A stretch of DNA of 64,000 nt from Candidatus Nitrosotalea okcheonensis. GTDB lineage: Archaea; Thermoproteota; Nitrososphaeria; Nitrososphaerales; Nitrosopumilaceae. The DNA is taken from NCBI RefSeq assembly GCF_900177045.1, contig NZ_LT841358.1, positions 955,396-1,019,395 on the forward strand, read 5' to 3'. The position numbers and the translations under genes were made by a program. Shown here in pieces: positions 1 through 64,000 of this stretch. Below the pieces are notes generated by a model. The model saw only the letters and a program-made list of their open reading frames with translations. It was not told where the DNA came from and made no database searches. Position 1 is the stretch's first letter. Every line of letters starts with the position of its first letter.

Positions 1-1749
1 GGATGCTGCTATCTGTCCAGTTGAATTACGTAATTCAGTATACATTCCTGTAAGAGTATCACCTGTTGATAGTTGTGTAGATACCGTTAGTTTGTATGTA
101 GAAGATTGTGTAGTAGCCGATGCAGTGTTTGATGGAGGACTGGCTTCGGCTCCATACATAGCAGAGACACGATAAGTATAGGTTGTACTAGGAGACAGTC
201 CAGAATCCAAGTATATTGTAGAACTAGTGCCAGTGTTGGATTTAGTAGACCAAGTGATACCTCCATCAGATGATCTTTCAATCATGTATCCTGTTACCAA
301 GCTGCCACTGTTACTTGGCGCATTCCAATTCAAGCTTATTTGTGATGATGATACTGCACTAGCAGTGAGGCCAGTTGGAGACAATAATGTAGCTGCATTT
401 TGCGTAGTGGCAGATGCAATGTTTGATGGTACACTGGTACCGACAGAATTGATTGCAGATACACGGTAAGCATATGCAGTACTGGGGGACAGTCCGGTAT
501 CAGAATATGTTGTTGATGTAGAGGCAGTGTTGGAAGATATTATTGACCAAGTAGTTCTGTTGTCTTGTGATCTTTCAATCTTGTAACCAGTAATTGCAGA
601 GCCACCATTGTCTGATGGTGCAGTCCAGGACAGATTAATTTGTGAGGAGGAGATGGTAGTAGCAGTAAGACTGGTTGGCGGTTGTGGAGTTGTAGGACCG
701 TTAGGACCTACTATAAATAGTGCAGCGTGTGTGTGGGTTCCGTCTGTTGCCTGTACCTTGTGTGAACCAGCTGTTGCAGTGCTAGGCACTTGGAATGTTG
801 CCGAGAATCCTCCAGTGGAGTTTGATGTTATTGTTGCAAGTGCTGTGCCATCCCATCTTAGTGTGACTGCAGTACTTGGTGAGTAGGCATTATTTGCACC
901 CGTTACTGATACCGTTGTACCTGCAGGTCCTCTGGATGGAGAAAGTACCAGCCCAATATCCCGGTAAATAGCAGTTAGTTGTGTGTCACTTGATATCGAT
1001 ACTGGTCGGGGGTTAGTTGTAGAGCCCGTATCTGCCCAGTGATCAAATATGTATGTTACAAAGTTGCCCATTCCAACTGTATACTGTGCACCATTTTTCA
1101 GGACAAATGTAGCAGGGGAGAAACTGGATGCTGCTATCTGTCCAGTTGAATTACGTAATTCAGTATACATTCCTGTAAGAGTATCTCCGGTGATTAACTG
1201 TGTTGACACTGTCAATGTTGATGTATTAGATTGTGTAGTAGCCGATGCAGTGTTTGATGGAGAAGAAGTCAGCCCACCATCGTACACAGCTGAAACACGA
1301 TAAGTATAGGTTGTACTAGGAGACAGTCCAGAATCCAAGTATATTGTAGAACTAGTGCCAGTGTTGGATTGTATAGTAGACCAAGTAATTCCATTATTTT
1401 GTGATCTTTCAATCATGTATCCCGCTACCAAGCTGCCACTGATACTTGACGCATTCCAATTCAAGCTTATTTGTGACGATGATACTGCACTAGCTGTCAG
1501 ACCAGTAGGAGATGGTAACACAGGAATTACCGGATTATTTGGAATTACAGGAATTGGAACTGGGGTAGGAATAGATGGTACTATGCTTGTAAGTCCAGAA
1601 GTGGATGTAAGAGAGTTTGTAAGTGAACCTAGCTGAGCAGATGCACCCGATGTAAATGCGCTAGATGATGATAATAAAAGAAATCCAAAGAACAGTGCAG
1701 TTATTATCTTTGTTTTGTTATCAATTTTTTTTCCATAATTTTTGCTCAC
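1..1749 (-). CDS. Exported multidomain fibronectin type III surface protein (C-terminus beyond window)
   Basis: An uninterrupted reading frame of at least 583 codons runs off the left edge, so the stop is not seen. I chose GTG at 1747-1749, preceded by AAGGT about 8 nt upstream. A basic n-region (SKNYGKKIDNK) and hydrophobic stretch ending SGASAQ form a signal peptide. After a proline-rich linker there are three fibronectin type III domains (TYTYRVSA and PSNTASATT motifs). Between them lies a module with TLTGMYTELRNSTGQ and FDHWADTG, then an Ig-like segment (SPSRGPAGTTVSVTG). The module plus FN3 unit is repeated, so bases 1-60 and 1126-1185 are nearly identical. The role is probably adhesion or cell-surface structure, inferred from architecture only. 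The closest relative in the window is the hendecad-repeat protein at 31458-33977, which has an alignable signal peptide. Confidence 0.85.
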   Translation of the reverse strand, partial: MSKNYGKKIDNKTKIITALFFGFLLLSSSSAFTSGASAQLGSLTNSLTSTSGLTSIVPSIPTPVPIPVIPNNPVIPVLPSPTGLTASAVSSSQISLNWNASSISGSLVAGYMIERSQNNGITWSTIQSNTGTSSTIYLDSGLSPSTTYTYRVSAVYDGGLTSSPSNTASATTQSNTSTLTVSTQLITGDTLTGMYTELRNSTGQIAASSFSPATFVLKNGAQYTVGMGNFVTYIFDHWADTGSTTNPRPVSISSDTQLTAIYRDIGLVLSPSRGPAGTTVSVTGANNAYSPSTAVTLRWDGTALATITSNSTGGFSATFQVPSTATAGSHKVQATDGTHTHAALFIVGPNGPTTPQPPTSLTATTISSSQINLSWTAPSDNGGSAITGYKIERSQDNRTTWSIISSNTASTSTTYSDTGLSPSTAYAYRVSAINSVGTSVPSNIASATTQNAATLLSPTGLTASAVSSSQISLNWNAPSNSGSLVTGYMIERSSDGGITWSTKSNTGTSSTIYLDSGLSPSTTYTYRVSAMYGAEASPPSNTASATTQSSTYKLTVSTQLSTGDTLTGMYTELRNSTGQIAAS

Positions 1750-1782
1750 AACTATTAACCTTGTTATACTTATTTTTGCAAG

Positions 1783-1816
1783 ATATATACCAGTGAACTA
1801 ATATTTTTCTAGAACA
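1783..1816 (-). promoter_or_regulatory. Promoter of FN3 surface gene: TATA box plus CTAGAACA motif
   Basis: Reading toward the gene, a TATATA element lies at about 1783-1790. A TTCTAGAACA motif (CTAGAACA at 1809-1816 on the plus strand) sits about 20 bp upstream of it. The same arrangement and similar flanks occur upstream of the related gene starting at 33977. Assignment is by inspection only. Confidence 0.4.
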
Positions 1817-2024
1817 TTTTTATGGTTTCAGGGCTGCATAGAAATTATCAACAATAAACAAGAAATTATATACATTCTATGATAGTTGTATGCCAGAACA
1901 TGATTACAGCAATTCCTTTCTTTTATGATATAGCTGTATGATCTGATCTAGGATCCAAATTTTCTCTGCATAACAGAAAATACGGTGATGTTTTTTGTAA
2001 ATATGAACCGATTATGACAAAGAA

Positions 2025-2867
2025 TCACTGTTTGTTCTGAGCAGGCATAGGAGAGACCAGATCTTTTTTACTGTCAGATGAGGATGCTACCAACGATGCT
2101 AGTTTATCAAGATAGGAAGTTAATGAATACCAAGGGTTTGGAAGCGTCTTATCTGTGATGTAGATCAATCCCACATGTTTTGATGCAGATTGGACAAATT
2201 TTTCATCCAGATTATCAACTCCATATGATAATATCGAGAAATTAGATTTTGAATACTTTGTATGCCATCCTGTCAGTAGTTCAATTGAAGGAAGCCCGGA
2301 ATTTTCGTATATTACAATATTATCTACGGTACCAAGGTATGAGGGCGATATGTCCTTGCCAGGATTTCCCACAGTAAAGTTAAGGCCAAGTGATTTTGCA
2401 TAATTGTTCAAGTGTAGATAATAGCCCTCTTTTCCAGGCACATGAGCCATCTCGTCAAAAAATATGCCGTTGACGCCATACCAGTTTTTGTAGACACCAA
2501 TATCAGCAGTGATTTCAGATGAATTTCTAGATCCATAACTTGTGTAAACATATCCAAGTGACGGAATTCCAGCAGATTGGAGTTTTTTTATTCCTAGAAC
2601 ATATGTTGGATCCCAAAATCCAGGGCCGTTGTCAGGATTGACAATGGCAATAATTGTCACTGATGGATGTGCATGCTTTACCTGTATCAGATCATCCCAT
2701 GTAGAATCAGGATGTCTGTAAAGCGGAATCAGTATTCCAGTTTTTGTATCATCCACATTAATTGTAGGCGATGACAGAGCCGCAGTTAAGAATATTACGG
2801 TCAAAAAAACCCCAGAAGACAACCCCAGAATTATTATTTTCCAGTTACCAAATAAATCATGTTTCAA
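2025..2867 (-). CDS. Spherulin-4 family exported protein (predicted TIM-barrel glycosidase-like)
   Basis: This 280-residue protein has an N-terminal membrane or signal segment (residues about 9-31). The rest matches the spherulin-4 (spherulation-specific family 4) pattern: GILIPLYRHP, WDDLI, IIAIVNPDNGPG, GYVYT, a YGVNGIFFDEM acidic strand-end and FTVGNPG. This family is thought to adopt a glycoside-hydrolase-like TIM barrel, and the acidic pair in GIFFDEM is a plausible active site. Its substrate is unknown. It ends the cluster that starts with the small exported protein 18 nt upstream, suggesting co-transcription. A longer paralogue with the same domain lies at 22247-24607. Confidence 0.8.
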   Translation of the reverse strand: MKHDLFGNWKIIILGLSSGVFLTVIFLTAALSSPTINVDDTKTGILIPLYRHPDSTWDDLIQVKHAHPSVTIIAIVNPDNGPGFWDPTYVLGIKKLQSAGIPSLGYVYTSYGSRNSSEITADIGVYKNWYGVNGIFFDEMAHVPGKEGYYLHLNNYAKSLGLNFTVGNPGKDISPSYLGTVDNIVIYENSGLPSIELLTGWHTKYSKSNFSILSYGVDNLDEKFVQSASKHVGLIYITDKTLPNPWYSLTSYLDKLASLVASSSDSKKDLVSPMPAQNKQ

Positions 2868-2885
2868 TTATAGGTTTTAGATACT

Positions 2886-3101
2886 TCATGTAGATGGATT
2901 GACTTGGAACGCATGTAATTTTTCATTAGCATGTTTTAAGATAGGATTATTATGTAGAGCACCTGGATGTGGAAAAAGATTTCCAGGTATTGGGGTTGGG
3001 CCGTTTTTATGAAAGGCAAGCACTGGATTTGAATTTATGATCAATGTTGTAAGTATGATCGCAAAGGCTAGTGCGATAAAAACCATATTGTGTTTTCTCA
3101 T
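2886..3101 (-). CDS. Small exported protein, unknown function
   Basis: A 71-residue protein with a clear signal peptide (hydrophobic residues about 6-28, ending PVLAF). The short mature part contains GPTPIPGNLFPHPG. The PIPGNL motif recurs in the mature N-terminus of the protein at 3324-4481 (PLPIPGNLVPQ), so the two share a short exported segment. It lies 18 nt upstream of the spherulin-4 gene. A CTAGAACATT motif in minus orientation lies at 3156-3165, upstream of its start. Function is not recognised. Confidence 0.6.
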   Translation of the reverse strand: MRKHNMVFIALAFAIILTTLIINSNPVLAFHKNGPTPIPGNLFPHPGALHNNPILKHANEKLHAFQVNPST

Positions 3102-3323
3102 GTTTTAATTTTGTTACTCATTTCTTAATTGGTTTTGCCATGATGGCGTCATAACAATGTTCTAGAAATGTGTTAAAGATTATTCCAGATCACAAACAGG
3201 TTTTTATAAAAATATTCCTTTGACCTTTTATCAATCTTCTCCAAAGGATTCAGAATTTTTTGCTCCAGATTTATTTTATAAATTTTTACATTATATCTGC
3301 ATCAGAATAATATTATGGAAGGC

Positions 3324-4481
3324 TTAGCCTAGAAGATTAAGACCGGATTTCAAATCTACTGAATATACATCACCACCATAGAGGCTTACAGGACTTTTTG
3401 TTGTTGCAAGTTCTATTCCACTAGAAGTGTACACTTGGATGTATGCTTGGAGTGGCATGGGGATGTTTTCTATGTCAAGAGTTGCAGTGCCAGATGAATC
3501 CACAGGGGCAGATGCAACCACTTGACCCGTAGATGACGATGTTGGCTCTACCAGATCCACTCTTGCTGCAAGAGAGGGATTGTTTGTTACTTTTACATTC
3601 ACATCAGATGTGACAAAGAAATTCTTGTACGAACCACTGAGTAGTTGACCCGCATAGTTTGTTTGTGGCTCTAAGAATGTGACTGGTGTGTGAGTCATGC
3701 CCAGATTCAAATTATTATTTTCGTACACTTGTACTCCGTCAAGAATTACCTTGAGATAATTAGTTCCATTTGTTATGATAGTGCAATCCCTTGTTGTTGG
3801 TTCAGTTAGAGTCATAGGCGATGCCCATAATACATTTTCACTAGTAGCTCCAAACGCATTGCCTTGTACTGATGCAACTACCCATTGTGTTCCAACTATG
3901 CTTGTGTTTGAAGTACATACTACATAACTCACATTTGCAGTGCCATTCTGAACATACATTCCATTTTCATACCAATTAGATTTCGACGGTATTGTTTGAT
4001 CCGGAGTTGTAATTACAGAGTGAAATAACATTGCCTTGGTGTCTTGTGTTACAGCGTAATATCCAGCCCAAGTTCCATTAGCCGGTGATTGAACTCCAAT
4101 GTGTAATCCTTGAATATCTTTCCAAAATGTATAAGGTGCCTTTTCTGCTGGCGCATCACCACCATATCGCCAATAACCAGGATTTGTCTGCAGTTGCTGT
4201 TGTGTTTTAGTTTCATTGGTTAGTGAGTCTGATACCACTAGACCAGTTTGTACTTGGTCAACAGAATATGGAGAAAGAGGCAATGATGGTATCGAAACTA
4301 TGCCCAAGTTTGGCAAGGGTAACGGTATACCCAGAGAGCCAGTACCAGCTTGTGGCACAAGGTTTCCCGGTATAGGCAAGGGTGCAGATATCATAGTAGC
4401 ACTTGCAGGACCAATAGTTGTAGATATCGATAGTACAACCAACACCGTGAGTATCCCCAAGATTGACATGAATTTTTTCAT
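3324..4481 (-). CDS. Exported protein with one GGDVYSV-type module
   Basis: A 385-residue protein with a signal peptide (residues about 1-29, ending GPASAT). After a short proline-rich linker comes one roughly 300-residue module that begins with QTGLVVSDSLTNET, continues through YWRYGGDAPAEKA and FWKDIQGLHIGVQ, and closes with LYGGDVYSV. The module occurs twice in the neighbouring protein at 5670-8768, whose C-terminal copy is very similar. The alternating strand pattern suggests a beta-sandwich, perhaps lectin or concanavalin-like, but I do not recognise a named family. Role at the cell surface is inferred. Confidence 0.75.
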   Translation of the reverse strand: MKKFMSILGILTVLVVLSISTTIGPASATMISAPLPIPGNLVPQAGTGSLGIPLPLPNLGIVSIPSLPLSPYSVDQVQTGLVVSDSLTNETKTQQQLQTNPGYWRYGGDAPAEKAPYTFWKDIQGLHIGVQSPANGTWAGYYAVTQDTKAMLFHSVITTPDQTIPSKSNWYENGMYVQNGTANVSYVVCTSNTSIVGTQWVVASVQGNAFGATSENVLWASPMTLTEPTTRDCTIITNGTNYLKVILDGVQVYENNNLNLGMTHTPVTFLEPQTNYAGQLLSGSYKNFFVTSDVNVKVTNNPSLAARVDLVEPTSSSTGQVVASAPVDSSGTATLDIENIPMPLQAYIQVYTSSGIELATTKSPVSLYGGDVYSVDLKSGLNLLG

Positions 4482-4633
4482 TTCTGCCTAGGTATACAAT
4501 TCAACCATTATCTTGCTATGCGTGTAAACTACTAGAAAATGCGAACACATTGGTTTTGTTTAAGAATTTTAACGAAGATTTTTCTATAAAAAAATTACAG
4601 GCCCTTAATATTTATTGATCTGAATTTTAAAAT

Positions 4634-5620
4634 GTGACACAAAAAATGCATGATGTAGAATTTGATATAAAATCAATTTTGTCCAGCCTAAATATTTTCT
4701 ACGAAATGGAGGGAGATGATGAAAGAAGAATAAAAAACATATCTTCCATTACAAGTGCAAAACCAGATGATCTTTCTTTTTGCTCGTATGAAGGTAGCAA
4801 AGCAATTGATCTTATTTCTGAATCAAAAGCTGGAGTTATTTTATGCAAAAAAAGCTTATGCGGTTTAGTGCATCCAAGACAAGGAACACAGCTCATCTTT
4901 CTTGATAAACCAAGATATGTTTTTGTAAACCTAGCCAATAAAATATTTGCAAAACAAAAGAAAATGACTGGAATATCACCTAGTGCAATAATATCCAAAA
5001 CCGTTGTCATAGGAGACAGATGTTACATTGGTGAGTATACCGTAATTGGAGATAATTGTAAAATAGGAAACGATGTCACAATTTATGACAAGGTAACGCT
5101 CGTAAAAGATTGTACCGTGGGCGATAGATGCATAATTCATTCTGGAGTAGTATTAGGTGACGATGGTTTTGCATTTGAGAGAGATGAGAGAGAGCTTCAC
5201 AGGTTCCCGCATTTTGGTCAAGTGTTAATTGGGAATGATGTTGAGATATGCGCCAACAGCCATATTGCTAAAGGATCTCTTTGTGACACAGTAATATGTG
5301 ATGGAACAAAAATTGATTCCCTAGTACATATCTCTCACAATGTTCATGTTGGAAAAAACTGTGAAATCACTGCAGGTGCAGTCATTGGAGGAAGTGCCAA
5401 AATAGGCAATTCTAGTTGGATAGGACTCAATGCTACTTTAAAAGATCAGATCAAAATTGGAGATAATGTTATTGTAGCTTCGGGTGCTTCTGTCATACAT
5501 GATGTACCAAATGGTGATATAGTTGCAGGAGTTCCAGCAAAATCAATAAAAAATAAAATAAATGAAAATTCTGACAAGTTGTTTCTCATGGCAGGACAAA
5601 GCTCTGACAAGAAAGAATGA
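4634..5620 (+). CDS. LpxD-like left-handed beta-helix N-acyltransferase
   Basis: A 328-residue protein with the layout of UDP-3-O-acylglucosamine N-acyltransferase (LpxD). An N-terminal alpha/beta domain (about 1-105) precedes a hexapeptide-repeat left-handed beta helix (about 110-300: IGDRCYIGEYTVIG, IGNDVTIYDKV, IGNSSWIGLNA). The LpxD catalytic His region is present as VHISHNVHVG with His235. The end DIVAGVPAKSIK is typical of hexapeptide transferases. In bacteria LpxD acylates UDP-GlcN for lipid A; archaea make no lipid A, so the substrate here must differ, perhaps a UDP-sugar for surface glycan. The start is GTG at 4634 (an in-frame ATG follows at 4646). It is the only plus-strand gene in the surface-protein island. 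Confidence 0.8.
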   Translation: MTQKMHDVEFDIKSILSSLNIFYEMEGDDERRIKNISSITSAKPDDLSFCSYEGSKAIDLISESKAGVILCKKSLCGLVHPRQGTQLIFLDKPRYVFVNLANKIFAKQKKMTGISPSAIISKTVVIGDRCYIGEYTVIGDNCKIGNDVTIYDKVTLVKDCTVGDRCIIHSGVVLGDDGFAFERDERELHRFPHFGQVLIGNDVEICANSHIAKGSLCDTVICDGTKIDSLVHISHNVHVGKNCEITAGAVIGGSAKIGNSSWIGLNATLKDQIKIGDNVIVASGASVIHDVPNGDIVAGVPAKSIKNKINENSDKLFLMAGQSSDKKE

Positions 5621-5669
5621 AAACCATACTAATACTCCACTAAATTTAGATGATTGACATGATTTTAGA

Positions 5670-8600
5670 TCAATGATTGACAGAATATACATCACCACCA
5701 TAAATGTTTGATGAATCAGATGCGATCATGATATTGCCAGAGTCATATACTTTGATCGTTCCAGACAATGGAAAGTGATATTGTCCAACATCAAGGCGTG
5801 CAATATGATTTACAATCTGACTTGTTGCAAGAATTTTACCTGATGAATCGGTAATATCTACTCTTGCAGCATTTTGCGGTAAGTTATTTACTGTGACATT
5901 TTCGCCTGCTAGTGTATAATAATCCGTAAATGTTCCATTTAGCATTTGTCCTGCATAAGATGACTGGGGTTCAAGAAATACATTAAATGGAGGAGGCATC
6001 TGCAGGTTCATATCAGTACGATCCACTACTTTTACTCCATCAACGTACACCCTTAGGTAATTGTTGCCATTTGTGATGATAGTACAATCTCGGGTGAGTG
6101 GCTGGTTAGGATTAGGATCATACCACAGTCTAGTGAAATTTGTAGCACTGAAAGGATTACCTGTTGCCCAAAATACGGCCCAGACTGTACCAAATGAGCT
6201 TACGTTAGATGAACATGCAACATAGTTTACATTGCTGGTTCCATTAGTCTGCACATATATCCCATTGTTGTAATAGACATTATTTGCAGGTATTGTTTGT
6301 ACAGGAGTTGTAATTATAGAGTGGTAAAGCATCGCTTGTGTGTTTCTTGACAAAGCATAGATCCCTGCCCAGGTTGCATTAGATGGAGCTTGAACTCCAA
6401 TGTGTAATCCTTGTGTATCTTTCCAAAATGTGTAATGTGCCTTTTCTGCTTGCGCATCACCACCATATCGCCAATAGCCAGGATTTGTCTGCAGTTGTTG
6501 CTGTGTTTTAGTTTCATTGGTTAGTGAATCTGATAATAACAGACCAGATTTAATCAATGTTAAAGACTGCGGGTTTGTGGTAATTACAGTACCAGATGCC
6601 TTTATCTCAATTGCAGCATCATCCCAGAGGTCTCCACTTCCGCTTGCAGTCCATCCGCATGTTGTAAGTCCTGCCGATGTCTTTACAGATGAGCTTGATG
6701 CACCAGTTATTGCGCTTGGCATGTTGATATTCCATTGTTGTGTGCACGTTGGAGAACCAAGTGTTACACCGCCATATATTGCTGGCAAGTCTAAAACCCA
6801 GCTGTTTGGATACTGGGTCGTAATGGATATGGTAGGACTGCTGGCAGCAGCATCATAGTTTGTTATATTGGTCGGTATCGGAGTTGTCTGGTCTACTCCG
6901 GAAAATGAATATGCGCCGACTACTACCGAGGTAGAGCCATCCATGGTAACAACAATGTTTCCAGTGCCAGACGGGTTTGTCAGGTACCAAAATCCAGTAT
7001 AATCATTATGAAATGAGCGTACTGCTTTTGTTAACTGTGTTCCACCAAATGTAACAGATGTAACAAATTGGTTGTTTGCAGTCACGCCTACTACAAGCAG
7101 ACGGTTGGTTCCAGTTCCGACATTAACGTTGGAAAGCGTAATCTGGTATGGTAATGAGGATACTGTACCGGATGTTGTCTTGACGCTGTTTAGTATGATA
7201 GATCCTGTCGTTGTACTACTGCTTGTAGTGGCAGACGCAGTGTTAGATGGAGAACCAGTTCCAACAGAATTGATTGCAGATACCCGGTAGGTGTAGGCAG
7301 TGTTTGGAGCAAGTCCTGTGTCAGAGTATGTTGTGGATACAGAAGCAGTATTTGCTACAACAGTAGACCATGTTATACCGCTGTCAGTAGAGCGCTCAAT
7401 CTTGTATCCTGTTATTGCAGAGCCTCCGTTGTTGGAAGGTGCAGTCCAGGACAGATTAATTTGTGATGATGATATTGCACTAGCAGTGAGGTTAGTCGGG
7501 GATTGTGGTACAGAAACCGGAGCATTTTGTGTAGTGGCAGACGCAGTGTTAGATGGAGAACCAGTTCCAACAGAATTGATTGCTGATACCCGGTAGGTGT
7601 AGGCAGTACTAGCTGCAAGACCAGAGTCAGAGTATGTTGTGGATACAGAAGCGGTATTTGCTACAACAGTAGACCATGTTATACCGCTGTCAGTAGAGCG
7701 CTCAATCTTGTATCCTGTTATTGCAGAGCCTCCGTTGTTGGAAGGTGCAGTCCAGGACAGATTAATTTGTGAGGAGGAGATGGTAGTGGCAGTAAGACTG
7801 GTTGGAGATTGTGGTACAGTGAGAGTTCCAGACGAACTAGATACAGAATACACATCACCACCATATATGCTTGCAGGACTTGATGCAATTATGGAATTGT
7901 TTGAATCATATACATCGATAGTACCGGATAGTGGAAACTTGTACATGCCGACATTTAGTATTGCAGTGCCTGCACTTACAGGAGCAGTTGCAAGAACATT
8001 TCCAGCAGTACCAATTACCTTTACCATAGCAGCATTAGAAGGATTGTTGGTAATCTTGATGTTTTCATCTGTTGTAGAATAATAATTAGAATAAATCGCA
8101 TGATCCATTGAACTGGATGACGAGTCTACCTGAACGAATGCATGAAGAGGAGTAGGCATATTCAGGTTCACAGTAGTGCTTGAAAAGACAACATTACCGC
8201 CGATGTAGACCTTGAGATAGTGGTTCCCATCAGTCATGACGGTGCAGTCATCAGTTTGAGGCAGGGAGTTTGCCGGTGGTGCATAAAGAGTAGTCCATGT
8301 AGAGCCAGCATCAGTTGATGATTGAACAGTCCAATAGTATCCAGTATTATCAGCATACGCCTGGCAGCCAACTATACCATTATAATTTGATCCCTCTACA
8401 TACAAACCAGGATTGAACACCCCATCTGGTACCGATGTATATGGAATTGTCAAGGCTGCATGAAAAAGATGTGCGTTTGCGCCAGAAGAGGCTGCATAAT
8501 AGTTAACCCACCGCCCACTGCTTGGAGCCTGTACGCCAAGATGGAGTCCTTGCGAGTCTTCATAGTAATTATATAATGTTGCAGTTCCTCCAAATGTCCA

Positions 8601-8768
8601 TCCTGCAGTGTTTCCAGTTGTGAGCGAATCAGAGGAGACAAGACCTGATTGTATCTTGCTGATAGAATTTGTAGATGCACTGACAGTACTTGTCGGTGCT
8701 ATGGTTCCAATTACGATAACCGACATTACAACCGATAATGTCAACATGATATTATGTGATCTTACCAA
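5670..8768 (-). CDS. Large exported modular surface protein with FN3 domains
   Basis: A 1032-residue protein with signal peptide (about 1-32). Order of parts: a first GGDVYSV-type module (about 35-315, ending IYGGDVYSV); two FN3 domains (about 320-515); a roughly 200-residue module starting SIILNSVKTTSG and ending DDAAIEIKASG; and a second GGDVYSV-type module (about 740-1032). The middle module is shared with the protein at 9097-12846, and stretches of the DNA are almost identical (for example 7084-7205 with 11642-11763 and 12571-12690). This points to recent recombination or conversion. No transmembrane anchor is evident at the C-terminus. A cell-surface role is inferred. Confidence 0.8.
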   Translation of the reverse strand: MVRSHNIMLTLSVVMSVIVIGTIAPTSTVSASTNSISKIQSGLVSSDSLTTGNTAGWTFGGTATLYNYYEDSQGLHLGVQAPSSGRWVNYYAASSGANAHLFHAALTIPYTSVPDGVFNPGLYVEGSNYNGIVGCQAYADNTGYYWTVQSSTDAGSTWTTLYAPPANSLPQTDDCTVMTDGNHYLKVYIGGNVVFSSTTVNLNMPTPLHAFVQVDSSSSSMDHAIYSNYYSTTDENIKITNNPSNAAMVKVIGTAGNVLATAPVSAGTAILNVGMYKFPLSGTIDVYDSNNSIIASSPASIYGGDVYSVSSSSGTLTVPQSPTSLTATTISSSQINLSWTAPSNNGGSAITGYKIERSTDSGITWSTVVANTASVSTTYSDSGLAASTAYTYRVSAINSVGTGSPSNTASATTQNAPVSVPQSPTNLTASAISSSQINLSWTAPSNNGGSAITGYKIERSTDSGITWSTVVANTASVSTTYSDTGLAPNTAYTYRVSAINSVGTGSPSNTASATTSSSTTTGSIILNSVKTTSGTVSSLPYQITLSNVNVGTGTNRLLVVGVTANNQFVTSVTFGGTQLTKAVRSFHNDYTGFWYLTNPSGTGNIVVTMDGSTSVVVGAYSFSGVDQTTPIPTNITNYDAAASSPTISITTQYPNSWVLDLPAIYGGVTLGSPTCTQQWNINMPSAITGASSSSVKTSAGLTTCGWTASGSGDLWDDAAIEIKASGTVITTNPQSLTLIKSGLLLSDSLTNETKTQQQLQTNPGYWRYGGDAQAEKAHYTFWKDTQGLHIGVQAPSNATWAGIYALSRNTQAMLYHSIITTPVQTIPANNVYYNNGIYVQTNGTSNVNYVACSSNVSSFGTVWAVFWATGNPFSATNFTRLWYDPNPNQPLTRDCTIITNGNNYLRVYVDGVKVVDRTDMNLQMPPPFNVFLEPQSSYAGQMLNGTFTDYYTLAGENVTVNNLPQNAARVDITDSSGKILATSQIVNHIARLDVGQYHFPLSGTIKVYDSGNIMIASDSSNIYGGDVYSVNH

Positions 8769-9096
8769 AACTCATTCCCCATGATTTATCATAGTCAATC
8801 TAATATCATGTCATAGAATATTTTTGGCTATGCACAAAATTATAGGTAAAATTAATCGGGATTGAAGTTACGCAATATTACTACAGTTTTCACAAGAGTG
8901 TTTGTAGAATTTATCTTGAACTCATCTAACCATAATTTCTAAAAGCTAAAACCTGTCATCAATTTGTTAAAAAAATCATCAATTGTATTCAGCCATATTT
9001 TTATCGCATCTGTAAGTTTTGCACATATTTTGAAATATAAAAAAATTCAATCAAAAAAATTACAAATTTTCTACAATGCGGATACTGCAGTCTTTC
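8769..9096. other. Intergenic region, no gene seen
   Basis: These 328 bp are strongly AT-rich and contain only short reading frames on either strand. They hold the promoter of the gene at 5670-8768 and the downstream flank of 9097-12846. I see no RNA gene or repeat. Confidence 0.5.
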
Positions 9097-12000
9097 CTAC
9101 TTGTAGTTTAGCACATTTATGTTCCCATTAAGATCCATAAAATAGAGTTTTCCATTCCACTCTTGCATGTAAATTGGAGCATCTGTCAAACCATACAATA
9201 TTGGCACAACTTGTCCTATCGGATATCCACTTGCAGGGTCTGTTGTGGATGGAGATACACTTGATGGCAACAGAGCAGCGATATTACCTACACCATAATC
9301 TCCAAAAAAGTATGCACCCTGCAGGTTTGGATATATGGTTCCATGATAGAAAGATCCAGCAGATAGTGCTTCAAGTCCAGCAGTTGGACCAGTCTGTGGT
9401 TCCACTCCCTGATGTGAGTACCAGTATAATGGAGCAGTATAGCTTGTCAGGTTTTGTGGATTGTCATAAGGTGGGCTCTCATAGTTAGGCCAACCGGCAT
9501 TTGAGCCAGCAGTGGTAAAGTCTTCAATTCGTTCCCATGTGTTAAAACCTACATCTGAGGCATATAGCTTGCCTGTCTGCAAATCTATATCAAATGTGTA
9601 CGGATTTCTTACTCCATATCCCCAAATCTCTTTTTTGATTGATGTATTGGTACTTGATACAAACGGGTTTGTACTTGGAATGGAATATAATTTGCCATTG
9701 ACCGGAGAAACAAGCGGCGTTATGCGTAATATTTTTCCTTCCAGTGTTGTCAAGTCCTGTCCAGCGGTAAATGTCCATCCGTCACCTGTTGATATGTAGA
9801 TGTTACCTTGTGAATCAAATTTTAGAGTTCCTCCATTGTGACCGTTATTGAACGCCGGAATATTTCCCAGTACGAGTTGCTCACCTACTGACTTGTCTTC
9901 CACTATATTTCCAGATGAATCAGTCATAGCATGATACCTTATCAGCTCACCCACGGTAGATCCTGATACAGTCCTTGTCACATAAAAGTAAACATATTGT
10001 GAGGCAGAAGAGATTGCCCAGTTTGGATCAAATGCGATCCCCAGCAATCCATTTGTTTCATAATTTGTTTGTAAGTTTGGCACTGTCACAAATGGAACTG
10101 TTTGTTTTACAAATTGCCCGTTTACATTCTTGAATACAATTACATTTCCAGTATTTTTTTCATTTACCATAAATGCACCAGAGCCATCCACCCCAGGACC
10201 ATTATCAGGAATAAATGCAAAATAAGCAGGGAAATTGAGTCCTGTTACGACAGATTGAGCACTGAATGCATGAGCATTTGGATCAACAGTATACAAAGTA
10301 GAAAATGCATGTCCGCTAGCATCAGATATCATAATTGTATGCGAACCAGGTGTTGCTCCACTTGGTATCGTGAAATTTCCTCCAAAGCTACCAGTAGCGT
10401 CAGATGTTATAGAAGCAGAAGGAATGATTGTAGTACCGTCAAATTTTATTGTAATAGTAGAATTTGCTGCAAAGCCATTTCCTTGACTGGCTGGAATAAG
10501 TACACTAGAGCCTGCACGACCTGTTGTTGGAAATATGTATACACGTGGTGAAACAGTGACAGATTGGCTGGCTGTATTAGCTGATGCATCATGAGCAGAT
10601 ATTGTATGTGTACCTGTAACAGATACCAAGGTAGACATTATTGCAGCAAAGTTTCCATTAGAGTCTGTTGTTATGGTTAATGGAACAGTAGAATAACCGT
10701 TATCCTGGAATCCCACCCCAAGTGTAGTATTATCATAGGATATGGTAATCTGAGAATTTGGTGCAAATTTAGTACCTGTTATTCTTACATCAGTACCTAC
10801 ATTAACTGAATTAGTGCTAAGTGAGATAGCATGAACGATAGATATTGGATTTGTAGTGGCAGATGCAGTGTTAGACGGAGAACCAGTTCCAACAGAATTG
10901 ATTGCTGATACCCGGTATGTGTAGACAGTACTAGCTGCAAGACCAGAGTCAGAGTACGTTGTGGATGCAGAAGCAGTATTTGCTACAATAGTAGACCATG
11001 TGGTACCGCTGTCAGTAGAGCGTTCAATCTTGTATCCTGTTATTGCAGAGCCGCCGTTGTTGGAAGGTGCAGTCCAGGACAGATTAATTTGTGAGGAGGA
11101 GATGGTAGTGGCAGTAAGACTGGTTGGAGATCCTGGTATAGTTACAGTACCTGATGCCTTTATCTCAATTGCAGCATCATCCCACATGTCTCCACTTCCG
11201 CTTGCAGTCCAGCTGCAGATGACCGAGCCTGCAGATGCTTGAGAGGTAGAGCTTGATGCACCAGTTATTGCACCTGCAATGTTGGCATTCCATTGTTGTG
11301 TACATGTTGGAGAACCAAGTGTAGTGCCACCATAGATAGATGCAGAATCAAGCACCCAGCTGTTTGGATACTGGGTCGTAATGGATATGGTAGGGCTGCC
11401 GGCAGCAATATTGTGATTTATCATACTGGTCGGTATCGGAGTTGTCTGGTTTACTCCGGAAAATGAATATGCGCCGACTACAACAGAGGTAGAGCCAGCC
11501 ATGGTAACAACAATGTTTCCAGTGCCAGACGGGTTTGTCAGGTACCAAAACTCTGCATCGTTGTTAGCAAATGATGCCGCTTTGTTTGTTAGTGGCACTC
11601 CTCCAAATGTGACGGACGCTACGTTGTTGTTGTTTGCCTCAACGCCTACTACAAGCAGACGGTTGGTTCCAGTTCCGGCATTAACGTTGGAAAGCGTAAT
11701 CTGGTATGGTAATGAGGATACTGTACCGGATGTTGTCTTGACGCTGTTTAGTATGATAGATCCTGTTGTGGTACCACTACTTGTAGTAGCAGACGCAGTG
11801 TTAGATGGAGAACCAGTTCCAACAGAATTGATTGCTGATACCCGGTATGTGTAGACAGTACTAGCTGCAAGACCAGAGTCAGAGTACGTTGTGGATGCAG
11901 AAGCAGTATTTGCTACAATAGTAGACCATGTGGTACCGCTGTCAGTAGAGCGTTCAATCTTGTATCCTGTTATTGCAGAGCCGCCGTTGTTGGAAGGTGC

Positions 12001-12846
12001 AGTCCAGGACAGATTAATTTGTGAGGAGGAGATGGCAGTGGCAGTAAGACTGGTTGGAGATCCTGGTATAGTTACAGTACCTGATGCCTTTATCTCAATT
12101 GCAGCATCATCCCACATGTCTCCACTTCCGCTTGCAGTCCATCCACATGTTGCAAGTCCTGCCGATGTCTTTACAGATGAGCTTGATGCGCCAGTTATTG
12201 CGCTTGGCATGTTGATATTCCATTGTTGTGTGCACGTTGGAGAACCAAGTGTAGTGCCACCATAGATAGATGCAGAATCAAGCACCCAGCTGTTCGGATA
12301 CTGGGTTGTAATGGATATGGTAGGGCTGCCTGCAACAGTATTGTGATTTGTAATACTGGTCGGTATCGGAGTTGTCTGGTTTACTCCGGAAAATGAATAT
12401 GCGCCGACTACTACCGAGGTAGAGCCAGCCATGGTAACAACAATGTTTCCAGTGCCAGACGGGTTTGTCAGGTACCAAAACTCTGCATCGTTGTTGGAGA
12501 AGGTGGATGCTTTGTTTGTTAGTGGCACTCCTCCAAATGTGACTGATGCTACGTTATGGTTGTTTGCCTCAACGCCTACTACAAGCAGACGGTTGGTTCC
12601 AGTTCCGACATTAACGTTGGAAAGTGTAATCTGGTATGGTAATGAGGATACTGTACCGGATGTTGTCTTGACGCTGTCTAGTATGATAGATCCTGTCGTT
12701 GTACTACTGCTTGTAGTGGCAGACGCAGTGTTAGGCAATAAAGACAAAGGATTTACGGAAATGACATTTGTTGGAAGCATCAGCAAAATTGCAAAAATGA
12801 CAAATATGCCAAATACTGAATATGATTTTTTAACATACCTTACCAT
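9097..12846 (-). CDS. Exported FN3 protein with C-terminal glucose/sorbosone dehydrogenase-like propeller
   Basis: A 1249-residue protein. A signal peptide (about 1-30) runs directly into the tail end of an FN3 domain (NTASATTSSSTTTG). Two copies of a roughly 205-residue module (SIILDSVKTTSG to DDAAIEIKASG) alternate with two FN3 domains. Two Ig-like segments (about 675-850) follow, then a glucose/sorbosone dehydrogenase-type six-bladed propeller (about 860-1249). Its diagnostic motifs are GLLGIAFDPN, HNGGTLKFD, IYISTGDG and EIWGYGVRNPYTF. In the family this domain oxidises sugars with PQQ at the cell surface; whether it is active here is unknown. The abrupt fusion of signal peptide to a partial FN3 suggests assembly by recombination. 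Confidence 0.82.
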   Translation of the reverse strand: MVRYVKKSYSVFGIFVIFAILLMLPTNVISVNPLSLLPNTASATTSSSTTTGSIILDSVKTTSGTVSSLPYQITLSNVNVGTGTNRLLVVGVEANNHNVASVTFGGVPLTNKASTFSNNDAEFWYLTNPSGTGNIVVTMAGSTSVVVGAYSFSGVNQTTPIPTSITNHNTVAGSPTISITTQYPNSWVLDSASIYGGTTLGSPTCTQQWNINMPSAITGASSSSVKTSAGLATCGWTASGSGDMWDDAAIEIKASGTVTIPGSPTSLTATAISSSQINLSWTAPSNNGGSAITGYKIERSTDSGTTWSTIVANTASASTTYSDSGLAASTVYTYRVSAINSVGTGSPSNTASATTSSGTTTGSIILNSVKTTSGTVSSLPYQITLSNVNAGTGTNRLLVVGVEANNNNVASVTFGGVPLTNKAASFANNDAEFWYLTNPSGTGNIVVTMAGSTSVVVGAYSFSGVNQTTPIPTSMINHNIAAGSPTISITTQYPNSWVLDSASIYGGTTLGSPTCTQQWNANIAGAITGASSSTSQASAGSVICSWTASGSGDMWDDAAIEIKASGTVTIPGSPTSLTATTISSSQINLSWTAPSNNGGSAITGYKIERSTDSGTTWSTIVANTASASTTYSDSGLAASTVYTYRVSAINSVGTGSPSNTASATTNPISIVHAISLSTNSVNVGTDVRITGTKFAPNSQITISYDNTTLGVGFQDNGYSTVPLTITTDSNGNFAAIMSTLVSVTGTHTISAHDASANTASQSVTVSPRVYIFPTTGRAGSSVLIPASQGNGFAANSTITIKFDGTTIIPSASITSDATGSFGGNFTIPSGATPGSHTIMISDASGHAFSTLYTVDPNAHAFSAQSVVTGLNFPAYFAFIPDNGPGVDGSGAFMVNEKNTGNVIVFKNVNGQFVKQTVPFVTVPNLQTNYETNGLLGIAFDPNWAISSASQYVYFYVTRTVSGSTVGELIRYHAMTDSSGNIVEDKSVGEQLVLGNIPAFNNGHNGGTLKFDSQGNIYISTGDGWTFTAGQDLTTLEGKILRITPLVSPVNGKLYSIPSTNPFVSSTNTSIKKEIWGYGVRNPYTFDIDLQTGKLYASDVGFNTWERIEDFTTAGSNAGWPNYESPPYDNPQNLTSYTAPLYWYSHQGVEPQTGPTAGLEALSAGSFYHGTIYPNLQGAYFFGDYGVGNIAALLPSSVSPSTTDPASGYPIGQVVPILYGLTDAPIYMQEWNGKLYFMDLNGNINVLNYK

Positions 12847-13090
12847 CCACCTTACGATTAAACCTCAGTTGATATTCACGTATGCATAGATTTTTCCGTA
12901 TGATCACTATAGAGATTTATTCGGTCACAACATATTACTCCAAAACAAGTTTCAATAAAATAATTTCAGATCATTTCATGTAGTACATCTATGACAAATT
13001 GAGTTGTAAATTTGAAATGGTTATTACAGCAAAAAATTTGTCTGAAGGGCAGACATGCAAATTAATCACCATGCCAATGACACTTTCGGT

Positions 13091-13537
13091 TCAATGGTAT
13101 AGCGCATGGCATAGATTATACCTACATAGAATATCTTCAAAATTTCTACACTCATTAAGAAAAGATCTGCCTTCACTTGTAAGCCTGTATCTTTTATTAT
13201 CGTTGATAGTCTCTCCTGTAACAAGTCCTACGCTTACGAGTTTTTCACAATTTCTAGTTGCAGCATCATGCGACATGTTATTGGATCTGGCTATTGAAGA
13301 GATTTGTGTGTTATTTGATGACCCGATGTATTCTAAGATCTGTAAAAGCTGACCAAGCTCAGTCCTCTTTTTTTTACCGCCATACGAGTATTCATAATTA
13401 GACCGCGAATACACAGACTTTTGATCATTGTCTACAATTGATCTTTTGAAATTTTCATCGTGTGTTCTGTGATCATCCAATATATTTTCTTGATAAAATG
13501 TTATTAAAAAAGTATTGTGTAGATTGATCTGTATCAT
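13091..13537 (-). CDS. Winged-helix transcriptional regulator
   Basis: A 148-residue protein with a basic N-terminal extension and a winged-helix domain over about residues 60-145 (LGQLLQILEYIG, SHDAATRNCEKLVSVGLV, YRLTSEGRSFLNEC). The pattern is the same as in the regulators at 30384-30719 and 50676-51020, which form a small paralogous family here. It lies between the large surface-protein gene and glmS, divergently from the latter, so it could control either; the target is not shown by the sequence. Confidence 0.75.
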   Translation of the reverse strand: MIQINLHNTFLITFYQENILDDHRTHDENFKRSIVDNDQKSVYSRSNYEYSYGGKKKRTELGQLLQILEYIGSSNNTQISSIARSNNMSHDAATRNCEKLVSVGLVTGETINDNKRYRLTSEGRSFLNECRNFEDILCRYNLCHALYH

Positions 13538-13647
13538 ACTAGAATAATTTTTTACTGATAAAATTTTTCATATAATTATTTCAGAAGATCACTACAGCAA
13601 AGTATTAGACAATTGATTTATGATTTGAAATAAATGACATACATATA

Positions 13648-15411
13648 ATGTGTTCAATAATTGGCTACACAGGCAATGGAGCTGCAGCACAGTTACTCGT
13701 CAAAGGACTCAAACGCATGGAATATCGAGGATACGACAGTGTGGGCATAGCTACAATCACTAGCAACCACATAGACATAAGAAAAGGAGTGGGAAAAGTG
13801 TCAGAGGTAGACAATTCAGAGAAATTACGATTGTTGGTAGGCAACATGGGCATAGGACACACCAGATGGGCAACACATGGAGTTGTAAACAACGTCAACG
13901 CCCATCCGCACAAGTCAAGCACAGGCCAAATTGCCATAGTTCACAACGGAATAATAGACAATTACAACATATTAAAAAAAGAACTTCAGGACAAAGGATA
14001 TTTTTTCAAGAGTGAAACAGATAGTGAGGTAATAGCAAACCTACTGCAATATAATTTTGACGAGACAAAAAATATAAAAAAATCAATGATAAAAACTGTC
14101 TCGTCATTAAAAGGCGAATACTCGTTTGTAGCAGTGTTTGAGCATGGATTGCTTGCAGCAGCTAAATTTCATGAGCCAATGGTAATCGGAGTTGGAAAAA
14201 ACGGGTATTTTGTATCAAGCGATGTACTGGGGTTTGTTGAATATACAGATGATGTGATTTATCCAGACAACAAGGAAATTGTCATCATGAATTCAAGTGG
14301 GCTACTTCAGTTTTTTGATTTTTCTGGCAATCCCGTTAGACATCAGATTACAAAGGTTTCAAAAGAGTTCTCTGATGTCTACAAGGGAGAATATGCACAT
14401 TTTACATTAAAGGAGATTTCAGAACAGCCAAACACCATAATGAGGGCAGGCCAGGCTTGCGAGGATGAGCTTGAAAAAATTATTACTTTGTTAAAAAATG
14501 CTAAAAAAATCTACGTGACAGGAAGTGGTACAAGTTACAATGCAGCCCTTGTGGCAAAGCATTTGTTCCTAAAGTATGGCAAAATTATCATAGAACCAAT
14601 AATTTCAAGCGAAGTAAGATTCTATCCAGATTACTTTGATGACAAATCAGTTTTGATAGCTTTATCTCAGAGTGGAGAAAGTGCAGATGTACTAGAAGCA
14701 GTAAAGATTGCATCAAACAAGGGCACCAAGATAACCTCTATTGTAAATATCTCAACCTCGTCCCTTGTGCACATGTCCTTACATTCTGTGAGCCTCAACT
14801 GCGGACCAGAAATCGGAGTGGCTGCAACAAAAAGCTTTACATCCCAACTTGCAATATTATACAAAATTGCCAACAGTCTTGTAGATAATTCATTGAAACC
14901 TGATTTTTTAAAGATTTCAAAATCCATGAGCGAGATTTTGTCTGACCATGAACATATTTGCAAAATATCAAAAGAACTCAAAAATGCAACTGATGTCTAC
15001 GTGCTTGGCAGGGGGATTCATTTTCCCATTGCGTCAGAGGCCGCACTAAAACTAAAGGAGTTGACATACATCCATGCAGAAGGCCTACCAGGCGGAGAAT
15101 TAAAACATGGGCCTCTAGCACTCATGGATACTAGCGTATACGTAATCATCATAAATCCAAATGATTCCACTTATGTGGATACATTATCTAGCACGTATGA
15201 GATAAAGGCTCGCAAGGCCAAGGTGATTGGAATATCAGACAAGAATGATCCAATATATGATCATTGGATAAAAATTCCCTCCATCAGTGAACCATTTTAT
15301 CCCCTTCTTGAGATAATTCCGCTACAACTTCTTTCGTATTATACAGCACTTGAAAAACAAACAGATCCAGACTATCCAAGAAATTTAGCAAAGTCTGTCA
15401 CAGTAAAATAA
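13648..15411 (+). CDS. glmS: Glutamine--fructose-6-phosphate aminotransferase (isomerizing)
   Basis: A 587-residue protein of normal family length that makes glucosamine-6-phosphate from fructose-6-phosphate and glutamine, the entry to UDP-GlcNAc. It opens MCSIIGYTG, with Cys2 as the N-terminal nucleophile after Met removal, followed by YRGYDSVG, GHTRWATHG and HNGIIDNY of the glutaminase domain (about 1-220). Two SIS isomerase domains follow (SGTSYNAAL, SQSGESADV, AATKSFTSQ, HAEGLPGGELKHGPLAL). It ends LAKSVTVK, close to the family SVTVE end. It may feed glycosylation of the surface proteins nearby (inference). Confidence 0.95.
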   Translation: MCSIIGYTGNGAAAQLLVKGLKRMEYRGYDSVGIATITSNHIDIRKGVGKVSEVDNSEKLRLLVGNMGIGHTRWATHGVVNNVNAHPHKSSTGQIAIVHNGIIDNYNILKKELQDKGYFFKSETDSEVIANLLQYNFDETKNIKKSMIKTVSSLKGEYSFVAVFEHGLLAAAKFHEPMVIGVGKNGYFVSSDVLGFVEYTDDVIYPDNKEIVIMNSSGLLQFFDFSGNPVRHQITKVSKEFSDVYKGEYAHFTLKEISEQPNTIMRAGQACEDELEKIITLLKNAKKIYVTGSGTSYNAALVAKHLFLKYGKIIIEPIISSEVRFYPDYFDDKSVLIALSQSGESADVLEAVKIASNKGTKITSIVNISTSSLVHMSLHSVSLNCGPEIGVAATKSFTSQLAILYKIANSLVDNSLKPDFLKISKSMSEILSDHEHICKISKELKNATDVYVLGRGIHFPIASEAALKLKELTYIHAEGLPGGELKHGPLALMDTSVYVIIINPNDSTYVDTLSSTYEIKARKAKVIGISDKNDPIYDHWIKIPSISEPFYPLLEIIPLQLLSYYTALEKQTDPDYPRNLAKSVTVK

Positions 15412-15518
15412 TCGGACATTTTCTAGACAAAAAGTAGCCATATGATATAAGAAAAGACAGAATGAATCTTCTAGTGTTTTATACGTAAATGCAGATAATC
15501 TTCGAATATATACTATAA

Positions 15519-15782
15519 ATGATGATAACACATAGTTCGCTATCACATGTACACAATGACTCTGAAGAAGAGCACCATCCCCATTTTTTGGGGACAATAG
15601 AAAAAAAACATTTGCGCGAGCAAAAGATTACACAGAAGAAGATCAGTTTTTGCATTCCAAGATGTCATGCATGTAAAACTGAGATGCAATTTACAGAAGG
15701 AGAAGTAATTTATGGCGAAAGATGGTATCATAGTTCATGTTGGAAAGACATAGAAGAAGTAATAGAACTGGCATCTCATTAA
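15519..15782 (+). CDS. Small zinc-binding protein (LIM-like half)
   Basis: An 87-residue soluble protein. The C-terminal half has CHACKTEMQFTEGE, then YGERWYHSSCWKD, a CxxC...HxxC set of ligands like half a LIM or treble-clef finger. The N-terminal half is acidic and His-rich (HNDSEEEHHPH). A later in-frame start is possible because the first 20 residues carry little information. It lies about 100 bp upstream of the gvpD-like gene on the same strand, but a connection to gas vesicles is only positional. Confidence 0.6.
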   Translation: MMITHSSLSHVHNDSEEEHHPHFLGTIEKKHLREQKITQKKISFCIPRCHACKTEMQFTEGEVIYGERWYHSSCWKDIEEVIELASH

Positions 15783-15882
15783 ACCGTTATCAAAATTCAG
15801 TATTGTTGTATCAGATTTTTAGAAAAATACATCAATACTTCAAATACAATTTCACATATCTACCCATTTCCAAGGTGAATCA

Positions 15883-17319
15883 ATGACAGAAGTAGGAAGT
15901 TATCAACTCACAGGTGACAAAGTTAAGATTCCATTAGAGTTGGCTCATTTCCTAAGGCAGGAAACATATTCGCTGCTTATCAAAGGACATACGGGAACTG
16001 GAAAGACAACACTTGCGCTCAGCATATTGAGGAAATTAAACATTGACAGAAATTGCTTATACATTTCAACGCGAGTTTCTCCAGACCAGCTTTTCCAGTA
16101 TCATACATGGATGGATGGATTTTTCAACCAGCCAAAAAAAATAGATGCCCCCCTAGATGCACCTGAAGAGGAAGAAAACATTCATCCTACATTTGTGGAT
16201 GCCAGACTTGATGAACCAGTTACACTTTTTGAGCGTATTACAAATGAGTTGATGGATGTAAGGGCTCCAATCATTATCATTGATTCATGGGATTCCATAG
16301 GATGTTTCATGGACAAGGAAGCATCAATGAGTAATTCCAAAGTACTACAAACTTGGAGAGAGCGAGCAGGTGCAAAATTAATTTTTGTTACAGAGAATCC
16401 AGAAGACAGGGCACTGGATTTTTTGGTAGATGGTATAGTAGAGCTCAGACAAAAGTATCACAATGAGCGAATAATACGTGAAATTAGACTATCCAAACTG
16501 CGCGGAGTCAGAATAAACAAGCCCTCATACATATTTTCAGTCAACAACGGTATGTTCCATAGTTATGACCACTACCACCCATCAGAGTTTCTAAATCCTG
16601 CACGTTTTCTCCAGCCCAAAGATAATGTCAGAAGAGATTTGATCAAAACCAAGTCTCATTTTACCACAGGATATCCAGAATTAGATGAAATGTTGGGTGA
16701 CGGATTTCCAACAGGATGCGCAGTTAGTGTAGAACTTGGGCCCCATGTAAGCGCCAATGTCGCACTTGCCTTTCTATGCAAAATAATTACAAATTTTATT
16801 GCAAGTGAAAATCTCTTTTTATTCCAACCTCTTGAAAAAACTGGTCAGGGTGTCATACTACAGTACGCCAAATCGCTCGGTTTGCAGAGTGATTTGATAA
16901 AAATTATTTCATCTACTACTCAACCAAAACAATCAACTGCCACCCTCAGAGATAATCCAAATAAACATCTAGATCATATACGCCAAGAAATACAAAAAAT
17001 CAAGAAAAAACACCCAAAAAAGATGTTACTTACAATACTTGGTACAGAGGTGACAGATTTATTTTCAAAAGATCCAAGTAAGCAGGACCGCAAGTCTCTG
17101 TCATTTATAAAATCAAATTCAGATCTTTCTATTTTTGTCTCAAGACGCCTGCCGGATAACAGGCATACCATCATGTCAGATATTGTAGACGTGCGTTTAC
17201 TCATAGTTGAGATTGACGGAACGCTGTGTCTCCAGTCAGAAACACCATGGTCTCACCTCTATGCAATTACTACATCGCCTGAAAATGACAATGAAATCAA
17301 TTTAGGTCCGATAGTCTAG
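15883..17319 (+). CDS. gvpD: GvpD/KaiC-type P-loop ATPase, likely gas-vesicle regulator
   Basis: A 478-residue protein with a RecA/KaiC-like ATPase fold. Walker A GHTGTGKTT is at residues 35-43, and a Walker B strand IIIIDSW at about 127-133. The second half (from about residue 260, TTGYPELDEMLGDGFP) looks like a further RecA-like domain in which the P-loop is degenerate (ELGPHVSANVA). Haloarchaeal GvpD has a similar P-loop and length and represses gas-vesicle genes through GvpE. No gvpE is seen here, so its partner could be the adjacent kinase and regulator. The gvpD assignment rests on the fold and on lying 1.6 kb upstream of gvpA; a generic RAD55-like ATPase is the alternative. Confidence 0.62.
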   Translation: MTEVGSYQLTGDKVKIPLELAHFLRQETYSLLIKGHTGTGKTTLALSILRKLNIDRNCLYISTRVSPDQLFQYHTWMDGFFNQPKKIDAPLDAPEEEENIHPTFVDARLDEPVTLFERITNELMDVRAPIIIIDSWDSIGCFMDKEASMSNSKVLQTWRERAGAKLIFVTENPEDRALDFLVDGIVELRQKYHNERIIREIRLSKLRGVRINKPSYIFSVNNGMFHSYDHYHPSEFLNPARFLQPKDNVRRDLIKTKSHFTTGYPELDEMLGDGFPTGCAVSVELGPHVSANVALAFLCKIITNFIASENLFLFQPLEKTGQGVILQYAKSLGLQSDLIKIISSTTQPKQSTATLRDNPNKHLDHIRQEIQKIKKKHPKKMLLTILGTEVTDLFSKDPSKQDRKSLSFIKSNSDLSIFVSRRLPDNRHTIMSDIVDVRLLIVEIDGTLCLQSETPWSHLYAITTSPENDNEINLGPIV

Positions 17320-17381
17320 TAGATTATCGCGCAGTTTATACAGTAAAACACCAACACACAGATCTACAGATTGACATGTCA

Positions 17382-17394
17382 TAGAACATTATAC
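17382..17394 (+). promoter_or_regulatory. TAGAACATTATAC motif upstream of histidine kinase
   Basis: The 13-mer TAGAACATTATAC occurs here and again at 18814-18826 in the gvpA promoter region. The identity of 13 bases in two upstream regions of the same locus suggests a shared regulator site; this is inference. Confidence 0.35.
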
Positions 17395-17491
17395 CATAGT
17401 GCTTAATATCCATATACAGCAAATCATTATTATCCATGCCAAGACAAAAAATACGAAAAAAACAGACAGTAACTCCTGCTTGAACAAAAAC

Positions 17492-18304
17492 ATGTCAAAT
17501 AATTTTTCCCAATTGGTTTTTGATAAGACAATAACGAAATCAAAGTTATCCCTTGACAAAGCACATACTTTTAATGCTGATGAAACGTTAAAACACAGTA
17601 AAATTCAGGACGAGTTTGTCAACATTGCAAGTCATGAAATAAAAACTCCTATCCAGTCCATATTGACATATTCCGAGCTGCTTCATTCCAATCCCAATGA
17701 AATTCATCAGGAATACATTGAGGCAATATACAGAAACGCGCTTAGACTCCAGAGATTATCCAAAAATCTTTTAGATGTTACAAAGATGGAGAACCACACT
17801 TTCACACTACAAAACGAAAAGTTTGATATCAATGAGCTTATTTTATCAACAATACAGGATTTTGTAACACGTGCACATAATTCAGGCATAAAAACTAGGA
17901 ATGTACAATTTTTGTTTTCTCCAAAGGGACGCATTTTGGCATATGCGGACAAGGATCGTATCGCTCAAGTGATATCAAATTTGATAGACAATGCCTTCAA
18001 ATTTACTCAAAGGGGAAATATTTCAACAAATGTAACCAAACAAAATGACAGGATAATTGTATCTGTTAGCGACAGTGGTATCGGCATAAATTCACAGATT
18101 GCTTCAAGATTATTTTCAAAGTTTGTCACATCCTCTGAAAATGGCATAGGACTTGGCCTATACATTGCAAAAAACATTGTTGAGGCTCATGATGGAAAGA
18201 TTTGGTTTCAAAATAATCCTAATAGAATTGGCGCTACAATTTCATTTGAAATACCATCCAAGATACGCACAAACTATCTAGCAAATCATCAGGTGTTACA
18301 GTAA
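17492..18304 (+). CDS. Soluble sensor histidine kinase of the gas-vesicle locus
   Basis: A 270-residue cytosolic histidine kinase without membrane segments or a recognisable sensor domain. The H-box is FVNIASHEIKTP (His48 from this start). The N-box region DNAFKFT, the G1-box VSDSGIGI and the G2-box GIGLGLYIAK of the HATPase follow. I chose ATG at 17492; an upstream in-frame GTG at 17399 would add 31 residues of low-complexity sequence unlike coding sequence. It stands 30 bp before a single-domain response regulator, forming a two-component pair between gvpD and gvpA. Signal and target are unknown. Confidence 0.85.
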   Translation: MSNNFSQLVFDKTITKSKLSLDKAHTFNADETLKHSKIQDEFVNIASHEIKTPIQSILTYSELLHSNPNEIHQEYIEAIYRNALRLQRLSKNLLDVTKMENHTFTLQNEKFDINELILSTIQDFVTRAHNSGIKTRNVQFLFSPKGRILAYADKDRIAQVISNLIDNAFKFTQRGNISTNVTKQNDRIIVSVSDSGIGINSQIASRLFSKFVTSSENGIGLGLYIAKNIVEAHDGKIWFQNNPNRIGATISFEIPSKIRTNYLANHQVLQ

Positions 18305-18334
18305 ATTTTTAAACATCAGGAAGCAATACAAGAC

Positions 18335-18706
18335 ATGAAAAAGATTCTAGTTGTTGATGATGAACCTGATATTACCACATCTGTAAGAAACGGATTGGAA
18401 CGAAAAGGATTCGAAGTCCACACACACAATGATCCTTTAAAGGCACTTGAAAATTTCAAGCCAGATGTGTACGATTTGATGCTAATAGACATCAGAATGC
18501 CCAAGATGAGCGGTTTTGAATTATATCGTGAAATTAAAAAGAAAAATGAGGGTAAAACAAAAATCTGTTTTTTTACTGCATTTGAAGTGTATTATGAGGA
18601 ATTTAGAAAAATGTTTCCCAACCTGGAAGTAAAATGTTTCATACGAAAACCTATCACAATTAACGATCTGGTGACACATATTAATTCAGAACTGGAAAGA
18701 AAATAA
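18335..18706 (+). CDS. Single-domain response regulator (CheY-like receiver)
   Basis: A 123-residue receiver domain with the acidic pair Asp8-Asp9 (ILVVDDEPD), phospho-acceptor Asp52 (LMLIDIRMPKMSG), the conserved Thr in CFFTAF and the Lys in FIRKPI. There is no DNA-binding output domain, so it must act by protein contact, possibly with the GvpD-like ATPase or a general regulator (inference). It is 30 bp downstream of the histidine kinase and about 180 bp before gvpA. Confidence 0.9.
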   Translation: MKKILVVDDEPDITTSVRNGLERKGFEVHTHNDPLKALENFKPDVYDLMLIDIRMPKMSGFELYREIKKKNEGKTKICFFTAFEVYYEEFRKMFPNLEVKCFIRKPITINDLVTHINSELERK

Positions 18707-18812
18707 AACTAGGAATAGAGCAAAAATAATCCCAGAGAGATGATTTTAACATATAATTACCATATCTAACTTGTAGTCAGCATTACTGCATAAAACGTTA
18801 CATATGCACCAA

Positions 18813-18877
18813 CTAGAACATTATACTAGAACAATCTATCAGAGAACTTTATAACATAGAATTCCCTAGAGCAGGAG
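18813..18877 (+). promoter_or_regulatory. gvpA promoter: paired CTAGAACA repeats, TATA box and Shine-Dalgarno
   Basis: CTAGAACA occurs twice as a direct repeat (18813-18820 and 18826-18833, 13 bp between starts), followed by a TATA-like CTTTATAAC at about 18847-18855. A Shine-Dalgarno AGGAG lies at 18873-18877, 8 nt before the gvpA ATG. Direct repeats just upstream of TATA are a typical place for an activator in archaea. The repeat also appears near several surface-protein genes in this window. Confidence 0.5.
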
Positions 18878-18885
18878 TCTAGAAA

Positions 18886-19107
18886 ATGTCACAACAACAA
18901 ATGTACAGACCCATGCTGAATATCTACGATCTGGTAGACAGAATATTAGACAAGGGTTTAGTCATTGATGCAAACTTATCTGTGTCTCTTGTAGGAATTG
19001 AGATCCTAGTCATAAGAGCAAGAATAGTTGTCTCGGGAATTGACACCTTCCTACGATATGCATCAGCATTAGGACTTGCCGCACCACCAGGACTACCGCC
19101 CAAGTAA
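18886..19107 (+). CDS. gvpA: Gas vesicle structural protein GvpA
   Basis: A 73-residue protein with the full GvpA core: IYDLVDRILDKG, VIDANLSVSLVGIEIL, ARIVVSGIDTFLRYA. The helix-strand-strand-helix arrangement forms the ribs of the gas-vesicle wall in all known gas-vesicle makers. Length is normal for the family; the C-terminal tail is short and proline-rich. It is the first gene of a tight group (gaps or overlaps of under 25 bp) running to 22174, and has a good Shine-Dalgarno sequence. Confidence 0.92.
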   Translation: MSQQQMYRPMLNIYDLVDRILDKGLVIDANLSVSLVGIEILVIRARIVVSGIDTFLRYASALGLAAPPGLPPK

Positions 19108-19125
19108 GAAGAGAGAAGATTTGAA

Positions 19126-19377
19126 TTGGCAGTATGTCTAGTTTGCGGCAAATTTACGGACATGGGCCTGAAAAAAGCAATGAGTGCAGGATGGGTCTTT
19201 ACAAGATGTCCAGAATGTCAGCGTGGAACTCCACTTGATATCATAGTATCACACCTGTTGAAAACAGTTGGAGAGGAATATTTAGAGGGATTTTGTGAGA
19301 GGCACTGGTTCAAGGATAGCGGAATTTGTGGTTACTGCAAGATGAAACGAGAGGGATCAACTGAGAGTGTCGGCTAG
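19126..19377 (+). CDS. Novel two-site zinc protein embedded in the gas-vesicle operon
   Basis: An 83-residue soluble protein with eight likely zinc ligands: CLVC (residues 4 and 7), CPEC (28 and 31), CERH (about 56-59) and CGYC (about 68-71). I do not recognise it as any known Gvp protein. It begins at TTG 19 nt after gvpA and its 3' end overlaps the next gene by 11 bp, so it is probably translated with the operon. A role as assembly factor, chaperone or redox or metal sensor for vesicle formation is possible but is inference. Confidence 0.75.
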   Translation: MAVCLVCGKFTDMGLKKAMSAGWVFTRCPECQRGTPLDIIVSHLLKTVGEEYLEGFCERHWFKDSGICGYCKMKREGSTESVG

Positions 19378-19615
19378 ACAATTAGCTCCTCAGCAGCTAA
19401 CCATAGTAGATCTGGTTGATAGAATTTTAGATAAAGGTGTAGTGATAACCGGAGATATCACCATTTCAGTCGTAGGAGTAGATCTGCTTTCATTAAAAAT
19501 AAATTTGGTAATAGCATCGTTGGAGACAGCAAAAAGATACGGAATAAAACTTCCCTGGGAAAAATGGGACAAGATACAGCCAAAAAAAATAAGCGGAAAA
19601 AACAGTAAGAGGTAA
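19367..19615 (+). CDS. gvpJ: GvpA-family minor gas vesicle protein, GvpJ/GvpM type
   Basis: An 82-residue GvpA-family protein: IVDLVDRILDKGVVI, ISVVGVDLLSLKINL, IASLETAKRYG, with a basic tail ending KISGKNSKR. The VGVDLLSL pattern and charged tail are closer to the minor proteins GvpJ/GvpM than to the rib protein GvpA. These minor proteins help nucleate or cap vesicles. Start is GTG at 19367, overlapping the zinc gene. J and M cannot be told apart reliably from sequence alone. Confidence 0.8.
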   Translation: MSARQLAPQQLTIVDLVDRILDKGVVITGDITISVVGVDLLSLKINLVIASLETAKRYGIKLPWEKWDKIQPKKISGKNSKR

Positions 19616-19623
19616 TCAGACAG

Positions 19624-20103
19624 TTGCAAAGATCTAAAATGCAAATTTCTGAACCTGCACCAGAACAAATTAATCTTGATAGTGATAAACTCCAGAAGGG
19701 ACTTGCAAAGTTAGTTCTTGTAGTAGTTGAATTGCTAAGACAAATTCTAGAGCGCCAAGCTCAAAGAAGAATCCAGTCAGGAAGTTTAACATCAGAAGAG
19801 GTCGAGAGGCTTGGCATGGCATTCATGCAGATAAAACAAAAAGTTGCACAGATATCAGACCAATTTGGCCTAAAACCAGATGAACTTGACGGTACTCTCA
19901 AAGGCATGCTCAAAACTACAGATTCCCAGATTGCCAAGACATCACTTGTTGATGTACTTGATAGTCTTCTAGTGAAGGGCGTAGTCCTAGGCGGAAGTGT
20001 AACTGTTTCTGTTGCAGACATTGACCTCATAACACTTGATCTTCTTGCCACACTTTCTGCAATCCCTGGCACTCGCAAGACTAGGAAAAAGAAAAATGGT
20101 TGA
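19624..20103 (+). CDS. gvpK: GvpK fused to a C-terminal GvpA-family domain
   Basis: A 159-residue protein. Residues about 15-90 match GvpK (LQKGLAKLVLVVVELLRQI, LERQAQRRIQSG, SEEVERLGMAFM, QFGLKPDEL). After a short linker, residues about 108-148 form a GvpA/J/S-like unit (SLVDVLDSLLVKGVVLGG, VSVADIDLITLDL). GvpK and a GvpA-family protein are normally encoded by separate genes, so this looks like a gene fusion. The TTG start at 19624 is favoured by GAGGT 11 nt upstream; ATG at 19639 is the alternative. The 3' end overlaps the next gene by 8 bp. Confidence 0.85.
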   Translation: MQRSKMQISEPAPEQINLDSDKLQKGLAKLVLVVVELLRQILERQAQRRIQSGSLTSEEVERLGMAFMQIKQKVAQISDQFGLKPDELDGTLKGMLKTTDSQIAKTSLVDVLDSLLVKGVVLGGSVTVSVADIDLITLDLLATLSAIPGTRKTRKKKNG

Positions 20104-20827
20104 TGGTAAGTACCTCTATTGTGTAAAAGAGGGATCCAAAAATCATCGCTTCAGTGATGCCGGATTATTTGGAAAACAGGCATATATCATCACCTACAAA
20201 GACATTAGCGCCGTAGTGAGTAACATACCATTCAAAGAGATGCAACCAGATGTAGAAAACCTCACGGCGCATCAGAGAGTAATAGAGGAGTCAAGATCAC
20301 TTGGTACAACTCTGCCAGTCAGATTTGGAATAATGTTCAAGACAGATGACGGCGTGAAAAAAATGCTAGTCAAATCATATGCGGACCTAAAATCCAAAAT
20401 CGTAAAGCTCAGAGACAAAGATGAGTTTGGCGTGAAAATAATCATGGACAAATCAGATCTTAAAAAGATCTCATTGATACAACATGATAATCAGGATATC
20501 GAGAAGATAAAAAAAGAGATCTTGTTGGCAGGCGAGGGAACTTCATATTTTCTTAAAATGAAGCTGGATGAAGCAATCAAGAACCAGACATATAAAAAAA
20601 TAGACCAGATAAGCGGGCAGATTCACAATGAAATTACAAAGGCCTCAGAGGACAAATGTCTTTTAAAATCAGATTTTGATGAAATAATTCTAAATGCTTC
20701 ATACTTGGTAGATCGCGATCAGAGCACCAAGTTTCATCAAAAGATAGACAATCTCAAGAAAAAGTATGAGAGTGCCGGTTTTATTTTTCACCTTAGCGGA
20801 CCATGGGCACCATATTCGTTTTGTTGA
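20096..20827 (+). CDS. gvpF: Gas vesicle protein GvpF/GvpL family
   Basis: A 243-residue protein of the GvpF/GvpL family. It has the start KYLYCVKE, the segment ISAVVSNIPFKEM, the family motif LTAHQRVIEE, then LPVRFGIMF, and the C-terminal LSGPWAPYSF that closes the family's second domain. GvpF/L proteins bind GvpA and sit at the gas-facing or nucleating tip. It is the only F/L gene in the cluster, whereas haloarchaea have both F and L. ATG at 20096 overlaps gvpK by 8 bp, implying translational coupling. Confidence 0.9.
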   Translation: MVDGKYLYCVKEGSKNHRFSDAGLFGKQAYIITYKDISAVVSNIPFKEMQPDVENLTAHQRVIEESRSLGTTLPVRFGIMFKTDDGVKKMLVKSYADLKSKIVKLRDKDEFGVKIIMDKSDLKKISLIQHDNQDIEKIKKEILLAGEGTSYFLKMKLDEAIKNQTYKKIDQISGQIHNEITKASEDKCLLKSDFDEIILNASYLVDRDQSTKFHQKIDNLKKKYESAGFIFHLSGPWAPYSFC

Positions 20828-20837
20828 GGCCAGACAA

Positions 20838-21050
20838 ATGATAATAACAGCTTTAATTTTGAAATTGACTCTTGGATCAATCCTAAATGAATGCAATAGG
20901 ATTGCTGCAGAACAACAATCAAAAGATCAAATCAGGTGGTTAAAATCAAGATTACTCAATCTTAGACTAGAATACCAAAAGGGAATAATCGACGAAGAGA
21001 CATTTAACAAAATGCAGGTTGACATCCTAAAGGATTTGGGAAGGACTTGA
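20838..21050 (+). CDS. gvpG: Gas vesicle protein GvpG
   Basis: A 70-residue helical protein whose C-terminal half has the GvpG pattern QIRWLKSRLLNLRLEYQKG followed by IDEETFNKMQ, and ends LKDLGR. GvpG is a small accessory protein usually next to gvpF, as here (10 nt gap). I start at ATG 20838 rather than upstream codons that would overlap gvpF. The N-terminus ALILKLTLGSIL is hydrophobic, as in other GvpG proteins. Its stop overlaps the TTG start of the kinase gene as TTGA. Confidence 0.8.
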   Translation: MIITALILKLTLGSILNECNRIAAEQQSKDQIRWLKSRLLNLRLEYQKGIIDEETFNKMQVDILKDLGRT

Positions 21051-22174
21051 CAGACACTTCTGACGAAACAAATAGGGCAACACTTCATGCCATTCAGGTA
21101 AAAAACATTCAAAAGCACATAAGAGAGCAAGTTGAGAAAGTAAAGGGGGATGCATTTGCCGCACGTGAAGAAACAGTGCATAAAAGAGCAGAGAAAATAG
21201 AACAAGTTAGAGAAAAATTGAACCAGACAACTCTTGACATACAACACAAACATGAAATGATAAGAGAGAGATTAAACCAAGAGGCAGTATTTAGAGAAGC
21301 AAACATCAGAGTAAGCAGAGGTCTTGAGGCACTTGAAAAATTTATTCAGGTTTTAAGAGATACTCAGATGGAAGATGAGATGCTTAAAAAAGCAATTCGA
21401 GATCCGATAATATCGGGTTCCTTAAAATCAGATGCAATGAAGATCATAACATCGGAATTCTTTAGATCCATTCAAAAACAGCTTGTAATGCAAACAGAAT
21501 TTATCAACATAGCAGCTCATGAACTGCGCACGCCAATCATGCCAATACTTGTAAATATAGAACTATTAGAAGATCAATTAGGAAAAGACAATCCAGAAAT
21601 TAAGATCATAGCAAGAAATGCAAGAAGACTCCAGCGTCTTACTGAAAACATATTAAGCGTTGCAAGGTTAGAAAGCAAATCGTTTACACTAAAGACTGAA
21701 GTTTTTAATTTAAACGATATAATTTTAGCAGTAATAAAAGATGAATCAGTCCAGTTAAGCAATGACAACATAGACATAGCATATGAAACAGATACTAAAA
21801 ACATACAAGTGGATGCAGACAAAGACAGAATTGCTCAGGTCATATACAATTTGTTGCACAATGCAATCAAGTTCACCGATATGGGAAAGATTGTCATTAC
21901 TTCAAAACATGCAAAAGACTGCGTAGAAGTAAGTGTGAGCGATAACGGAAAAGGCATAGATCCAAAAATAATTCCAATATTATTTTCCAAGTTTGTAACA
22001 AAATCAGACAAGGGAACAGGACTTGGCTTATACATATGCAAGGGAATTATTGAGGCTCATGGTGGTAAAATATGGGCTGAACCCATGTTAGAAAAACGAC
22101 AGGGAGCCAAATTCTGCTTTTCTCTACCTATGCGATCCAATATCGATTCCCCTGATCACAGCATGACTAGATAA
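21047..22174 (+). CDS. Soluble histidine kinase with long N-terminal coiled coil, coupled to gvpG
   Basis: A 375-residue kinase without membrane segments. Residues about 15-140 are charged and helical with heptad-like spacing, predicting a coiled coil. The HisKA H-box FINIAAHELRTP (His158) follows, then the N-box HNAIKFT, VSDNGKGI, and GTGLGLYICKG of the HATPase. The catalytic half resembles the kinase at 17492-18304, so the two are paralogues. TTG at 21047 overlaps the gvpG stop, so expression is probably coupled to vesicle genes. No response regulator follows; the nearest is at 18335-18706. It could sense vesicle state or feed back on the locus (inference). Confidence 0.85.
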   Translation: MTDTSDETNRATLHAIQVKNIQKHIREQVEKVKGDAFAAREETVHKRAEKIEQVREKLNQTTLDIQHKHEMIRERLNQEAVFREANIRVSRGLEALEKFIQVLRDTQMEDEMLKKAIRDPIISGSLKSDAMKIITSEFFRSIQKQLVMQTEFINIAAHELRTPIMPILVNIELLEDQLGKDNPEIKIIARNARRLQRLTENILSVARLESKSFTLKTEVFNLNDIILAVIKDESVQLSNDNIDIAYETDTKNIQVDADKDRIAQVIYNLLHNAIKFTDMGKIVITSKHAKDCVEVSVSDNGKGIDPKIIPILFSKFVTKSDKGTGLGLYICKGIIEAHGGKIWAEPMLEKRQGAKFCFSLPMRSNIDSPDHSMTR

Positions 22175-22246
22175 TGCAAAAGTGGATTGTTCATGCTCCC
22201 ATCAGATAGATAACCTCCAGAGACTTGACATTATTTATTTGGAACT

Positions 22247-24607
22247 CTAGTTAGAGTTGCCATAAGACGTCTGGTTCTTAAATATATCAAAATTTGTCTT
22301 GGTTCCATCAATTACTATATCTGACCATCCCCATTCCATGTTGTTTTTTGCATCTATTGCTTTTATCACATAATCACCCACTCTTAGGTTTGAGAAATTT
22401 GCCTCCCCACGATAATTAACATTGGATTGACCAATAACATTTCCATTGGAATCAAACAGATATACAATAAAATCTCCTTTTTCAGGAGGTGCCGTGCTTG
22501 ACTGACCATCATAAAGATGTACTGTGAAAAGATCTTCTACTCTTGGAGGCCATGGTGTAACTATTTTGATGTCATGTGAAGATCCTGGATACAATGATAC
22601 TGGCATGAAAGAATACGAAATGTGCGGACTGATATTTACATCTACAATAAAGTAATTGTTTTCTAACATAGAAGGTTCTAGCCAAAAACGCAATGTGGCT
22701 CCGCGTGAATCAGTAAAACTCGTAGCCCATGTTTTACCATCCTGAGATTTTATATTCACTGTAGCATTAAAAATTGGTGTATATCCATCATTATAAAAAA
22801 TACTAGGCCGTAATCCCCCAGGCAGGGGCAAGTTAAGAGTTAATGTCTGAGAAGTTTTCCGAAGATCTACATATCCCACGTTAGAGAACATTCCATTTGC
22901 ATAAACTTCGATTTTGTATTTATGTCCCAATGGCAAAGATGTGATATCAAATGGGTTTTCTGGAATGGATTCTACATCTCTGTATACAGTGGAGTTTACA
23001 TCTTGGTAAACTTTCAAAGCCATGTTTGACGAATAAGCCCTATCGCCTCCAACATATGCCAAGGTAACGATGATAGAACCCGTATCTTGTGTACTAGTCA
23101 ATTCATGTGATGTGCAATTACATTTTAGAGTGTCATGCACAGGTATGTGTACTGCAGATGAACTAGTCTGGTTTTTTGGCATGTCATGATTGGTATCAGT
23201 AATATGATTTTTCGATATTGCATTATCTACCACCATGGCATAAGATTTGAAAGGCTTGTCGACATTTACCAAAACCTGAAATGGTTTACTATCATATGCT
23301 CCAATATTCCATATAGTACCCATTCCGGTACCTACTAAATGACTAGAGTTATCATAGAGATTTAGCCTTGGAAATATAGCTATGTAAGGAATGCCCCCGT
23401 TAGTATACTGACCAGTTACTAGCACAGAATACGGTCCACGTACAAGATGAACATGGCTAAATCCCATATGGCTATGATTAGAACCATAGTAAGCAGTTAA
23501 TGTCATGTTCTTGTCTGGCACAATCACTTTTGTGTCATTTATTGTTCCATCACCCCAATGATCAAACGTATAATTCTGAAAGTCTGACATTGTTACAGTA
23601 TAATGATCGTTTATAATAGCATCAAAGGAAAAGGGGGTAAATCCAGAACTGTTATTTTCGTCAGAACTAATCTCCGTCCAAAGGCCATTGATTGGAATAC
23701 CGTTGTCAGAATATGATTTGATTGTGATAAAGACAGATGATGTTTTGTTATTTTGTTTATCATTATTTTCAATCATGCCCATTAGGTCATCAAAGTATTT
23801 TGGCAGAGTACCAAAAGGATTTGGAAGTGTGGAGTTTGTCACATATATGTATTGTACATGTTTTGCAGCATTTTCTACATAGGTCTTGTTTATGTTATCG
23901 ACTCCATAGGAAACAATAGAAAAATTATTTCTAGTAAAATTTGTATGCCATCCTCCAAGTGATGATATCAATGGTAGGTCAAGACCATCATGTATAACTA
24001 TATTATCCACAGTTCCAATGTAACTAGGCAATGTGTCAGTTCCAGGATTGCCAACAGTATAGTTAAGCCCTATTGATTTTACATAATTACTTAGATGAAG
24101 ATAAAATGTTTCATTACCATGCATGTTTGACATTTGATCAAAAAATATACCGTTAATATTGTACCAGTTTTTATAATCATCAATATAATTTTTAATTGTA
24201 ACAACATCGGTTTTTTGCGTATATACATAACCCAAGACTATGATCCCGGCAGATTGAAGTTTTTTTATTCCTACCACATAGTTTGGATCACGTACTCCTG
24301 GACCACTATCAGGATTAATTATTGCCACAATTGGCACTAAAGGATGTGAATTTTTTTCTCGTATTAGGTTATCCCATGTCTTTCCAGGATAGCTATAAAG
24401 AGGAACTATGATTCCAGTCTGAGCTTCTAGTGCTTCTGCATTTTGCCGATGTTCTGCAATAACAACACATGTAATCCCAATTATCAAAATCAAGAGAAAT
24501 GATGGCATGGATCTGTTGGAATTAATAGAGCCTGAGAAGATCATGTGTTTCAAAAAATTAATGGTATTTACCCGATCTACGATAGGAGTTACTTCATACG
24601 TACCCAA
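22247..24607 (-). CDS. Large exported protein with spherulin-4 domain and beta-rich modules
   Basis: A 786-residue protein with a hydrophobic segment after a short cytosolic start (residues about 36-55, single signal-anchor). Residues about 65-290 form a spherulin-4 domain (GIIVPLYSYPG, VAIINPDSGPG, GYVYTQ, INGIFFDQM, YTVGNPG) paralogous to the protein at 2025-2867. Residues about 300-380 carry a module with GFTPFSFDA, NYTFDHWGDG and MTLTAYYG, also found in the surface proteins at the left edge and at 31458-33977. Beta-sandwich-like repeats fill the rest. Carbohydrate binding or hydrolysis at the surface is plausible. It converges on the gas-vesicle operon with a 72-bp gap. Confidence 0.78.
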   Translation of the reverse strand: MGTYEVTPIVDRVNTINFLKHMIFSGSINSNRSMPSFLLILIIGITCVVIAEHRQNAEALEAQTGIIVPLYSYPGKTWDNLIREKNSHPLVPIVAIINPDSGPGVRDPNYVVGIKKLQSAGIIVLGYVYTQKTDVVTIKNYIDDYKNWYNINGIFFDQMSNMHGNETFYLHLSNYVKSIGLNYTVGNPGTDTLPSYIGTVDNIVIHDGLDLPLISSLGGWHTNFTRNNFSIVSYGVDNINKTYVENAAKHVQYIYVTNSTLPNPFGTLPKYFDDLMGMIENNDKQNNKTSSVFITIKSYSDNGIPINGLWTEISSDENNSSGFTPFSFDAIINDHYTVTMSDFQNYTFDHWGDGTINDTKVIVPDKNMTLTAYYGSNHSHMGFSHVHLVRGPYSVLVTGQYTNGGIPYIAIFPRLNLYDNSSHLVGTGMGTIWNIGAYDSKPFQVLVNVDKPFKSYAMVVDNAISKNHITDTNHDMPKNQTSSSAVHIPVHDTLKCNCTSHELTSTQDTGSIIVTLAYVGGDRAYSSNMALKVYQDVNSTVYRDVESIPENPFDITSLPLGHKYKIEVYANGMFSNVGYVDLRKTSQTLTLNLPLPGGLRPSIFYNDGYTPIFNATVNIKSQDGKTWATSFTDSRGATLRFWLEPSMLENNYFIVDVNISPHISYSFMPVSLYPGSSHDIKIVTPWPPRVEDLFTVHLYDGQSSTAPPEKGDFIVYLFDSNGNVIGQSNVNYRGEANFSNLRVGDYVIKAIDAKNNMEWGWSDIVIDGTKTNFDIFKNQTSYGNSN

Positions 24608-24793
24608 TGTTTTACACTACAAGACTACAGAGTTCACCTATTATCTCATTATAGGTAAAAACTACTAGAACAATAGTATGGTCACACGCAATCGAAAAAA
24701 TCTACATCTGTCCATATTAAACACAAACATGAAACAATACTCTAGAACATTTTTACAATGTATTTTTATAGCTTGATTTGAGTATGTTTTCAT

Positions 24794-25072
24794 ATGAAAA
24801 ATCGTAGTAGAACAGAGATAATTTCAATGATTCTAGATTCAGTGAGTTCTGGAGCTACAAAAACAAAGATAATGTACAGAGCATATTTATCATATGCGCA
24901 GTTAAAAGACTACCTTGAATTCATGGAAAAAAATGAGCTGGTCAGACACGAAGACGGAACCCAAGTATACAGAATAACTGAAAAGGGAATAAAACTAATG
25001 CGTCTGTGTGAAGAAGTTGGCGACATGATAACACCAACACATGGATATGAACTTGCAAAGGTATCATTCTAA
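24794..25072 (+). CDS. Small winged-helix regulator (HTH_45-like)
   Basis: A 92-residue one-domain winged helix of the archaeal type: IISMILDSVSSGATKTKIMYRAYLS as helix 1 to recognition region (given here in part), LEFMEKNELV, YRITEKGIKLM wing and C-terminal helix. A paralogue is at 27195-27509. A CTAGAACATT motif and TATA-like sequence lie at 24742-24775. Target unknown; the PepSY-like gene follows it. Confidence 0.8.
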   Translation: MKNRSRTEIISMILDSVSSGATKTKIMYRAYLSYAQLKDYLEFMEKNELVRHEDGTQVYRITEKGIKLMRLCEEVGDMITPTHGYELAKVSF

Positions 25073-25257
25073 AATCATTATTTTTTCACTTTATTTTCAT
25101 ATGAAACCATGTTTGTTTCATGGTTTTACACTTTTAACCACACACCATTGACAAATGAGATTTTCAAAAACAGGATCGATCTTATCGACAACTTTTATGG
25201 AATGAACTCGCCCAATGGTTAAATTCGATACATCATATTTTATAGATGTGAAAGTAT

Positions 25258-25497
25258 TTGAAAAAGCCATCAAGGTTAACTGATTCTCAATCAGATGAGA
25301 TGATAATAGATTATAACAGAGCAGTAGCAATAGCAAGAAAGTTTCTCGAGCAATATCACTCATCAATCATATTCAAGTCAGCATATAATGATAAAAAAAC
25401 TTGGATGGTTTCTATGGAGGTAGGATTATTGGATGACGACATAATTGAAGTTGCAATAGATGCAAAAACTGGCAAGATATTAGGATATTCCCACTAG
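25258..25497 (+). CDS. Small PepSY-like protein
   Basis: A 79-residue soluble protein with an N-terminal helix (AVAIARKFLEQY) and three strands ending IDAKTGKILGY, the outline of a single PepSY domain. A paralogue at 28371-28598 shares ARKFLEQY and IFKSA. Start is TTG at 25258, about 20 bp after a TATA-like element. The upstream block AATGGTTAAAT (about 25214) is also found before the paralogue, at about 28313. Function unknown. Confidence 0.6.
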   Translation: MKKPSRLTDSQSDEMIIDYNRAVAIARKFLEQYHSSIIFKSAYNDKKTWMVSMEVGLLDDDIIEVAIDAKTGKILGYSH

Positions 25498-25554
25498 TGA
25501 AAGACAATTCGCTATCGATACATAGACCTGAAGAATAACAGAACATGACTGGAT

Positions 25555-25878
25555 TTAGGAATCCAACGTGTCCAAGAATTTTGACACAGGTTTGACATAC
25601 GAAAACTCTTCCAATCCATTTCTTATTGATTGTGTAATTTTATATCGAGAATTTCTAGGTAAAGTTTTTAATATTTCATTTAGGCATTCAGGATGTTTAT
25701 AGCAGTCATAAAGGCTACAATTGTATTTTTTTTCTAATTGCGATAGAACCTTGTGATAGATTTCAACACCATAACCTAAAAGCGCACTTTCTACTGACAC
25801 AGATACTAGTGCAACTCTTGCTGCATCATTACCACAGTTACCTTGATAGAATAAGACTGGTTTTTGGTACTTGGCCAC
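25555..25878 (-). CDS. Small helical protein, paralogue of the divergent neighbour
   Basis: A 107-residue soluble protein whose core EIYHKVLSQLEKKYNCS continues LYDCYKHPECL and is almost identical to the core of the protein at 25980-26294, encoded divergently about 100 bp away. The C-terminal half (ITQSIRNGLEE, FLDTLDS) is similar but diverged. It resembles small output-type domains common in Nitrososphaeria (possibly the NitrOD5 group), which I cannot confirm. The two genes look like an inverted duplication. Confidence 0.6.
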   Translation of the reverse strand: MAKYQKPVLFYQGNCGNDAARVALVSVSVESALLGYGVEIYHKVLSQLEKKYNCSLYDCYKHPECLNEILKTLPRNSRYKITQSIRNGLEEFSYVKPVSKFLDTLDS

Positions 25879-25979
25879 AATACTAGATATATCATTTACT
25901 TACTTAAGTTACCATGTAAAATTCTTCTAGTACATTATTACGTGGTAGATAAAGTAAATGGAGAACATCAAGTGACGCT

Positions 25980-26294
25980 ATGCAAGACAGACAACAATTT
26001 TTCAAATCTACAGATCAAGGTAGATATGATAAAGTCAGAGAGAATCTAGTGTTAATAATTCTTGAAAAAACTCTTGTTAGTGCACAAATCTATCACAAGG
26101 TTCTATCGCAATTAGAAAAAAAATACAATTGTAGCCTTTATGACTGCTATAAACATCCTGAATGCCTAAGTACGATACTAAAAGACCAACATAATAATTC
26201 ATACAAGAGTATAACGAGATCAATAAACCAACAGTTAGACATATTTGCGGATGCAAAATCTATCATAACATTCCTCCAAGCCTTTAATCATTAG
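25980..26294 (+). CDS. Small helical protein, paralogue of the divergent neighbour
   Basis: A 104-residue protein sharing the core QIYHKVLSQLEKKYNCSL and DCYKHPECL with the gene at 25555-25878. The C-terminal part ITRSINQQLD and FLQAFNH matches its ITQSIRNGLE and FLDTLDS. A CTAGTACATTATTAC element lies between the two divergent genes at about 25929. The pair could be a recent inverted duplication with diverging regulation. Confidence 0.6.
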   Translation: MQDRQQFFKSTDQGRYDKVRENLVLIILEKTLVSAQIYHKVLSQLEKKYNCSLYDCYKHPECLSTILKDQHNNSYKSITRSINQQLDIFADAKSIITFLQAFNH

Positions 26295-26423
26295 TCACTA
26301 CAGTATTTCATCATCAACTGTAATCCATGTGACATTACATAAAAATAAGTTAGAACAAAATTACATAAAAAATATTTAGGAAGTTTTACGCAAATTCAAA
26401 TAACATTTGTGACACATCATAAA

Positions 26424-26546
26424 ATGTTGAACCTATGCTGTGATATTTGTTGGGAGGACATTGAAGAGATCGATATCGATACGGAATTTAATTCCGATGG
26501 AAGTATTGTATGTTTCAATTGTCAATCTAACTCTGGAGGTATGTGA
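26424..26546 (+). CDS. 40-residue zinc-ribbon-like miniprotein
   Basis: An ORF of 40 residues from ATG 26424 to TGA 26544-26546 contains CCDIC near the start and CFNC near the end with an acidic middle (EEIDIDTEF), an arrangement typical of a small zinc ribbon. It ends just before the exported-protein gene at 26566. Small size makes this tentative. Confidence 0.4.
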   Translation: MLNLCCDICWEDIEEIDIDTEFNSDGSIVCFNCQSNSGGM

Positions 26547-26565
26547 GCCTCAAGATCAAATTTCT

Positions 26566-26964
26566 ATGGAGTTTTCAAATATCAAGCGTTCCAATGGGTC
26601 GTATTTTTTTTCCATAAATTCCATTTTTTTTATTGTGTTATTTTTTTACATTTTATCACTCTCAGAGGCCTATGGAGATTCAGGTACAACAAATTCTTCC
26701 TCGTACAGTTTTAGCAATATAACATGTTCCGAAGGGATTGGCAACGTGTTGCTAATAGGACAATTTAACAATAATGACACATTTTACAGAGTAATTTTTT
26801 TGAAAATGTTGATACAGGGTAAAGATGGTCAGGTCCTTGCCACTGGTAATGGAAATATATCAGATGTCAAACCACATGAAACAAAAATCTTTAATGCAAT
26901 AACCAGGTTTAGTGGCGATTTTTCTTCATGTACAATTCAAATCGATAGTGTAATACAAAAATAA
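26566..26964 (+). CDS. Small exported protein, unknown function
   Basis: I start at ATG 26566, giving 132 residues. A strong hydrophobic segment (SIFFIVLFFYILSLS) forms a signal peptide or anchor at residues about 18-36. The mature part is beta-rich with two Cys (NITCSEG, SSCTIQID) and resembles small extracytoplasmic Ig-like domains that recur in Nitrososphaeria. An upstream extension in frame would overlap the zinc-ribbon miniprotein and gives poor sequence. Function not recognised. Confidence 0.5.
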   Translation: MEFSNIKRSNGSYFFSINSIFFIVLFFYILSLSEAYGDSGTTNSSSYSFSNITCSEGIGNVLLIGQFNNNDTFYRVIFLKMLIQGKDGQVLATGNGNISDVKPHETKIFNAITRFSGDFSSCTIQIDSVIQK

Positions 26965-27194
26965 ATTGATACAAAACTAGCATAGAAATAATATCGTTTG
27001 ACATGCATAAAGTATCATCGCTAATCACATCTATCAACAGATATGGAGATATGACATACGATAATCCTTTAAAAAATGAAATTTCATGAATAGCATAACA
27101 ATAATCATGGATTTTGAATACATCATAAAACTAGAAGACAGATACATGTTATTCATACGATTTATTTTAATAAAAAAATCCAAGATAGTCAACA

Positions 27195-27509
27195 TTGAAG
27201 CATCATAATGGATTGAACATAATCAGAAGGATGCTAGAATCAGCAAGACAGGGAGCAACCAAATCTAGGATAATGCATGACGCGTATCTTTCTTCTGAAA
27301 AAACAAGCGTATACCTAAAATTATTGCAAGAAAATAAGCTATTAAGATGCGAACTTGGCAACAGGGTATATCATACCACTGAGAAAGGATTCCAGTTACT
27401 TGATGAATCTAACGAACTAAATGAATTTTTATACAAAGTAGATCCCATATTCTCAGATTTGGACTCTTTAGGGGAATTTTCTGATCAGTTTAATGAACCA
27501 AGGGAATAA
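27195..27509 (+). CDS. Small winged-helix regulator, paralogue of the one at 24794
   Basis: A 104-residue winged helix: IIRRMLESARQGATKSRIM, LLQENKLLR, YHTTEKGFQLL. It matches the regulator at 24794-25072 over its whole fold. Start is TTG at 27195. Together with the downstream PepSY-like gene at 28371 it repeats the pair at 24794/25258, suggesting duplication of a two-gene unit. Confidence 0.75.
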   Translation: MKHHNGLNIIRRMLESARQGATKSRIMHDAYLSSEKTSVYLKLLQENKLLRCELGNRVYHTTEKGFQLLDESNELNEFLYKVDPIFSDLDSLGEFSDQFNEPRE

Positions 27510-27671
27510 CATACGATACAATTTAACAAGATATCATCACAACCTAAGGCAAGGAATTAATGAGTTTCACACACAATTCAATAGATCATTATAAAAAATG
27601 AAAAATCTAATAAAATTAGAAACGGAGATCTAGAAGATTTTTGCATGGCAACTTAAATAAATTAATGTCAT

Positions 27672-28055
27672 ATGAAAATTATGCAAGATATCATACCAAC
27701 AGATATGCAACAGTTATCGCAAGATGTAATCTGGAAGGTATGGGCAAAAGGTGAAATTTTTGCAGGAAATGATCCAGTTTTTTGGCGAAGAGATGTATGT
27801 GGTGCCTGGATCTTTCGTAGCCATTACGGTAGAAAAGATTCGGAATACGGATGGGTGATAGACCGCATAAACCCAATGGTAGAGAGCGATATTGATACCA
27901 TTTCAAATCTACGTCCCGTACAATGGGAAAATACGATACGAAAAACAGATGGTACCATAGAATGTAGCATAACCTCAACTGGTGTTCATAATGACAAACC
28001 AACTGAAAATGTGATAATCGCAGAACTCCAAAATGCATATTTTATAGATTTGTAA
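27672..28055 (+). CDS. HNH-like protein with altered catalytic signature
   Basis: A 127-residue protein that follows the layout of a single HNH nuclease domain: WRRDVCGAWIFRSHYG, then GWVIDRINP, then a NLRPVQWENT stretch and CSITSTGVHND. In active HNH proteins the first motif reads DHI; here it is DRI, so the general-base His appears replaced by Arg while the Asn of NLRP is kept. It may be an inactive or repurposed DNA-binding relative. It sits between the HTH and PepSY genes of the second duplicated unit. Confidence 0.5.
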   Translation: MKIMQDIIPTDMQQLSQDVIWKVWAKGEIFAGNDPVFWRRDVCGAWIFRSHYGRKDSEYGWVIDRINPMVESDIDTISNLRPVQWENTIRKTDGTIECSITSTGVHNDKPTENVIIAELQNAYFIDL

Positions 28056-28370
28056 ATCCCATAGTGAAAACATTTCTGAATTTTATCACTTTGAAATAGG
28101 ACATGTTTGTTCAAGGTTTTCAGTCTAGTACATAATACAGATTAAAAATATGGATTGTACATCAAATAAATAACAAGAATCATTTCAACCATCAAGATAT
28201 ATACATATTTGAGAGGGTTGTTCCAGAATCACATTTCAAAAACACGAATTATAACAATCAATAAAAAATTACAGATTTGTATTAGTAATAATTTTTACAT
28301 ATGCAATGCACCTAATGGTTAAATCATACGGATCATATTTACATATGTGCAGGAATACCTCCGAAGCAAT

Positions 28371-28598
28371 ATGGATAGAGGTGATTTTTTAACAGTGAGT
28401 GTCGATGAAAAAATACGTAATGCAATACAAGTAGCTAGAAAGTTTTTAGAACAATACAACTCACCAGTGATATTCAAATCTGCCGTCCTCAACGACTGCA
28501 TATGTGAGATTGTCATGGATGTTGGTTTAGCGCATGAAAAAATTGTTCAGGTAAAGATCAATATCGTTACTGGTACAATAATTGAATATACACAGTAA
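28371..28598 (+). CDS. Small PepSY-like protein, paralogue of the one at 25258
   Basis: A 75-residue protein with AIQVARKFLEQYNSP and VKINIVTGTIIEY, matching the PepSY-like protein at 25258-25497. ATG 28371 is chosen; GTG at 28347 is an alternative. The upstream sequence keeps AATGGTTAAAT and a TATTTACATATGTG block in common with the paralogue. Confidence 0.55.
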   Translation: MDRGDFLTVSVDEKIRNAIQVARKFLEQYNSPVIFKSAVLNDCICEIVMDVGLAHEKIVQVKINIVTGTIIEYTQ

Positions 28599-28746
28599 AT
28601 TGCAGTGTTGATGTTTTCTACGTTCATGTAAAAATTAATTTTATCAAAACAGATCATTTTCTGGATCTTTACGTATGATTCATCGAGAACATTATTACTA
28701 TAAATTGATGAATAAAGCTAATTTACCAACATTTTTTGTAAAAATC

Positions 28747-28941
28747 ATGTCAATTTTTACCAAAGGTGAAAGGGTACGCATAATAGAACCAGAAAGAAAT
28801 TCGGATAAGATTTACATCATAAAGGATATCAAAAAATACAGAAAAGGTGGAATGCTATACCTGCTGAAAATGCTTGATGAAAGCCATGTTTTGCGTCTCC
28901 ATTACGAGAACAGCAAGTCACTTCTTGAAAGAATTTGCTAG
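28747..28941 (+). CDS. Small SH3/KOW-like protein, unknown
   Basis: From ATG 28747 this is a 64-residue protein opening MSIFTKGERVRIIEPE, typical of a small SH3-like barrel, followed by YIIKDIKKY and a C-terminal helix. An in-frame ATG at 28675 would add 24 residues of doubtful quality. No function can be assigned. Confidence 0.5.
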   Translation: MSIFTKGERVRIIEPERNSDKIYIIKDIKKYRKGGMLYLLKMLDESHVLRLHYENSKSLLERIC

Positions 28942-29006
28942 AGTTGTTATTTTCATAACACAAACGTTAACAACAATCATTTAAACAAAATTTAGAAAAC
29001 GTAAAC

Positions 29007-30194
29007 CTAGGATTGTACATAAATAGAAAGTGTCATGCTTTGTGAGAGATTTGTTACCGATATAACCCAATTACCAGTCTCATAAGACTGGGAGATTGAG
29101 AAGAATAGCGCATAGGTTCCATCAGAGTTTGTGGTAGTAGTAACCGTATGAGTCTGTCCAGATGGACTTGTAAAGATTCCAGATACCGTAGTACTAGGCT
29201 GTCCTGTTCCAGACACCTGAATCAAATTGCCTCTATTATAAATGCCCTTGTCAGTCTGGGCAGTAAACGTATACGAGCTAGTTGATGAGATACCCGAGCC
29301 GACATTGATAGAAAGGGACTTGGTTTGACCTAGATTTGTCACAATTATGCTCCAGTTTCCTGTTTCATATGGCTGAGAAGGTGAGAAGAACATAACATAA
29401 GATCCATCAGATTGAATGGTAGTTGCAGTAGAGTATGTTTTGCCAGTAGGGCTTGTGAGTACACCAGTAATTGAGGTGTTTGCTGGTCCTGCTCCCAACA
29501 CCTGGATAAAATCACCATTATTGTAGACAGTCTTATCAGTCTGTGCAGTAAAAATATTGTGACTTGCAGTAGTAGATGTGGTTGAATTCGGTGTCATTAT
29601 GGAAAGTGATTGTAAGCTTGACTGTTGATCTGAGATAACTTTAACTTGATAATTCCCAGCAGGTAGTGCACTGGAGAGTTGCATCGTATACAATACTTTT
29701 CCAGTCGAGTCAGACCATGTTGTTTTGTGCAGGACTACAAATCCAGTATTATCAAGCAATTCTACATCTACAATTTTTTGTGGATTTGCACCAATTGCAG
29801 TGATTTGTACTGCATCAGTTTGTAGATAGATTGACTTGTCTAAAATAATTGCAAGTGATGTAGGTGGTGTAGTCGATGGAGGAGACGATACAGGTTGTTG
29901 CGTTGTGTTACTTTTTGATTCAAGATCAGTTAATTTTCCATTAATGTCTGCAACATTGTTTTTTACAGTATCAAGGGTAGTCAAGATATTGCTCATAGAA
30001 CCTATCTGTGAATTTATCGAGTCAACTTGCGATTTTAATGAATCAAGTTCTGCAGTATAATCAGGTATTTTTACCTGTTCTGGTTTTGCTTGAATCTGTG
30101 TGTTTATAGTCAAGATTCCATATACTGCTGCAGATGTTGCAAGCAAAGTCAATACGCCAAGTGTTATGATTGCATAGTCTCTTAACACATGCAA
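29007..30194 (-). CDS. Membrane-anchored surface protein with coiled coil and two tandem beta repeats
   Basis: A 395-residue protein. A signal-anchor lies at residues about 8-30, followed by a coiled coil at about 45-95 (LDSLKSQVDSINSQIGSM and LTTLDTVKNNVADINGKL). After a TSPPST-type linker come three beta-sandwich units of about 95 residues. The last two are close repeats: TAQTDKTVYNNGDFIQV and TAQTDKGIYNRGNLIQV, each ending ETGNW-I-VTNL. This is the macroglobulin/MG2-like layout common in archaeal surface proteins. Likely a stalked surface protein; ligand unknown. Confidence 0.75.
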   Translation of the reverse strand: MHVLRDYAIITLGVLTLLATSAAVYGILTINTQIQAKPEQVKIPDYTAELDSLKSQVDSINSQIGSMSNILTTLDTVKNNVADINGKLTDLESKSNTTQQPVSSPPSTTPPTSLAIILDKSIYLQTDAVQITAIGANPQKIVDVELLDNTGFVVLHKTTWSDSTGKVLYTMQLSSALPAGNYQVKVISDQQSSLQSLSIMTPNSTTSTTASHNIFTAQTDKTVYNNGDFIQVLGAGPANTSITGVLTSPTGKTYSTATTIQSDGSYVMFFSPSQPYETGNWSIIVTNLGQTKSLSINVGSGISSTSSYTFTAQTDKGIYNRGNLIQVSGTGQPSTTVSGIFTSPSGQTHTVTTTTNSDGTYALFFSISQSYETGNWVISVTNLSQSMTLSIYVQS

Positions 30195-30383
30195 TATTTT
30201 ACCTCCGAAATATATAGGAGATACTACTCTATTATCAGATTCAAAATAATAGAATAATCATTAATTATATTTTCTCAAAAGTTGATACATGTTATTAAAT
30301 TTGGCTCAGCAGTAACAGGTATCATTCTAAGATAAAATTTTTCGATCATAGATAATAGCAAGACTGCAACAAAGTAGATTTCA

Positions 30384-30719
30384 ATGCCATCATCAAATAC
30401 ACAGGAGAATGATGAATCTGTTAGTACACCATTCCTGAAACATCAATACCGGACATCGTTCGGTATAACTTGGGACATTTTACGAGCATGTATGGAAGCA
30501 GGTATTGATGGCATATCTGTATTCAAGATATCTCAGAAGGCAAACCTGTCACACAGTGTAGTTGTAGATAATTGTCGGAGACTAACTAATGTTGGTATTA
30601 TCAAAACTAACAGAATCAAAAAAAAATATATTTTTACAATCACAGAAAAAGGGATAAAGTTCTTTTATGAACTTGAAAAATTCCATGATACAATAAAAGA
30701 AATAAACATCAGGTACTAG
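30384..30719 (+). CDS. Winged-helix transcriptional regulator
   Basis: A 111-residue protein of the same family as those at 13091-13537 and 50676-51020: RTSFGITWDILRACMEAG, LSHSVVVDNCRRL, FTITEKGIKFFYELEKF, and the end KEINIRY shared with the protein at 50676. Divergent from the surface protein at 29007-30194, so it may regulate it. Its 3' end overlaps a small opposing ORF by 11 bp. Confidence 0.78.
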   Translation: MPSSNTQENDESVSTPFLKHQYRTSFGITWDILRACMEAGIDGISVFKISQKANLSHSVVVDNCRRLTNVGIIKTNRIKKKYIFTITEKGIKFFYELEKFHDTIKEINIRY

Positions 30720-30882
30720 AGTCATCCAGTCGGTATGTTTCAACCATGTCTTCTACGGTACATGGTTCTTCAATGTCCAATTCTAATTCTTCAAAGCCTT
30801 TCCACCATGGAATCAATCTTTTCACATATAGTAACCATCGTTTATAGATCTGCCGATCTGTTTCTATGAAAGATGATTTCAT
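30709..30882 (-). CDS. 57-residue hypothetical protein
   Basis: A stop-free frame from ATG at 30880-30882 to TGA at 30709-30711. The product is charged with a Trp-rich centre (RWLLYVKRLIPWWKGFEELE) and acidic tail. It converges on the regulator at 30384 with an 11-bp overlap. No family recognised; composition is gene-like but the size makes it tentative. Confidence 0.4.
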   Translation of the reverse strand: MKSSFIETDRQIYKRWLLYVKRLIPWWKGFEELELDIEEPCTVEDMVETYRLDDSST

Positions 30883-30982
30883 ATTTTATACATTTTAGAA
30901 GTTTAACATTGGTGTGCAGTGTACAGAAAAATTATTCTAGAACTTTGTACCAACAGCTTAAGATATACTCACCACATAGAAA

Positions 30983-31147
30983 ATGTCATTGCCAAGAAAA
31001 GAGTACAAGACAATAACAGTAAAAGTAGAATCACATGCAAAATTTCTAAGAGCAATCAAGGAAGCAAAAAAAGCATATTCCGGAATTGACAATAGTGAAT
31101 TCCTAGATTTACTGGTAGACATGTATAAGAAATCCAAAGCCCAATAA
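30983..31147 (+). CDS. 54-residue hypothetical protein, ribbon-helix-helix-like
   Basis: ATG 30983 to TAA 31145-31147. The start SLPRKEYKTITVKVE gives a basic beta strand, followed by two helices (AKFLRAIKEAKKAY and SEFLDLLVDMYKKSK), the plan of a ribbon-helix-helix DNA-binding protein. A TATA-like AAGATATAC lies about 25 bp upstream and a CTAGAAC motif at 30937-30943. Confidence 0.5.
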   Translation: MSLPRKEYKTITVKVESHAKFLRAIKEAKKAYSGIDNSEFLDLLVDMYKKSKAQ

Positions 31148-31164
31148 TATGACAATCGGACATC

Positions 31165-31335
31165 TCATGAAAAATAGATTCTAGTTGATCTTTTCCCAGA
31201 AGAGATGGACTTTGGTCCAGATCTTACATGGAAATTAAGACAGCATTTGCATTCCTTTTGGATACATTCCTGCTCTGTGTAATGTCCACATATGCCACAG
31301 TCACAGTGTACATGGATTCGTTCTACACTACTCAA
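31165..31335 (-). CDS. 56-residue Cys-rich zinc protein
   Basis: From TTG 31333-31335 to TGA 31165-31167. It has a dense ligand set: HVHCDCGICGHYTEQEC, then ECKCCLNFHV, seven Cys and several His in about 30 residues. This is almost certainly a metal-binding miniprotein. It converges with the ribbon-helix-helix-like gene. Family name unknown to me. Confidence 0.55.
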   Translation of the reverse strand: MSSVERIHVHCDCGICGHYTEQECIQKECKCCLNFHVRSGPKSISSGKRSTRIYFS

Positions 31336-31457
31336 TTTCTTACTATATTAGTACAAACCAAGATAAAAATGATCGCTCTATGATTCTAATGTGAATTCTA
31401 GCGTAAAAGGTCTAAAACCTCTTTTGGTGGTTTTATGTGCTAAAATTTCAAGCAAAA

Positions 31458-33977
31458 TTAAGATGTGTTTTTGTATACAGCTGTAAGATAGGCATTAGAC
31501 GACAAAGATATAGTCCTAGGATTCACTGACGAACCGGTATCTAGCCAATAATTGAATGTATCATTGCCAAAGCTGCCCATTCCTATTGTATACTGGGATC
31601 CACCCTGAAGATCAAATGAACAAGGCGTAAAACCTGTTGCCACTAACTGACCATTAGAATTGTGCAATTCACAGTACATGCCTGTCAGAGTCTGTCCTGT
31701 TGTAAACTGTGATGTTACAGTTAGTTTGGCTATGATGCTTGTACTCGCAGATGCAGTGTTTGATGGCATGCTTGTTCCTACCTGGTATATTGCAGAAACG
31801 CGGTATGTATATGTCGTATTTTGAATCAATTGAGTATCCACATATGATGTTACAGTACTGCCAGTGTTTGATTTGACAGTAAACCAAGAGGTGCCACCGT
31901 TATTTGACCTTTCAATTTTGTATCCTGTGACCAACTTGCCGGTGTCAGATGGTGCATTCCAGTTTAGAATTATCTTTGATGATGAAATACCGGTAGCAGT
32001 CAAACCAGTTGGAGATGGGAGTAGATTACTTACGGTCTGATTTGCTGCGGCACTTGCAGGGTTTACAGCAGACATGGCTAACGGCGTGGCAGTGTTTATC
32101 TCAGCTATTGCAGTCTGGTTGGCAATATTTATTTCAGAAAGCGCTGCTTGTGTGGCTGTATTTATTTCTGCGATAGACGTTGGAGTAGCAATATTAATTT
32201 CTGCAATGGCAGTCTGGTTGGCTGTCTTTATTTTCAAGATAGCTTTTTGAGCAACAGTATTAATTCCTGAGATGGCAGTCTGGTTTACTTGGCGTATTCC
32301 AGAAATGGCGGTCTGAGCAACAGTATCCTTGGTGGATGTTGCTTTCTGGTTTGCTGATATTACTGAAGAGACTGCAGTCTGGGATGCTGTGTTCACTGCA
32401 GAGTTGGCATTCTGAGCAGCTATGTTTACTGTCGAGATTGCTTGTGGAGTGAGAGACATCATGGTTGATGTTGCTTTTTGATTTACTGTTGTTACTGTAG
32501 ATATGGCAGCCTGGTTGGCTGTAGTTATTGCAGAGACCACTGCCGGTGTAGCTACTTCATTAATTCCTGCAATGGCAGTCTTGTTGGCTGTAGTTATTGC
32601 AGAGACAGCAATTGGTGTTGCAGTATTAATTCCTGAGATGGCAGTCTGGTTTACTTGGCGTATTCCAGAAATGGCGGTCTGAGCAACAGTATCCTTGGTG
32701 GATGTTGCCGTCTGGTTTGCTGATATTACTGAAGAGACTGCAGTCTGGGATGCTGTGTTCACTGCAGAGTTGGCATTCTGAGCAGCTATGTTTACTGTCG
32801 AGATTGCTCGTTGTATGGCATTATTAATAGTAGATGTAGTATTTTGACCAGAAGTAGCAATCGTAGATGATGACGTCTGATTTGCAGTAGCAACTGCCAT
32901 CATACCTGTCTGGTTAGCTGCGATTACTACGGATGTTGCAATTGGTGTAACAGTGATAACATTTGGATCGTTTGTCTGGTTAGCCAAGTTTATTTCTGCA
33001 AGAGCTGCCTGGGTTGCAGTATTCATTTCTTCAAATGATGCCAGGATGGCTGTATTTATTTCTGCGATAGACGTTGGAGTAGCAATATTAATTTCTGCAA
33101 TGGCAGTCTGGTTGGCTGTGTTTATTTCAGAAATAGTTATCGGTGTAGCAATACCTAACTCCGAAATGGCCATCTGATTGACTTGATTTATTCCGGACAA
33201 ACCTGCTTGAGCTACAGAATTTTTAGTAGAAGTAAGAAGAAGATCAGCTGTGTTTACTGTTGAAATAGATGTCTTGGATGCAGTGTTCACTGCAGAGTTG
33301 GCATTCTGAGCAGCTGTGTTTACTGTTGAAATAGTGATGGGAGTAAAAGTCGCTATAGTTGAAGTAGCTGCTGCATTGGCTGTGGTAATTGCAAAGATAG
33401 ATTCTTGGTTAGATGTATTTATTGCAGAAACCACTACCGGTGTAGCTGCATTAATTTCTTCAATGGCAGTCTTGTTGGCGGTGGTAATTGCAGAGACCGC
33501 AATGGGGATAACAGTATTAATTCCTGAGATGGCAGTCTGGTTTACTTGGCGTATTCCAGAAATGGCGGTCTGAGCAACAGTATCCTTGGTGGATGTTGCC
33601 GTCTGGTTTGCTGATATTACTGAAGAGACTGCAGTCTGGGATGCTGTGTTCACTGCAGAGTTGGCATTCTGAGCAGCTGTGTTTACCGAATTGACAGCAT
33701 CCTGAGAAGCTTTCTTTATTTCGGAGATTGCTACTGGAACAGTGGTTGTTATAGTTGATGTAGCTTTTTGATTTGCTGCCGTTACAGCAGAGCTGGCTGT
33801 TTTACTAGCTGTTACTACTGTTGAAATGGCAGTATTTGAAACAGTAGAGATAGTAGGATCTACCTGTGCATATGCATCGAATGCGAACATGCCAAGTGAT
33901 GATAACATACCATAAACGAAGAATATTGCAAGGATCTGTTTTTTGTTGTCAATTATTTTTCTGGTGTTTAGATTCAG
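31458..33977 (-). CDS. Exported stalk protein with about 55 eleven-residue repeats, FN3 domain and C-terminal module; probable CTG start
   Basis: From ATG at 33906-33908 the product has 816 residues but a truncated signal peptide. The frame stays open upstream. From CTG (33975-33977), with GAGGT 9 nt before it, 23 residues are added that align without gaps to the signal peptide of the left-edge FN3 protein (NLNTRKIIDNKKQI against SKNYGKKIDNKTKI). I therefore place the start there. Residues about 40-645 are hendecad repeats of type NQTAISxINTA, with Ala/Ile at positions 4, 5, 8 and 11. This spacing suits a right-handed coiled coil, as in the tetrabrachion stalk. An FN3 domain and a TLTGMYCELHNSNGQ module end the protein. 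Probably a long surface fibre (inference). Confidence 0.78.
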   Translation of the reverse strand: MNLNTRKIIDNKKQILAIFFVYGMLSSLGMFAFDAYAQVDPTISTVSNTAISTVVTASKTASSAVTAANQKATSTITTTVPVAISEIKKASQDAVNSVNTAAQNANSAVNTASQTAVSSVISANQTATSTKDTVAQTAISGIRQVNQTAISGINTVIPIAVSAITTANKTAIEEINAATPVVVSAINTSNQESIFAITTANAAATSTIATFTPITISTVNTAAQNANSAVNTASKTSISTVNTADLLLTSTKNSVAQAGLSGINQVNQMAISELGIATPITISEINTANQTAIAEINIATPTSIAEINTAILASFEEMNTATQAALAEINLANQTNDPNVITVTPIATSVVIAANQTGMMAVATANQTSSSTIATSGQNTTSTINNAIQRAISTVNIAAQNANSAVNTASQTAVSSVISANQTATSTKDTVAQTAISGIRQVNQTAISGINTATPIAVSAITTANKTAIAGINEVATPAVVSAITTANQAAISTVTTVNQKATSTMMSLTPQAISTVNIAAQNANSAVNTASQTAVSSVISANQKATSTKDTVAQTAISGIRQVNQTAISGINTVAQKAILKIKTANQTAIAEINIATPTSIAEINTATQAALSEINIANQTAIAEINTATPLAMSAVNPASAAANQTVSNLLPSPTGLTATGISSSKIILNWNAPSDTGKLVTGYKIERSNNGGTSWFTVKSNTGSTVTSYVDTQLIQNTTYTYRVSAIYQVGTSMPSNTASASTSIIAKLTVTSQFTTGQTLTGMYCELHNSNGQLVATGFTPCSFDLQGGSQYTIGMGSFGNDTFNYWLDTGSSVNPRTISLSSNAYLTAVYKNTS

Positions 33978-34011
33978 AGTATTCTTACCTCAACTAGACC
34001 ATATGTCCGAA

Positions 34012-34046
34012 TATATATATCAGTCAACTAAGAATTTTCTAGAACA
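34012..34046 (-). promoter_or_regulatory. Promoter of hendecad stalk gene: TATA box plus CTAGAACA motif
   Basis: A TATATATA run at about 34012-34019 lies about 40 bp before the proposed CTG start. CTAGAACA (34039-34046, plus strand) is about 20 bp further upstream. Both position and flanks (CAGT-AACTAA-ATTTTCTAGAACA) match the promoter at 1783-1816. Confidence 0.45.
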
Positions 34047-34274
34047 ATTTATTACCGATCTTTGGGAAAATATTGAATGATGTAACGTTTTTATGATTTC
34101 AGATCATATCTGTCGAATTTTTATTATTTGTAAGTACATGATTAAGTTTGAAGTGTCACCTCAAAATCCAATTTTGAAGTCTGATTTAAATTTCATCGAA
34201 GCTACATACGACCACATTTCATTTCAGGTTGAATTTTGTTTAAAGAAAAACATTGAAAATTAGCGACTACATCG

Positions 34275-34316
34275 CATTAGTTAGGTTTCATTAGTTAGGT
34301 TTCATTAGTTAGGTTT
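34275..34316. repeat. Three tandem copies of a 14-bp unit
   Basis: CATTAGTTAGGTTT is repeated three times without change. The array ends within a few bases of the left edge of the glutamine synthetase remnant, so it may mark a rearrangement junction. Confidence 0.8.
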
Positions 34317-34319
34317 CAA

Positions 34320-34584
34320 AACAGAACTAACCCACCCCCGGGCGATCCTGTCTAGGAAAGCATCTACAAGCTCACCTCAGAACAAAAAAGAAATTACAAA
34401 ATAAGATCACTTCCAAGTACACTAAAGGATGTCTTGGAATCCTTAAAAAGTGACCAAAAGTTCCTGGAGCATGTATTCACCAAAGGATTTTCTTGATACT
34501 TACATATCGATAAAATATGTAGAGCATGATATCTTTGCACAAACTCCAACTCCGTGAGAAGTTGCAATATATAGTGATGTGTAA
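34320..34584 (+). pseudogene. glnA: Decayed 3' fragment of a glutamine synthetase gene
   Basis: Translated in two frames the sequence gives the C-terminal end of glutamine synthetase: TNPPPGDPV-stop-ESIYKLTSEQ, then LPSTLKDVLESLKSDQKFL, then (after a +1 frame change at about 34490) FLDTYISIKYVEHD and FAQTPTP-stop-EVAIYSDV followed by a stop. GDPV, SLPGSL-type, DTYI and the terminal TPTxWE...YADV are hallmarks of the family end. Two in-frame stops (one at the usual Trp, TGG to TGA) and a frameshift make it non-functional. The rest of the gene is absent upstream. Confidence 0.8.
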
Positions 34585-35078
34585 CTAGGCATTTGAAACA
34601 AACCCCTCTAGTTCTAAGGACATGATATTACACGTATTCATAAATTCCATATTGATTTCAACCAACATTGCAACACCTGAAGATACATCGTTCAGGTAAG
34701 AATGGCATGAGATAATTGTATAAACAAACAGGCAGTTGTGGTGCAAATATTTTATTCATGAAATCAGTGTACAAAGATCTGCATCACTAGTTTCCGGATT
34801 GAATTTCAGATGAATCACCAATGTAGTAAATCATGAGATTAATTCCAAAGACAAGTGTTGTGGTCAGTTTATCATTGAAGAATTTTTGTCATCAAAGGAA
34901 TCCAAATTCTCAAGGTCAGTTATGAGTGAAAAATAAAAACCAACCAAGTGTTTCATATGTACATTGTGAATTTTTTGGGACCAAAATGTATGCAGTCCAA
35001 TTCTACTAAAAATTTCATAGTTTACACTAGATACAAATTTCAAACAAGTGTATAAAATTAAAGATATGACGTATGATT
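34585..35078. other. Intergenic region downstream of 23S rRNA, no gene seen
   Basis: About 490 bp of AT-rich sequence with only short broken frames on both strands. It may contain further decayed sequence next to the glutamine synthetase remnant, but I recognise nothing. The 23S processing stem begins at 35079. Confidence 0.45.
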
Positions 35079-35111
35079 TCGTCGCGTATAGTCTCTATGT
35101 ATTATGACTGA
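35079..35111 (-). other. 3' arm of the 23S bulge-helix-bulge processing stem
   Basis: As RNA this arm pairs with 38801-38833. An 11-12 bp inner helix (35100-35111 with 38801-38812) and a 15-bp outer helix (35079-35093 with 38819-38833, one G-U) flank a centre. In the centre ACAU (35097-35100) can pair with GUGU (38815-38818), leaving 3-nt bulges AGA on this arm and AAU on the other. That is the canonical bulge-helix-bulge cut by the archaeal splicing endonuclease. Confidence 0.8.
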
Positions 35112-35397
35112 CTGATGTATTGGGTTGTTAGTAACAGCCAGCTCGCCCCTCGGCGAACCTTGGGGCATACACTGCTGTTCTATCAAAGCAGTCTTCTGCT
35201 GCCACCCTTTGTCTTACGACCGGATACCTTTTCTCAGGATAGGTTTCCTCCTTAGATGCTTTCAGGAGTTAGCCTAAATGGCTTAGCTGCACGGCCTGCC
35301 TTATCAGACAACCGTTAAACCAGAGGCCACGCTGCTCTGTTCCTCTCGTACTCGGAGCAACTTCCCCTCAAGTATCCACGCTTCCATCAGGCAGAGT

Positions 35398-35431
<34 letters not shown>

Positions 35432-36070
35432 TGTTCCCCTTTAATAGGCGAGCAGCCTCACCCTTGGCCCCTGCTGCAGGGCCAGGATGGGAAAAGCCGA
35501 CATCGAGGTACCAAACCGCGGGGTCGATAGGAGCTCTCGCCCGCGACGAGCCTGTTATCCCTGGGGTAATTTTTCTGTCACCACGAGCCCCCAATAGTGG
35601 GGACGTCATGGATCGCTAGGCCCGAATTTCTTCTCTGAATCCCGTGCGTTTGGAGATCCAGTCAGTCCAGTTTGTGGCCTTGCCCTCTTCAACGGATTTC
35701 TGACCCGTTTGAACTGAACTTTGGGCCCCTTTGATATCTTTTCAAAGGGGTGCCGCCCCAGCCGAACTGCCCACCTGCACCTGTCCCCCAAATTAATGGG
35801 GTAAGCAGTACGAAGGAAAATGACTGGTGTTACACTTTTGCTTCCAATGCCCCCGAAAAGGCATTAGCATGGCTACCAGTTACTCTATGCAATTTCCACC
35901 ATACCGCAAGCACAAGCTGCAGTAAAACTCCACGGGGTCTTCTCTCCCCGATGGAAGATGCTGGACTGTTCGTCCAGCTTATGTGGCTTCACCGGGTTGT
36001 AGGCGGGGACAGCGGGGCCCTCGTTGTTCCATTCATGCACGTCGGAACTTACCCGACAAGGCATTTGGCT

Positions 36071-36761
36071 CACTTCTGTTACTTAGTGACCTTGATTGTT
36101 TGGAAACAAATCGAGGCGAGTTTGCATTTGCAAACCTCCCTACATCGCTGCAGGGGTCGGACTATATCTTAATCATTTTCAATGATTTCTGGCATGTAGT
36201 CTCTGAGGATTCTAAAAAGCGCGGTTTGACCTTTCTATTCATTGACCAACAAAGATTTGCAATGTCGGTCAAGCCTTCAATGGTCAGATGTTTTTTGTTT
36301 TCCATCAGTTCTAGTATTTCCCCGAAAATTTCAAGATCTTTTTTCTTCTTTGTTTGCAATTGATATTGTTTGAAGAACAAAACTATCTTTCTTAGATCTT
36401 CTAGTTTTCGTATTCGTAGTTCTTTTCTTGCACCATGATTCGTAACGACTTTTCCTGCTTGGAAGAATTGTTGTAATTCTTTTAATACAGACTCGTCACG
36501 CTCATGTTGAACAACGCGAAATTCGGGGAGTACTTGCCAACCAATAGACATCTCTGGTGATTTATTTATGGAAACGTGAAAGCATCCTTCGCCATCTACG
36601 AATCCACTAACCCAGCGCGCATCTAGTCTTTCCTGCTGATTATCTGCAGTCATGGCATTATCAGATTATTCAAAGATTTTAAGCTTTGAATAACCTAGCC
36701 TGACATTCTCAGACCTTCCAGCAAATAGCCAGATTTTACTAAGGCAATCCAAATTTGTTTT
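36071..36761 (-). mobile_element. Group I-type self-splicing intron in 23S rRNA with homing endonuclease ORF
   Basis: The 691-nt insertion splits the conserved UUAAGGU/AGCCAAAUG segment of 23S. Group I hallmarks: the 5' exon ends in U and the intron in G. P1 forms between exon UUAAGGU and intron GCCUUAG (36739-36745) with a U-G at the splice site. P3 is AUCUGGC (36728-36734) with GCUGGGU (36610-36616). P4 is UUGCUG (36719-36724) with CAGCAG (36633-36638). P7 is GACUA (36624-36628) with UAGUC (36160-36164) inside the signature AAGAUAUAGUCC. A P9-like hairpin with GCGA loop lies at 36138-36155. This differs from the usual archaeal bulge-helix-bulge introns, and no such motif is evident at the borders. 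Confidence 0.85.
36162..36653 (-). CDS. LAGLIDADG homing endonuclease encoded in the 23S intron
   Basis: A 163-residue protein with one LAGLIDADG motif (WVSGFVDGEGCFHV, residues about 14-27), so it probably acts as a homodimer. It would cut intron-less 23S genes and spread the intron. GKVVTNHG and RIRKLEDLRKIVLFFKQY are typical of the fold. The ORF overlaps the ribozyme core: its start (36651-36653) precedes the 3' strand of P4 and 5' strands of P7 and P3, which are thus translated, and its stop UAG (36162-36164) is part of the P7 3' strand. Coding and ribozyme constraints therefore coincide. Expression from an rRNA intron is probably low. Confidence 0.88.
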   Translation of the reverse strand: MTADNQQERLDARWVSGFVDGEGCFHVSINKSPEMSIGWQVLPEFRVVQHERDESVLKELQQFFQAGKVVTNHGARKELRIRKLEDLRKIVLFFKQYQLQTKKKKDLEIFGEILELMENKKHLTIEGLTDIANLCWSMNRKVKPRFLESSETTCQKSLKMIKI

Positions 36762-38800
36762 ACCTTAAGAGAGTCAGAGTTACTCCCGGCGTTTACAGGC
36801 CCTTAGCTCAGTTGAACCCAAGTTTTAGGTACCTGCACTGGCCAGGATTCAGTGACTATACGCATCCTTTCGGACTAGCAGTCACCTGTGTTTTTATTAA
36901 ACAGTCGGGACCCCCTTGTCACTGCGACCTGCGACGGCAATTCTACATTACCGCTGCAGGCATCCCTTATACCAAAGGTACAGGACTATTTTGCCGAGTT
37001 CCCTCGCCTACGGTATACCCGATACATCTTAGACTTCTCATCCAGCGCACCTGTGTCGGATCTCGGTACGATCATTATAAGACGCTCACTACGCAATTTT
37101 TCATGGTCTCTTGGACTCGAGCAAACTCAGCTAACGCCAAGCCATTTGCATCTCGAATTGGTTCTCGTCATTGCGACACTCCCCAACTCTTGAATACTTA
37201 GACAGAACGATGGTTCTGCAAGCCCTATCCGAAAGCGTATGCTAGATTATAACGCACCTATAAGGTACTTGAATATTAACAAGTTTCCCGTTCGATCAAC
37301 TCTGTTGAGGTTGATCTTAGGATCGACTAACTCCCGGCTGACGACGCATTGCCGGGAAACCCTTACGCTTACGATGGTGGAGATTCTCACTCCACTATGC
37401 TGTTACTGCCGCCAGGATCTGCAATAGGAATCGGTCCACAGGATCTCACGACCCTGCTTCTACCCAATCCCTACGCCTAACTACCATGTGTTACCATATG
37501 ATAACAATCTGAAGTATCGGTGCTTTGCTTTAGCCCCGTCCATTTTTGGGGCATCCAAGCTCGGCAGGTAAGCTGTTACGCACTTTTTAAAGGATAGCTG
37601 CTTCTGAGCTTACCTCCCTGCTGTCTTGGCTTAAATACGCCCTTCAGTTTGACACTTAGCAAAAACTTGGGGACCTTAACTTCAGTCTGGGTTGTCCCCC
37701 TCTTGATTACGAGCCTTACGCCACGTAAATCCGTCTCTTTGCTTCTACGACGCACATCTCTTCGGAGTTTGAATGGGCAGCGAAAGATTTCTCTCCCGAC
37801 ATGCCCTATCGGTGCTCTACAAGACACGCTGTCTCCACAAAGGCTGTACTGCGATACACTTCGTTAGGAACTAGCGATCACCAGACTAGATTGGTTTTTG
37901 ACCCCTATCCCCAAATCAGACAAACAAATTGCACGTTAGAACTGCTTCAGACCTCCATCAGGCTTTCGCCCAACTTCGTCTTGTTCAGGGATAGATCGTC
38001 TGGTTTCTAGCCTTGCCGCTATGACTCTACGCACTTTCACACGCTTCCCCTCGTTATTCACTGCGGGAACTTGGTTTCCCTTCGCCTCCATCTTTAAAGA
38101 TTTAGGCTCGCCATAACAGTAAGCTCCCTGGCCCGTGTTTCTAGACGGAACGCATGACACTGGAGCTATGAACGCCAGACCTTCAGCTCTATTGCTAGAA
38201 CCTCCAATCTGACAAAAACTCCTTTCATGCCATGCACGTCTGTAACCAATAGATTTCAGGCACTTTTCACCCCCCTTCCGGGGTACTTTTCAGCTTTCCC
38301 TCGCGGTACTACTCCGCTATCGGTCTTGAGAAATATTTAGCCTTAGATGCTACTTTCACCTATATTCATTGCCCACTACCAAGGACAACTACTCGAGTCA
38401 TAGTAAGATCCTCTCTTCCATCGCTCACGGGGGTATCACCTTCTTTGCCAGGCCTTTCCAGGCCACTTAAGCTCCGATTTGAGGATCGTAATACCATAAC
38501 AACACCACATCTCTACCATGTTACCATGGCAGATTCAGTTTGGGCTATTTCCTTTTCGCTCGCCGCTACTTGGGAAATCTCTGTTGATTTCTTTTCCACG
38601 TGGTACTCAGATGCTTCACTTCCCACGGTTCGATCTCAACTACCATTGTAATTGAGTATGCTTAACGCATCGGATTCCTATTCGGACATCTCAGGATCAT
38701 AGGTCGCCTGCACCTACCCTAAGCTTATCGCAGCTTGCCACGTCCTTCATCTCTTCTCAAGCCAAGCCATCCCTCTATTGGCGTCGGCACATCAGCATAT

Positions 38801-38833
38801 TCAGTCATAATATTACACGACTATACACGACGA
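38801..38833 (-). other. 5' arm of the 23S bulge-helix-bulge processing stem
   Basis: Partner of 35079-35111. The central GUGU (38815-38818) and the AAU bulge (38812-38814) lie here, giving the 4-bp helix between two 3-nt bulges expected for endonuclease cleavage of pre-23S rRNA. Confidence 0.8.
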
Positions 38834-38906
38834 TCATTGCTAGTCCCAGGTTACGGGTACCAGCTACGTCCTTCACTAAACAATTTCTTGCCTAGTTGCA
38901 TCTTTT

Positions 38907-38931
38907 TTTGAAGAAAGTGTGGACAATCCAC
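38907..38931 (-). other. 3' arm of the 16S processing stem
   Basis: The plus-strand sequence TTTGAAGAAAGTGTG (38907-38921) and CAATCCAC (38924-38931) is an inverted copy of 40481-40505, giving 15-bp and 8-bp helices around 16S separated by a 2x2 internal loop. I could not fit a canonical bulge-helix-bulge here. Confidence 0.7.
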
Positions 38932-38948
38932 ACAACCCAATTATGTTT

Positions 38949-40420
<1,472 letters not shown>

Positions 40421-40480
40421 GTTTTGTTCGTACATTTTTCAGTACGCGTCGAAGTAAGACGTAATATTTATTGGAAATTG

Positions 40481-40505
40481 GTGGATTGCACACACTTTCT
40501 TCAAA
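40481..40505 (-). other. 5' arm of the 16S processing stem
   Basis: Plus-strand GTGGATTG (40481-40488) and CACACTTTCTTCAAA (40491-40505) pair, as RNA, with 38907-38931 so that the 16S ends are brought together for processing. Confidence 0.7.
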
Positions 40506-40645
40506 CTTCGGATAAGATCTTTTGATCAAACCCACATGTTGTATGCGTAACTGGAGGCCTGTGAATCACAAACTGGTATACTACCAAACATCATCACAAG
40601 CGCCGCCTTGCTGTTACGTATGCAAAAATGGGATCAAAGAGAAAT

Positions 40646-40655
40646 AATATAAACT
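40646..40655 (-). promoter_or_regulatory. Candidate rRNA operon promoter (TATA box)
   Basis: On the minus strand the sequence reads GTTTATATTA, a good archaeal TATA element about 225 bp before the 16S 5' end. This leaves room for the leader that carries the 5' processing arm. A second, weaker TATA-like site lies at about 40585. Confidence 0.4.
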
Positions 40656-40725
40656 ATGCAAAATCTTGCTTTTTTTACAATTTTTTTCCGATCACTAATA
40701 TTAAACAATCAGTGATAATCTACAA

Positions 40726-42039
40726 TTGTCTTCGGTCACAGATGCTTACAAAAAACATACTAAAAAATCTGCCAAGTTATTTGAGAGATCAAAAAAACTC
40801 CACGTTGGAGGAGTGTCACATAACATACGATTTTTTGAGCCATATCCATTTGTTACAAAATCTGCAAGAGGCAAGTACCTCATAGACGTAGATGACAACA
40901 AGTATACAGACTATTGGATGGGTCATTGGAGTTTAATTCTAGGACATGCAGCTCCAAAAGTTGCAGAGAAGGTCAAAAAACAAATCTCCAGCTGCTGGAT
41001 GCACGGAACGGTAAACGAAAACACCATAGAATTTTCAGAGGTGATACAAGGATCAGTTCCAGTTGCAGAAAAAATTCGTTACGTATCTACAGGTACTGAG
41101 GCTACCATGTATGCAACAAGAATTGCAAGGGCAAAGACTGGAAAAAAAATAATCGCAAAAATTGACGGAGGATGGCACGGATACACAACCGATTTGTTAA
41201 AGTCAGTCAACTATCCATTTGACCAACCAGAGAGTGCAGGACTTACAGATGAATCTCACATAATTTCAATCCCGTACAACAATCTAGAAAAATCAACCTC
41301 AATTTTAGAATCTGTAAAAAATGATCTTGCTGGGGTTATAATAGAGCCAGTGCTTGGCGGTGCAGGCTGCATACCCGCAACAAAAGAATATCTCACAGGA
41401 ATCCAGGAATTTATTCACAAAAATAATGCGCTCTATATCTTGGATGAAATTGTAACAGGATTCAGATTCAGATTTGGATGTCTTTACAATACAATGAGTC
41501 TTGATCCCGATATTGTAACACTGGGAAAAATTGTCGGTGGAGGATTTCCAATTGGAGTAATTTGTGGAAAAGAGGAAATGATGAAGATAATAGATACAAA
41601 ATCAAACAACAGACAAGACAGATCATACATTGGAGGTGGAACATTTTCTGCAAATCCGTTGACAATGACATCAGGTAGAGCAATGCTAAAATTTTTAAAG
41701 AAAAATTCTATCCCAGTCTACAAAAAAATTGGAAGACTAGGGGAAAATGTACGAAATGGGCTATCAAAAATATTTCAGGACAAAGTGACAGTTACCGGCA
41801 TGGGCTCTCTTTTTATGCCACATTTTTTGGCAAATGGGATAACACAGGTTACAAATGCGGAAGAAGCATCAAGATGCAATATAGAAATGCTCAAGAAATA
41901 TCATTTTGAGTTGATTGCAAAGAATAGAATATTTTTCCTCCCAGGAAAACTGGGTGCCATATCGTATGTACACTCAGAGTCAGACATCAAAAACCTGCTT
42001 GAAGCTTCAAAGAAATTTACAGTTTCAATCAGAGACTAG
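40726..42039 (+). CDS. hemL: Glutamate-1-semialdehyde 2,1-aminomutase-like class III aminotransferase
   Basis: A 437-residue PLP enzyme of the class III aminotransferase fold, closest in pattern to HemL, which converts glutamate-1-semialdehyde to 5-aminolevulinate for tetrapyrroles. Motifs: [64 protein letters not shown] with the PLP Lys, and [11 protein letters not shown]. No other haem gene is adjacent, so it may be a paralogue with another amine substrate. Start TTG 40726 lies about 25 bp after ATATTAAAC, consistent with a leaderless transcript. It is divergent from the rRNA operon. Confidence 0.75.
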
Positions 42040-42257
42040 GTTCTATCTTTCTCAAGAACATTTGGTAACAGATGTTAGCAATACGTCGAAACTTTGCCAA
42101 ACAGAATAATCAAAAACATGACCCGTAAAAACAGCGTTAGTTGTCCAAGGGCATAACCAGAACTGTTGTGGACATCTTCCAAACTTTTATTTCAGAATGA
42201 AAAGGACTAGTTTCAACTACGCTACGACACTCAGAGAAGACATTTATCGTCAAATTT

Positions 42258-42665
42258 CTACGCTTCTAATATTTTTAACATATCGTTGGCTGTTACTATC
42301 TTTATTTTCCTAAATTTTTTTAGCGCAAGTAGGTCTTCATCTCCTGTTGCCAGATAACTAGCATGGCCATCATACGCAGCTGCCAAAATTGGATTGTCTT
42401 TATGATCTCTTACCACTCCAAGTCTAGATCTTACAGCAATCAGTTTTGAAGCAGGTACAAGATCTTGCAAGAATTGCGTAACCTCTTCCTTAGTTACATA
42501 TTTTCGCATTCGTGGTTCTGCAGTTATTTTTACAAACTCTTCTATGATTTTTCTGGAGATGGCAATCTCAGGGTTTTTAGTCATGATGGCATTTAAGACT
42601 GCTCGTGGTTTTCCATTCGTTATTAGATCTGATATCAGTATGTTAGTATCAAGAACTATTCTCAT
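42258..42665 (-). CDS. vapC: PIN-domain toxin (VapC family)
   Basis: A 135-residue PIN domain. It has Asp6 in RIVLDTNILISDL, the Glu in KIIEEFVKI, the Asp of VRDHKDNPILAAA and the last acidic pair in LATGDEDLL, that is, the four acidic metal-binding positions of an RNase. VapC toxins cut RNA and are held by a VapB antitoxin. The partner lies 16 nt upstream and belongs to the AbrB type, but its reading frame is broken. Confidence 0.82.
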   Translation of the reverse strand: MRIVLDTNILISDLITNGKPRAVLNAIMTKNPEIAISRKIIEEFVKITAEPRMRKYVTKEEVTQFLQDLVPASKLIAVRSRLGVVRDHKDNPILAAAYDGHASYLATGDEDLLALKKFRKIKIVTANDMLKILEA

Positions 42666-42681
42666 AAAAACTAGTTCGAGG

Positions 42682-42965
42682 TTATTTCTTCCTATACTTC
42701 TGGACTATCTCGTTTATCTCGTGGTCAGACATTTTGCCATATTTTGCACTCCTCGCATCTACCTTCTGGTATATCGACTTTAGATCTTTCAGTATATCTG
42801 GAATATCCATCTTTTTCATTATAACTGCATCCTTGTAACCGTACACTAGGAGTTTTGTCTTGGGCTTAGGACCTAGTTTTATCCTCAATGATTGTGGTAT
42901 TACCACTGCCCCTTCCCACTGACTACTGTGATGTCTTCTTCCTCATAGGTTGTAATGTTCTTCAT
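42682..42965 (-). pseudogene. vapB: AbrB-type antitoxin (VapB) with a frameshift near the N-terminus
   Basis: From ATG at 42963-42965 the frame gives MKNITTYEEEDITVVSGKG, the first strands of a swapped-hairpin AbrB domain, then hits a stop. The continuation VIPQSLRIKLGPKPK is in another frame. One extra base in the GGGG run at 42909-42912 would rejoin the two halves as SGKGAVVIPQSLR. The remaining 74-residue part could restart at GTG 42904-42906 but would lack the first strand. Either the antitoxin is damaged or the sequence has a homopolymer error. Confidence 0.65.
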
Positions 42966-42982
42966 ACTATATTCTTACTTTC

Positions 42983-43296
42983 TTACCAAAAATAGTTGAT
43001 GGTGTAAATCAAGAAGCAACCACGAAATTGAAAGATGATCTAGTACAGACAACAATATTTACTTTAGATTTCATACTAACATCTAGAGAAAAAAATACGA
43101 GTCTCTTTATGATGAGATCATAGAACAGGTGACAGTTTCATACACGGTTTTGTCTAATGAGTTACTAGACAATAGTCATCAAGAAAGATGTCTGGCAATA
43201 CGTGATGTATATCTTGGTGCAGTGTCGGTATTAGGTCAGGATTCATCTAGAAAGAATACTCCTGTTAGAAGATTTCCCACTTGTTGGTTAAAATAA
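42983..43296 (+). pseudogene. Possible frameshifted remnant of an unknown helical protein
   Basis: Two open stretches join into one plausible helical protein if a base is shifted in the A-run at about 43088-43095: LPKIVDGVNQEATTKLKDDL and IFTLDFILTSREK, then KKYESLYDEIIEQVTVSY and LSNELLDNSHQERCLAIRD, ending at TAA 43294-43296. No good start codon is present. Family not recognised; this is tentative. Confidence 0.3.
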
Positions 43297-43337
43297 TTAG
43301 CCAAACCCGTTAACTAGCAAGATAGTAAACCTCAGTC

Positions 43338-43835
43338 ATGCTCAAGATAGTAATTGTTGCAGCAATAGTAATTTTGCTTGCTCCAATGGCAACATCTTCC
43401 TTTGCCCAAGAGTACAACAAGACCATTGCAGGGGTTGGAAAAGATGCAGGAGATGGAGCAAAAACATTTGATGTGCAATATTCATCTGTAAAGGACATAG
43501 TGAGTTCATCAGTAAGTGTAAAAGACAAGTCGGTTGACTTTGTTCTTGTAGGCAAAGCTGACACAAACAGTACCTTGATTCTAAAACTTCCAACAGGATT
43601 GATTAGTGGCCCATTTATTGGAGTTTTTGAAGACGGTCAGATAATAACAAACTATACTGCAACTAACGAGTCAGGGGATACAGTAGTATCAATACCAATT
43701 ACTCCACTCTCTGAAAACATTTCCATTGTTGGAACAACTGTGGTGCCAGAATTTGGGCCAATAGCTGCCATAGTTTTAGCAGCCTCCATTGTAGCAATAG
43801 TTGCAATTACAAGACTTGGACCAATACGCCTGTAA
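43338..43835 (+). CDS. Exported protein with PEFG-CTERM anchor
   Basis: A 165-residue protein with a signal peptide (residues about 1-23, ending SSFAQ), a beta-rich domain, and the C-terminal sorting signal VVPEFGPIAAIVLAASIVAIVAI followed by Arg (described here by position, residues about 136-160). PEFG-CTERM tails occur on exported proteins of ammonia-oxidising archaea and are thought to be processed by an archaeosortase. The domain (SSVSVKDKSVDFVLVGKA) also resembles the protein at 53090-54007. Start ATG 43338. Confidence 0.8.
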   Translation: MLKIVIVAAIVILLAPMATSSFAQEYNKTIAGVGKDAGDGAKTFDVQYSSVKDIVSSSVSVKDKSVDFVLVGKADTNSTLILKLPTGLISGPFIGVFEDGQIITNYTATNESGDTVVSIPITPLSENISIVGTTVVPEFGPIAAIVLAASIVAIVAITRLGPIRL

Positions 43836-43875
43836 ATATACAGCAAGTTGGAAAAATTCCTTTCATTTTATTATA

Positions 43876-44637
43876 TCAATCAAAATAACTTTGATCAGGA
43901 TCAAAACGTTTTCCATGACTGTGTGATTCGACATCCTTTGCCATGGTATCAAGCTCGGAAGTGTCACCAAATCTGCGATAAGTCATCTTTTCGAGTGTTT
44001 TGATTATGCTCTTTGAAGACCTATACTGTGGAAGCTTGGGCTGGTTCAATTCTGCATATAACCCAATTCCCTGTATACCATTCATTTTTGCAAACCCAAG
44101 TATCAGTCCATTGAATCCAGTAATGATAGAGGATTCAGGCGTTGTCAGGATTCCAAGTTTTTTCACCTGTTCTGTGAGTTCTTTTGATGTAGTAGTAACA
44201 AATGTTTTGGGTTCCCCCTCAATTGGATTTTTCGTGTGAAAACCGCCAAGTGTATATATGAACCGTACAGAATATTTTTTTGCAATGTTGATTACATCTT
44301 GGCACAGCACATTTAGCTCTTCTGTAGAAGATGGTTGGCCAGAACCCCCTCCAAACACAATGATATCTTTTGCATATCTATAATCCCACTTTTCTTCCGG
44401 AATGTCAATGTATCCTCCATTGTCAATCACATATGCAGGGTATGATGGCTGCACTTCACGAAACACCGACGTATTCAGATTTGAATTAATAAAGTCAATC
44501 ACAATGCTTCCAACGTCTCCCATGTCTTGCATGGCTGCAATCAAGAGCGGTTTTGAGACATCAGGCTCGCCCTTTTGGATAAAATCCACATTAGTTATTT
44601 GACCTTTTATGATTAATACCTTATCTCTGAGTTCCAC
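43876..44637 (-). CDS. PAC2-family protein (proteasome assembly chaperone-like)
   Basis: A 253-residue protein of the PAC2 fold. It has the pattern LLIAAMQDMGDVGSIVIDFI, PAYVIDNGGYIDIPE, DIIVFGGGSGQPSS, IYTLGGFHTK and ITGFNGLILGFAKMNGI. Archaeal PAC2 proteins resemble eukaryotic 20S proteasome assembly chaperones. Divergent, 14 nt or more, from the gene that precedes TFB. An ATPase of the CDC48 class lies 2 kb away, which fits a protein-quality-control neighbourhood, though they are not in one operon. Confidence 0.85.
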   Translation of the reverse strand: MELRDKVLIIKGQITNVDFIQKGEPDVSKPLLIAAMQDMGDVGSIVIDFINSNLNTSVFREVQPSYPAYVIDNGGYIDIPEEKWDYRYAKDIIVFGGGSGQPSSTEELNVLCQDVINIAKKYSVRFIYTLGGFHTKNPIEGEPKTFVTTTSKELTEQVKKLGILTTPESSIITGFNGLILGFAKMNGIQGIGLYAELNQPKLPQYRSSKSIIKTLEKMTYRRFGDTSELDTMAKDVESHSHGKRFDPDQSYFD

Positions 44638-44777
44638 TAGAGCATCCCAGAGTGTATAGGAATTGGGGATGGCGAGCGATTAATTACCAGATATGTAACA
44701 AATCATCATTGGAAGATAGAGAATCAGATCCATTTAGTACGTATCAAGAGAACAAGCTGCTTCTCAATTCAATTTTC

Positions 44778-45281
44778 ATGAAGGAAAAAATGTCCAGGTA
44801 TTCCAAACAAGTTATTGACAAGTATTTCAAATCATTGCTAAGAGCACACAAGAGGGTCGAATTTGCAAGAGACTTGCTAGAACTCAGTATGATTCAAGAC
44901 ATTGTAGCAGACTATCTCATGGACATGCAGTGGCATGTAAAATATGATGTGTCCAATCCAGATTTTGATCCTCAATACAGATTTGATCTGGTGGCAAGAA
45001 AAGAAAAAAGAGTAATTACAGTCTTGATCCAGCCTGAAATCACGCGACAATCCACATTAGAAATTCAAAAGGACATTTTTAGTGTCAAAAAGGAGATGCC
45101 AAGTACCAGAGTGTTACTGGCTACAGACATCCAGGAATTGCCATACATTCTACAAAAGGGTGCACTTTCCGATTTTATAATAGACATGGCAAAAAAATAC
45201 AAACTAGGTATACTTTTAGTTGACAAAAATTTAGAATATCAAGAAACCTGGTTAGTACCATCAGAATTCCTTTACGCATAG
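44778..45281 (+). CDS. Conserved hypothetical, possible nuclease-like fold
   Basis: From ATG 44778 this is a 167-residue soluble protein. After an N-terminal helix (SKQVIDKYFKSLLRA) there is a YRFDLVARKEKRVITVLIQPE pattern, reminiscent of the D...ExK-like core of restriction-type nucleases, and later VLLATDIQELP and LGILLVDKN strands. A start at 44652 is open but would run into the promoter of the divergent PAC2 gene. Function not recognised. Confidence 0.55.
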   Translation: MKEKMSRYSKQVIDKYFKSLLRAHKRVEFARDLLELSMIQDIVADYLMDMQWHVKYDVSNPDFDPQYRFDLVARKEKRVITVLIQPEITRQSTLEIQKDIFSVKKEMPSTRVLLATDIQELPYILQKGALSDFIIDMAKKYKLGILLVDKNLEYQETWLVPSEFLYA

Positions 45282-45382
45282 GCTAGATCCTGATTATCAA
45301 AAAAGAAACATGATGGATTTTATTGGTTTATCTGAAAATAGCTGGGTTATTATTTGATAAAAGCTGTACATGTGTGTTATTG

Positions 45383-46339
45383 ATGACAGTACAAGGCTCA
45401 GAGATGAACACAAAGTGTGCCAGATGCGGAAAAGCCAAGATGTTAACAGATGGCACTACAGGCGAGCGATTTTGTGGAGGATGTGGATTCGTAATAAATG
45501 AGATTGTAAACGACTTGGGTCCTGAGAGGCAGTCATTTTCAAAAGAACAGTTCGAAGACAGAGCCAGAACAGGCGTTCCAACATCTCTTGCAATGCACGA
45601 CATGGGACTTGCAACAGTAATTGGACAAGCAAACAAGGACTCGACTGGTAAGCCCTTGTCAGCATCAATGAAAAATACAATCACCCGTCTTAGGACATGG
45701 GACAGCAGAAGTCAGGTTCATGAAGCAACTGAGAGGAATTGCAGACAGGCATTCAGCGAGCTTAGTAGACTAAAAGACAAACTTGCACTATCAGATGCAG
45801 TTGTAGAAAAAACTGCATACATTTACAGAAAAGCATTAGAAAAAGGACTTGCAAAGGGCAGATCAATCCCAGGGTTAATTGCAGCTGCTCTATACTTGTC
45901 ATGTAGAGAGACTGGCACTCCAAGAACATTAAACGAGGTTGCAAAGAGAATCAATGTAAAAAAGAAAGATGTTTCAAGGTGTTACAGATTATTATTGCAG
46001 GAGCTTGACATGACAATGCCAGTATTGGATCCAATAAAATGCATGTCTAGAATTGCAAGCGAATCTGGTCTCAGCGAGAAAGTAAAACGGGAGGCACTCA
46101 AGATTTTAGAACAGGCAAATAAAAAAGAGATCTCTGCAGGAAAAGATCCCATGGGTCTTGCAGCTGCTGCGCTATACCTATCATGTGCAATACATGGAGA
46201 CAGTACAACTCAAAAAGTAATTGCAATAGCAGCAGGAGTGACAGAGGTAACCATACGAAATAGATACAAAGGATTGCGAGAACTCTTAGACATTCAGGTT
46301 CCAGACAAAAAGACAAAGCCTGATCCGACGGAAGACTAG
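45383..46339 (+). CDS. tfb: Transcription initiation factor TFB (TFIIB homologue)
   Basis: A 318-residue protein. The N-terminal zinc ribbon CARCGKAKM...FCGGCGFV contacts RNA polymerase, the B-finger/linker follows (LGPERQSFSKEQ), and two cyclin folds (about 115-205 and 210-305, IPGLIAAALYLSCRETG and GLAAAALYLSCAIHG) bind TBP and the BRE. I choose ATG 45383, about 26 bp after TTTGATAAAA, rather than the upstream GTG at 45323; ATG 45404 is another option. Archaea of this group carry several TFB genes, so this need not be the only one. Confidence 0.93.
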   Translation: MTVQGSEMNTKCARCGKAKMLTDGTTGERFCGGCGFVINEIVNDLGPERQSFSKEQFEDRARTGVPTSLAMHDMGLATVIGQANKDSTGKPLSASMKNTITRLRTWDSRSQVHEATERNCRQAFSELSRLKDKLALSDAVVEKTAYIYRKALEKGLAKGRSIPGLIAAALYLSCRETGTPRTLNEVAKRINVKKKDVSRCYRLLLQELDMTMPVLDPIKCMSRIASESGLSEKVKREALKILEQANKKEISAGKDPMGLAAAALYLSCAIHGDSTTQKVIAIAAGVTEVTIRNRYKGLRELLDIQVPDKKTKPDPTED

Positions 46340-46414
46340 CCCAAAAAAATTATATCATGATATTTCGTACAAAACTATTTGATAGAAACTATATTGTAAT
46401 TTTTTGCTAGGAAA

Positions 46415-48583
46415 TTACCTAAAGTGCGATACTGTTACCTTTTGTCCAATCTTTAGTTCTTTTTGGATCTTGACTTTCTTTACTGCATCCTCAAAGTCTT
46501 TCATCTTTATTTTTGCTGCATCCACTTGTTTTTCTGCATCTTTTGGATCAGGATATTTCTCAACAAAGTTATGCAGTACTATAGAGGCAGCAGTATTTGC
46601 AATAGCAGCAACATCTGCCCCACTCATGCCATCAGTCATCTCTGCAATCTTTGCCAGATCAACATAATCTGGATTCAGCCCATTTGGAGTTCCCATCTCT
46701 TTTTCAATAGGAATGTCTGCAGAGCTTATCTCCAATATCTTGAGTCGTCCTTCTTTATCCGGAATTGGAACTAGAATAATTTTGTCAAATCTGCCCGGCC
46801 TGAGCAGTGCAGAATCGATCATGTCTGCCCTATTTGTAGCAGCAATTACCACTACCCCATTGAGTGAAGTGATTCCATCCATCTCTGTGAGTAATTGGCT
46901 GACAACTTTTTCGGTAGTTGCACTCTCACCCATCCCCCTAATTGGTGCAATAGAATCAATCTCATCGAAAAATATTATACATGGTGATGATTGTCTTGCC
47001 CTTCGAAATATTTCTCGGATTCCCCGTTCAGACTCGCCTATCCACTTGGATAATAATTCTGGGCCCTTTACTGAGATGAAGTTTGCCTCACTCTCTGTTG
47101 CAACTGCTTTTGCCAGCAGTGTCTTGCCTGTTCCACTTGGACCATGTAACAAGATACCCCGTGGCATTCTATATCCAAGCTGTGCGTAAAGATTAGGATA
47201 TTTCATGGGCCATTCCACTGCTTCTTGAAGTTCACGCTTTACATTTTCAAGCCCACCAATCTCGCCCCATTTAATATCAGGTGTCTCGATGTATACCTCA
47301 CGCATTCCTGCCGGAGTGACATCGCGGAATGCAAGTTGATAGTCCTCAGAGTTTACAATTAGTTTATCCAAGGTTTCCGGGGGAATTTTTTCGTCAGACA
47401 GATTAATTTCAGGCAACAATCTTCTCAGACATTTCATTGCAGCTTCCTTGCAAAGATATTCTAAATCAGCCCCCACATATCCGTGGCTAGTACCGGCAAT
47501 TTTTTCCAAATTGATATCTTCGTTTAGAGGCATGTTTCTTGTATGAATTAATAAAATCTCTAATCGTCCCTTTTTGTCAGGAACTTTAATCTCAATTTCT
47601 CGGTCAAACCTTCCAGGCCTTCTAAGAGCAGGGTCTAGTGCATTTGGTCTGTTTGTTGCAGCAATAACAATCACTTTGCCCCTACCCTCAAGGCCATCCA
47701 TTAATGACAACATTTGTGATACAACTCGTCTTTCTACTTCTCCTGTAACCTCCTCTCGTTTTGGTGCAATTGAATCAATTTCATCCACGAAGATGATTGA
47801 TGGTGCTTTTTCTTTTGCCTCCTTGAATATTTCACGCAGTCTAGCTTCACTTTCTCCGTAAAACTTGCTCATTATCTCAGGACCTGATATGCTGATGAAA
47901 TGTGCATTGGTCTCATTTGCAACTGCTTTTGCAAGCAATGTCTTTCCAGTTCCAGGTACACCATATAGTAATACACCTTTTGGAGCCTCAACCCCCAATT
48001 TTTCAAATATTTCCGGATGCCTCATTGGTAGTTCGATCATCTCTCTGACTTTTTTTATCTCGTCAGACATTCCTCCAATGTCCTCATATGACACCTGCGG
48101 TACTCCACGCAAACTTTCACCTTTTTCAGCAATATGAAATTCTGTCTTGGGAGTTACAAGTACTGCATCAGATGCAGGAGTTATTCCAACTACTTGGAAT
48201 GTCAGCCTACCACCAAAGTATGGTACCATTATATTGTCACCTTTTACAAGCGGAATATTTTCTAGAGAATCAGTCAGATATCTTTCGTCGATTGGAGGTA
48301 TAGAATCAAGAGGGGCGACTATTACCTTTTCTGCAGGTACGGTCTTTATCTTTCTCACAGTCACAGTATCACCAATTCCTACACCCGTGTTGTTTCTTCC
48401 AAGCCCATCCACTCGAATAATTCCTTTTCCTTCATCAGATGGATATAGTGGAAGGCACCGTGCTACAGATCTTCGTTTTCCCGTAATTTCTAAAATATCA
48501 CCAGTTGATGCACCAAGGGCATCCATAGATTCGTAGTCAATACGTGTAACACCCCTACCTACATCTCGAGTATACGCCTCCAA
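46415..48583 (-). CDS. CDC48/VAT-type AAA ATPase
   Basis: A 722-residue two-ring AAA protein of standard length. The N-domain (about 1-175) is double-psi beta barrel-like ([18 protein letters not shown]). D1 has Walker [13 protein letters not shown], Walker [13 protein letters not shown] and the second region of homology [18 protein letters not shown]2 has [24 protein letters not shown] and [17 protein letters not shown]. It unfolds or extracts proteins, in archaea probably feeding the proteasome. The end VTVSHFR only loosely resembles the HbYX tail. It converges with tfb. Confidence 0.95.
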
Positions 48584-48775
48584 TATTTTTAATTGAACGG
48601 AATTTTGGACTATGAATATACTTGTAGGTATGTCTTGTTATACCTTTGGAATTTTAGATATATGACAGACTAATTTTTAAACATGGATTGCTACCAAGAC
48701 AAAAGATCAAACGTGGATTAAACCAACCATACTACAAAAATAGTCAAGAATTTTTATACTGTAAACATAGTCAAG

Positions 48776-49033
48776 ATGCCATTGGATGCTTATCTTGAGG
48801 AAGAATTGTACGATCTCATAACATATTGCATTCAAAATTCAAATGCCTCCGATTATTCTTCCAAGGAAGACAGAATAAAAGAGATAGGTCAGGAATTGTT
48901 TGCAGATGGCGGTGTAGATGCACTTGAGAACATGTACTTTTCGATAGAACATAGGATAAAAGAAGAGATCTCAGGAGATGCCAAGCAATACCGTTCACTT
49001 TGGAACGGCATATCTAACGAGTGGAATTACTAG
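48776..49033 (+). CDS. Conserved small acidic protein, unknown
   Basis: An 85-residue soluble helical protein (YLEEELYDLITYCIQ, RIKEIGQELFADGG, IEHRIKEEISGDAK, WNGISNEWNY). No motif that I recognise. ATG 48776 lies about 20 bp after a TATA-like TTTTTATACTG. The stop overlaps the opposing miniprotein by 4 bp. Confidence 0.6.
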   Translation: MPLDAYLEEELYDLITYCIQNSNASDYSSKEDRIKEIGQELFADGGVDALENMYFSIEHRIKEEISGDAKQYRSLWNGISNEWNY

Positions 49034-49143
49034 GCAACGGCGGCAAGTGGTTTTTCTTGTACAGATTCTTGCATCTCCTTTCTTGCTCTAGATAGTGCCA
49101 TTCTTAGATGTTCGATTTCAATTTCATCAATCATTTCGCACAT
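49030..49143 (-). CDS. 37-residue helical miniprotein
   Basis: From ATG 49141-49143 to TAG 49030-49032: an acidic start CEMIDEIEIEHLRMAL and a helix ARKEMQESVQE, ending PLAAVA. The clear amphipathic helix and tail-to-tail packing with the neighbour suggest a real gene, but size limits confidence. Confidence 0.4.
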   Translation of the reverse strand: MCEMIDEIEIEHLRMALSRARKEMQESVQEKPLAAVA

Positions 49144-49186
49144 GGTATTTTATAAAAAATTATGATACTTAAGAGATGCGTATCTT

Positions 49187-49840
49187 TTATGCAAACGATC
49201 GCTTAGATTCTGGATTGCTTACGGGTTTCAAGTTTGTGCAATAATTAATCCATTGGTGTGTAAAAGATATCTCCTTGTCTCCGTGCAAGTAACATCCTAG
49301 TATATTTTTTCCATCGATGTATAATGGAAAATCTATGACAAATTTTTCTTGTTCTTCTATTTTTCTAAAGTATGTGGGTTTGAGGCCCATCGAATACAAT
49401 TCTATCACATATTCAAATGGATTATTTCCGCCAAGTTTTTCCTTGACTGATTCAAATGCTGCATATCTTGCGGCATATTTTGCAGCATCTCTTGCTGCAT
49501 CTCTTACAGTTTCTCCTGAAATAAACTCACTTCCATACCATCCATAATTATCGCGGGCAGACTGACTTGCTTCTTTCCATGCAGAATTCCAGGCCAAATC
49601 CCAAGTGTTTGTACGGCCTGACCTCATTGCTTCAATTCTAGCCAAGTCCCAAAGTGAATCTGATGCATGTTGTAGAGTACCATTGTCTTTCTTCCAAGGC
49701 ATCAATATCTTTACATATTTTTCGACAATCTCCGATACTTTTGGCAAGAGAGAGTTGGCATCTCCAATAGATCTGGCAGGAGCAAAATACCTTAGTGATT
49801 GTAATTTAGATATCTGTGAATCAGAATTTGTTTGCGTCAT
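49187..49840 (-). CDS. Hypothetical protein with Ala-rich helical centre
   Basis: A 217-residue soluble protein. The centre (about 85-135) has repeats of short Ala-rich helices (WDLAWNSAWKEA, AARDAAKYAARYAAFE) resembling those of immunity-like or alpha-helical repeat proteins. The C-terminal half is alpha/beta (EYVIELYSMGLKP, FVIDFPLYIDGK). I do not recognise a family. Confidence 0.55.
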   Translation of the reverse strand: MTQTNSDSQISKLQSLRYFAPARSIGDANSLLPKVSEIVEKYVKILMPWKKDNGTLQHASDSLWDLARIEAMRSGRTNTWDLAWNSAWKEASQSARDNYGWYGSEFISGETVRDAARDAAKYAARYAAFESVKEKLGGNNPFEYVIELYSMGLKPTYFRKIEEQEKFVIDFPLYIDGKNILGCYLHGDKEISFTHQWINYCTNLKPVSNPESKRSFA

Positions 49841-49868
49841 AATTATTCAAAAATTTCTGGGTTTAATA

Positions 49869-50042
49869 TTAATCTGTTTTTTTGCGTTCATAAAATTTTT
49901 CAGGTGGTTCTTGTCTGTCCTTTTTTCGCCCTGGCAGGTACAACTTGGCAACTGCCCCCATCATGAATCCACCAACAACCACTATGGCAATTCCGCTTAT
50001 GATTAATACCAGGACTCGTCCAATTGTTTTCAGTATTGCCAT
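49869..50042 (-). CDS. 57-residue single-pass membrane protein
   Basis: ATG at 50040-50042 to TAA at 49869-49871. One transmembrane helix (residues about 10-33, VLVLIISGIAIVVVGGF) and a basic tail (LPGRKKDRQEPP, KFYERKKTD). Composition is convincing for a small membrane protein; function unknown. Confidence 0.6.
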   Translation of the reverse strand: MAILKTIGRVLVLIISGIAIVVVGGFMMGAVAKLYLPGRKKDRQEPPEKFYERKKTD

Positions 50043-50141
50043 TATACCATAGTTAGTGCCACTAGTAAATATGAATTAGTTACAGAGACCCCTGTTCTTT
50101 GTGAATATGTGAGATCATTCAAACGCCAGATACCTACGTTT

Positions 50142-50621
50142 TTAATCTCTAGTTTTTTTGAGAGATGGCAACGTGGAATCACCAAGATAAACAGTCAGGT
50201 TTTCCGTTATTTTTTTCACAGTGCCAAGTGCAGACTTTATCTCTTGTTCTGAAAGATCTTTTGTTGAGATTTTTTTGATCTGTGTTACACATTCCTGCAT
50301 CGAGTCCCATAATGAATCAGTCTTGTGGGTAACGTAGATCCTTTTTATCCTCCTGTCTTTTGCATCGGGTTTTCTTTTCACGTATCCGTCCGCTTCTAGT
50401 TTATCAATTATTGGCACAAGTGTAGGACTTTCAATTCCAATCCTGTCAGCAATTTCTCGTTGAGTTGGGCCAGATTGCATGTACAATGCAAATATGACCT
50501 TAGACTGGGTCAAGTTTATTCCTGTTTTGTTTCGTAGTTCCAAATCAAATGCTTTCTGCATCATCTTTGACGCAGAATACACAATAAATCCCACACTGTT
50601 TTCATAATCAAATCTTTTCAT
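50142..50621 (-). CDS. MarR-family transcriptional regulator
   Basis: From ATG 50619-50621 the protein has 159 residues, the usual MarR length. It has a dimerising N-terminal helix, the winged helix QREIADRIGIESPTLVPIIDKL, a wing with VKRKPDAKDRRIKRIYVT, and a C-terminal dimer helix. The D-RR motif of the wing is intact. An upstream in-frame ATG (50636) lies in the promoter palindrome and is less likely. It is divergent from a winged-helix gene with a shared control region, so it probably controls both genes (inference). Confidence 0.88.
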   Translation of the reverse strand: MKRFDYENSVGFIVYSASKMMQKAFDLELRNKTGINLTQSKVIFALYMQSGPTQREIADRIGIESPTLVPIIDKLEADGYVKRKPDAKDRRIKRIYVTHKTDSLWDSMQECVTQIKKISTKDLSEQEIKSALGTVKKITENLTVYLGDSTLPSLKKTRD

Positions 50622-50633
50622 TTGGTTCCTAAC

Positions 50634-50658
50634 CATTAGTTTCCTAATGATTATATAA
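50634..50658. promoter_or_regulatory. Shared divergent promoter with palindromic operator
   Basis: The perfect inverted repeat CATTAG-TTTC-CTAATG (50634-50649) abuts TTATATAA (50651-50658), itself a palindrome that can act as TATA box in both directions. A smaller palindrome GGTTCCTAACC lies at 50624-50634. The site fits a MarR operator for autorepression and control of the divergent gene. Confidence 0.55.
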
Positions 50659-50675
50659 CCTTGTTCTAACAAACA

Positions 50676-51020
50676 ATGCATGAAAACAAGTTTTCCAACA
50701 CCAATCATGGGAATGATAAACTGATGGCAATCAGTATAAAACAACAGTACAGATCAGAGATTGGAGTAATTTCAGAGATATTACAAGTTACAATGAACTG
50801 TGGAATGCAAGGTACAATAATATCTTCAATTGCTCGAATAGCCAACCTATCACACTATACGGCAATAGAGAAATGCCAAAAGCTAATAGACTTTGGACTA
50901 GTAGAATTGAGAACGGACAAGAAAAGTCGTAATTTTGTCATTACAGAAAAAGGAATCAAGTTTTACCAAGAAATGCAAAAATTCCTAGAGATTGCTCAAG
51001 AGATCAAGATAAGATACTAG
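50676..51020 (+). CDS. Winged-helix transcriptional regulator
   Basis: A 114-residue protein of the same family as those at 13091 and 30384: RSEIGVISEILQVTMNCG, LSHYTAIEKCQKLIDFGLV, FVITEKGIKFYQEMQKF, ending EIKIRY. ATG 50676 follows the shared TATA by about 20 bp, fitting a leaderless transcript; ATG 50724 is an alternative. It is divergent from the MarR gene. Confidence 0.78.
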   Translation: MHENKFSNTNHGNDKLMAISIKQQYRSEIGVISEILQVTMNCGMQGTIISSIARIANLSHYTAIEKCQKLIDFGLVELRTDKKSRNFVITEKGIKFYQEMQKFLEIAQEIKIRY

Positions 51021-51079
51021 TATTTACAGTCAAGCTAGATCCACTTGCTTTAAATTAAGAACAGATTGCTTTTTAATGA

Positions 51080-51850
51080 ATGTCAGAAGATCTTGCCAAT
51101 AAAATCGATGAGTTGATAAAATCTCAGAAAGGAGATATCGAAAGATTACAAAACATTCTGACTGCAGTCAAAAACGGCGAGCCAGTCTCTTTTGAGGATC
51201 ATCAGTACATAGAAAATTTGACAGAAAATCAACCTCAATCCAGCCAAGTTTCAAATGACAGTATCACAGATGCCAAGCCAGAAAATGTATCAGACAATAC
51301 AGTCCCAAGTCCTGAAATTCCAACCCAGCCAGAGACAAAATCTGCCAAGAGAATGTCTGGCAAAAGATATGCTTCAGTAGGCATTATTGTTGCAATCATA
51401 GTTGTAGCATATGTCGGACTAGACATATATGCAGTAGATAGTCTGCAATTTCGCCCTCATCATGGCCAGCAGGTAGCAATCTCAGATACTGAGCTTAGCA
51501 TACAAACTGATGCATGCAATCCCTCATATTTTCCCGTCACATTTACCAAGTATGAAATAGACGCATTTTACAATTCAGACATTATAGAAAAAGCTACAGT
51601 AGGAGGTTCTACGTTATCACCAAAATCGGCTGCAATATTAAATGGAATATTTGCCATAAACAAACAGGCAGTAACTAAGATTGGACAAGAAAATACTACA
51701 TTTGATCCAGCCAGGGCAACCATAACAACTTCAGTGAGCGCACCAATCTTTGGGTTCATTCCATATACAGTGGATCAGAAATATGCAGCAGTAGACTTTC
51801 AGGAAAGGATAAAAAATCCGCCTCCAGGTACATTTGATTGTTATCCATAG
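51080..51850 (+). CDS. Membrane-anchored protein with LEA14-like extracytoplasmic domain
   Basis: A 256-residue protein. The N-terminal cytosolic part (about 1-45, GDIERLQNILTAVKNGEPV and DHQYIENL) is shared with the small protein at 62829-63128. A Pro/Thr-rich linker and one transmembrane helix (about 98-117, SVGIIVAIIVVAYVGL) follow. The C-terminal domain (TDACNPSYFPVTFTKYEID, GGSTLSPKSAAIL) has the pattern of LEA14/WHy domains, in which a group in a substance fills two beta sheets. Role unknown, possibly stress-related. Confidence 0.65.
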   Translation: MSEDLANKIDELIKSQKGDIERLQNILTAVKNGEPVSFEDHQYIENLTENQPQSSQVSNDSITDAKPENVSDNTVPSPEIPTQPETKSAKRMSGKRYASVGIIVAIIVVAYVGLDIYAVDSLQFRPHHGQQVAISDTELSIQTDACNPSYFPVTFTKYEIDAFYNSDIIEKATVGGSTLSPKSAAILNGIFAINKQAVTKIGQENTTFDPARATITTSVSAPIFGFIPYTVDQKYAAVDFQERIKNPPPGTFDCYP

Positions 51851-52088
51851 GACATAGAATACAGTAAAAGTTCAAGTTCTCTAGATTAAAAGGGGTCGGT
51901 CAGACCACCAATAGAAGATCTGAGTCCCCTCTTGTTGAATGAGTTTCATATGTGATACCAGGTCTTATGTTCATGTTTTTTCATTTTGAATAAGCTATGC
52001 TTCATGTCATCCTAGAAAACTCGTACAAGTTTATTTGAAAGAAAATCATAGAAGACAAGAGAAAAATAAAAAATTCACTAAAAAACTG

Positions 52089-52316
52089 CTAGTGGCATGG
52101 AAATCCAGATGCGTGTCGCATATCATGAGTGTACTCATGCATCAATCCCACACCATTCATTTGTGCATATGCAGACTGTCCCTCGAATATGCTGAAGATC
52201 TGTCCTTGGTCAAAGCCCACTTCAAAGTATCCCATTCCAAATATTGCAAATAGAACTACTGCTGCAATTATTGGAACCGCATGTTTTGTCTTTGTGATTT
52301 GCGATGTGTTAGCCAT
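52089..52316 (-). CDS. cbtB: CbtB-like membrane subunit (putative cobalt uptake)
   Basis: A 75-residue protein with one transmembrane helix (about 14-33) and the CbtB C-terminal signature HEYTHDMRHASGFPCH. The His/Asp/Cys cluster is a likely metal site. CbtB is thought to work with the larger CbtA in cobalt uptake for cobalamin synthesis; no cbtA is nearby in this window. It is divergent from a DUF4443 regulator across a perfect inverted repeat. Confidence 0.82.
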   Translation of the reverse strand: MANTSQITKTKHAVPIIAAVVLFAIFGMGYFEVGFDQGQIFSIFEGQSAYAQMNGVGLMHEYTHDMRHASGFPCH

Positions 52317-52350
52317 TTCTATTTTCGTCTCATAATATGATTATTTAAAC

Positions 52351-52371
52351 AATTGGATGGTTTATCCAATT
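52351..52371. promoter_or_regulatory. Perfect inverted repeat between cbtB and DUF4443 gene
   Basis: AATTGGAT-GGTTT-ATCCAATT (8-bp arms, 5-nt spacer) lies between the divergent genes, next to TTATTTAAAC which could serve as TATA for both. Likely the operator of the adjacent regulator, perhaps responding to cobalt or cobalamin (inference). Confidence 0.55.
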
Positions 52372-52391
52372 CAAAATACTAAAATCTAATA

Positions 52392-53054
52392 ATGGAACAA
52401 CATACACTTAGCAGTATGCATCAGGTAATACATCTACTCTCCAAGGTAGCACAAAGACATGCTCCAAGCAGAATGCTTAGTTTCGATCTAGTCCATGTCT
52501 TCAAGACAATGCAGATGATGTCAGACAACAATAAGATAAGTAGATCAATTATGATGCAGGAACTTGGGCTTGGGGAAGGTTCCATCAAGACACTAGTAAA
52601 GCACCTAAAAATGCACGGCCTTGTTGAAAATTCTAATGCAGGCATGTGGCTGACAAACAAGGGAGAGGCACTTTACACTAAATTACACATCTTAATTCCA
52701 AGAGAGACAGATATTACCAAGTGCTCAGTAGCCTTGGGAAAATTCAATCATGTGGTACTTCTAAAGAGCATGGCACATAACATAAAAAGTGGAATTGAAC
52801 AACGTGATGCTGCAATCAAGGCAGGCGCAGTTGGAGCAACTACTCTCATCTGTAAAAACGAGAGACTTGTTTTGCCAGGGACTGACGAGAATTTGATGCG
52901 AAATGATCAAAAGATACATTCGCTCATCATGGAGAAATTATCACCTGAACAAAATGACGTAATAATAATAGGAAGTTCACAAAATAAAAAAATTGCAGAG
53001 ATGGCTGCAAAAAGTGCTGCGTTGTACACAATAGAAGATCATGAAAAACACTAG
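52392..53054 (+). CDS. DUF4443-type winged-helix regulator
   Basis: A 220-residue protein. A winged helix (about 25-100, MQELGLGEGSIKTLVKHLKMHGL, WLTNKGEALYTKL) is followed by an alpha/beta domain (about 105-215) with RDAAIKAGAVGATTLI and NDVIIIGSSQNKKIAEMAA. This layout is that of archaeal DUF4443 proteins; the C-terminal domain may bind a ligand. Divergence from cbtB with an intervening palindrome suggests that it controls metal uptake. Confidence 0.75.
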   Translation: MEQHTLSSMHQVIHLLSKVAQRHAPSRMLSFDLVHVFKTMQMMSDNNKISRSIMMQELGLGEGSIKTLVKHLKMHGLVENSNAGMWLTNKGEALYTKLHILIPRETDITKCSVALGKFNHVVLLKSMAHNIKSGIEQRDAAIKAGAVGATTLICKNERLVLPGTDENLMRNDQKIHSLIMEKLSPEQNDVIIIGSSQNKKIAEMAAKSAALYTIEDHEKH

Positions 53055-53089
53055 ATCTGTTATTTGTCAAGATGTAATCATAAAACCAT

Positions 53090-54007
53090 TTACAGATTCA
53101 AGATTTTGAGATTAATTCGTGTCTTCATCAATACTGTAAATATTGTTACCAACCCAACTGCCAAGACCAGTATCAGGCTAGATGCATTTTCAAATTCCGG
53201 AATAACCGTAGTTCCAATAATTTCAATTTTAGAGTCTCCGCTTACAATTGGAATATCTAACACTCTATATCCATAATCAGAAGATGTCTCCTTAAATGAG
53301 GTTATTTCGTCACCGTTAACAAAGACCAGAAATGACTCATCAGCATTGCTCGATTTTTTTGCATCAAGTAACAATCTAGGTATCTTGATGTGTATCATAC
53401 CAGGATTTTTTGAATCTATTTGTATATCAAGTGCAATATCTTGTTTATCAATAATCATGCTTTCAACTTGGCTTCCAGTAATAGTATAATTGAGATCAAA
53501 GTTTTGTCCACTGGAAAGATCTTTTACATTGAACACGCCTTCTGTAGGAATATCGGCCTGTTCAAATTGGAAAGTTACAATAGCAGAAACATGTTTGAAT
53601 CCATATTGTACAACAAGAGAATACGTGCCTGGCAGATTCCATAGCGGGCCTTCTATTTTTATCGGTAATGAAAACCTTCCATCTGTTGCCACCAATATCT
53701 GTTCTACATGAACCAAGTTATTGTCAGGGTCAAATATCTGGATTGTTAATGGTATGTTAGTTACAATGCTTTTGACTTCTCCTGAGACGACCATAATGTC
53801 ACCTAGATTATATTGGTCCTTGTCTATTTTTACCACAATCTGCGCTTCCGTTGGCGGTGAAAGTGGTGTAGCCGCAGCAGGTGAAAGTGCCAAGAAAAAT
53901 GCGGATGCACTAACAAGCACTGCCAAAGACAACACGTGTTTTATTTTTAAATTAATATCACATTGTCTAATGTAATAAGATAAAGTCATTTCTACCGATA
54001 TCAACAA
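53090..54007 (-). CDS. Exported protein with PEF-type C-terminal anchor
   Basis: A 305-residue protein with a signal peptide (about 20-45, ending SPAAATPL), two to three Ig-like segments (VKIDKDQYNLGDIMVVSGEV, typical of MG2-like domains), and at the end TTVIPEFENASSLILVLAVG followed by a basic tail. The anchor varies from the PEFG motif (PEFE). It resembles the protein at 43338-43835 in the part before the anchor. Cell-surface location is likely. Confidence 0.75.
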   Translation of the reverse strand: MLISVEMTLSYYIRQCDINLKIKHVLSLAVLVSASAFFLALSPAAATPLSPPTEAQIVVKIDKDQYNLGDIMVVSGEVKSIVTNIPLTIQIFDPDNNLVHVEQILVATDGRFSLPIKIEGPLWNLPGTYSLVVQYGFKHVSAIVTFQFEQADIPTEGVFNVKDLSSGQNFDLNYTITGSQVESMIIDKQDIALDIQIDSKNPGMIHIKIPRLLLDAKKSSNADESFLVFVNGDEITSFKETSSDYGYRVLDIPIVSGDSKIEIIGTTVIPEFENASSLILVLAVGLVTIFTVLMKTRINLKILNL

Positions 54008-54225
54008 AAATACTTAATCATATACATCTTGCCAACTAAGCGTGACTTGTAAAAATCATCCCATCAATCTTGAACTAGAGGTATATTCAACATCGAAAAC
54101 TAAATTTAGAAAACCAATTGTCGGCGATTCATTTGTTACAAAAACGTGTCTACATCATGGTTTTTTCAGAGAAAAATCAGTATCAAGTTATGCTCATGGT
54201 TTTATTTCAACAATATCAATCAAGA

Positions 54226-54717
54226 CTAGTGTTTTCGTTCTCTTTTTCTCTGCAACATTCTCTGCTCCCCCTCGGTAAACCTCTTCTTGTCATCTTCTGT
54301 GACAATCAAAAGTGGAGGTACATCTGTTGGCTTGCCAGCCTCGTCTAATGCAACAGAGGTAACATATGCAGTATTTGTAAGAGTTCGAGCTCCAGTAAAT
54401 AGATTTTCCGCCTCTACTTTTATTTCAATTTCCATCGAAGAATGAGATACATAGTTTAATCTGGCATTTAGTATCAGTGCGTTTCCAACTAGAACGGGTT
54501 TTAAAAAGTTGACCCTGTCAATTGATGCAGTTACGGCATTTTTCTTGCAGTGTCTCTGAGCTACAAGACCTGCTATCAAGTCAATTTGCCTTAGTATTTC
54601 GCCACCAAATACATTTCCTGCAGGATTTGCATCAGATGGAAACATTCTAACTGTCATCTCTGCTCGTGATTCCTCTGCACTCTTTGGTTTCAGAGACATT
54701 CTATTGCAATAACTCAA
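54226..54717 (-). CDS. Acyl-CoA thioesterase (hotdog fold)
   Basis: A 163-residue single hotdog domain of the acyl-CoA hydrolase (YciA/BFIT) group. It has FPSDANPAGNVFGGEILRQID with the Asn and Asp typical of the active site, AVTASIDRVNFLKPV, MEIEIKVEAEN and TNTAYVTSVALD. It hydrolyses acyl-CoA thioesters; the substrate chain cannot be told. ATG 54697-54699 (MSLKPKSAEE) is a second possible start. Confidence 0.88.
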   Translation of the reverse strand: MSYCNRMSLKPKSAEESRAEMTVRMFPSDANPAGNVFGGEILRQIDLIAGLVAQRHCKKNAVTASIDRVNFLKPVLVGNALILNARLNYVSHSSMEIEIKVEAENLFTGARTLTNTAYVTSVALDEAGKPTDVPPLLIVTEDDKKRFTEGEQRMLQRKRERKH

Positions 54718-54792
54718 GCCGCGGATTTATGAGTCATTCTTTTGTTTGTTACCAAAACACCATTTAATTAATAGGCATTTTGAGACTAGACA

Positions 54793-55182
54793 TTGAATTC
54801 TGTAACTGAGACTTGTGTAGTAAGCGCACCGATAGACAAAGTATTCAAGTTTTTATCAAATATTGAAAATATTCCAAAGTGGGCTACAAAGTTTGTCAAG
54901 AAACTAACATTAGTCAATGGCAAATACAAGGTTTTAACTCCTATTGGAGAGGCATTCATCAGATTTGACACAGATCAAAAGGCAGGTTTGATTGACATCT
55001 ATGCAGGACCTACCGAAGAGAGTATGACACCTGCATACATGAGAATAATTTCCTTGCAAAATAACTCCACTGCAGTAATGCTTACTTTCTTCCAGTATGA
55101 CTCTACACCAGATGCTGTTTGGAGTATCTTTTGCGAATGGATAAAGATCGAAGTGGAAAACATCAGGCTATATTTTTCCTAA
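54793..55182 (+). CDS. SRPBCC/START-like ligand-binding protein
   Basis: A 129-residue protein with the START/polyketide-cyclase-like order: VSAPIDKVFKFLSNIENIPKW at the N-terminus, central strands, and a long C-terminal helix (VWSIFCEWIKIEVENIRLYF). These proteins bind small hydrophobic ligands. Start is TTG 54793. Divergent from the thioesterase. Confidence 0.7.
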   Translation: MNSVTETCVVSAPIDKVFKFLSNIENIPKWATKFVKKLTLVNGKYKVLTPIGEAFIRFDTDQKAGLIDIYAGPTEESMTPAYMRIISLQNNSTAVMLTFFQYDSTPDAVWSIFCEWIKIEVENIRLYFS

Positions 55183-55231
55183 CAAACAAGTAAAATCAAT
55201 CTTATATTTTAGACATGTCAATATAGAACAA

Positions 55232-55444
55232 ATGAAATATTTCTGGTGGAGGTTATTGGATTATGCAACAGGTGCTCTTGTGGGAGGCATCATTGTGTTT
55301 CTTTTGAACAAGTTTATCTGCAATCAATGCATAGGGCACTATACACCTGTCCTTATGATCTTAATATGGATTGGATTTATGCTGTTGTGTAACTTTATCT
55401 TTCAAAAAGCAATGCCTGCTAGCATAAAACAAGACAACATGTAA
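55232..55444 (+). CDS. Small membrane protein, two helices
   Basis: A 70-residue protein with two transmembrane segments (about 12-26 and 40-57) and a CNQC motif between them that could bind metal or form a disulphide. Function unknown. Confidence 0.6.
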   Translation: MKYFWWRLLDYATGALVGGIIVFLLNKFICNQCIGHYTPVLMILIWIGFMLLCNFIFQKAMPASIKQDNM

Positions 55445-55494
55445 AAAGAAATTTCCCAGAAAGCAAATATAGCATAACTGATACTCCATATTGA

Positions 55495-55905
55495 ATGGCA
55501 TTTTTTGATGATTTCTGTAAAAACGTAGTAGCGTTAGACAAGAAGATAAGATTTGCAGGAATTGCAGATGGAGATGGAACGTTGGAAGGGGCATCCGAGA
55601 GGGCAGGTCTAACCCCCGTAATGAAACCAGAGGAAAGGGCACAGTATGCAATAACTGCAGCCACAAGGCAGTACACCAGACTTAGGTGGGAGTATCTACT
55701 TGGAAGGATTTCTTATGCAAGTTCACACTATACAAAAATTATCAGAGCCACAATACCAATTGCTGACGAAAACCGAAGACTTGCTCACGTACTTTTACTG
55801 TCATTTGATCCTGATGCAGACGATTTTCATCAAATCATAACAAAAAAGATAATTCCCCTAGTTAAGCAAAACATGGAAAGATTCATGCAAGAAGCTCAGA
55901 AATAA
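55495..55905 (+). CDS. Conserved soluble protein, roadblock-like N-terminus
   Basis: A 136-residue protein opening AFFDDFCKNVVALDKKIRFAG, then IADGDGTLEGASERAGL and QYAITAATRQYTRLRWEYLLG, which recalls the sensor-like small domains common in Nitrososphaeria. The C-terminus is helical (IITKKIIPLVKQNMERF). Family unnamed to me. Confidence 0.6.
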   Translation: MAFFDDFCKNVVALDKKIRFAGIADGDGTLEGASERAGLTPVMKPEERAQYAITAATRQYTRLRWEYLLGRISYASSHYTKIIRATIPIADENRRLAHVLLLSFDPDADDFHQIITKKIIPLVKQNMERFMQEAQK

Positions 55906-55908
55906 CAA

Positions 55909-56247
55909 TCAATTTCCAGTGTTTATGGTTGGACGCTCAAGTCCCCTGCTGTCAATATATTCCTGCACCCTGACATCAGAACAGATAGAAATATTTTGGC
56001 CCCTGTTATTAGCACAATAATTTTTTATCTGTAACATTTCTTGATCACAATCTGAAGTCGGCGTTGATACACATGCATCAACATCACTTGCCAGTGTTGA
56101 AACTGAATCAGGACTTTGGTTAAAGGCAGGCACCTGACCACCACCCTGATCTGACGGATAAATGAATGGAGAGACAAAAAAATAGAGCGTAAATGCAAAC
56201 GCCACCCCAATCATGAGATAAACTGGAATTCTTCTCCTAATATCCAT
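55909..56247 (-). CDS. Small membrane-anchored exported protein
   Basis: From ATG at 56245-56247 it has 112 residues: a basic start (DIRRRIPVY), one transmembrane segment (about 8-28), then an extracytoplasmic part with four Cys (DACVSTPTSDCDQ, KNYCANN, ISICSD), likely two disulphides. An upstream start would overlap the neighbouring gene. Function unknown. Confidence 0.55.
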   Translation of the reverse strand: MDIRRRIPVYLMIGVAFAFTLYFFVSPFIYPSDQGGGQVPAFNQSPDSVSTLASDVDACVSTPTSDCDQEMLQIKNYCANNRGQNISICSDVRVQEYIDSRGLERPTINTGN

Positions 56248-56302
56248 ACATAGGCTGTAAATTTCTAAATTATAACTGATGCTAATCTGGGCGCTGTTCA
56301 AT

Positions 56303-56701
56303 CTATGATACAATAATTTTCATTACAAGTGGGGGAGATAGTGCGTCAGGATTTCCGACACTTGTCCATACAAAGATCTGTGCAGTATATGTTCCTGGTG
56401 TAGTAGGTATCCACGACTGGGACGGACTTAGAGACTGACCTACATCAAGTGTACCTGTGATCCATGATAAAGAACATACAACCCCATCTTGGTTTTCAAT
56501 TTGTACAAGATATGCAAACGGTTGTGCCCTGTTTTGTCCGTTAGTGACATCTGTTGTAACCTGCACTTGTTTTCCAACTGTAGTATGCCAGATGCCATTT
56601 TCAAGTGTAGCACCAGACTTGGTAAGTTGAGAATATCCAGGATATGTCATCACGGATACAATCGCGATGGTAAAAATTATCAAAATTGCACATGTGTTCA
56701 C
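56303..56701 (-). CDS. Small exported Ig-like protein
   Basis: A 132-residue protein with a signal peptide (about 1-24, ending TYPGYSQ) and a single beta-sandwich (VQVTTDVTNGQNRAQPFAYLVQIE, TPGTYTAQIFVWTS). This pattern is frequent among exported proteins of this archaeal group. GTG at 56699-56701 is the start. It may form a unit with the gene downstream at 55909. Confidence 0.65.
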   Translation of the reverse strand: MNTCAILIIFTIAIVSVMTYPGYSQLTKSGATLENGIWHTTVGKQVQVTTDVTNGQNRAQPFAYLVQIENQDGVVCSLSWITGTLDVGQSLSPSQSWIPTTPGTYTAQIFVWTSVGNPDALSPPLVMKIIVS

Positions 56702-56742
56702 GTGATAAACTGGATTTGACTTGTTTTTTAGGGTTTGGTAAA

Positions 56743-56955
56743 TTATGACATCACTTCAATTATCTTATCCTGTGATTTTTCTCCTGCAATTATTCTTACT
56801 TTAGACTTTGATACTCCAAGATGTTTTGCAATCTGTTTTACTATCACAGCATTTGCCTTACCTTTCACAGGCTTTTCCATTATACCAATTTCGATGGAAT
56901 CGTTTTTTATTGTAAGATAATTCTTGTGAAATGACACAGATACTCTGTATAACAT
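56743..56955 (-). CDS. DUF167/YggU family protein
   Basis: A 70-residue protein with the DUF167 core: IEIGIMEKPVKGKANAVIVKQIAKHLG and SKSKVRIIAGEKSQDKIIEV. The family occurs in all domains; its biochemical role is not established. Length fits. Confidence 0.85.
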   Translation of the reverse strand: MLYRVSVSFHKNYLTIKNDSIEIGIMEKPVKGKANAVIVKQIAKHLGVSKSKVRIIAGEKSQDKIIEVMS

Positions 56956-57003
56956 GCGTTACTCTTATGTAAGACAAATATTAAAGATAGAGATACGGTC
57001 ATT

Positions 57004-57237
57004 GTGCAAGACAACAACGATGATCTCGAAAGACTTCAACTCTTAGATATCATATTTGCAAGAGGAATCAATGCATTATCAAGGGCAGATCTTGAACGCC
57101 TGCACGATTTGATAGAAAAAAAAGATTACAGCCATGATAAGAAAGCACAGAAATCCAAAACAAAACTTCTTAAAAAAATAGGTAATGCAATTTATGATCA
57201 TGATGTAAAATATGGCAATTCATTTAAAATGAGCTAG
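57004..57237 (+). CDS. Small charged helical protein
   Basis: A 77-residue protein, GTG start 57004, with helix-turn-helix-like spacing (DLERLQLLDIIFARGINAL, SRADLERLHDLIEKK) and a basic tail. It lies 15 bp before the DedA gene, so the two may be co-transcribed. Function unknown. Confidence 0.55.
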   Translation: MQDNNDDLERLQLLDIIFARGINALSRADLERLHDLIEKKDYSHDKKAQKSKTKLLKKIGNAIYDHDVKYGNSFKMS

Positions 57238-57252
57238 AAAGAAGTTTAGGCA

Positions 57253-57750
57253 ATGTTATATGAGATCATACATGCCATAGTTCATAATACAATATTCATA
57301 AAATATGGTTTGTTGGGACTTTTTTTCAATGGAATGTTTTCAAGTTTTATTCCAATTCCAACAGAGATTACCATCTCAGCTTTGTTGTTGGGTAAAGCAA
57401 ATGTATTTGATGTATTTGTGGTGTTGGTAGTTGGCTCTACAATTGGTGGCTATATTGCGTATTATATCGGATACAACGGAAGGCTGTTAAAAAAACTTAG
57501 AAAGACTCCAGAAGAAAAATATGAACAAAAAAGCATCAACATAATGACAAAATACGGTTGGTTTACAATAATTTTTTTGTCCCCATGGATTCCCATACTT
57601 GGTGATGTCGTATCAATAGTCGCTGGAACAAAGAAATACAATATTGTGAAATATTCCATTGCAATGACAACAGGTAAGACAGTAAAAGCAGTTGCAATCG
57701 TATTTTTCGGAGTGCATTTCATACAGTGGCTAGTCCAAATTCTGCATTAG
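57253..57750 (+). CDS. DedA/SNARE-associated-type membrane protein
   Basis: A 165-residue membrane protein with four to five hydrophobic segments. The DedA pattern is FFNGMFSSFIPIPTEI near the first re-entrant loop, GGYIAYYIGY, and FIIFLSPWIPILGDVVSIVAG-type second loop (seen as FLSPWIPILGDVVSIVAG). DedA proteins are thought to flip lipids. Length is slightly short for the family. Confidence 0.82.
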   Translation: MLYEIIHAIVHNTIFIKYGLLGLFFNGMFSSFIPIPTEITISALLLGKANVFDVFVVLVVGSTIGGYIAYYIGYNGRLLKKLRKTPEEKYEQKSINIMTKYGWFTIIFLSPWIPILGDVVSIVAGTKKYNIVKYSIAMTTGKTVKAVAIVFFGVHFIQWLVQILH

Positions 57751-57784
57751 AAAGTATATTACGTGTATATTAGAACAAAATCTT

Positions 57785-60271
57785 GTGAAGGCTGTCTTTC
57801 CAATAAATTATAATCTAGAGTTTGAGCCTGACTTTAAGAAATTTACATTCATAGGAAAAGAAAAAATATCAATTATGATATCAAAACCCACAAACAAAAT
57901 TGTGTTGCATGCTGCAGAACTTGAGATAAAACAATGTAAGATATTTTGGAATGGAATAGAGATTAAACCAAAGATAAGACTTGATGAAAAAACAGAGGAA
58001 CTTACACTTGCGTTTTCTCGAAGAATATCTGGCAAGGCAGTACTTTCAATTGATTTCATAGGACAGTTAAATGACAAGCTTGTTGGGTTTTACAGAAGCA
58101 AGTACAAGTACAAAGGAAAAGAAAGACACCTTGCAACCACTCAGTTTGAGGCAGCCGACGCGCGAAGAGCATTTCCATGCTGGGACGAGCCAGAAGCCAA
58201 GGCAACATTTGATGTCTCACTTTTAGTTGACAGGCATCACACTGCAATATCAAATATGCCGATAATATCAAAAAAAATAGAAGATCAAAAGATCCTGTAC
58301 AAGTTTGACACTACACCAGTCATGTCCACATACCTTCTCTATCTTGCAGTTGGAGAATTTGAGTCCATTTCAACCAAGTCTGGTAAGACTCTGATCAGGG
58401 TAATAACCACGCATGGAAAGAAACAGCAAGGAAAACTTTCATTAGAATTTACAAAACAATTCTTGTCGTATTTTGAAAAATACTTCAAGATTGCATATCC
58501 ACTACCCAAGCTCGATATGATTGCAATACCTGATTTTGCGTCAGGTGCAATGGAAAACTGGGGTGCAATCACATTCAGAGAGACCATATTGCTTTATGAT
58601 CCAAAGACATCATCTACTGAAACAAAACAACACATTGCTGAGGTAATTGCACATGAGATAGCACATCAGTGGTTTGGCAACTTGGTTACAATGAAATGGT
58701 GGAATGATCTATGGCTCAATGAAAGTTTTGCCACATTCATGGCAACAAAGGCAGTCGATGCATTATATCCCGAGTGGGATTTTTGGGACCAGTTCCTCAT
58801 TTCAGAAATGACAGGAGGTTTGAGTCTTGATTCTCTAAAATCATCACACCCGATTGATGTGCCAGTAAAAAGCCCCGCGGATGTGCGACAAATATTTGAT
58901 GAGATTAGTTACAACAAGGGAGGTTGTGTACTTATGATGCTAGAGAACTTTATTGGAGACGACAATTTTAGAAAAGGATTGTACGGATACCTGAAAAAAC
59001 ACGAATATGCAAATGCTACAACAGAAGATCTTTGGAACTCGCTTGGATCAATATCAAAACAACCAGTACGACAGATGATGAACACATGGGTAAGACAAGT
59101 AGGATATCCAGTAATTGAAGCCAAAACAAAGGACTCAAAATTGAGATTATCTCAGAGCAGATTCCTTTTGGAAAACAATGGTAAAGCAAAGCAAGGAAAC
59201 TGGATCATTCCACTCTCTGTTAGAACTGGAGACAAGGTAACTACCAAACTAATGAAGAGGCCTATTACAATTCCCTACAAGGAAGACTGGTTTAAGGTAA
59301 ATGACGGTCAAAAGGGATTTTATCGAGTAAAATATGACAAAGACTCCCTTTATGCGCTAGCAAAGCAAGTTGAAGAAAAAACAATATCGAATGTGGACCG
59401 CTGGAGTATTCACCATGATCTCTTTGCACTCTGCATATCAAATCAGATATCATTCAGAGAGTATCTTGACGGTGTGAGACATTATGAAGACGAGGATGAC
59501 TATGTGGTATTGTCAGACATAATATCTAGCCTGAACTTTTTCTACATATTACTATCAAAAGAAGAATTTTGGGATGAGATAAAAAAATTCAACCTTGATT
59601 TTTTTAACAAGGTATTTGCGAAACTTGGATGGGATCCAGCCAACGAAGAAAAGTCAACAAGTGCACTTTTGCGTGCACAGGTAATCAGCTCACTTGGAAG
59701 ACTGGAGGATCAAGACATAGTTACAGAAGCAAGATCAAGATTTGCCAACTTGTCAAAGACTGGAAAGCTAAATCCAGATCTTCGCGGCCCGATATATTCA
59801 GTGATAGCATGGACAGGAGACTCGTCTACATATCAAAAAATGCTGGGTTTGTATCGCAAGGCACAAACACAGGAAGAAATGGTAAGACTGCTTAGTTCAC
59901 TTGCAAACTTTCAGGATAGAAAATTATTATCAAAGACGCTCTCGTTTACTCTTACAAAAGAGGTAAGAACACAAAACCTATTTCAGCCAATTGCAAGAAT
60001 GGTTACAAATCCACAAGGCAAGGAACTCGTCTTGCCATGGATAAAACAAAACTGGAAAGGAATTGTATCAAGATTCGGAGTAGGAAACCCACTTCTTAAC
60101 AGAATAATTGGTAGTGTTTCAATTGAATCTGATTTTGCAAAAGAAAAAGAGATCAAAAACTTTTTTGCAAAACATCATGTTCCGGGAACCGAGATGAAGC
60201 TTGCACAGACCTTGGAGAGGATAAGAATTAATGCAAGATTAGTTCAGAGTATAAGAAAAGAATTTTCCTAG
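57785..60271 (+). CDS. M1-family aminopeptidase (tricorn-interacting factor-like)
   Basis: An 828-residue zinc aminopeptidase of full length with no signal peptide, so probably cytosolic and acting on proteasome products. Motifs: the substrate-binding SGAMENWGAITFRE and the zinc site HEIAHQWFGN followed by WLNESFA, giving HEXXH and the distal Glu. DARRAFPCWDEP is typical of the N-terminal domain; an ERAP-like helical C-terminal domain covers about 500-828. Start GTG 57785. Confidence 0.94.
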   Translation: MKAVFPINYNLEFEPDFKKFTFIGKEKISIMISKPTNKIVLHAAELEIKQCKIFWNGIEIKPKIRLDEKTEELTLAFSRRISGKAVLSIDFIGQLNDKLVGFYRSKYKYKGKERHLATTQFEAADARRAFPCWDEPEAKATFDVSLLVDRHHTAISNMPIISKKIEDQKILYKFDTTPVMSTYLLYLAVGEFESISTKSGKTLIRVITTHGKKQQGKLSLEFTKQFLSYFEKYFKIAYPLPKLDMIAIPDFASGAMENWGAITFRETILLYDPKTSSTETKQHIAEVIAHEIAHQWFGNLVTMKWWNDLWLNESFATFMATKAVDALYPEWDFWDQFLISEMTGGLSLDSLKSSHPIDVPVKSPADVRQIFDEISYNKGGCVLMMLENFIGDDNFRKGLYGYLKKHEYANATTEDLWNSLGSISKQPVRQMMNTWVRQVGYPVIEAKTKDSKLRLSQSRFLLENNGKAKQGNWIIPLSVRTGDKVTTKLMKRPITIPYKEDWFKVNDGQKGFYRVKYDKDSLYALAKQVEEKTISNVDRWSIHHDLFALCISNQISFREYLDGVRHYEDEDDYVVLSDIISSLNFFYILLSKEEFWDEIKKFNLDFFNKVFAKLGWDPANEEKSTSALLRAQVISSLGRLEDQDIVTEARSRFANLSKTGKLNPDLRGPIYSVIAWTGDSSTYQKMLGLYRKAQTQEEMVRLLSSLANFQDRKLLSKTLSFTLTKEVRTQNLFQPIARMVTNPQGKELVLPWIKQNWKGIVSRFGVGNPLLNRIIGSVSIESDFAKEKEIKNFFAKHHVPGTEMKLAQTLERIRINARLVQSIRKEFS

Positions 60272-60314
60272 ACATGTTTCTCATATTGTTATAATTTAGA
60301 ATACAATTCGCTCA

Positions 60315-60557
60315 ATGTTTAATAGTGTCATAAAAACAAAATCGCTAATGAGCAATCCCTCCAATCGCAGGTTAGGAATTATCACAGTCATGTTTTTCAT
60401 TGCAGGATTTTGGGGCATATTTATGGGACTGATTGTATTTACCAAACCAAACTTTATTTTGACTGCACTTGGGATGGTGAATATATCACTTGGGATATTT
60501 TTGGGATTTCGTATTATACGAAAGAATAGACAAAAAATGATGGACAGGCGAAAATAA
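60315..60557 (+). CDS. Small membrane protein, two helices
   Basis: An 80-residue protein with two transmembrane segments (about 20-40 and 45-65) and a basic tail (RIIRKNRQKMMDRRK). ATG 60315 lies about 20-25 bp after TATAATTTA, favouring it over ATG 60348. Function unknown. Confidence 0.6.
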   Translation: MFNSVIKTKSLMSNPSNRRLGIITVMFFIAGFWGIFMGLIVFTKPNFILTALGMVNISLGIFLGFRIIRKNRQKMMDRRK

Positions 60558-60615
60558 TCAGAAATTGCATCATACTGAGCAACGATTTTTATAATTTAAC
60601 ACCAAATGTCTAAAG

Positions 60616-61899
60616 ATGGTAGAGTCAAGTCTAGGTCACATTTTATCAAGTGAATATGTCATTCCGGTATTTCTTTTGACAATATTTCTTGCTTCTCTGA
60701 TTGCAACAAAGGTAAGAATTCCTTATACCATGATTCTGGTTGGAATTGGAATTTCAATATCAATCGTAGATTTTACAGGTCATGGAATTCCAAACGTTTC
60801 AGGATTCAAGGTAGATCCAAAACTAATCCTGTACTTTGTAATCCCACCTCTAATTTTTGAAGCAATGATGAGAATAGATCGTGAACAGTTTAAAACTATC
60901 AGGGTGTCGGCGCTATTATTATCCACAGTAGGAGTTGGAGTTGCTACCATAGTTGGGGGACTTTTACTCTCATATGTTGCAGGACTTCCAACAATTGTTG
61001 CTTTTGCATTTGCTGCGTTAATTGCTCCAACAGATGCAGCAATAGTAATTGAGGTTTTCAAGAGGATGAAGGTTCCAGTCCAACTTGCAACACTGATGGA
61101 ATCAGAGGCTAGTTTTAATGACGCAGCTGGTGCAATCATATTTTCTTCAATCATGGCAGTATCAATAGCACAAGGATCATTACTTTCGCCAAGCACTTCA
61201 ACAGAAATTAATGTCAATATTTTAGAAACAATAGGACATTTTACTTTAGTATTTTTTGGAGGCATTGGCATAGGAATTGGCCTTGCAGTAGGTTCGCAAT
61301 TTTTACACCGATTACTAGAAGAGCCATTTTCGGAGACAGCACTTTCAGTAGCAGTTCTTTTTGGTGCAGTTGTAATCGCAAATTCACTTGGTCTTTCAGG
61401 TCTGGTTGCAGCAGCTGCTGCAGGACTATGGTTTGGTATAATCATGAGAAAATCCCATATCATAAGTGAGAAGGTAAGAGCATACACAACTAACTTTTGG
61501 GAGATGATTGCGTTTTTTGCAAACTCTGTTGCATTTTTGTATCTGGGATTGAGTATGGACATTGTTCGAATAGGACAAAATCTTCCTCTAATTGCGCTTG
61601 CGGTCATAATCGTATTAGCGGCAAGAGCTGCATCCACATATCCAATACTTGCCGTGACACATAGATTTACAAAAGAAAAGACATTTGGTACATGGAGACA
61701 TGTCGTCATGATTGGCGGTATGAGAGGTGCACTTTCAGTGGCACTAGTTGCAACCCTTCCTGAAAGCAATGTAAAAGAGATACTAAAAACGATCACATTT
61801 GGAGTAGTATTGGCTTCTCTGATAATCCAGTATCCAGTCCTTTCAAGATACATCAAAAAGGCATTTCCTGAATCAATGCAAGAACCAGCAAGTAAATGA
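60616..61899 (+). CDS. CPA1-family Na+/H+ antiporter (NhaP type)
   Basis: A 427-residue membrane protein with about 12 helices. The CPA1 hallmarks are IVAFAFAALIAPTDAAIV and the ESEASFNDAAGAI helix holding the Asn-Asp pair of the ion site, followed by a GGMRGALSVALV segment late in the protein. It exchanges sodium or potassium for protons. Length is typical for a transporter lacking a large cytosolic tail. Confidence 0.92.
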   Translation: MVESSLGHILSSEYVIPVFLLTIFLASLIATKVRIPYTMILVGIGISISIVDFTGHGIPNVSGFKVDPKLILYFVIPPLIFEAMMRIDREQFKTIRVSALLLSTVGVGVATIVGGLLLSYVAGLPTIVAFAFAALIAPTDAAIVIEVFKRMKVPVQLATLMESEASFNDAAGAIIFSSIMAVSIAQGSLLSPSTSTEINVNILETIGHFTLVFFGGIGIGIGLAVGSQFLHRLLEEPFSETALSVAVLFGAVVIANSLGLSGLVAAAAAGLWFGIIMRKSHIISEKVRAYTTNFWEMIAFFANSVAFLYLGLSMDIVRIGQNLPLIALAVIIVLAARAASTYPILAVTHRFTKEKTFGTWRHVVMIGGMRGALSVALVATLPESNVKEILKTITFGVVLASLIIQYPVLSRYIKKAFPESMQEPASK

Positions 61900-62017
61900 C
61901 TCCAGTATAGTCATAAGAGAAGTTATTTGTCTCAAAGACCAATAAATCTACCCGCACATATTAATTTCATCAAAAAACATTAAACAAGACACCTTGGATA
62001 TTTTCTAGTGTATACAA

Positions 62018-62827
62018 ATGAGTGAAAAAAGTCAGATTGAAAAAACGGTTCTAGAGGGTATAAGCTATGCCAAGCTTGAAAGGCACAAAGATGCAGTATC
62101 ATTTTTTGACAAGGCGTTAAAACAAGACTCAAAAAATGTAGATGCGTTATACAACAAAGGAATGTCTCTTTTGAAACTAAAGAAAAACAAGGATGCAGTA
62201 TCATGCTTTGAAAAAATAATTGAATACGATCCCAACCACGTAGACGCACTAAACAATCTAGGGAACCATTTTGCAGAGTTGCAACAGTTTGAAAAAGCAG
62301 TTATGTATTATGACAAGGCGTTAGTAAACGATTCAGGATACATCCCAGCACTATATAACAAAGGAATTGCGTCAATTAGACTTGAAAAATATGATGCTGC
62401 CATAGATTGTCTGAACAAGGTACTTGATAAAGAACCTGAAAACATGCAAGCAATGCACTACAAGGGATTGGTACTTGGCAAACAAAAAAAACATGAAGAT
62501 GCATTATCATACTTTAATAAAATTTTAGAAAGGGAGCCAGAAAATAACGAGGCAACATTCTACAAGGCTACGGAGCTATCAGAGATGGGCAGACATGAGG
62601 AGGCAATCACAATCTTTGATAAAATACTAAAAGAGTTTCCAAAAAACGGTACAATAATTTATGCAAAGGCGCGAAGTAAAGCACAAATGGGACAAAATGA
62701 TGATGCCCTTGTTCTTCTTGCACAGGCAATATCCCATTACGGCAAAACCATAAAGAATTGGGCTATCAAAGACTCGGCATTCGATAAGATAAAAGGGGAT
62801 CCCAGGTTTAAGACAATAGTGAAATAA
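62018..62827 (+). CDS. Tetratricopeptide repeat protein
   Basis: A 269-residue protein made of about seven 34-residue TPR units (AVSFFDKALKQDSKNVDALYNKG, AVMYYDKALVNDSGYIPALYNKG). Such domains mediate protein contacts. No catalytic domain or signal peptide. The next gene starts 1 nt after its stop, implying co-expression. Confidence 0.9.
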   Translation: MSEKSQIEKTVLEGISYAKLERHKDAVSFFDKALKQDSKNVDALYNKGMSLLKLKKNKDAVSCFEKIIEYDPNHVDALNNLGNHFAELQQFEKAVMYYDKALVNDSGYIPALYNKGIASIRLEKYDAAIDCLNKVLDKEPENMQAMHYKGLVLGKQKKHEDALSYFNKILEREPENNEATFYKATELSEMGRHEEAITIFDKILKEFPKNGTIIYAKARSKAQMGQNDDALVLLAQAISHYGKTIKNWAIKDSAFDKIKGDPRFKTIVK

Positions 62828-62828
62828 A

Positions 62829-63128
62829 ATGTCAGAAGATATGCTAAAAACAATCAAGGGTCTGCTCGCATCGGGCAGGGGAAATCCAAAGAGATTACGA
62901 GAAATAATGGAGATTATAAAAAACGATGAGCCAATTGTTATGTCAGACTATAGATACATCCAGGATTTGGTAGAGTCTCACAACAGTACAGAAATAGAGC
63001 AGCCTCAAGTTACAGCCCAACCCAAAAAAGATACATCTGTGGAGCTTCTACGAATTAGACTTGCAGAAGGACAGATATCAATAGAAGAATTTCGTGTACT
63101 CAAACAAGCCCTGACAGAAGAAGAATAA
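62829..63128 (+). CDS. Small SHOCT-like protein
   Basis: A 99-residue soluble protein. The N-terminus (DMLKTIKGLLASGRGNPKRL, NDEPIVMSDYRYIQDLV) matches the cytosolic start of the protein at 51080-51850. The C-terminus ELLRIRLAEGQISIEEFRVL resembles the SHOCT motif. Encoded immediately after the TPR gene. Confidence 0.7.
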   Translation: MSEDMLKTIKGLLASGRGNPKRLREIMEIIKNDEPIVMSDYRYIQDLVESHNSTEIEQPQVTAQPKKDTSVELLRIRLAEGQISIEEFRVLKQALTEEE

Positions 63129-63284
63129 ATCATTCCTAAATCTTAAATTCAAAAAGATTAGCTTATTTCTAGGATTAAAAGTGGAACAAAAACAACATCA
63201 TGTCTATAACAATCAAGCATGGACTGTACAATCTTGGACTATACCATTAAAGAGACAAGTTCTAGTTTCAAACAGTGATTAGAT

Positions 63285-64000
63285 TTGTCAAAATTTGCCC
63301 CACTACCACCAGCGCCGGTTATAATGACATGTTTTGGTCATTGCGGAATTGGCCTGGGTGCAGAAGCATATAGAAGACTATTGATTGATGTTGGAGCAGA
63401 TCCACTAAAACCAACATTAAAGGGCGAAAAGGACGAGTCCCGCATACTCAAAAGATATGGAAGTACAATTTTACGATTTCCAAACGCTTATGGTGGAAAT
63501 GAAATTCCACTCATCCCAAGAGCGCTTTTAATTGATCTAGATCCAAGAGCTGCCAATTTAATTTTACAGTCATATCCAGACCTGTTTGCCCTAAGAGACA
63601 AGCATGTAATTTCAGGTGCAGGCGGTGCTGCCAGAAACTGGGCAGAGGGCCGTACTAGATTCATCAAAGAAGTAAGTACAAAATATGACATGCAAAAACA
63701 GCTTGCAAGCCTTTCCCCAGAACCAGTAAGAGGTTTCACAATTCCATTTGCAATGGGAGGGGGCACAGGTGCTTCATTTGCAAGTGCGTTTATGCAATAT
63801 ATCAAAAAAGACACAAAAGAGCATGCTACAATTGCATCATTTGGATTATTGCCAGAATTTGGATGGGATCCTGTAATTCTAGAGGCATCTGCAATTAACA
63901 TAGTAATGAATCTTGAACACCAGATAAAATACAGTGATTGTTCCATATTATTTTCAAATAAAAGACTAAGAGAGCTTGCACAAAAACATGAAAAGAGGTT
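63285..64000 (+). CDS. Tubulin/FtsZ-superfamily protein (3' end beyond window)
   Basis: An open frame of 238 codons runs off the right edge, starting at TTG 63285 (in-frame TGA just upstream; ATG 63324 possible). Segments align in order with tubulins: CFGHCGIGLGAEAYRRLL (GQxGxQIG), ALLIDLDPRA (VDLEP), the pattern ISGAGGAARNWAEGRTRF (like AANNYARGHYT), and the signature loop PFAMGGGTGASFASAF (GGGTGSG). NIVMNLEHQ matches the later NAxL-type helix. It is probably the divergent FtsZ/tubulin relative of Nitrososphaeria, or an artubulin; the missing C-terminus prevents a decision. Conserved Gly loop suggests GTP binding. Confidence 0.75.
   Translation, partial: MSKFAPLPPAPVIMTCFGHCGIGLGAEAYRRLLIDVGADPLKPTLKGEKDESRILKRYGSTILRFPNAYGGNEIPLIPRALLIDLDPRAANLILQSYPDLFALRDKHVISGAGGAARNWAEGRTRFIKEVSTKYDMQKQLASLSPEPVRGFTIPFAMGGGTGASFASAFMQYIKKDTKEHATIASFGLLPEFGWDPVILEASAINIVMNLEHQIKYSDCSILFSNKRLRELAQKHEKR

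Follow-up and report, generated by a model that had tools for sequence, protein, structure and literature searches.

What is the small cysteine-rich protein encoded between gvpA and gvpJ in the gas vesicle (gvp) cluster of this archaeon, and does it take part in assembly or in sensing? The window, a stretch of 64,000 nucleotides from a genome that forms one contig of 1.97 Mb and has its relatives among the Nitrososphaeria, carries at 19126..19377 on the forward strand an ORF with a TTG start, encoding a protein of 83 residues that we name ZNP in this analysis. The initial annotation had read this ORF as a protein with four CxxC/CxxH-type pairs, lying between gvpA and a gvpJ-like gene and overlapping the latter by 11 bp, and had offered it as a candidate new assembly factor or sensor. 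To our knowledge, gas vesicles have not been seen in Nitrososphaeria with these gvp genes, and the vesicles of these archaea are putative. A passage of earlier work names ‘Ca. N. gargensis’ as then the only genome-sequenced thaumarchaeote with gas vesicle genes (PMC3835317), and part of a later reconstruction includes gas vesicle formation genes among its listed gene families (PMC7554672). In the portions of the literature that were searched, we found no description of a zinc protein of gvp clusters matching ZNP.

A conserved protein with eight candidate zinc ligands

The four pairs are present in the window protein as C4xxC7, C28xxC31, C57xxH60 and C68xxC71 (MAVCLVCGKF, CPEC, CERH and CGYC), so that three CxxC and one CxxH supply eight candidate ligands in a protein with seven cysteines and two histidines in total and a near-neutral pI of 7.6. 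Shuffling ZNP's own composition produced four such pairs in 11 of 200,000 trials; since the ORF was originally picked for its cysteine pairs, we give more weight to conservation. In an alignment of 21 homologues, none of the eight ligands varies, and they fall among 28 invariant columns out of 83 (hypergeometric p about 8e-5), and invariant aromatic residues are found at W23, F25, F56, W61, F62 and Y70. Four conserved ligands per site, as in zinc-binding proteins, are thus found across the 21 sequences, and the ligand pattern makes it likely that ZNP binds zinc at two candidate sites.

Complete ZNP ORFs were collected from 26 loci (L001–L025 and L036, the last of which came from a contig pattern scan and lies outside the 28 genomes that the class search described below picked out); three further loci, ending at a contig end (L026), in a run of N (L027) or with frame breaks after residue 32 (L028), stand outside the full-length counts. 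Leaving out five near relatives, 21 of the 26 complete sequences form the search profile (A2). The closest named relative, from a ‘Candidatus Nitrosotalea sp.’ MAG, is 96% identical. With partial loci counted, the start codon is TTG at 26 of 29 loci and ATG at the other three. Compared pairwise with 19 homologues, the window gene gave a saturated dS in eight pairs and a finite dS in 11, with dN/dS between 0.02 and 0.18; because many of these 11 lie near saturation, we rely on the three with dS <1, which give 0.04 (L002), 0.07 (L004) and 0.18 (L036). The ZNP ORF is a real gene under purifying selection.

Neither the window protein nor the 21 family members matched any Pfam or NCBIfam model significantly, and the matches listed include no Gvp family, in line with the initial annotation's remark that the protein resembles no known Gvp; in sequence, it belongs to none of the named families (A/J/M, F/L, G, K, N, O, D). 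A search of solved structures gave best E values of 0.84 with the single sequence and 0.87 with the profile, neither meaningful. AlphaFold models made from 11 ZNP sequences were poor (mean pLDDT 47.7 and 50.3), and for this reason we neither predict the fold nor judge the site geometry.

The genes around ZNP, all on the forward strand, form a compact cluster. The stop codon of gvpA (18886..19107; PF00741, E 2.2e-13; best NCBIfam GvpA match 1.6e-22, below cut-off), which encodes the major shell protein, lies 18 bp before the ZNP start. The gvpJ-like gene of the A/J/M family (19367..19615; PF00741, 1.9e-16; top NCBIfam match halo GvpJ, 2.7e-14, below cut-off) begins with a GTG at 19367, which confirms the 11-bp overlap, and its product has no cysteine. 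There follow a gvpK whose product carries a fused GvpA/J/M-like domain at its C terminus (19624..20103; PF05121, 8.5e-25, and PF00741, 1.4e-10), a gvpF/L that is the sole match in its own genome (20096..20827; PF06386, 4.9e-56) and a weakly matching gvpG-like gene (20766..21050; PF05120, E 0.00049, below the curated cut-off), which is conserved in place and has an uncertain start, similarity to relatives beginning near residue 24 at most loci. The GvpK fusion also occurs in other ZNP clusters, as well as in one genome with gvp genes and no ZNP (G398).

A histidine kinase gene (21047..22174) shares 4 bp with the gvpG-like ORF and lies directly downstream of the cluster in all nine loci L031–L039; two-component signalling may be linked to the expression of the gvp genes or to assembly. 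Upstream of gvpA are a KaiC/GvpD-like P-loop ATPase (15883..17319; PF06745, 1.1e-16; PF07088 GvpD P-loop, 1.9e-15), a probable regulator, a second histidine kinase (17399..18304; PF02518, 8.3e-26) and a response-regulator receiver domain (18335..18706; PF00072, 5.5e-24). Adjoining the ATPase gene is that of a second small zinc-finger-like protein (15519-15782, forward strand; C-x2-C-x17-H-x2-C, weak Prok-RING_2 match at E 0.085), which we take to be half-LIM-like and whose pattern is kept in L031, L032, L033, L034, L037 and L041. In Nitrosotalea sp. FS (L041, 2159-4206), the GvpD-like gene appears as several overlapping match pieces and may be broken or misassembled. Further upstream, reading by eye suggested a secreted-looking protein of 1249 residues with internal repeats on the reverse strand (9097-12846).

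This arrangement is kept well beyond the window. The order gvpA, ZNP, gvpJ, gvpK/M, gvpF/L, gvpG and histidine kinase is found in nine of nine loci (L031–L039), and the order as far as gvpG in L040 and L047 and likewise in L042, where gvpJ is lost in a run of N; L041 stops inside ZNP, and L046 has no detectable gvpG. The order gvpA-ZNP-gvpJ is common to three families of Nitrososphaeria. The gap between gvpA and ZNP is 13-24 bp in 25 of the 26 complete loci and 102 bp in L019, and a gvpJ start codon overlaps the end of ZNP in all 26, with an 11-bp overlap in 21 and, in the other five, a start 8 bp before the ZNP end together with more upstream candidates.

Co-occurrence with a reduced gvp gene set

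The initial annotation had proposed a homologue search and had held that homologues mostly found in genomes without gvp genes would count against a gvp-linked protein; we found the opposite. Convincing ZNP homologues (E <= 4.3e-11) are present in 28 of 400 genomes of the class, and all 28 carry gvp genes (PF00741), which occur in 31 of the 400; the three gvp genomes without ZNP are G275, G278 and G398. Fisher's test gives p 5e-40 for this association across genomes that are related and not independent. Given that kinship, comparison within the window's genus is the better control: all 32 genomes are concordant, 13 with both, 19 with neither and none with one alone (p 3e-9), indicating that shared ancestry alone is insufficient to explain the co-occurrence. 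In a sample of 250 genomes of the phylum searched with profile A2, all five genomes with a convincing ZNP have gvp genes, a sixth hit (G034; E 0.007) is interrupted by stop codons and has no gvp, and one further gvp genome (G400) lacks ZNP. The contig pattern scan, which reaches close relatives only, yielded 12 ZNP loci, all from Nitrosotalea, Thaumarchaeota, Nitrososphaeraceae or Nitrososphaera. In G120, separate contigs (C10 and C15; L019 and L046) carry two gvp clusters whose GvpA sequences have diverged, and each cluster includes a ZNP of its own.

Three marginal hits in class genomes without gvp genes (G198, G353 and G395; E 9e-4 to 9e-3) were excluded from the count of convincing homologues, and the loci of two were inspected. 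We rejected both: the G395 locus (L029) holds a different short CxxC zinc-ribbon-like ORF, and the ORF of G353 (L030) continues from a zinc-ribbon-like part into a helix-turn-helix-like protein, presumably MBF1-like.

Small CxxC proteins are common in archaea, and ZNP might accordingly be a general zinc-ribbon housekeeping protein that sits in the gvp cluster by chance. We regard this as very improbable. No convincing homologue appeared outside gvp genomes in the 400 class and 250 phylum genomes, nor any relative in 72,556 plasmids, 50,697 phages or a viral contig scan, and the reading is largely refuted by the co-occurrence of ZNP and gvp. Membership of the gvp cluster and co-occurrence with gvpA, the features of an accessory Gvp protein, are both found for ZNP. 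On these sequence grounds, ZNP would be a lineage-bound and previously unnamed accessory gene of a reduced gas vesicle cluster, and the core idea of the initial annotation, a novel gvp-linked protein, is supported.

The reduction itself is visible in the gene content. Searched for GvpO (PF05800) and GvpN (TIGR02640), the 31 gvp genomes of the class sample yielded both in just two cases, G275 and G278 (GvpN as open frames of 321 and 362 residues, GvpO as open frames of 95 and 100); both were absent from all 28 ZNP genomes and from G398, a contrast that involves only two GvpN/GvpO clusters in the class and is confounded with lineage. G398, the third gvp genome without ZNP, has neither GvpN nor GvpO, nor the GvpJ tail described below. 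For GvpF/L (PF06386), 14 of the 31 genomes were sampled: the 11 ZNP genomes have one per cluster, G120 having two copies for its two clusters, and those without ZNP have two (G275), two (G398) and three matches, of which two share a frame (G278). With no GvpN or GvpO and a single GvpF/L per cluster, the ZNP cluster is therefore a six-gene set: gvpA, znp, gvpJ, a gvpK/M fusion, gvpF/L and gvpG.

According to passages of two papers, GvpO is essential in Halobacterium, and enlargement of the vesicle requires GvpN (PMC9501494, PMC11445434). One of them, a review, describes both as accessory proteins that bind GvpA and lists gvpN among the genes conserved in all gvp clusters; yet a Streptomyces cluster in its table has gvpO and lacks gvpN (PMC9501494), so that a cluster lacking one of the two is already known. 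A gvp cluster without both was not described in the parts of the literature covered by our search. It is possible, though doubtful, that ZNP took over the jobs of both GvpN and GvpO; soil ammonia-oxidising archaea and their relatives would then build a gas vesicle, or a protein compartment derived from one and serving another purpose, with a minimal set of six genes in which a zinc or thiol switch on GvpJ replaces the AAA+ ATPase and GvpO.

Zinc modules beside GvpJ and the proposed role of ZNP

A connection to GvpJ emerges from clusters with and without ZNP. At all 26 complete loci, the GvpJ beside ZNP has no cysteine, whereas the GvpJ-like proteins of the ZNP-less G275 and G278 end in a C-terminal zinc ribbon (CPxC-x14-CPxCGW), a tail for which no significant Pfam or NCBIfam model was found. 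G400, also without ZNP, has two zinc-tailed GvpJ-like proteins in a cluster with GvpN and GvpO. Tailed GvpJ without ZNP, taken together with cysteine-free GvpJ beside ZNP, suggests that a zinc module accompanies GvpJ either in cis or in trans. This is not universal: neither arrangement is present in G398 or in the haloarchaeal clusters L053, L054, L057 and L058, as no CxxC was found in the GvpJ tails of these haloarchaeal clusters and ZNP is absent there too.

Zinc-tailed GvpJ-like proteins are also encoded in Natronococcus occultus, Natrinema zhouii and Streptomyces sp. SGAir0924, where they belong to small J-K-L clusters with no gvpA, gvpN or gvpO listed in the regions examined. These mini clusters (L089, L090 and L091; about 6970-9580), from two haloarchaea and one Streptomyces, hold a zinc-tailed J, K, L and a second J-like gene, each with a TetR-type regulator gene, and are perhaps not for gas vesicles.

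We propose, with moderate confidence, that ZNP is a zinc-stabilised assembly adaptor for GvpJ, dedicated to the compact six-gene gvp cluster of Nitrososphaeria, and that, jointly with GvpJ, it probably contributes to building the gas-filled compartment. Residues 4-31 would fold as a C4 zinc ribbon and residues 57-71 as a C3H zinc knuckle, leaving the invariant aromatics available for contacts. Given the overlap of the two genes, ZNP would be made beside nascent GvpJ; it could then keep hydrophobic GvpJ/GvpA-type proteins soluble and dock them on a GvpF/L-K-G assembly complex, serving in trans as the GvpJ zinc-ribbon tail might serve in cis in other clusters. The co-occurrence, fixed position, purifying selection, eight invariant ligands, gvpJ overlap and absence of GvpN and GvpO are consistent with such a role.

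The alternative raised by the word sensor is that ZNP regulates gvp expression, either in the manner of Brz or as a thiol/zinc redox switch responding to oxygen or metal state. The two histidine kinases, response regulator and GvpD-like ATPase that flank the cluster would suit this, as would the conserved TTG start, which could mean low expression, and small zinc-finger regulators do occur in archaea, Brz being described in parts of two papers (PMC5496347, PMC6523106). These regulators lie outside the structural genes, however, while ZNP lies inside them, between gvpA and gvpJ and overlapping the latter, and it keeps this place where the flanking regulators differ (L040, L046 and L047). Moreover, no helix-turn-helix or other DNA-binding family in Pfam or NCBIfam was significant for ZNP, and its near-neutral pI also speaks against a regulator, a role that we consider unlikely. 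Rather less probable still is a redox-active holding chaperone or co-chaperone of the Hsp33 or DNL (Zim17/Tim15) type, acting through cysteine chemistry or by binding general chaperones and not through GvpJ. zf-DNL (PF05180) is the commonest weak Pfam match of the family, reported at E <= 10 for 15 of 21 members (best E 0.012), although these members are relatives and the matches hence not 15 independent results; the window protein itself scores 13.7 bits (E 0.063), well short of the curated 27-bit cut-off, and the alignment covers residues 3-33, omitting the second, C3H site, so that we keep zf-DNL as no more than a lead. Between assembly factor and sensor, the evidence leans to an assembly factor, given the place of ZNP inside the structural genes, its overlap with gvpJ and the zinc-tailed GvpJ proteins elsewhere.

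Gas vesicle assembly is poorly understood. In a cluster that lacks both GvpN and GvpO and has a single GvpF/L besides the GvpK/M fusion, ZNP, which is always in place, is the obvious candidate for the part that lets so few genes suffice. If the cluster works, it would supply gas vesicle engineering with a very small set of genes and give a first clue as to why gvp genes persist in soil archaea. The link of zinc modules to GvpJ, whether in cis or in trans, can be tested directly.

ZNP and known systems

Several known proteins resemble ZNP in part. The Zim17/Tim15-type zf-DNL domain shares with it a C4 ribbon of similar spacing within the weak alignment noted above. Brz of Halobacterium is, like ZNP, a small archaeal zinc-finger protein encoded beside the gene it serves, but it regulates another system, bacteriorhodopsin, and the likeness is one of description only. 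GvpO and GvpN are accessory proteins like ZNP, which occurs in their absence; no sequence relation was seen, GvpN being an AAA+ ATPase and the ZNP profile matching neither. Haloarchaeal GvpC, according to passages of two papers, is also encoded right after gvpA and carries a zinc-finger motif (PMC9501494, PMC9372576), which in sequence is a C-terminal CRVC followed by two histidines. Unlike ZNP, it has one C2H2-like site ending a protein of 286-383 residues with repeats, and an origin of ZNP from this domain was not supported: run with filters off against the ORFs of L054, L055 and L059, which include gvpC, the ZNP profile found no gvpC frame at E <= 10.

The GvpJ zinc tail shares with ZNP a cysteine-pair module tied to a J-type Gvp of the same cluster, and differs in being one C4 site fused to GvpJ, where ZNP has two sites on a protein of its own. 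Aligned with hhalign, the two gave a probability of 20.5% over 13 columns, which does not amount to reliable homology, and we therefore regard their likeness as an analogy of place and part.

Follow-up and report, generated by a model that had tools for sequence, protein, structure and literature searches.

In Bacillus megaterium and Halobacterium salinarum, the counterparts of the protein described here, GvpS/GvpK and GvpM/GvpK, respectively, belong to the same families but are separate proteins. Both partners are essential and have been proposed to act in nucleation together with GvpJ and GvpL (PMC11445434, PMC7688916). In B. megaterium, the contact between GvpA2 and GvpL depends on each of GvpS, GvpK, and GvpJ, which have been proposed as vesicle seeds, and GvpK proved essential in each of the four vesicle systems investigated (PMC11445434). 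In haloarchaea, GvpL is bound by GvpK as well as by GvpM, and GvpK was linked to GvpM in pull-downs; by split-GFP, the partner of GvpK was GvpL, and a K-M contact was not shown (PMC7688916). A GvpK with a C-terminal GvpA-like domain was noted for Anabaena flos-aquae in a 2024 review (PMC10903477).

The locus analyzed here lies within a stretch of 64,000 nucleotides (the window) from Candidatus Nitrosotalea okcheonensis, an ammonia-oxidizing archaeon (AOA), and encodes a protein with the cyanobacterial kind of architecture, a GvpK domain followed by a GvpA-family domain in a single chain. This order of domains was already known from A. flos-aquae (PMC10903477); added here are the archaeal lineage, the assignment of the second domain to the S type, a fusion in the reversed order, and the absence of GvpN. 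No paper on an archaeal or a reversed fusion was found in the open-licence literature, and text searches for gas vesicles in AOA turned up passing mentions only.

A GvpK protein with a second gas vesicle domain

The fusion gene occupies the middle of a compact gas vesicle (gvp) cluster (Table 1). Its frame opens with TTG at 19624, with the next in-frame ATG at 19639 as an alternative start, and closes with TGA at 20101-20103. Family membership was accepted when the curated Pfam cut-off was exceeded across most of the model, and by hmmscan this was the case for both halves. PF05121 (GvpK) reached 87.1 bits (cut-off 25) over model positions 2-79 of 85, while PF00741 (Gas_vesicle) matched residues 107-144 with 41.6 bits, also against a cut-off of 25 (E 1.4e-10), over model positions 1-38 of 39. 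The preliminary description of this DNA, made from the letters and open reading frames, had proposed a GvpK fused to a GvpA-family domain, and both its boundaries and its identities were upheld by these matches. Among named sequences, the protein was most closely related to Candidatus Nitrosotalea records, one of them at 92% identity.

Table 1. Features of the gvp cluster and of the fusion gene (positions within the window)
Feature	Position	Strand	Basis or remark
gvpA, major shell protein	18886..19107	+	PF00741 E 2.2e-13; top NCBIfam match GvpA; in GvpA clade
Cys-rich zinc-ribbon-like small protein	19126..19377	+	Conserved in AOA gvp clusters
gvpJ	19367..19615	+	PF00741 E 1.9e-16; top NCBIfam match halo GvpJ
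gvpK-S fusion gene	19624..20103	+	159 aa; uninterrupted frame; both Pfam cut-offs exceeded
GvpK domain, residues 16-93	19669..19902	+	PF05121 E 8.5e-25
Linker, residues 94-106	19903..19941	+	Less constrained than both domains
GvpS-type GvpA-family domain, residues 107-147	19942..20064	+	PF00741, tree, profile scores, alignment, model
gvpF/L	20096..20827	+	PF06386 E 6.6e-56; 8-base overlap with the end of the fusion gene
gvpG-like gene	20838..21050	+	PF05120 E 4.9e-4, under cut-off; place conserved in AOA clusters

Two trivial explanations were ruled out. The C-terminal segment is not the usual tail of a GvpK, as unfused GvpK proteins from H. salinarum (119 amino acids), Octadecabacter (132), Kitasatospora (134), Spartinivicinus (110), and a non-AOA member of the Thermoproteota (109) all stop close to where the GvpK model stops, and none of the five gave a Gas_vesicle match. 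A sequencing or assembly artefact was likewise ruled out, the fusion being intact at 24 loci in 23 AOA genomes.

Occurrence and selection in ammonia-oxidizing archaea

With profiles made solely from non-AOA proteins, the fusion was recovered in a single frame at every one of the 24 AOA GvpK loci detected, which belong to 23 genomes and two families. A GvpA-family domain was absent from the one GvpK of a non-AOA Thermoproteota member that was examined. The preliminary description had regarded the two families as normally separate proteins and had suggested a search for the same fusion elsewhere; it was found in other AOA and in Nostoc and is on record for A. flos-aquae (PMC10903477), so that it is not unique to the source organism. 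No relative was found in viral contigs or phage records. One genome (G463, contig 15) was observed to hold a second, strongly diverged gvp cluster with a K-S fusion of its own (L050, 6931-9792).

Comparison of the window with a related locus (L012) gave dN 0.025 and dS 0.35 for the K domain and dN 0.012 and dS 0.12 for the GvpA-family domain, while the linker was relaxed (dN 0.15, dS 0.25). As dN was well below dS in each domain, both are maintained as protein-coding units under purifying selection.

Type of the second domain

Beside the fused domain, the source genome, a single 1.97-Mb contig, contained exactly two other GvpA-family domains, those of GvpA and GvpJ, and no separate S/M homologue. 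In a tree of 53 GvpA-family domains, resting on 50 columns, the AOA fused units formed a clade (98/90) that joined actinobacterial GvpS (94/83). A weaker group (83/68) joined the AOA fused units with all bacterial GvpS and with fusions from methanotrophs (see below). The AOA GvpA and AOA GvpJ proteins formed their own clades elsewhere in the tree. When the Nostoc domain was added, the deeper forks weakened and the link to actinobacterial GvpS stayed (94/81).

Profile scores for the window protein pointed the same way, with GvpS at 42.6 bits, followed by the methanotroph S-K profile (36.4), AOA GvpJ (30.4), bacterial GvpJ (27.1), haloarchaeal GvpM (26.1), and GvpA (20.6). GvpS was the best profile for all six Nitrosopumilaceae fused domains tested. 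Among NCBIfam models, the nearest were haloarchaeal GvpM (E 4.2e-8) and then GvpJ (E 2.9e-5), both below the curated cut-offs. By alignment, the fused domain, of predicted alpha-beta-beta form, lacks the segment after beta2 that is present in GvpA and GvpJ. When modeled from a paralogue alignment, the domain showed one helix and two strands (mean pLDDT 71). In Foldseek, the top matches of this model were the two solved gas vesicle shells (7r1c and 8gbs, E 0.02), and VIA-align gave no Z of 2 or more, so that these models are no more than supportive of the fold. An AlphaFold model of the whole protein, for which four close sequences were used, was of low quality (mean pLDDT 52.5) and was set aside for the fold of this domain.

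An origin from the cluster's own GvpJ had to be weighed, namely, that a copy of gvpJ was captured by gvpK and provides a second J-like unit rather than GvpS/M. The gvpJ gene lies immediately upstream of the fusion gene, the fused segment is 44% identical to its product over 34 amino acids (E 2e-8), and BLASTP with the fused domain retrieved J and not A. In addition, the mean identity of the fused domain to AOA GvpJ (0.37) matches that to bacterial GvpS (0.35), and for Nitrososphaeraceae members the AOA GvpJ and GvpS profiles scored close together, with GvpJ slightly ahead. However, in the trees AOA GvpJ (bootstrap 95 to 99%) was separate from the AOA fused clade, the latter keeping its place with actinobacterial GvpS whether or not the Nostoc domain was included; the six Nitrosopumilaceae profile results and the missing segment after beta2, conserved in GvpJ, also speak against such a capture, which is considered quite improbable. 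On the tree and the profile scores, the second domain is therefore classified as GvpS type and not as the cluster's own GvpA or GvpJ, an assignment that is weaker for the Nitrososphaeraceae members. The preliminary description had named it a GvpA/J/S unit; membership of the GvpA family stood, and the generic GvpA/J label gave way to GvpS-like. Because the genome contains no other S/M homologue, the fusion probably supplies its GvpS/M function.

The same two domains in bacteria

Bacterial fusions were drawn from plasmid records only, so that their spread in bacteria is under-sampled. The GvpK of Nostoc sphaeroides (WP_118171797.1) resembled the archaeal protein in having GvpK followed by a GvpA-family domain (PF05121 E 5.7e-34, PF00741 E 1.5e-13) and in length (157 versus 159 amino acids). 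A single origin of the Nostoc and AOA GvpK parts was not rejected (AU p 0.35). The second domain of the Nostoc protein differed, however, with about 33% identity to the archaeal one and a long branch that lay nearer to the S domains of the methanotrophs. The clusters also differed, the cyanobacterial one having GvpN and GvpC and the archaeal one lacking GvpN.

Fusions in the reverse order, with the GvpA-family domain preceding GvpK, were found in the methanotrophs Methylocella tundrae (WP_197732044.1) and Methylosinus sp. C49 (WP_142864684.1), each of the two domains scoring over its Pfam cut-off. These proteins join the same two families as the AOA protein but in the opposite order, through a long Pro-rich linker and with a GvpK of another branch. 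A single clade of AOA and methanotroph GvpK was rejected (AU p 0.0096), and the two domains were therefore joined at least twice, in opposite orders. Both methanotroph genes (L016, 3593-4228; L017, 3608-4267) are annotated as GvpJ, so that automatic annotation hides their GvpK.

In the GvpK tree, the AOA proteins stood beside actinobacterial, cyanobacterial, and one proteobacterial GvpK (81/75) and away from haloarchaeal GvpK, which grouped with that of a non-AOA member of the Thermoproteota (G001) at 100/99. This placement hints that AOA GvpK was acquired from bacteria.

Proposed role of the K-S chain

The joining of GvpK to a GvpS-type domain at least twice and in both orders points to a functional pairing of K and S. 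The gene is considered to encode, with reasonable though not high confidence, a natural one-chain GvpK-GvpS protein that would bring the K and the S/M function into the vesicle nucleation complex in a constant 1:1 ratio. The helical GvpK part would dock on GvpF/L, and the alpha-beta-beta S part would present a hydrophobic hairpin resembling the shell, from which the first GvpA/GvpJ ring of the cone would start. As the S unit lacks the post-beta2 segment of GvpA and has a helical partner attached to it, its role is probably that of a starter or cap and not that of a repeating subunit of the wall.

The preliminary description had gone further and taken the fusion as evidence that the two units touch during assembly. 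That K and a minor shell-type unit act together was strengthened by the independent fusion in the reverse order and by the published interaction data (PMC11445434, PMC7688916); as evidence for K-S contact in assembly, the fusion is indirect, as a gene fusion can have its reason in co-regulation or stoichiometry instead of contact. On that account, the fusion would fix only stoichiometry or expression; each part would act independently on GvpF/L or GvpN, and contact between them would not be required. In Streptomyces, Kitasatospora, and Spartinivicinus, gvpK is directly preceded by an unfused gene of the gvpS type, and B. megaterium has a 47-bp overlap between gvpS and gvpK (PMC11223475); these arrangements also count in favor of the one-chain K-S reading. 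With the genes adjacent or overlapping in several bacteria, fusion by loss of a stop codon would be easy in the S-K order, and the split-GFP data, in which GvpL was the sole partner of both K and M, also fit separate action. The archaeal and cyanobacterial K-S order, however, reverses the usual gene order, so that simple read-through does not explain it. The fusion also arose at least twice in opposite orders, and loss of S, K, or J singly abolishes the same contact in B. megaterium. Separate action of the two parts is therefore regarded as unlikely, and a K-S chain acting in nucleation is preferred. Such fusions are ready single-chain constructs for structural work on the vesicle nucleus, and the use of one gene for two is a testable simplification.

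A gvp cluster without GvpN

The gene order gvpA, zinc-ribbon-like gene, gvpJ, gvpK-S, gvpF/L, and gvpG was conserved across two AOA families. GvpN was sought with TIGR02640 (cut-off 266.8 bits), and no match near the cut-off was obtained in the source genome or in nine other gvp-bearing AOA (G089, G138, G029, G386, G227, G463, G401, G420, and G452), whereas the positive control, the non-AOA genome G001, gave 340.8 bits (E 3e-102). GvpN has been described as present in all gas vesicle clusters and as needed for the cone-to-cylinder step (PMC10903477). Judged by the presence of GvpN, the AOA cluster is thus not a complete gas vesicle cluster.

It could be argued from this absence that the AOA cluster has lost the ability to make gas vesicles and that the fusion belongs to a repurposed or degenerating shell system. 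The presence of a single GvpF/L in the source genome would agree with this, as would the patchy distribution of the cluster (15 of 37 genomes of the genus). Yet the conserved gene order and the purifying selection on the fusion gene indicate that the cluster is not decaying, the core of its GvpA is still 54% identical on average to that of bacterial and haloarchaeal GvpA, and bicones can still form without GvpN (PMC10903477). Loss of vesicle formation is accordingly thought doubtful. A more specific proposal, put forward tentatively and as rather unlikely, is that AOA have a compact six-gene gas vesicle system (A, the zinc-ribbon-like protein, J, K-S, one F/L, and G) that works without GvpN and perhaps makes only small bicones, the K-S chain seeding the first GvpA/GvpJ ring. 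If true, it would isolate the nucleation step.

The zinc-ribbon-like gene was located between gvpA and gvpJ in all annotated AOA gvp clusters, and its product in the window matched no Pfam family significantly. In G001, a zinc-ribbon motif of the CPVCG...CPWCG type was seen fused to the C terminus of two GvpA-family proteins (L051, 9906-10623), so that the AOA protein may be an unrecognized gas vesicle factor. The gvp cluster of G001 also contains an Hsp70/DnaK-like gene (L051, 5304-7232) and three GvpF/L genes. The cluster in the window is bordered (15883-18706 and 21047-22174) by genes for two histidine kinases, a response regulator, and a P-loop ATPase of the GvpD/KaiC type. In the Nitrososphaeraceae, this place is taken instead by a kinase and an ATPase resembling MinD/ParA. 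Relatives of the window's flanking genes recur beside several related clusters, and a role in regulation is possible.
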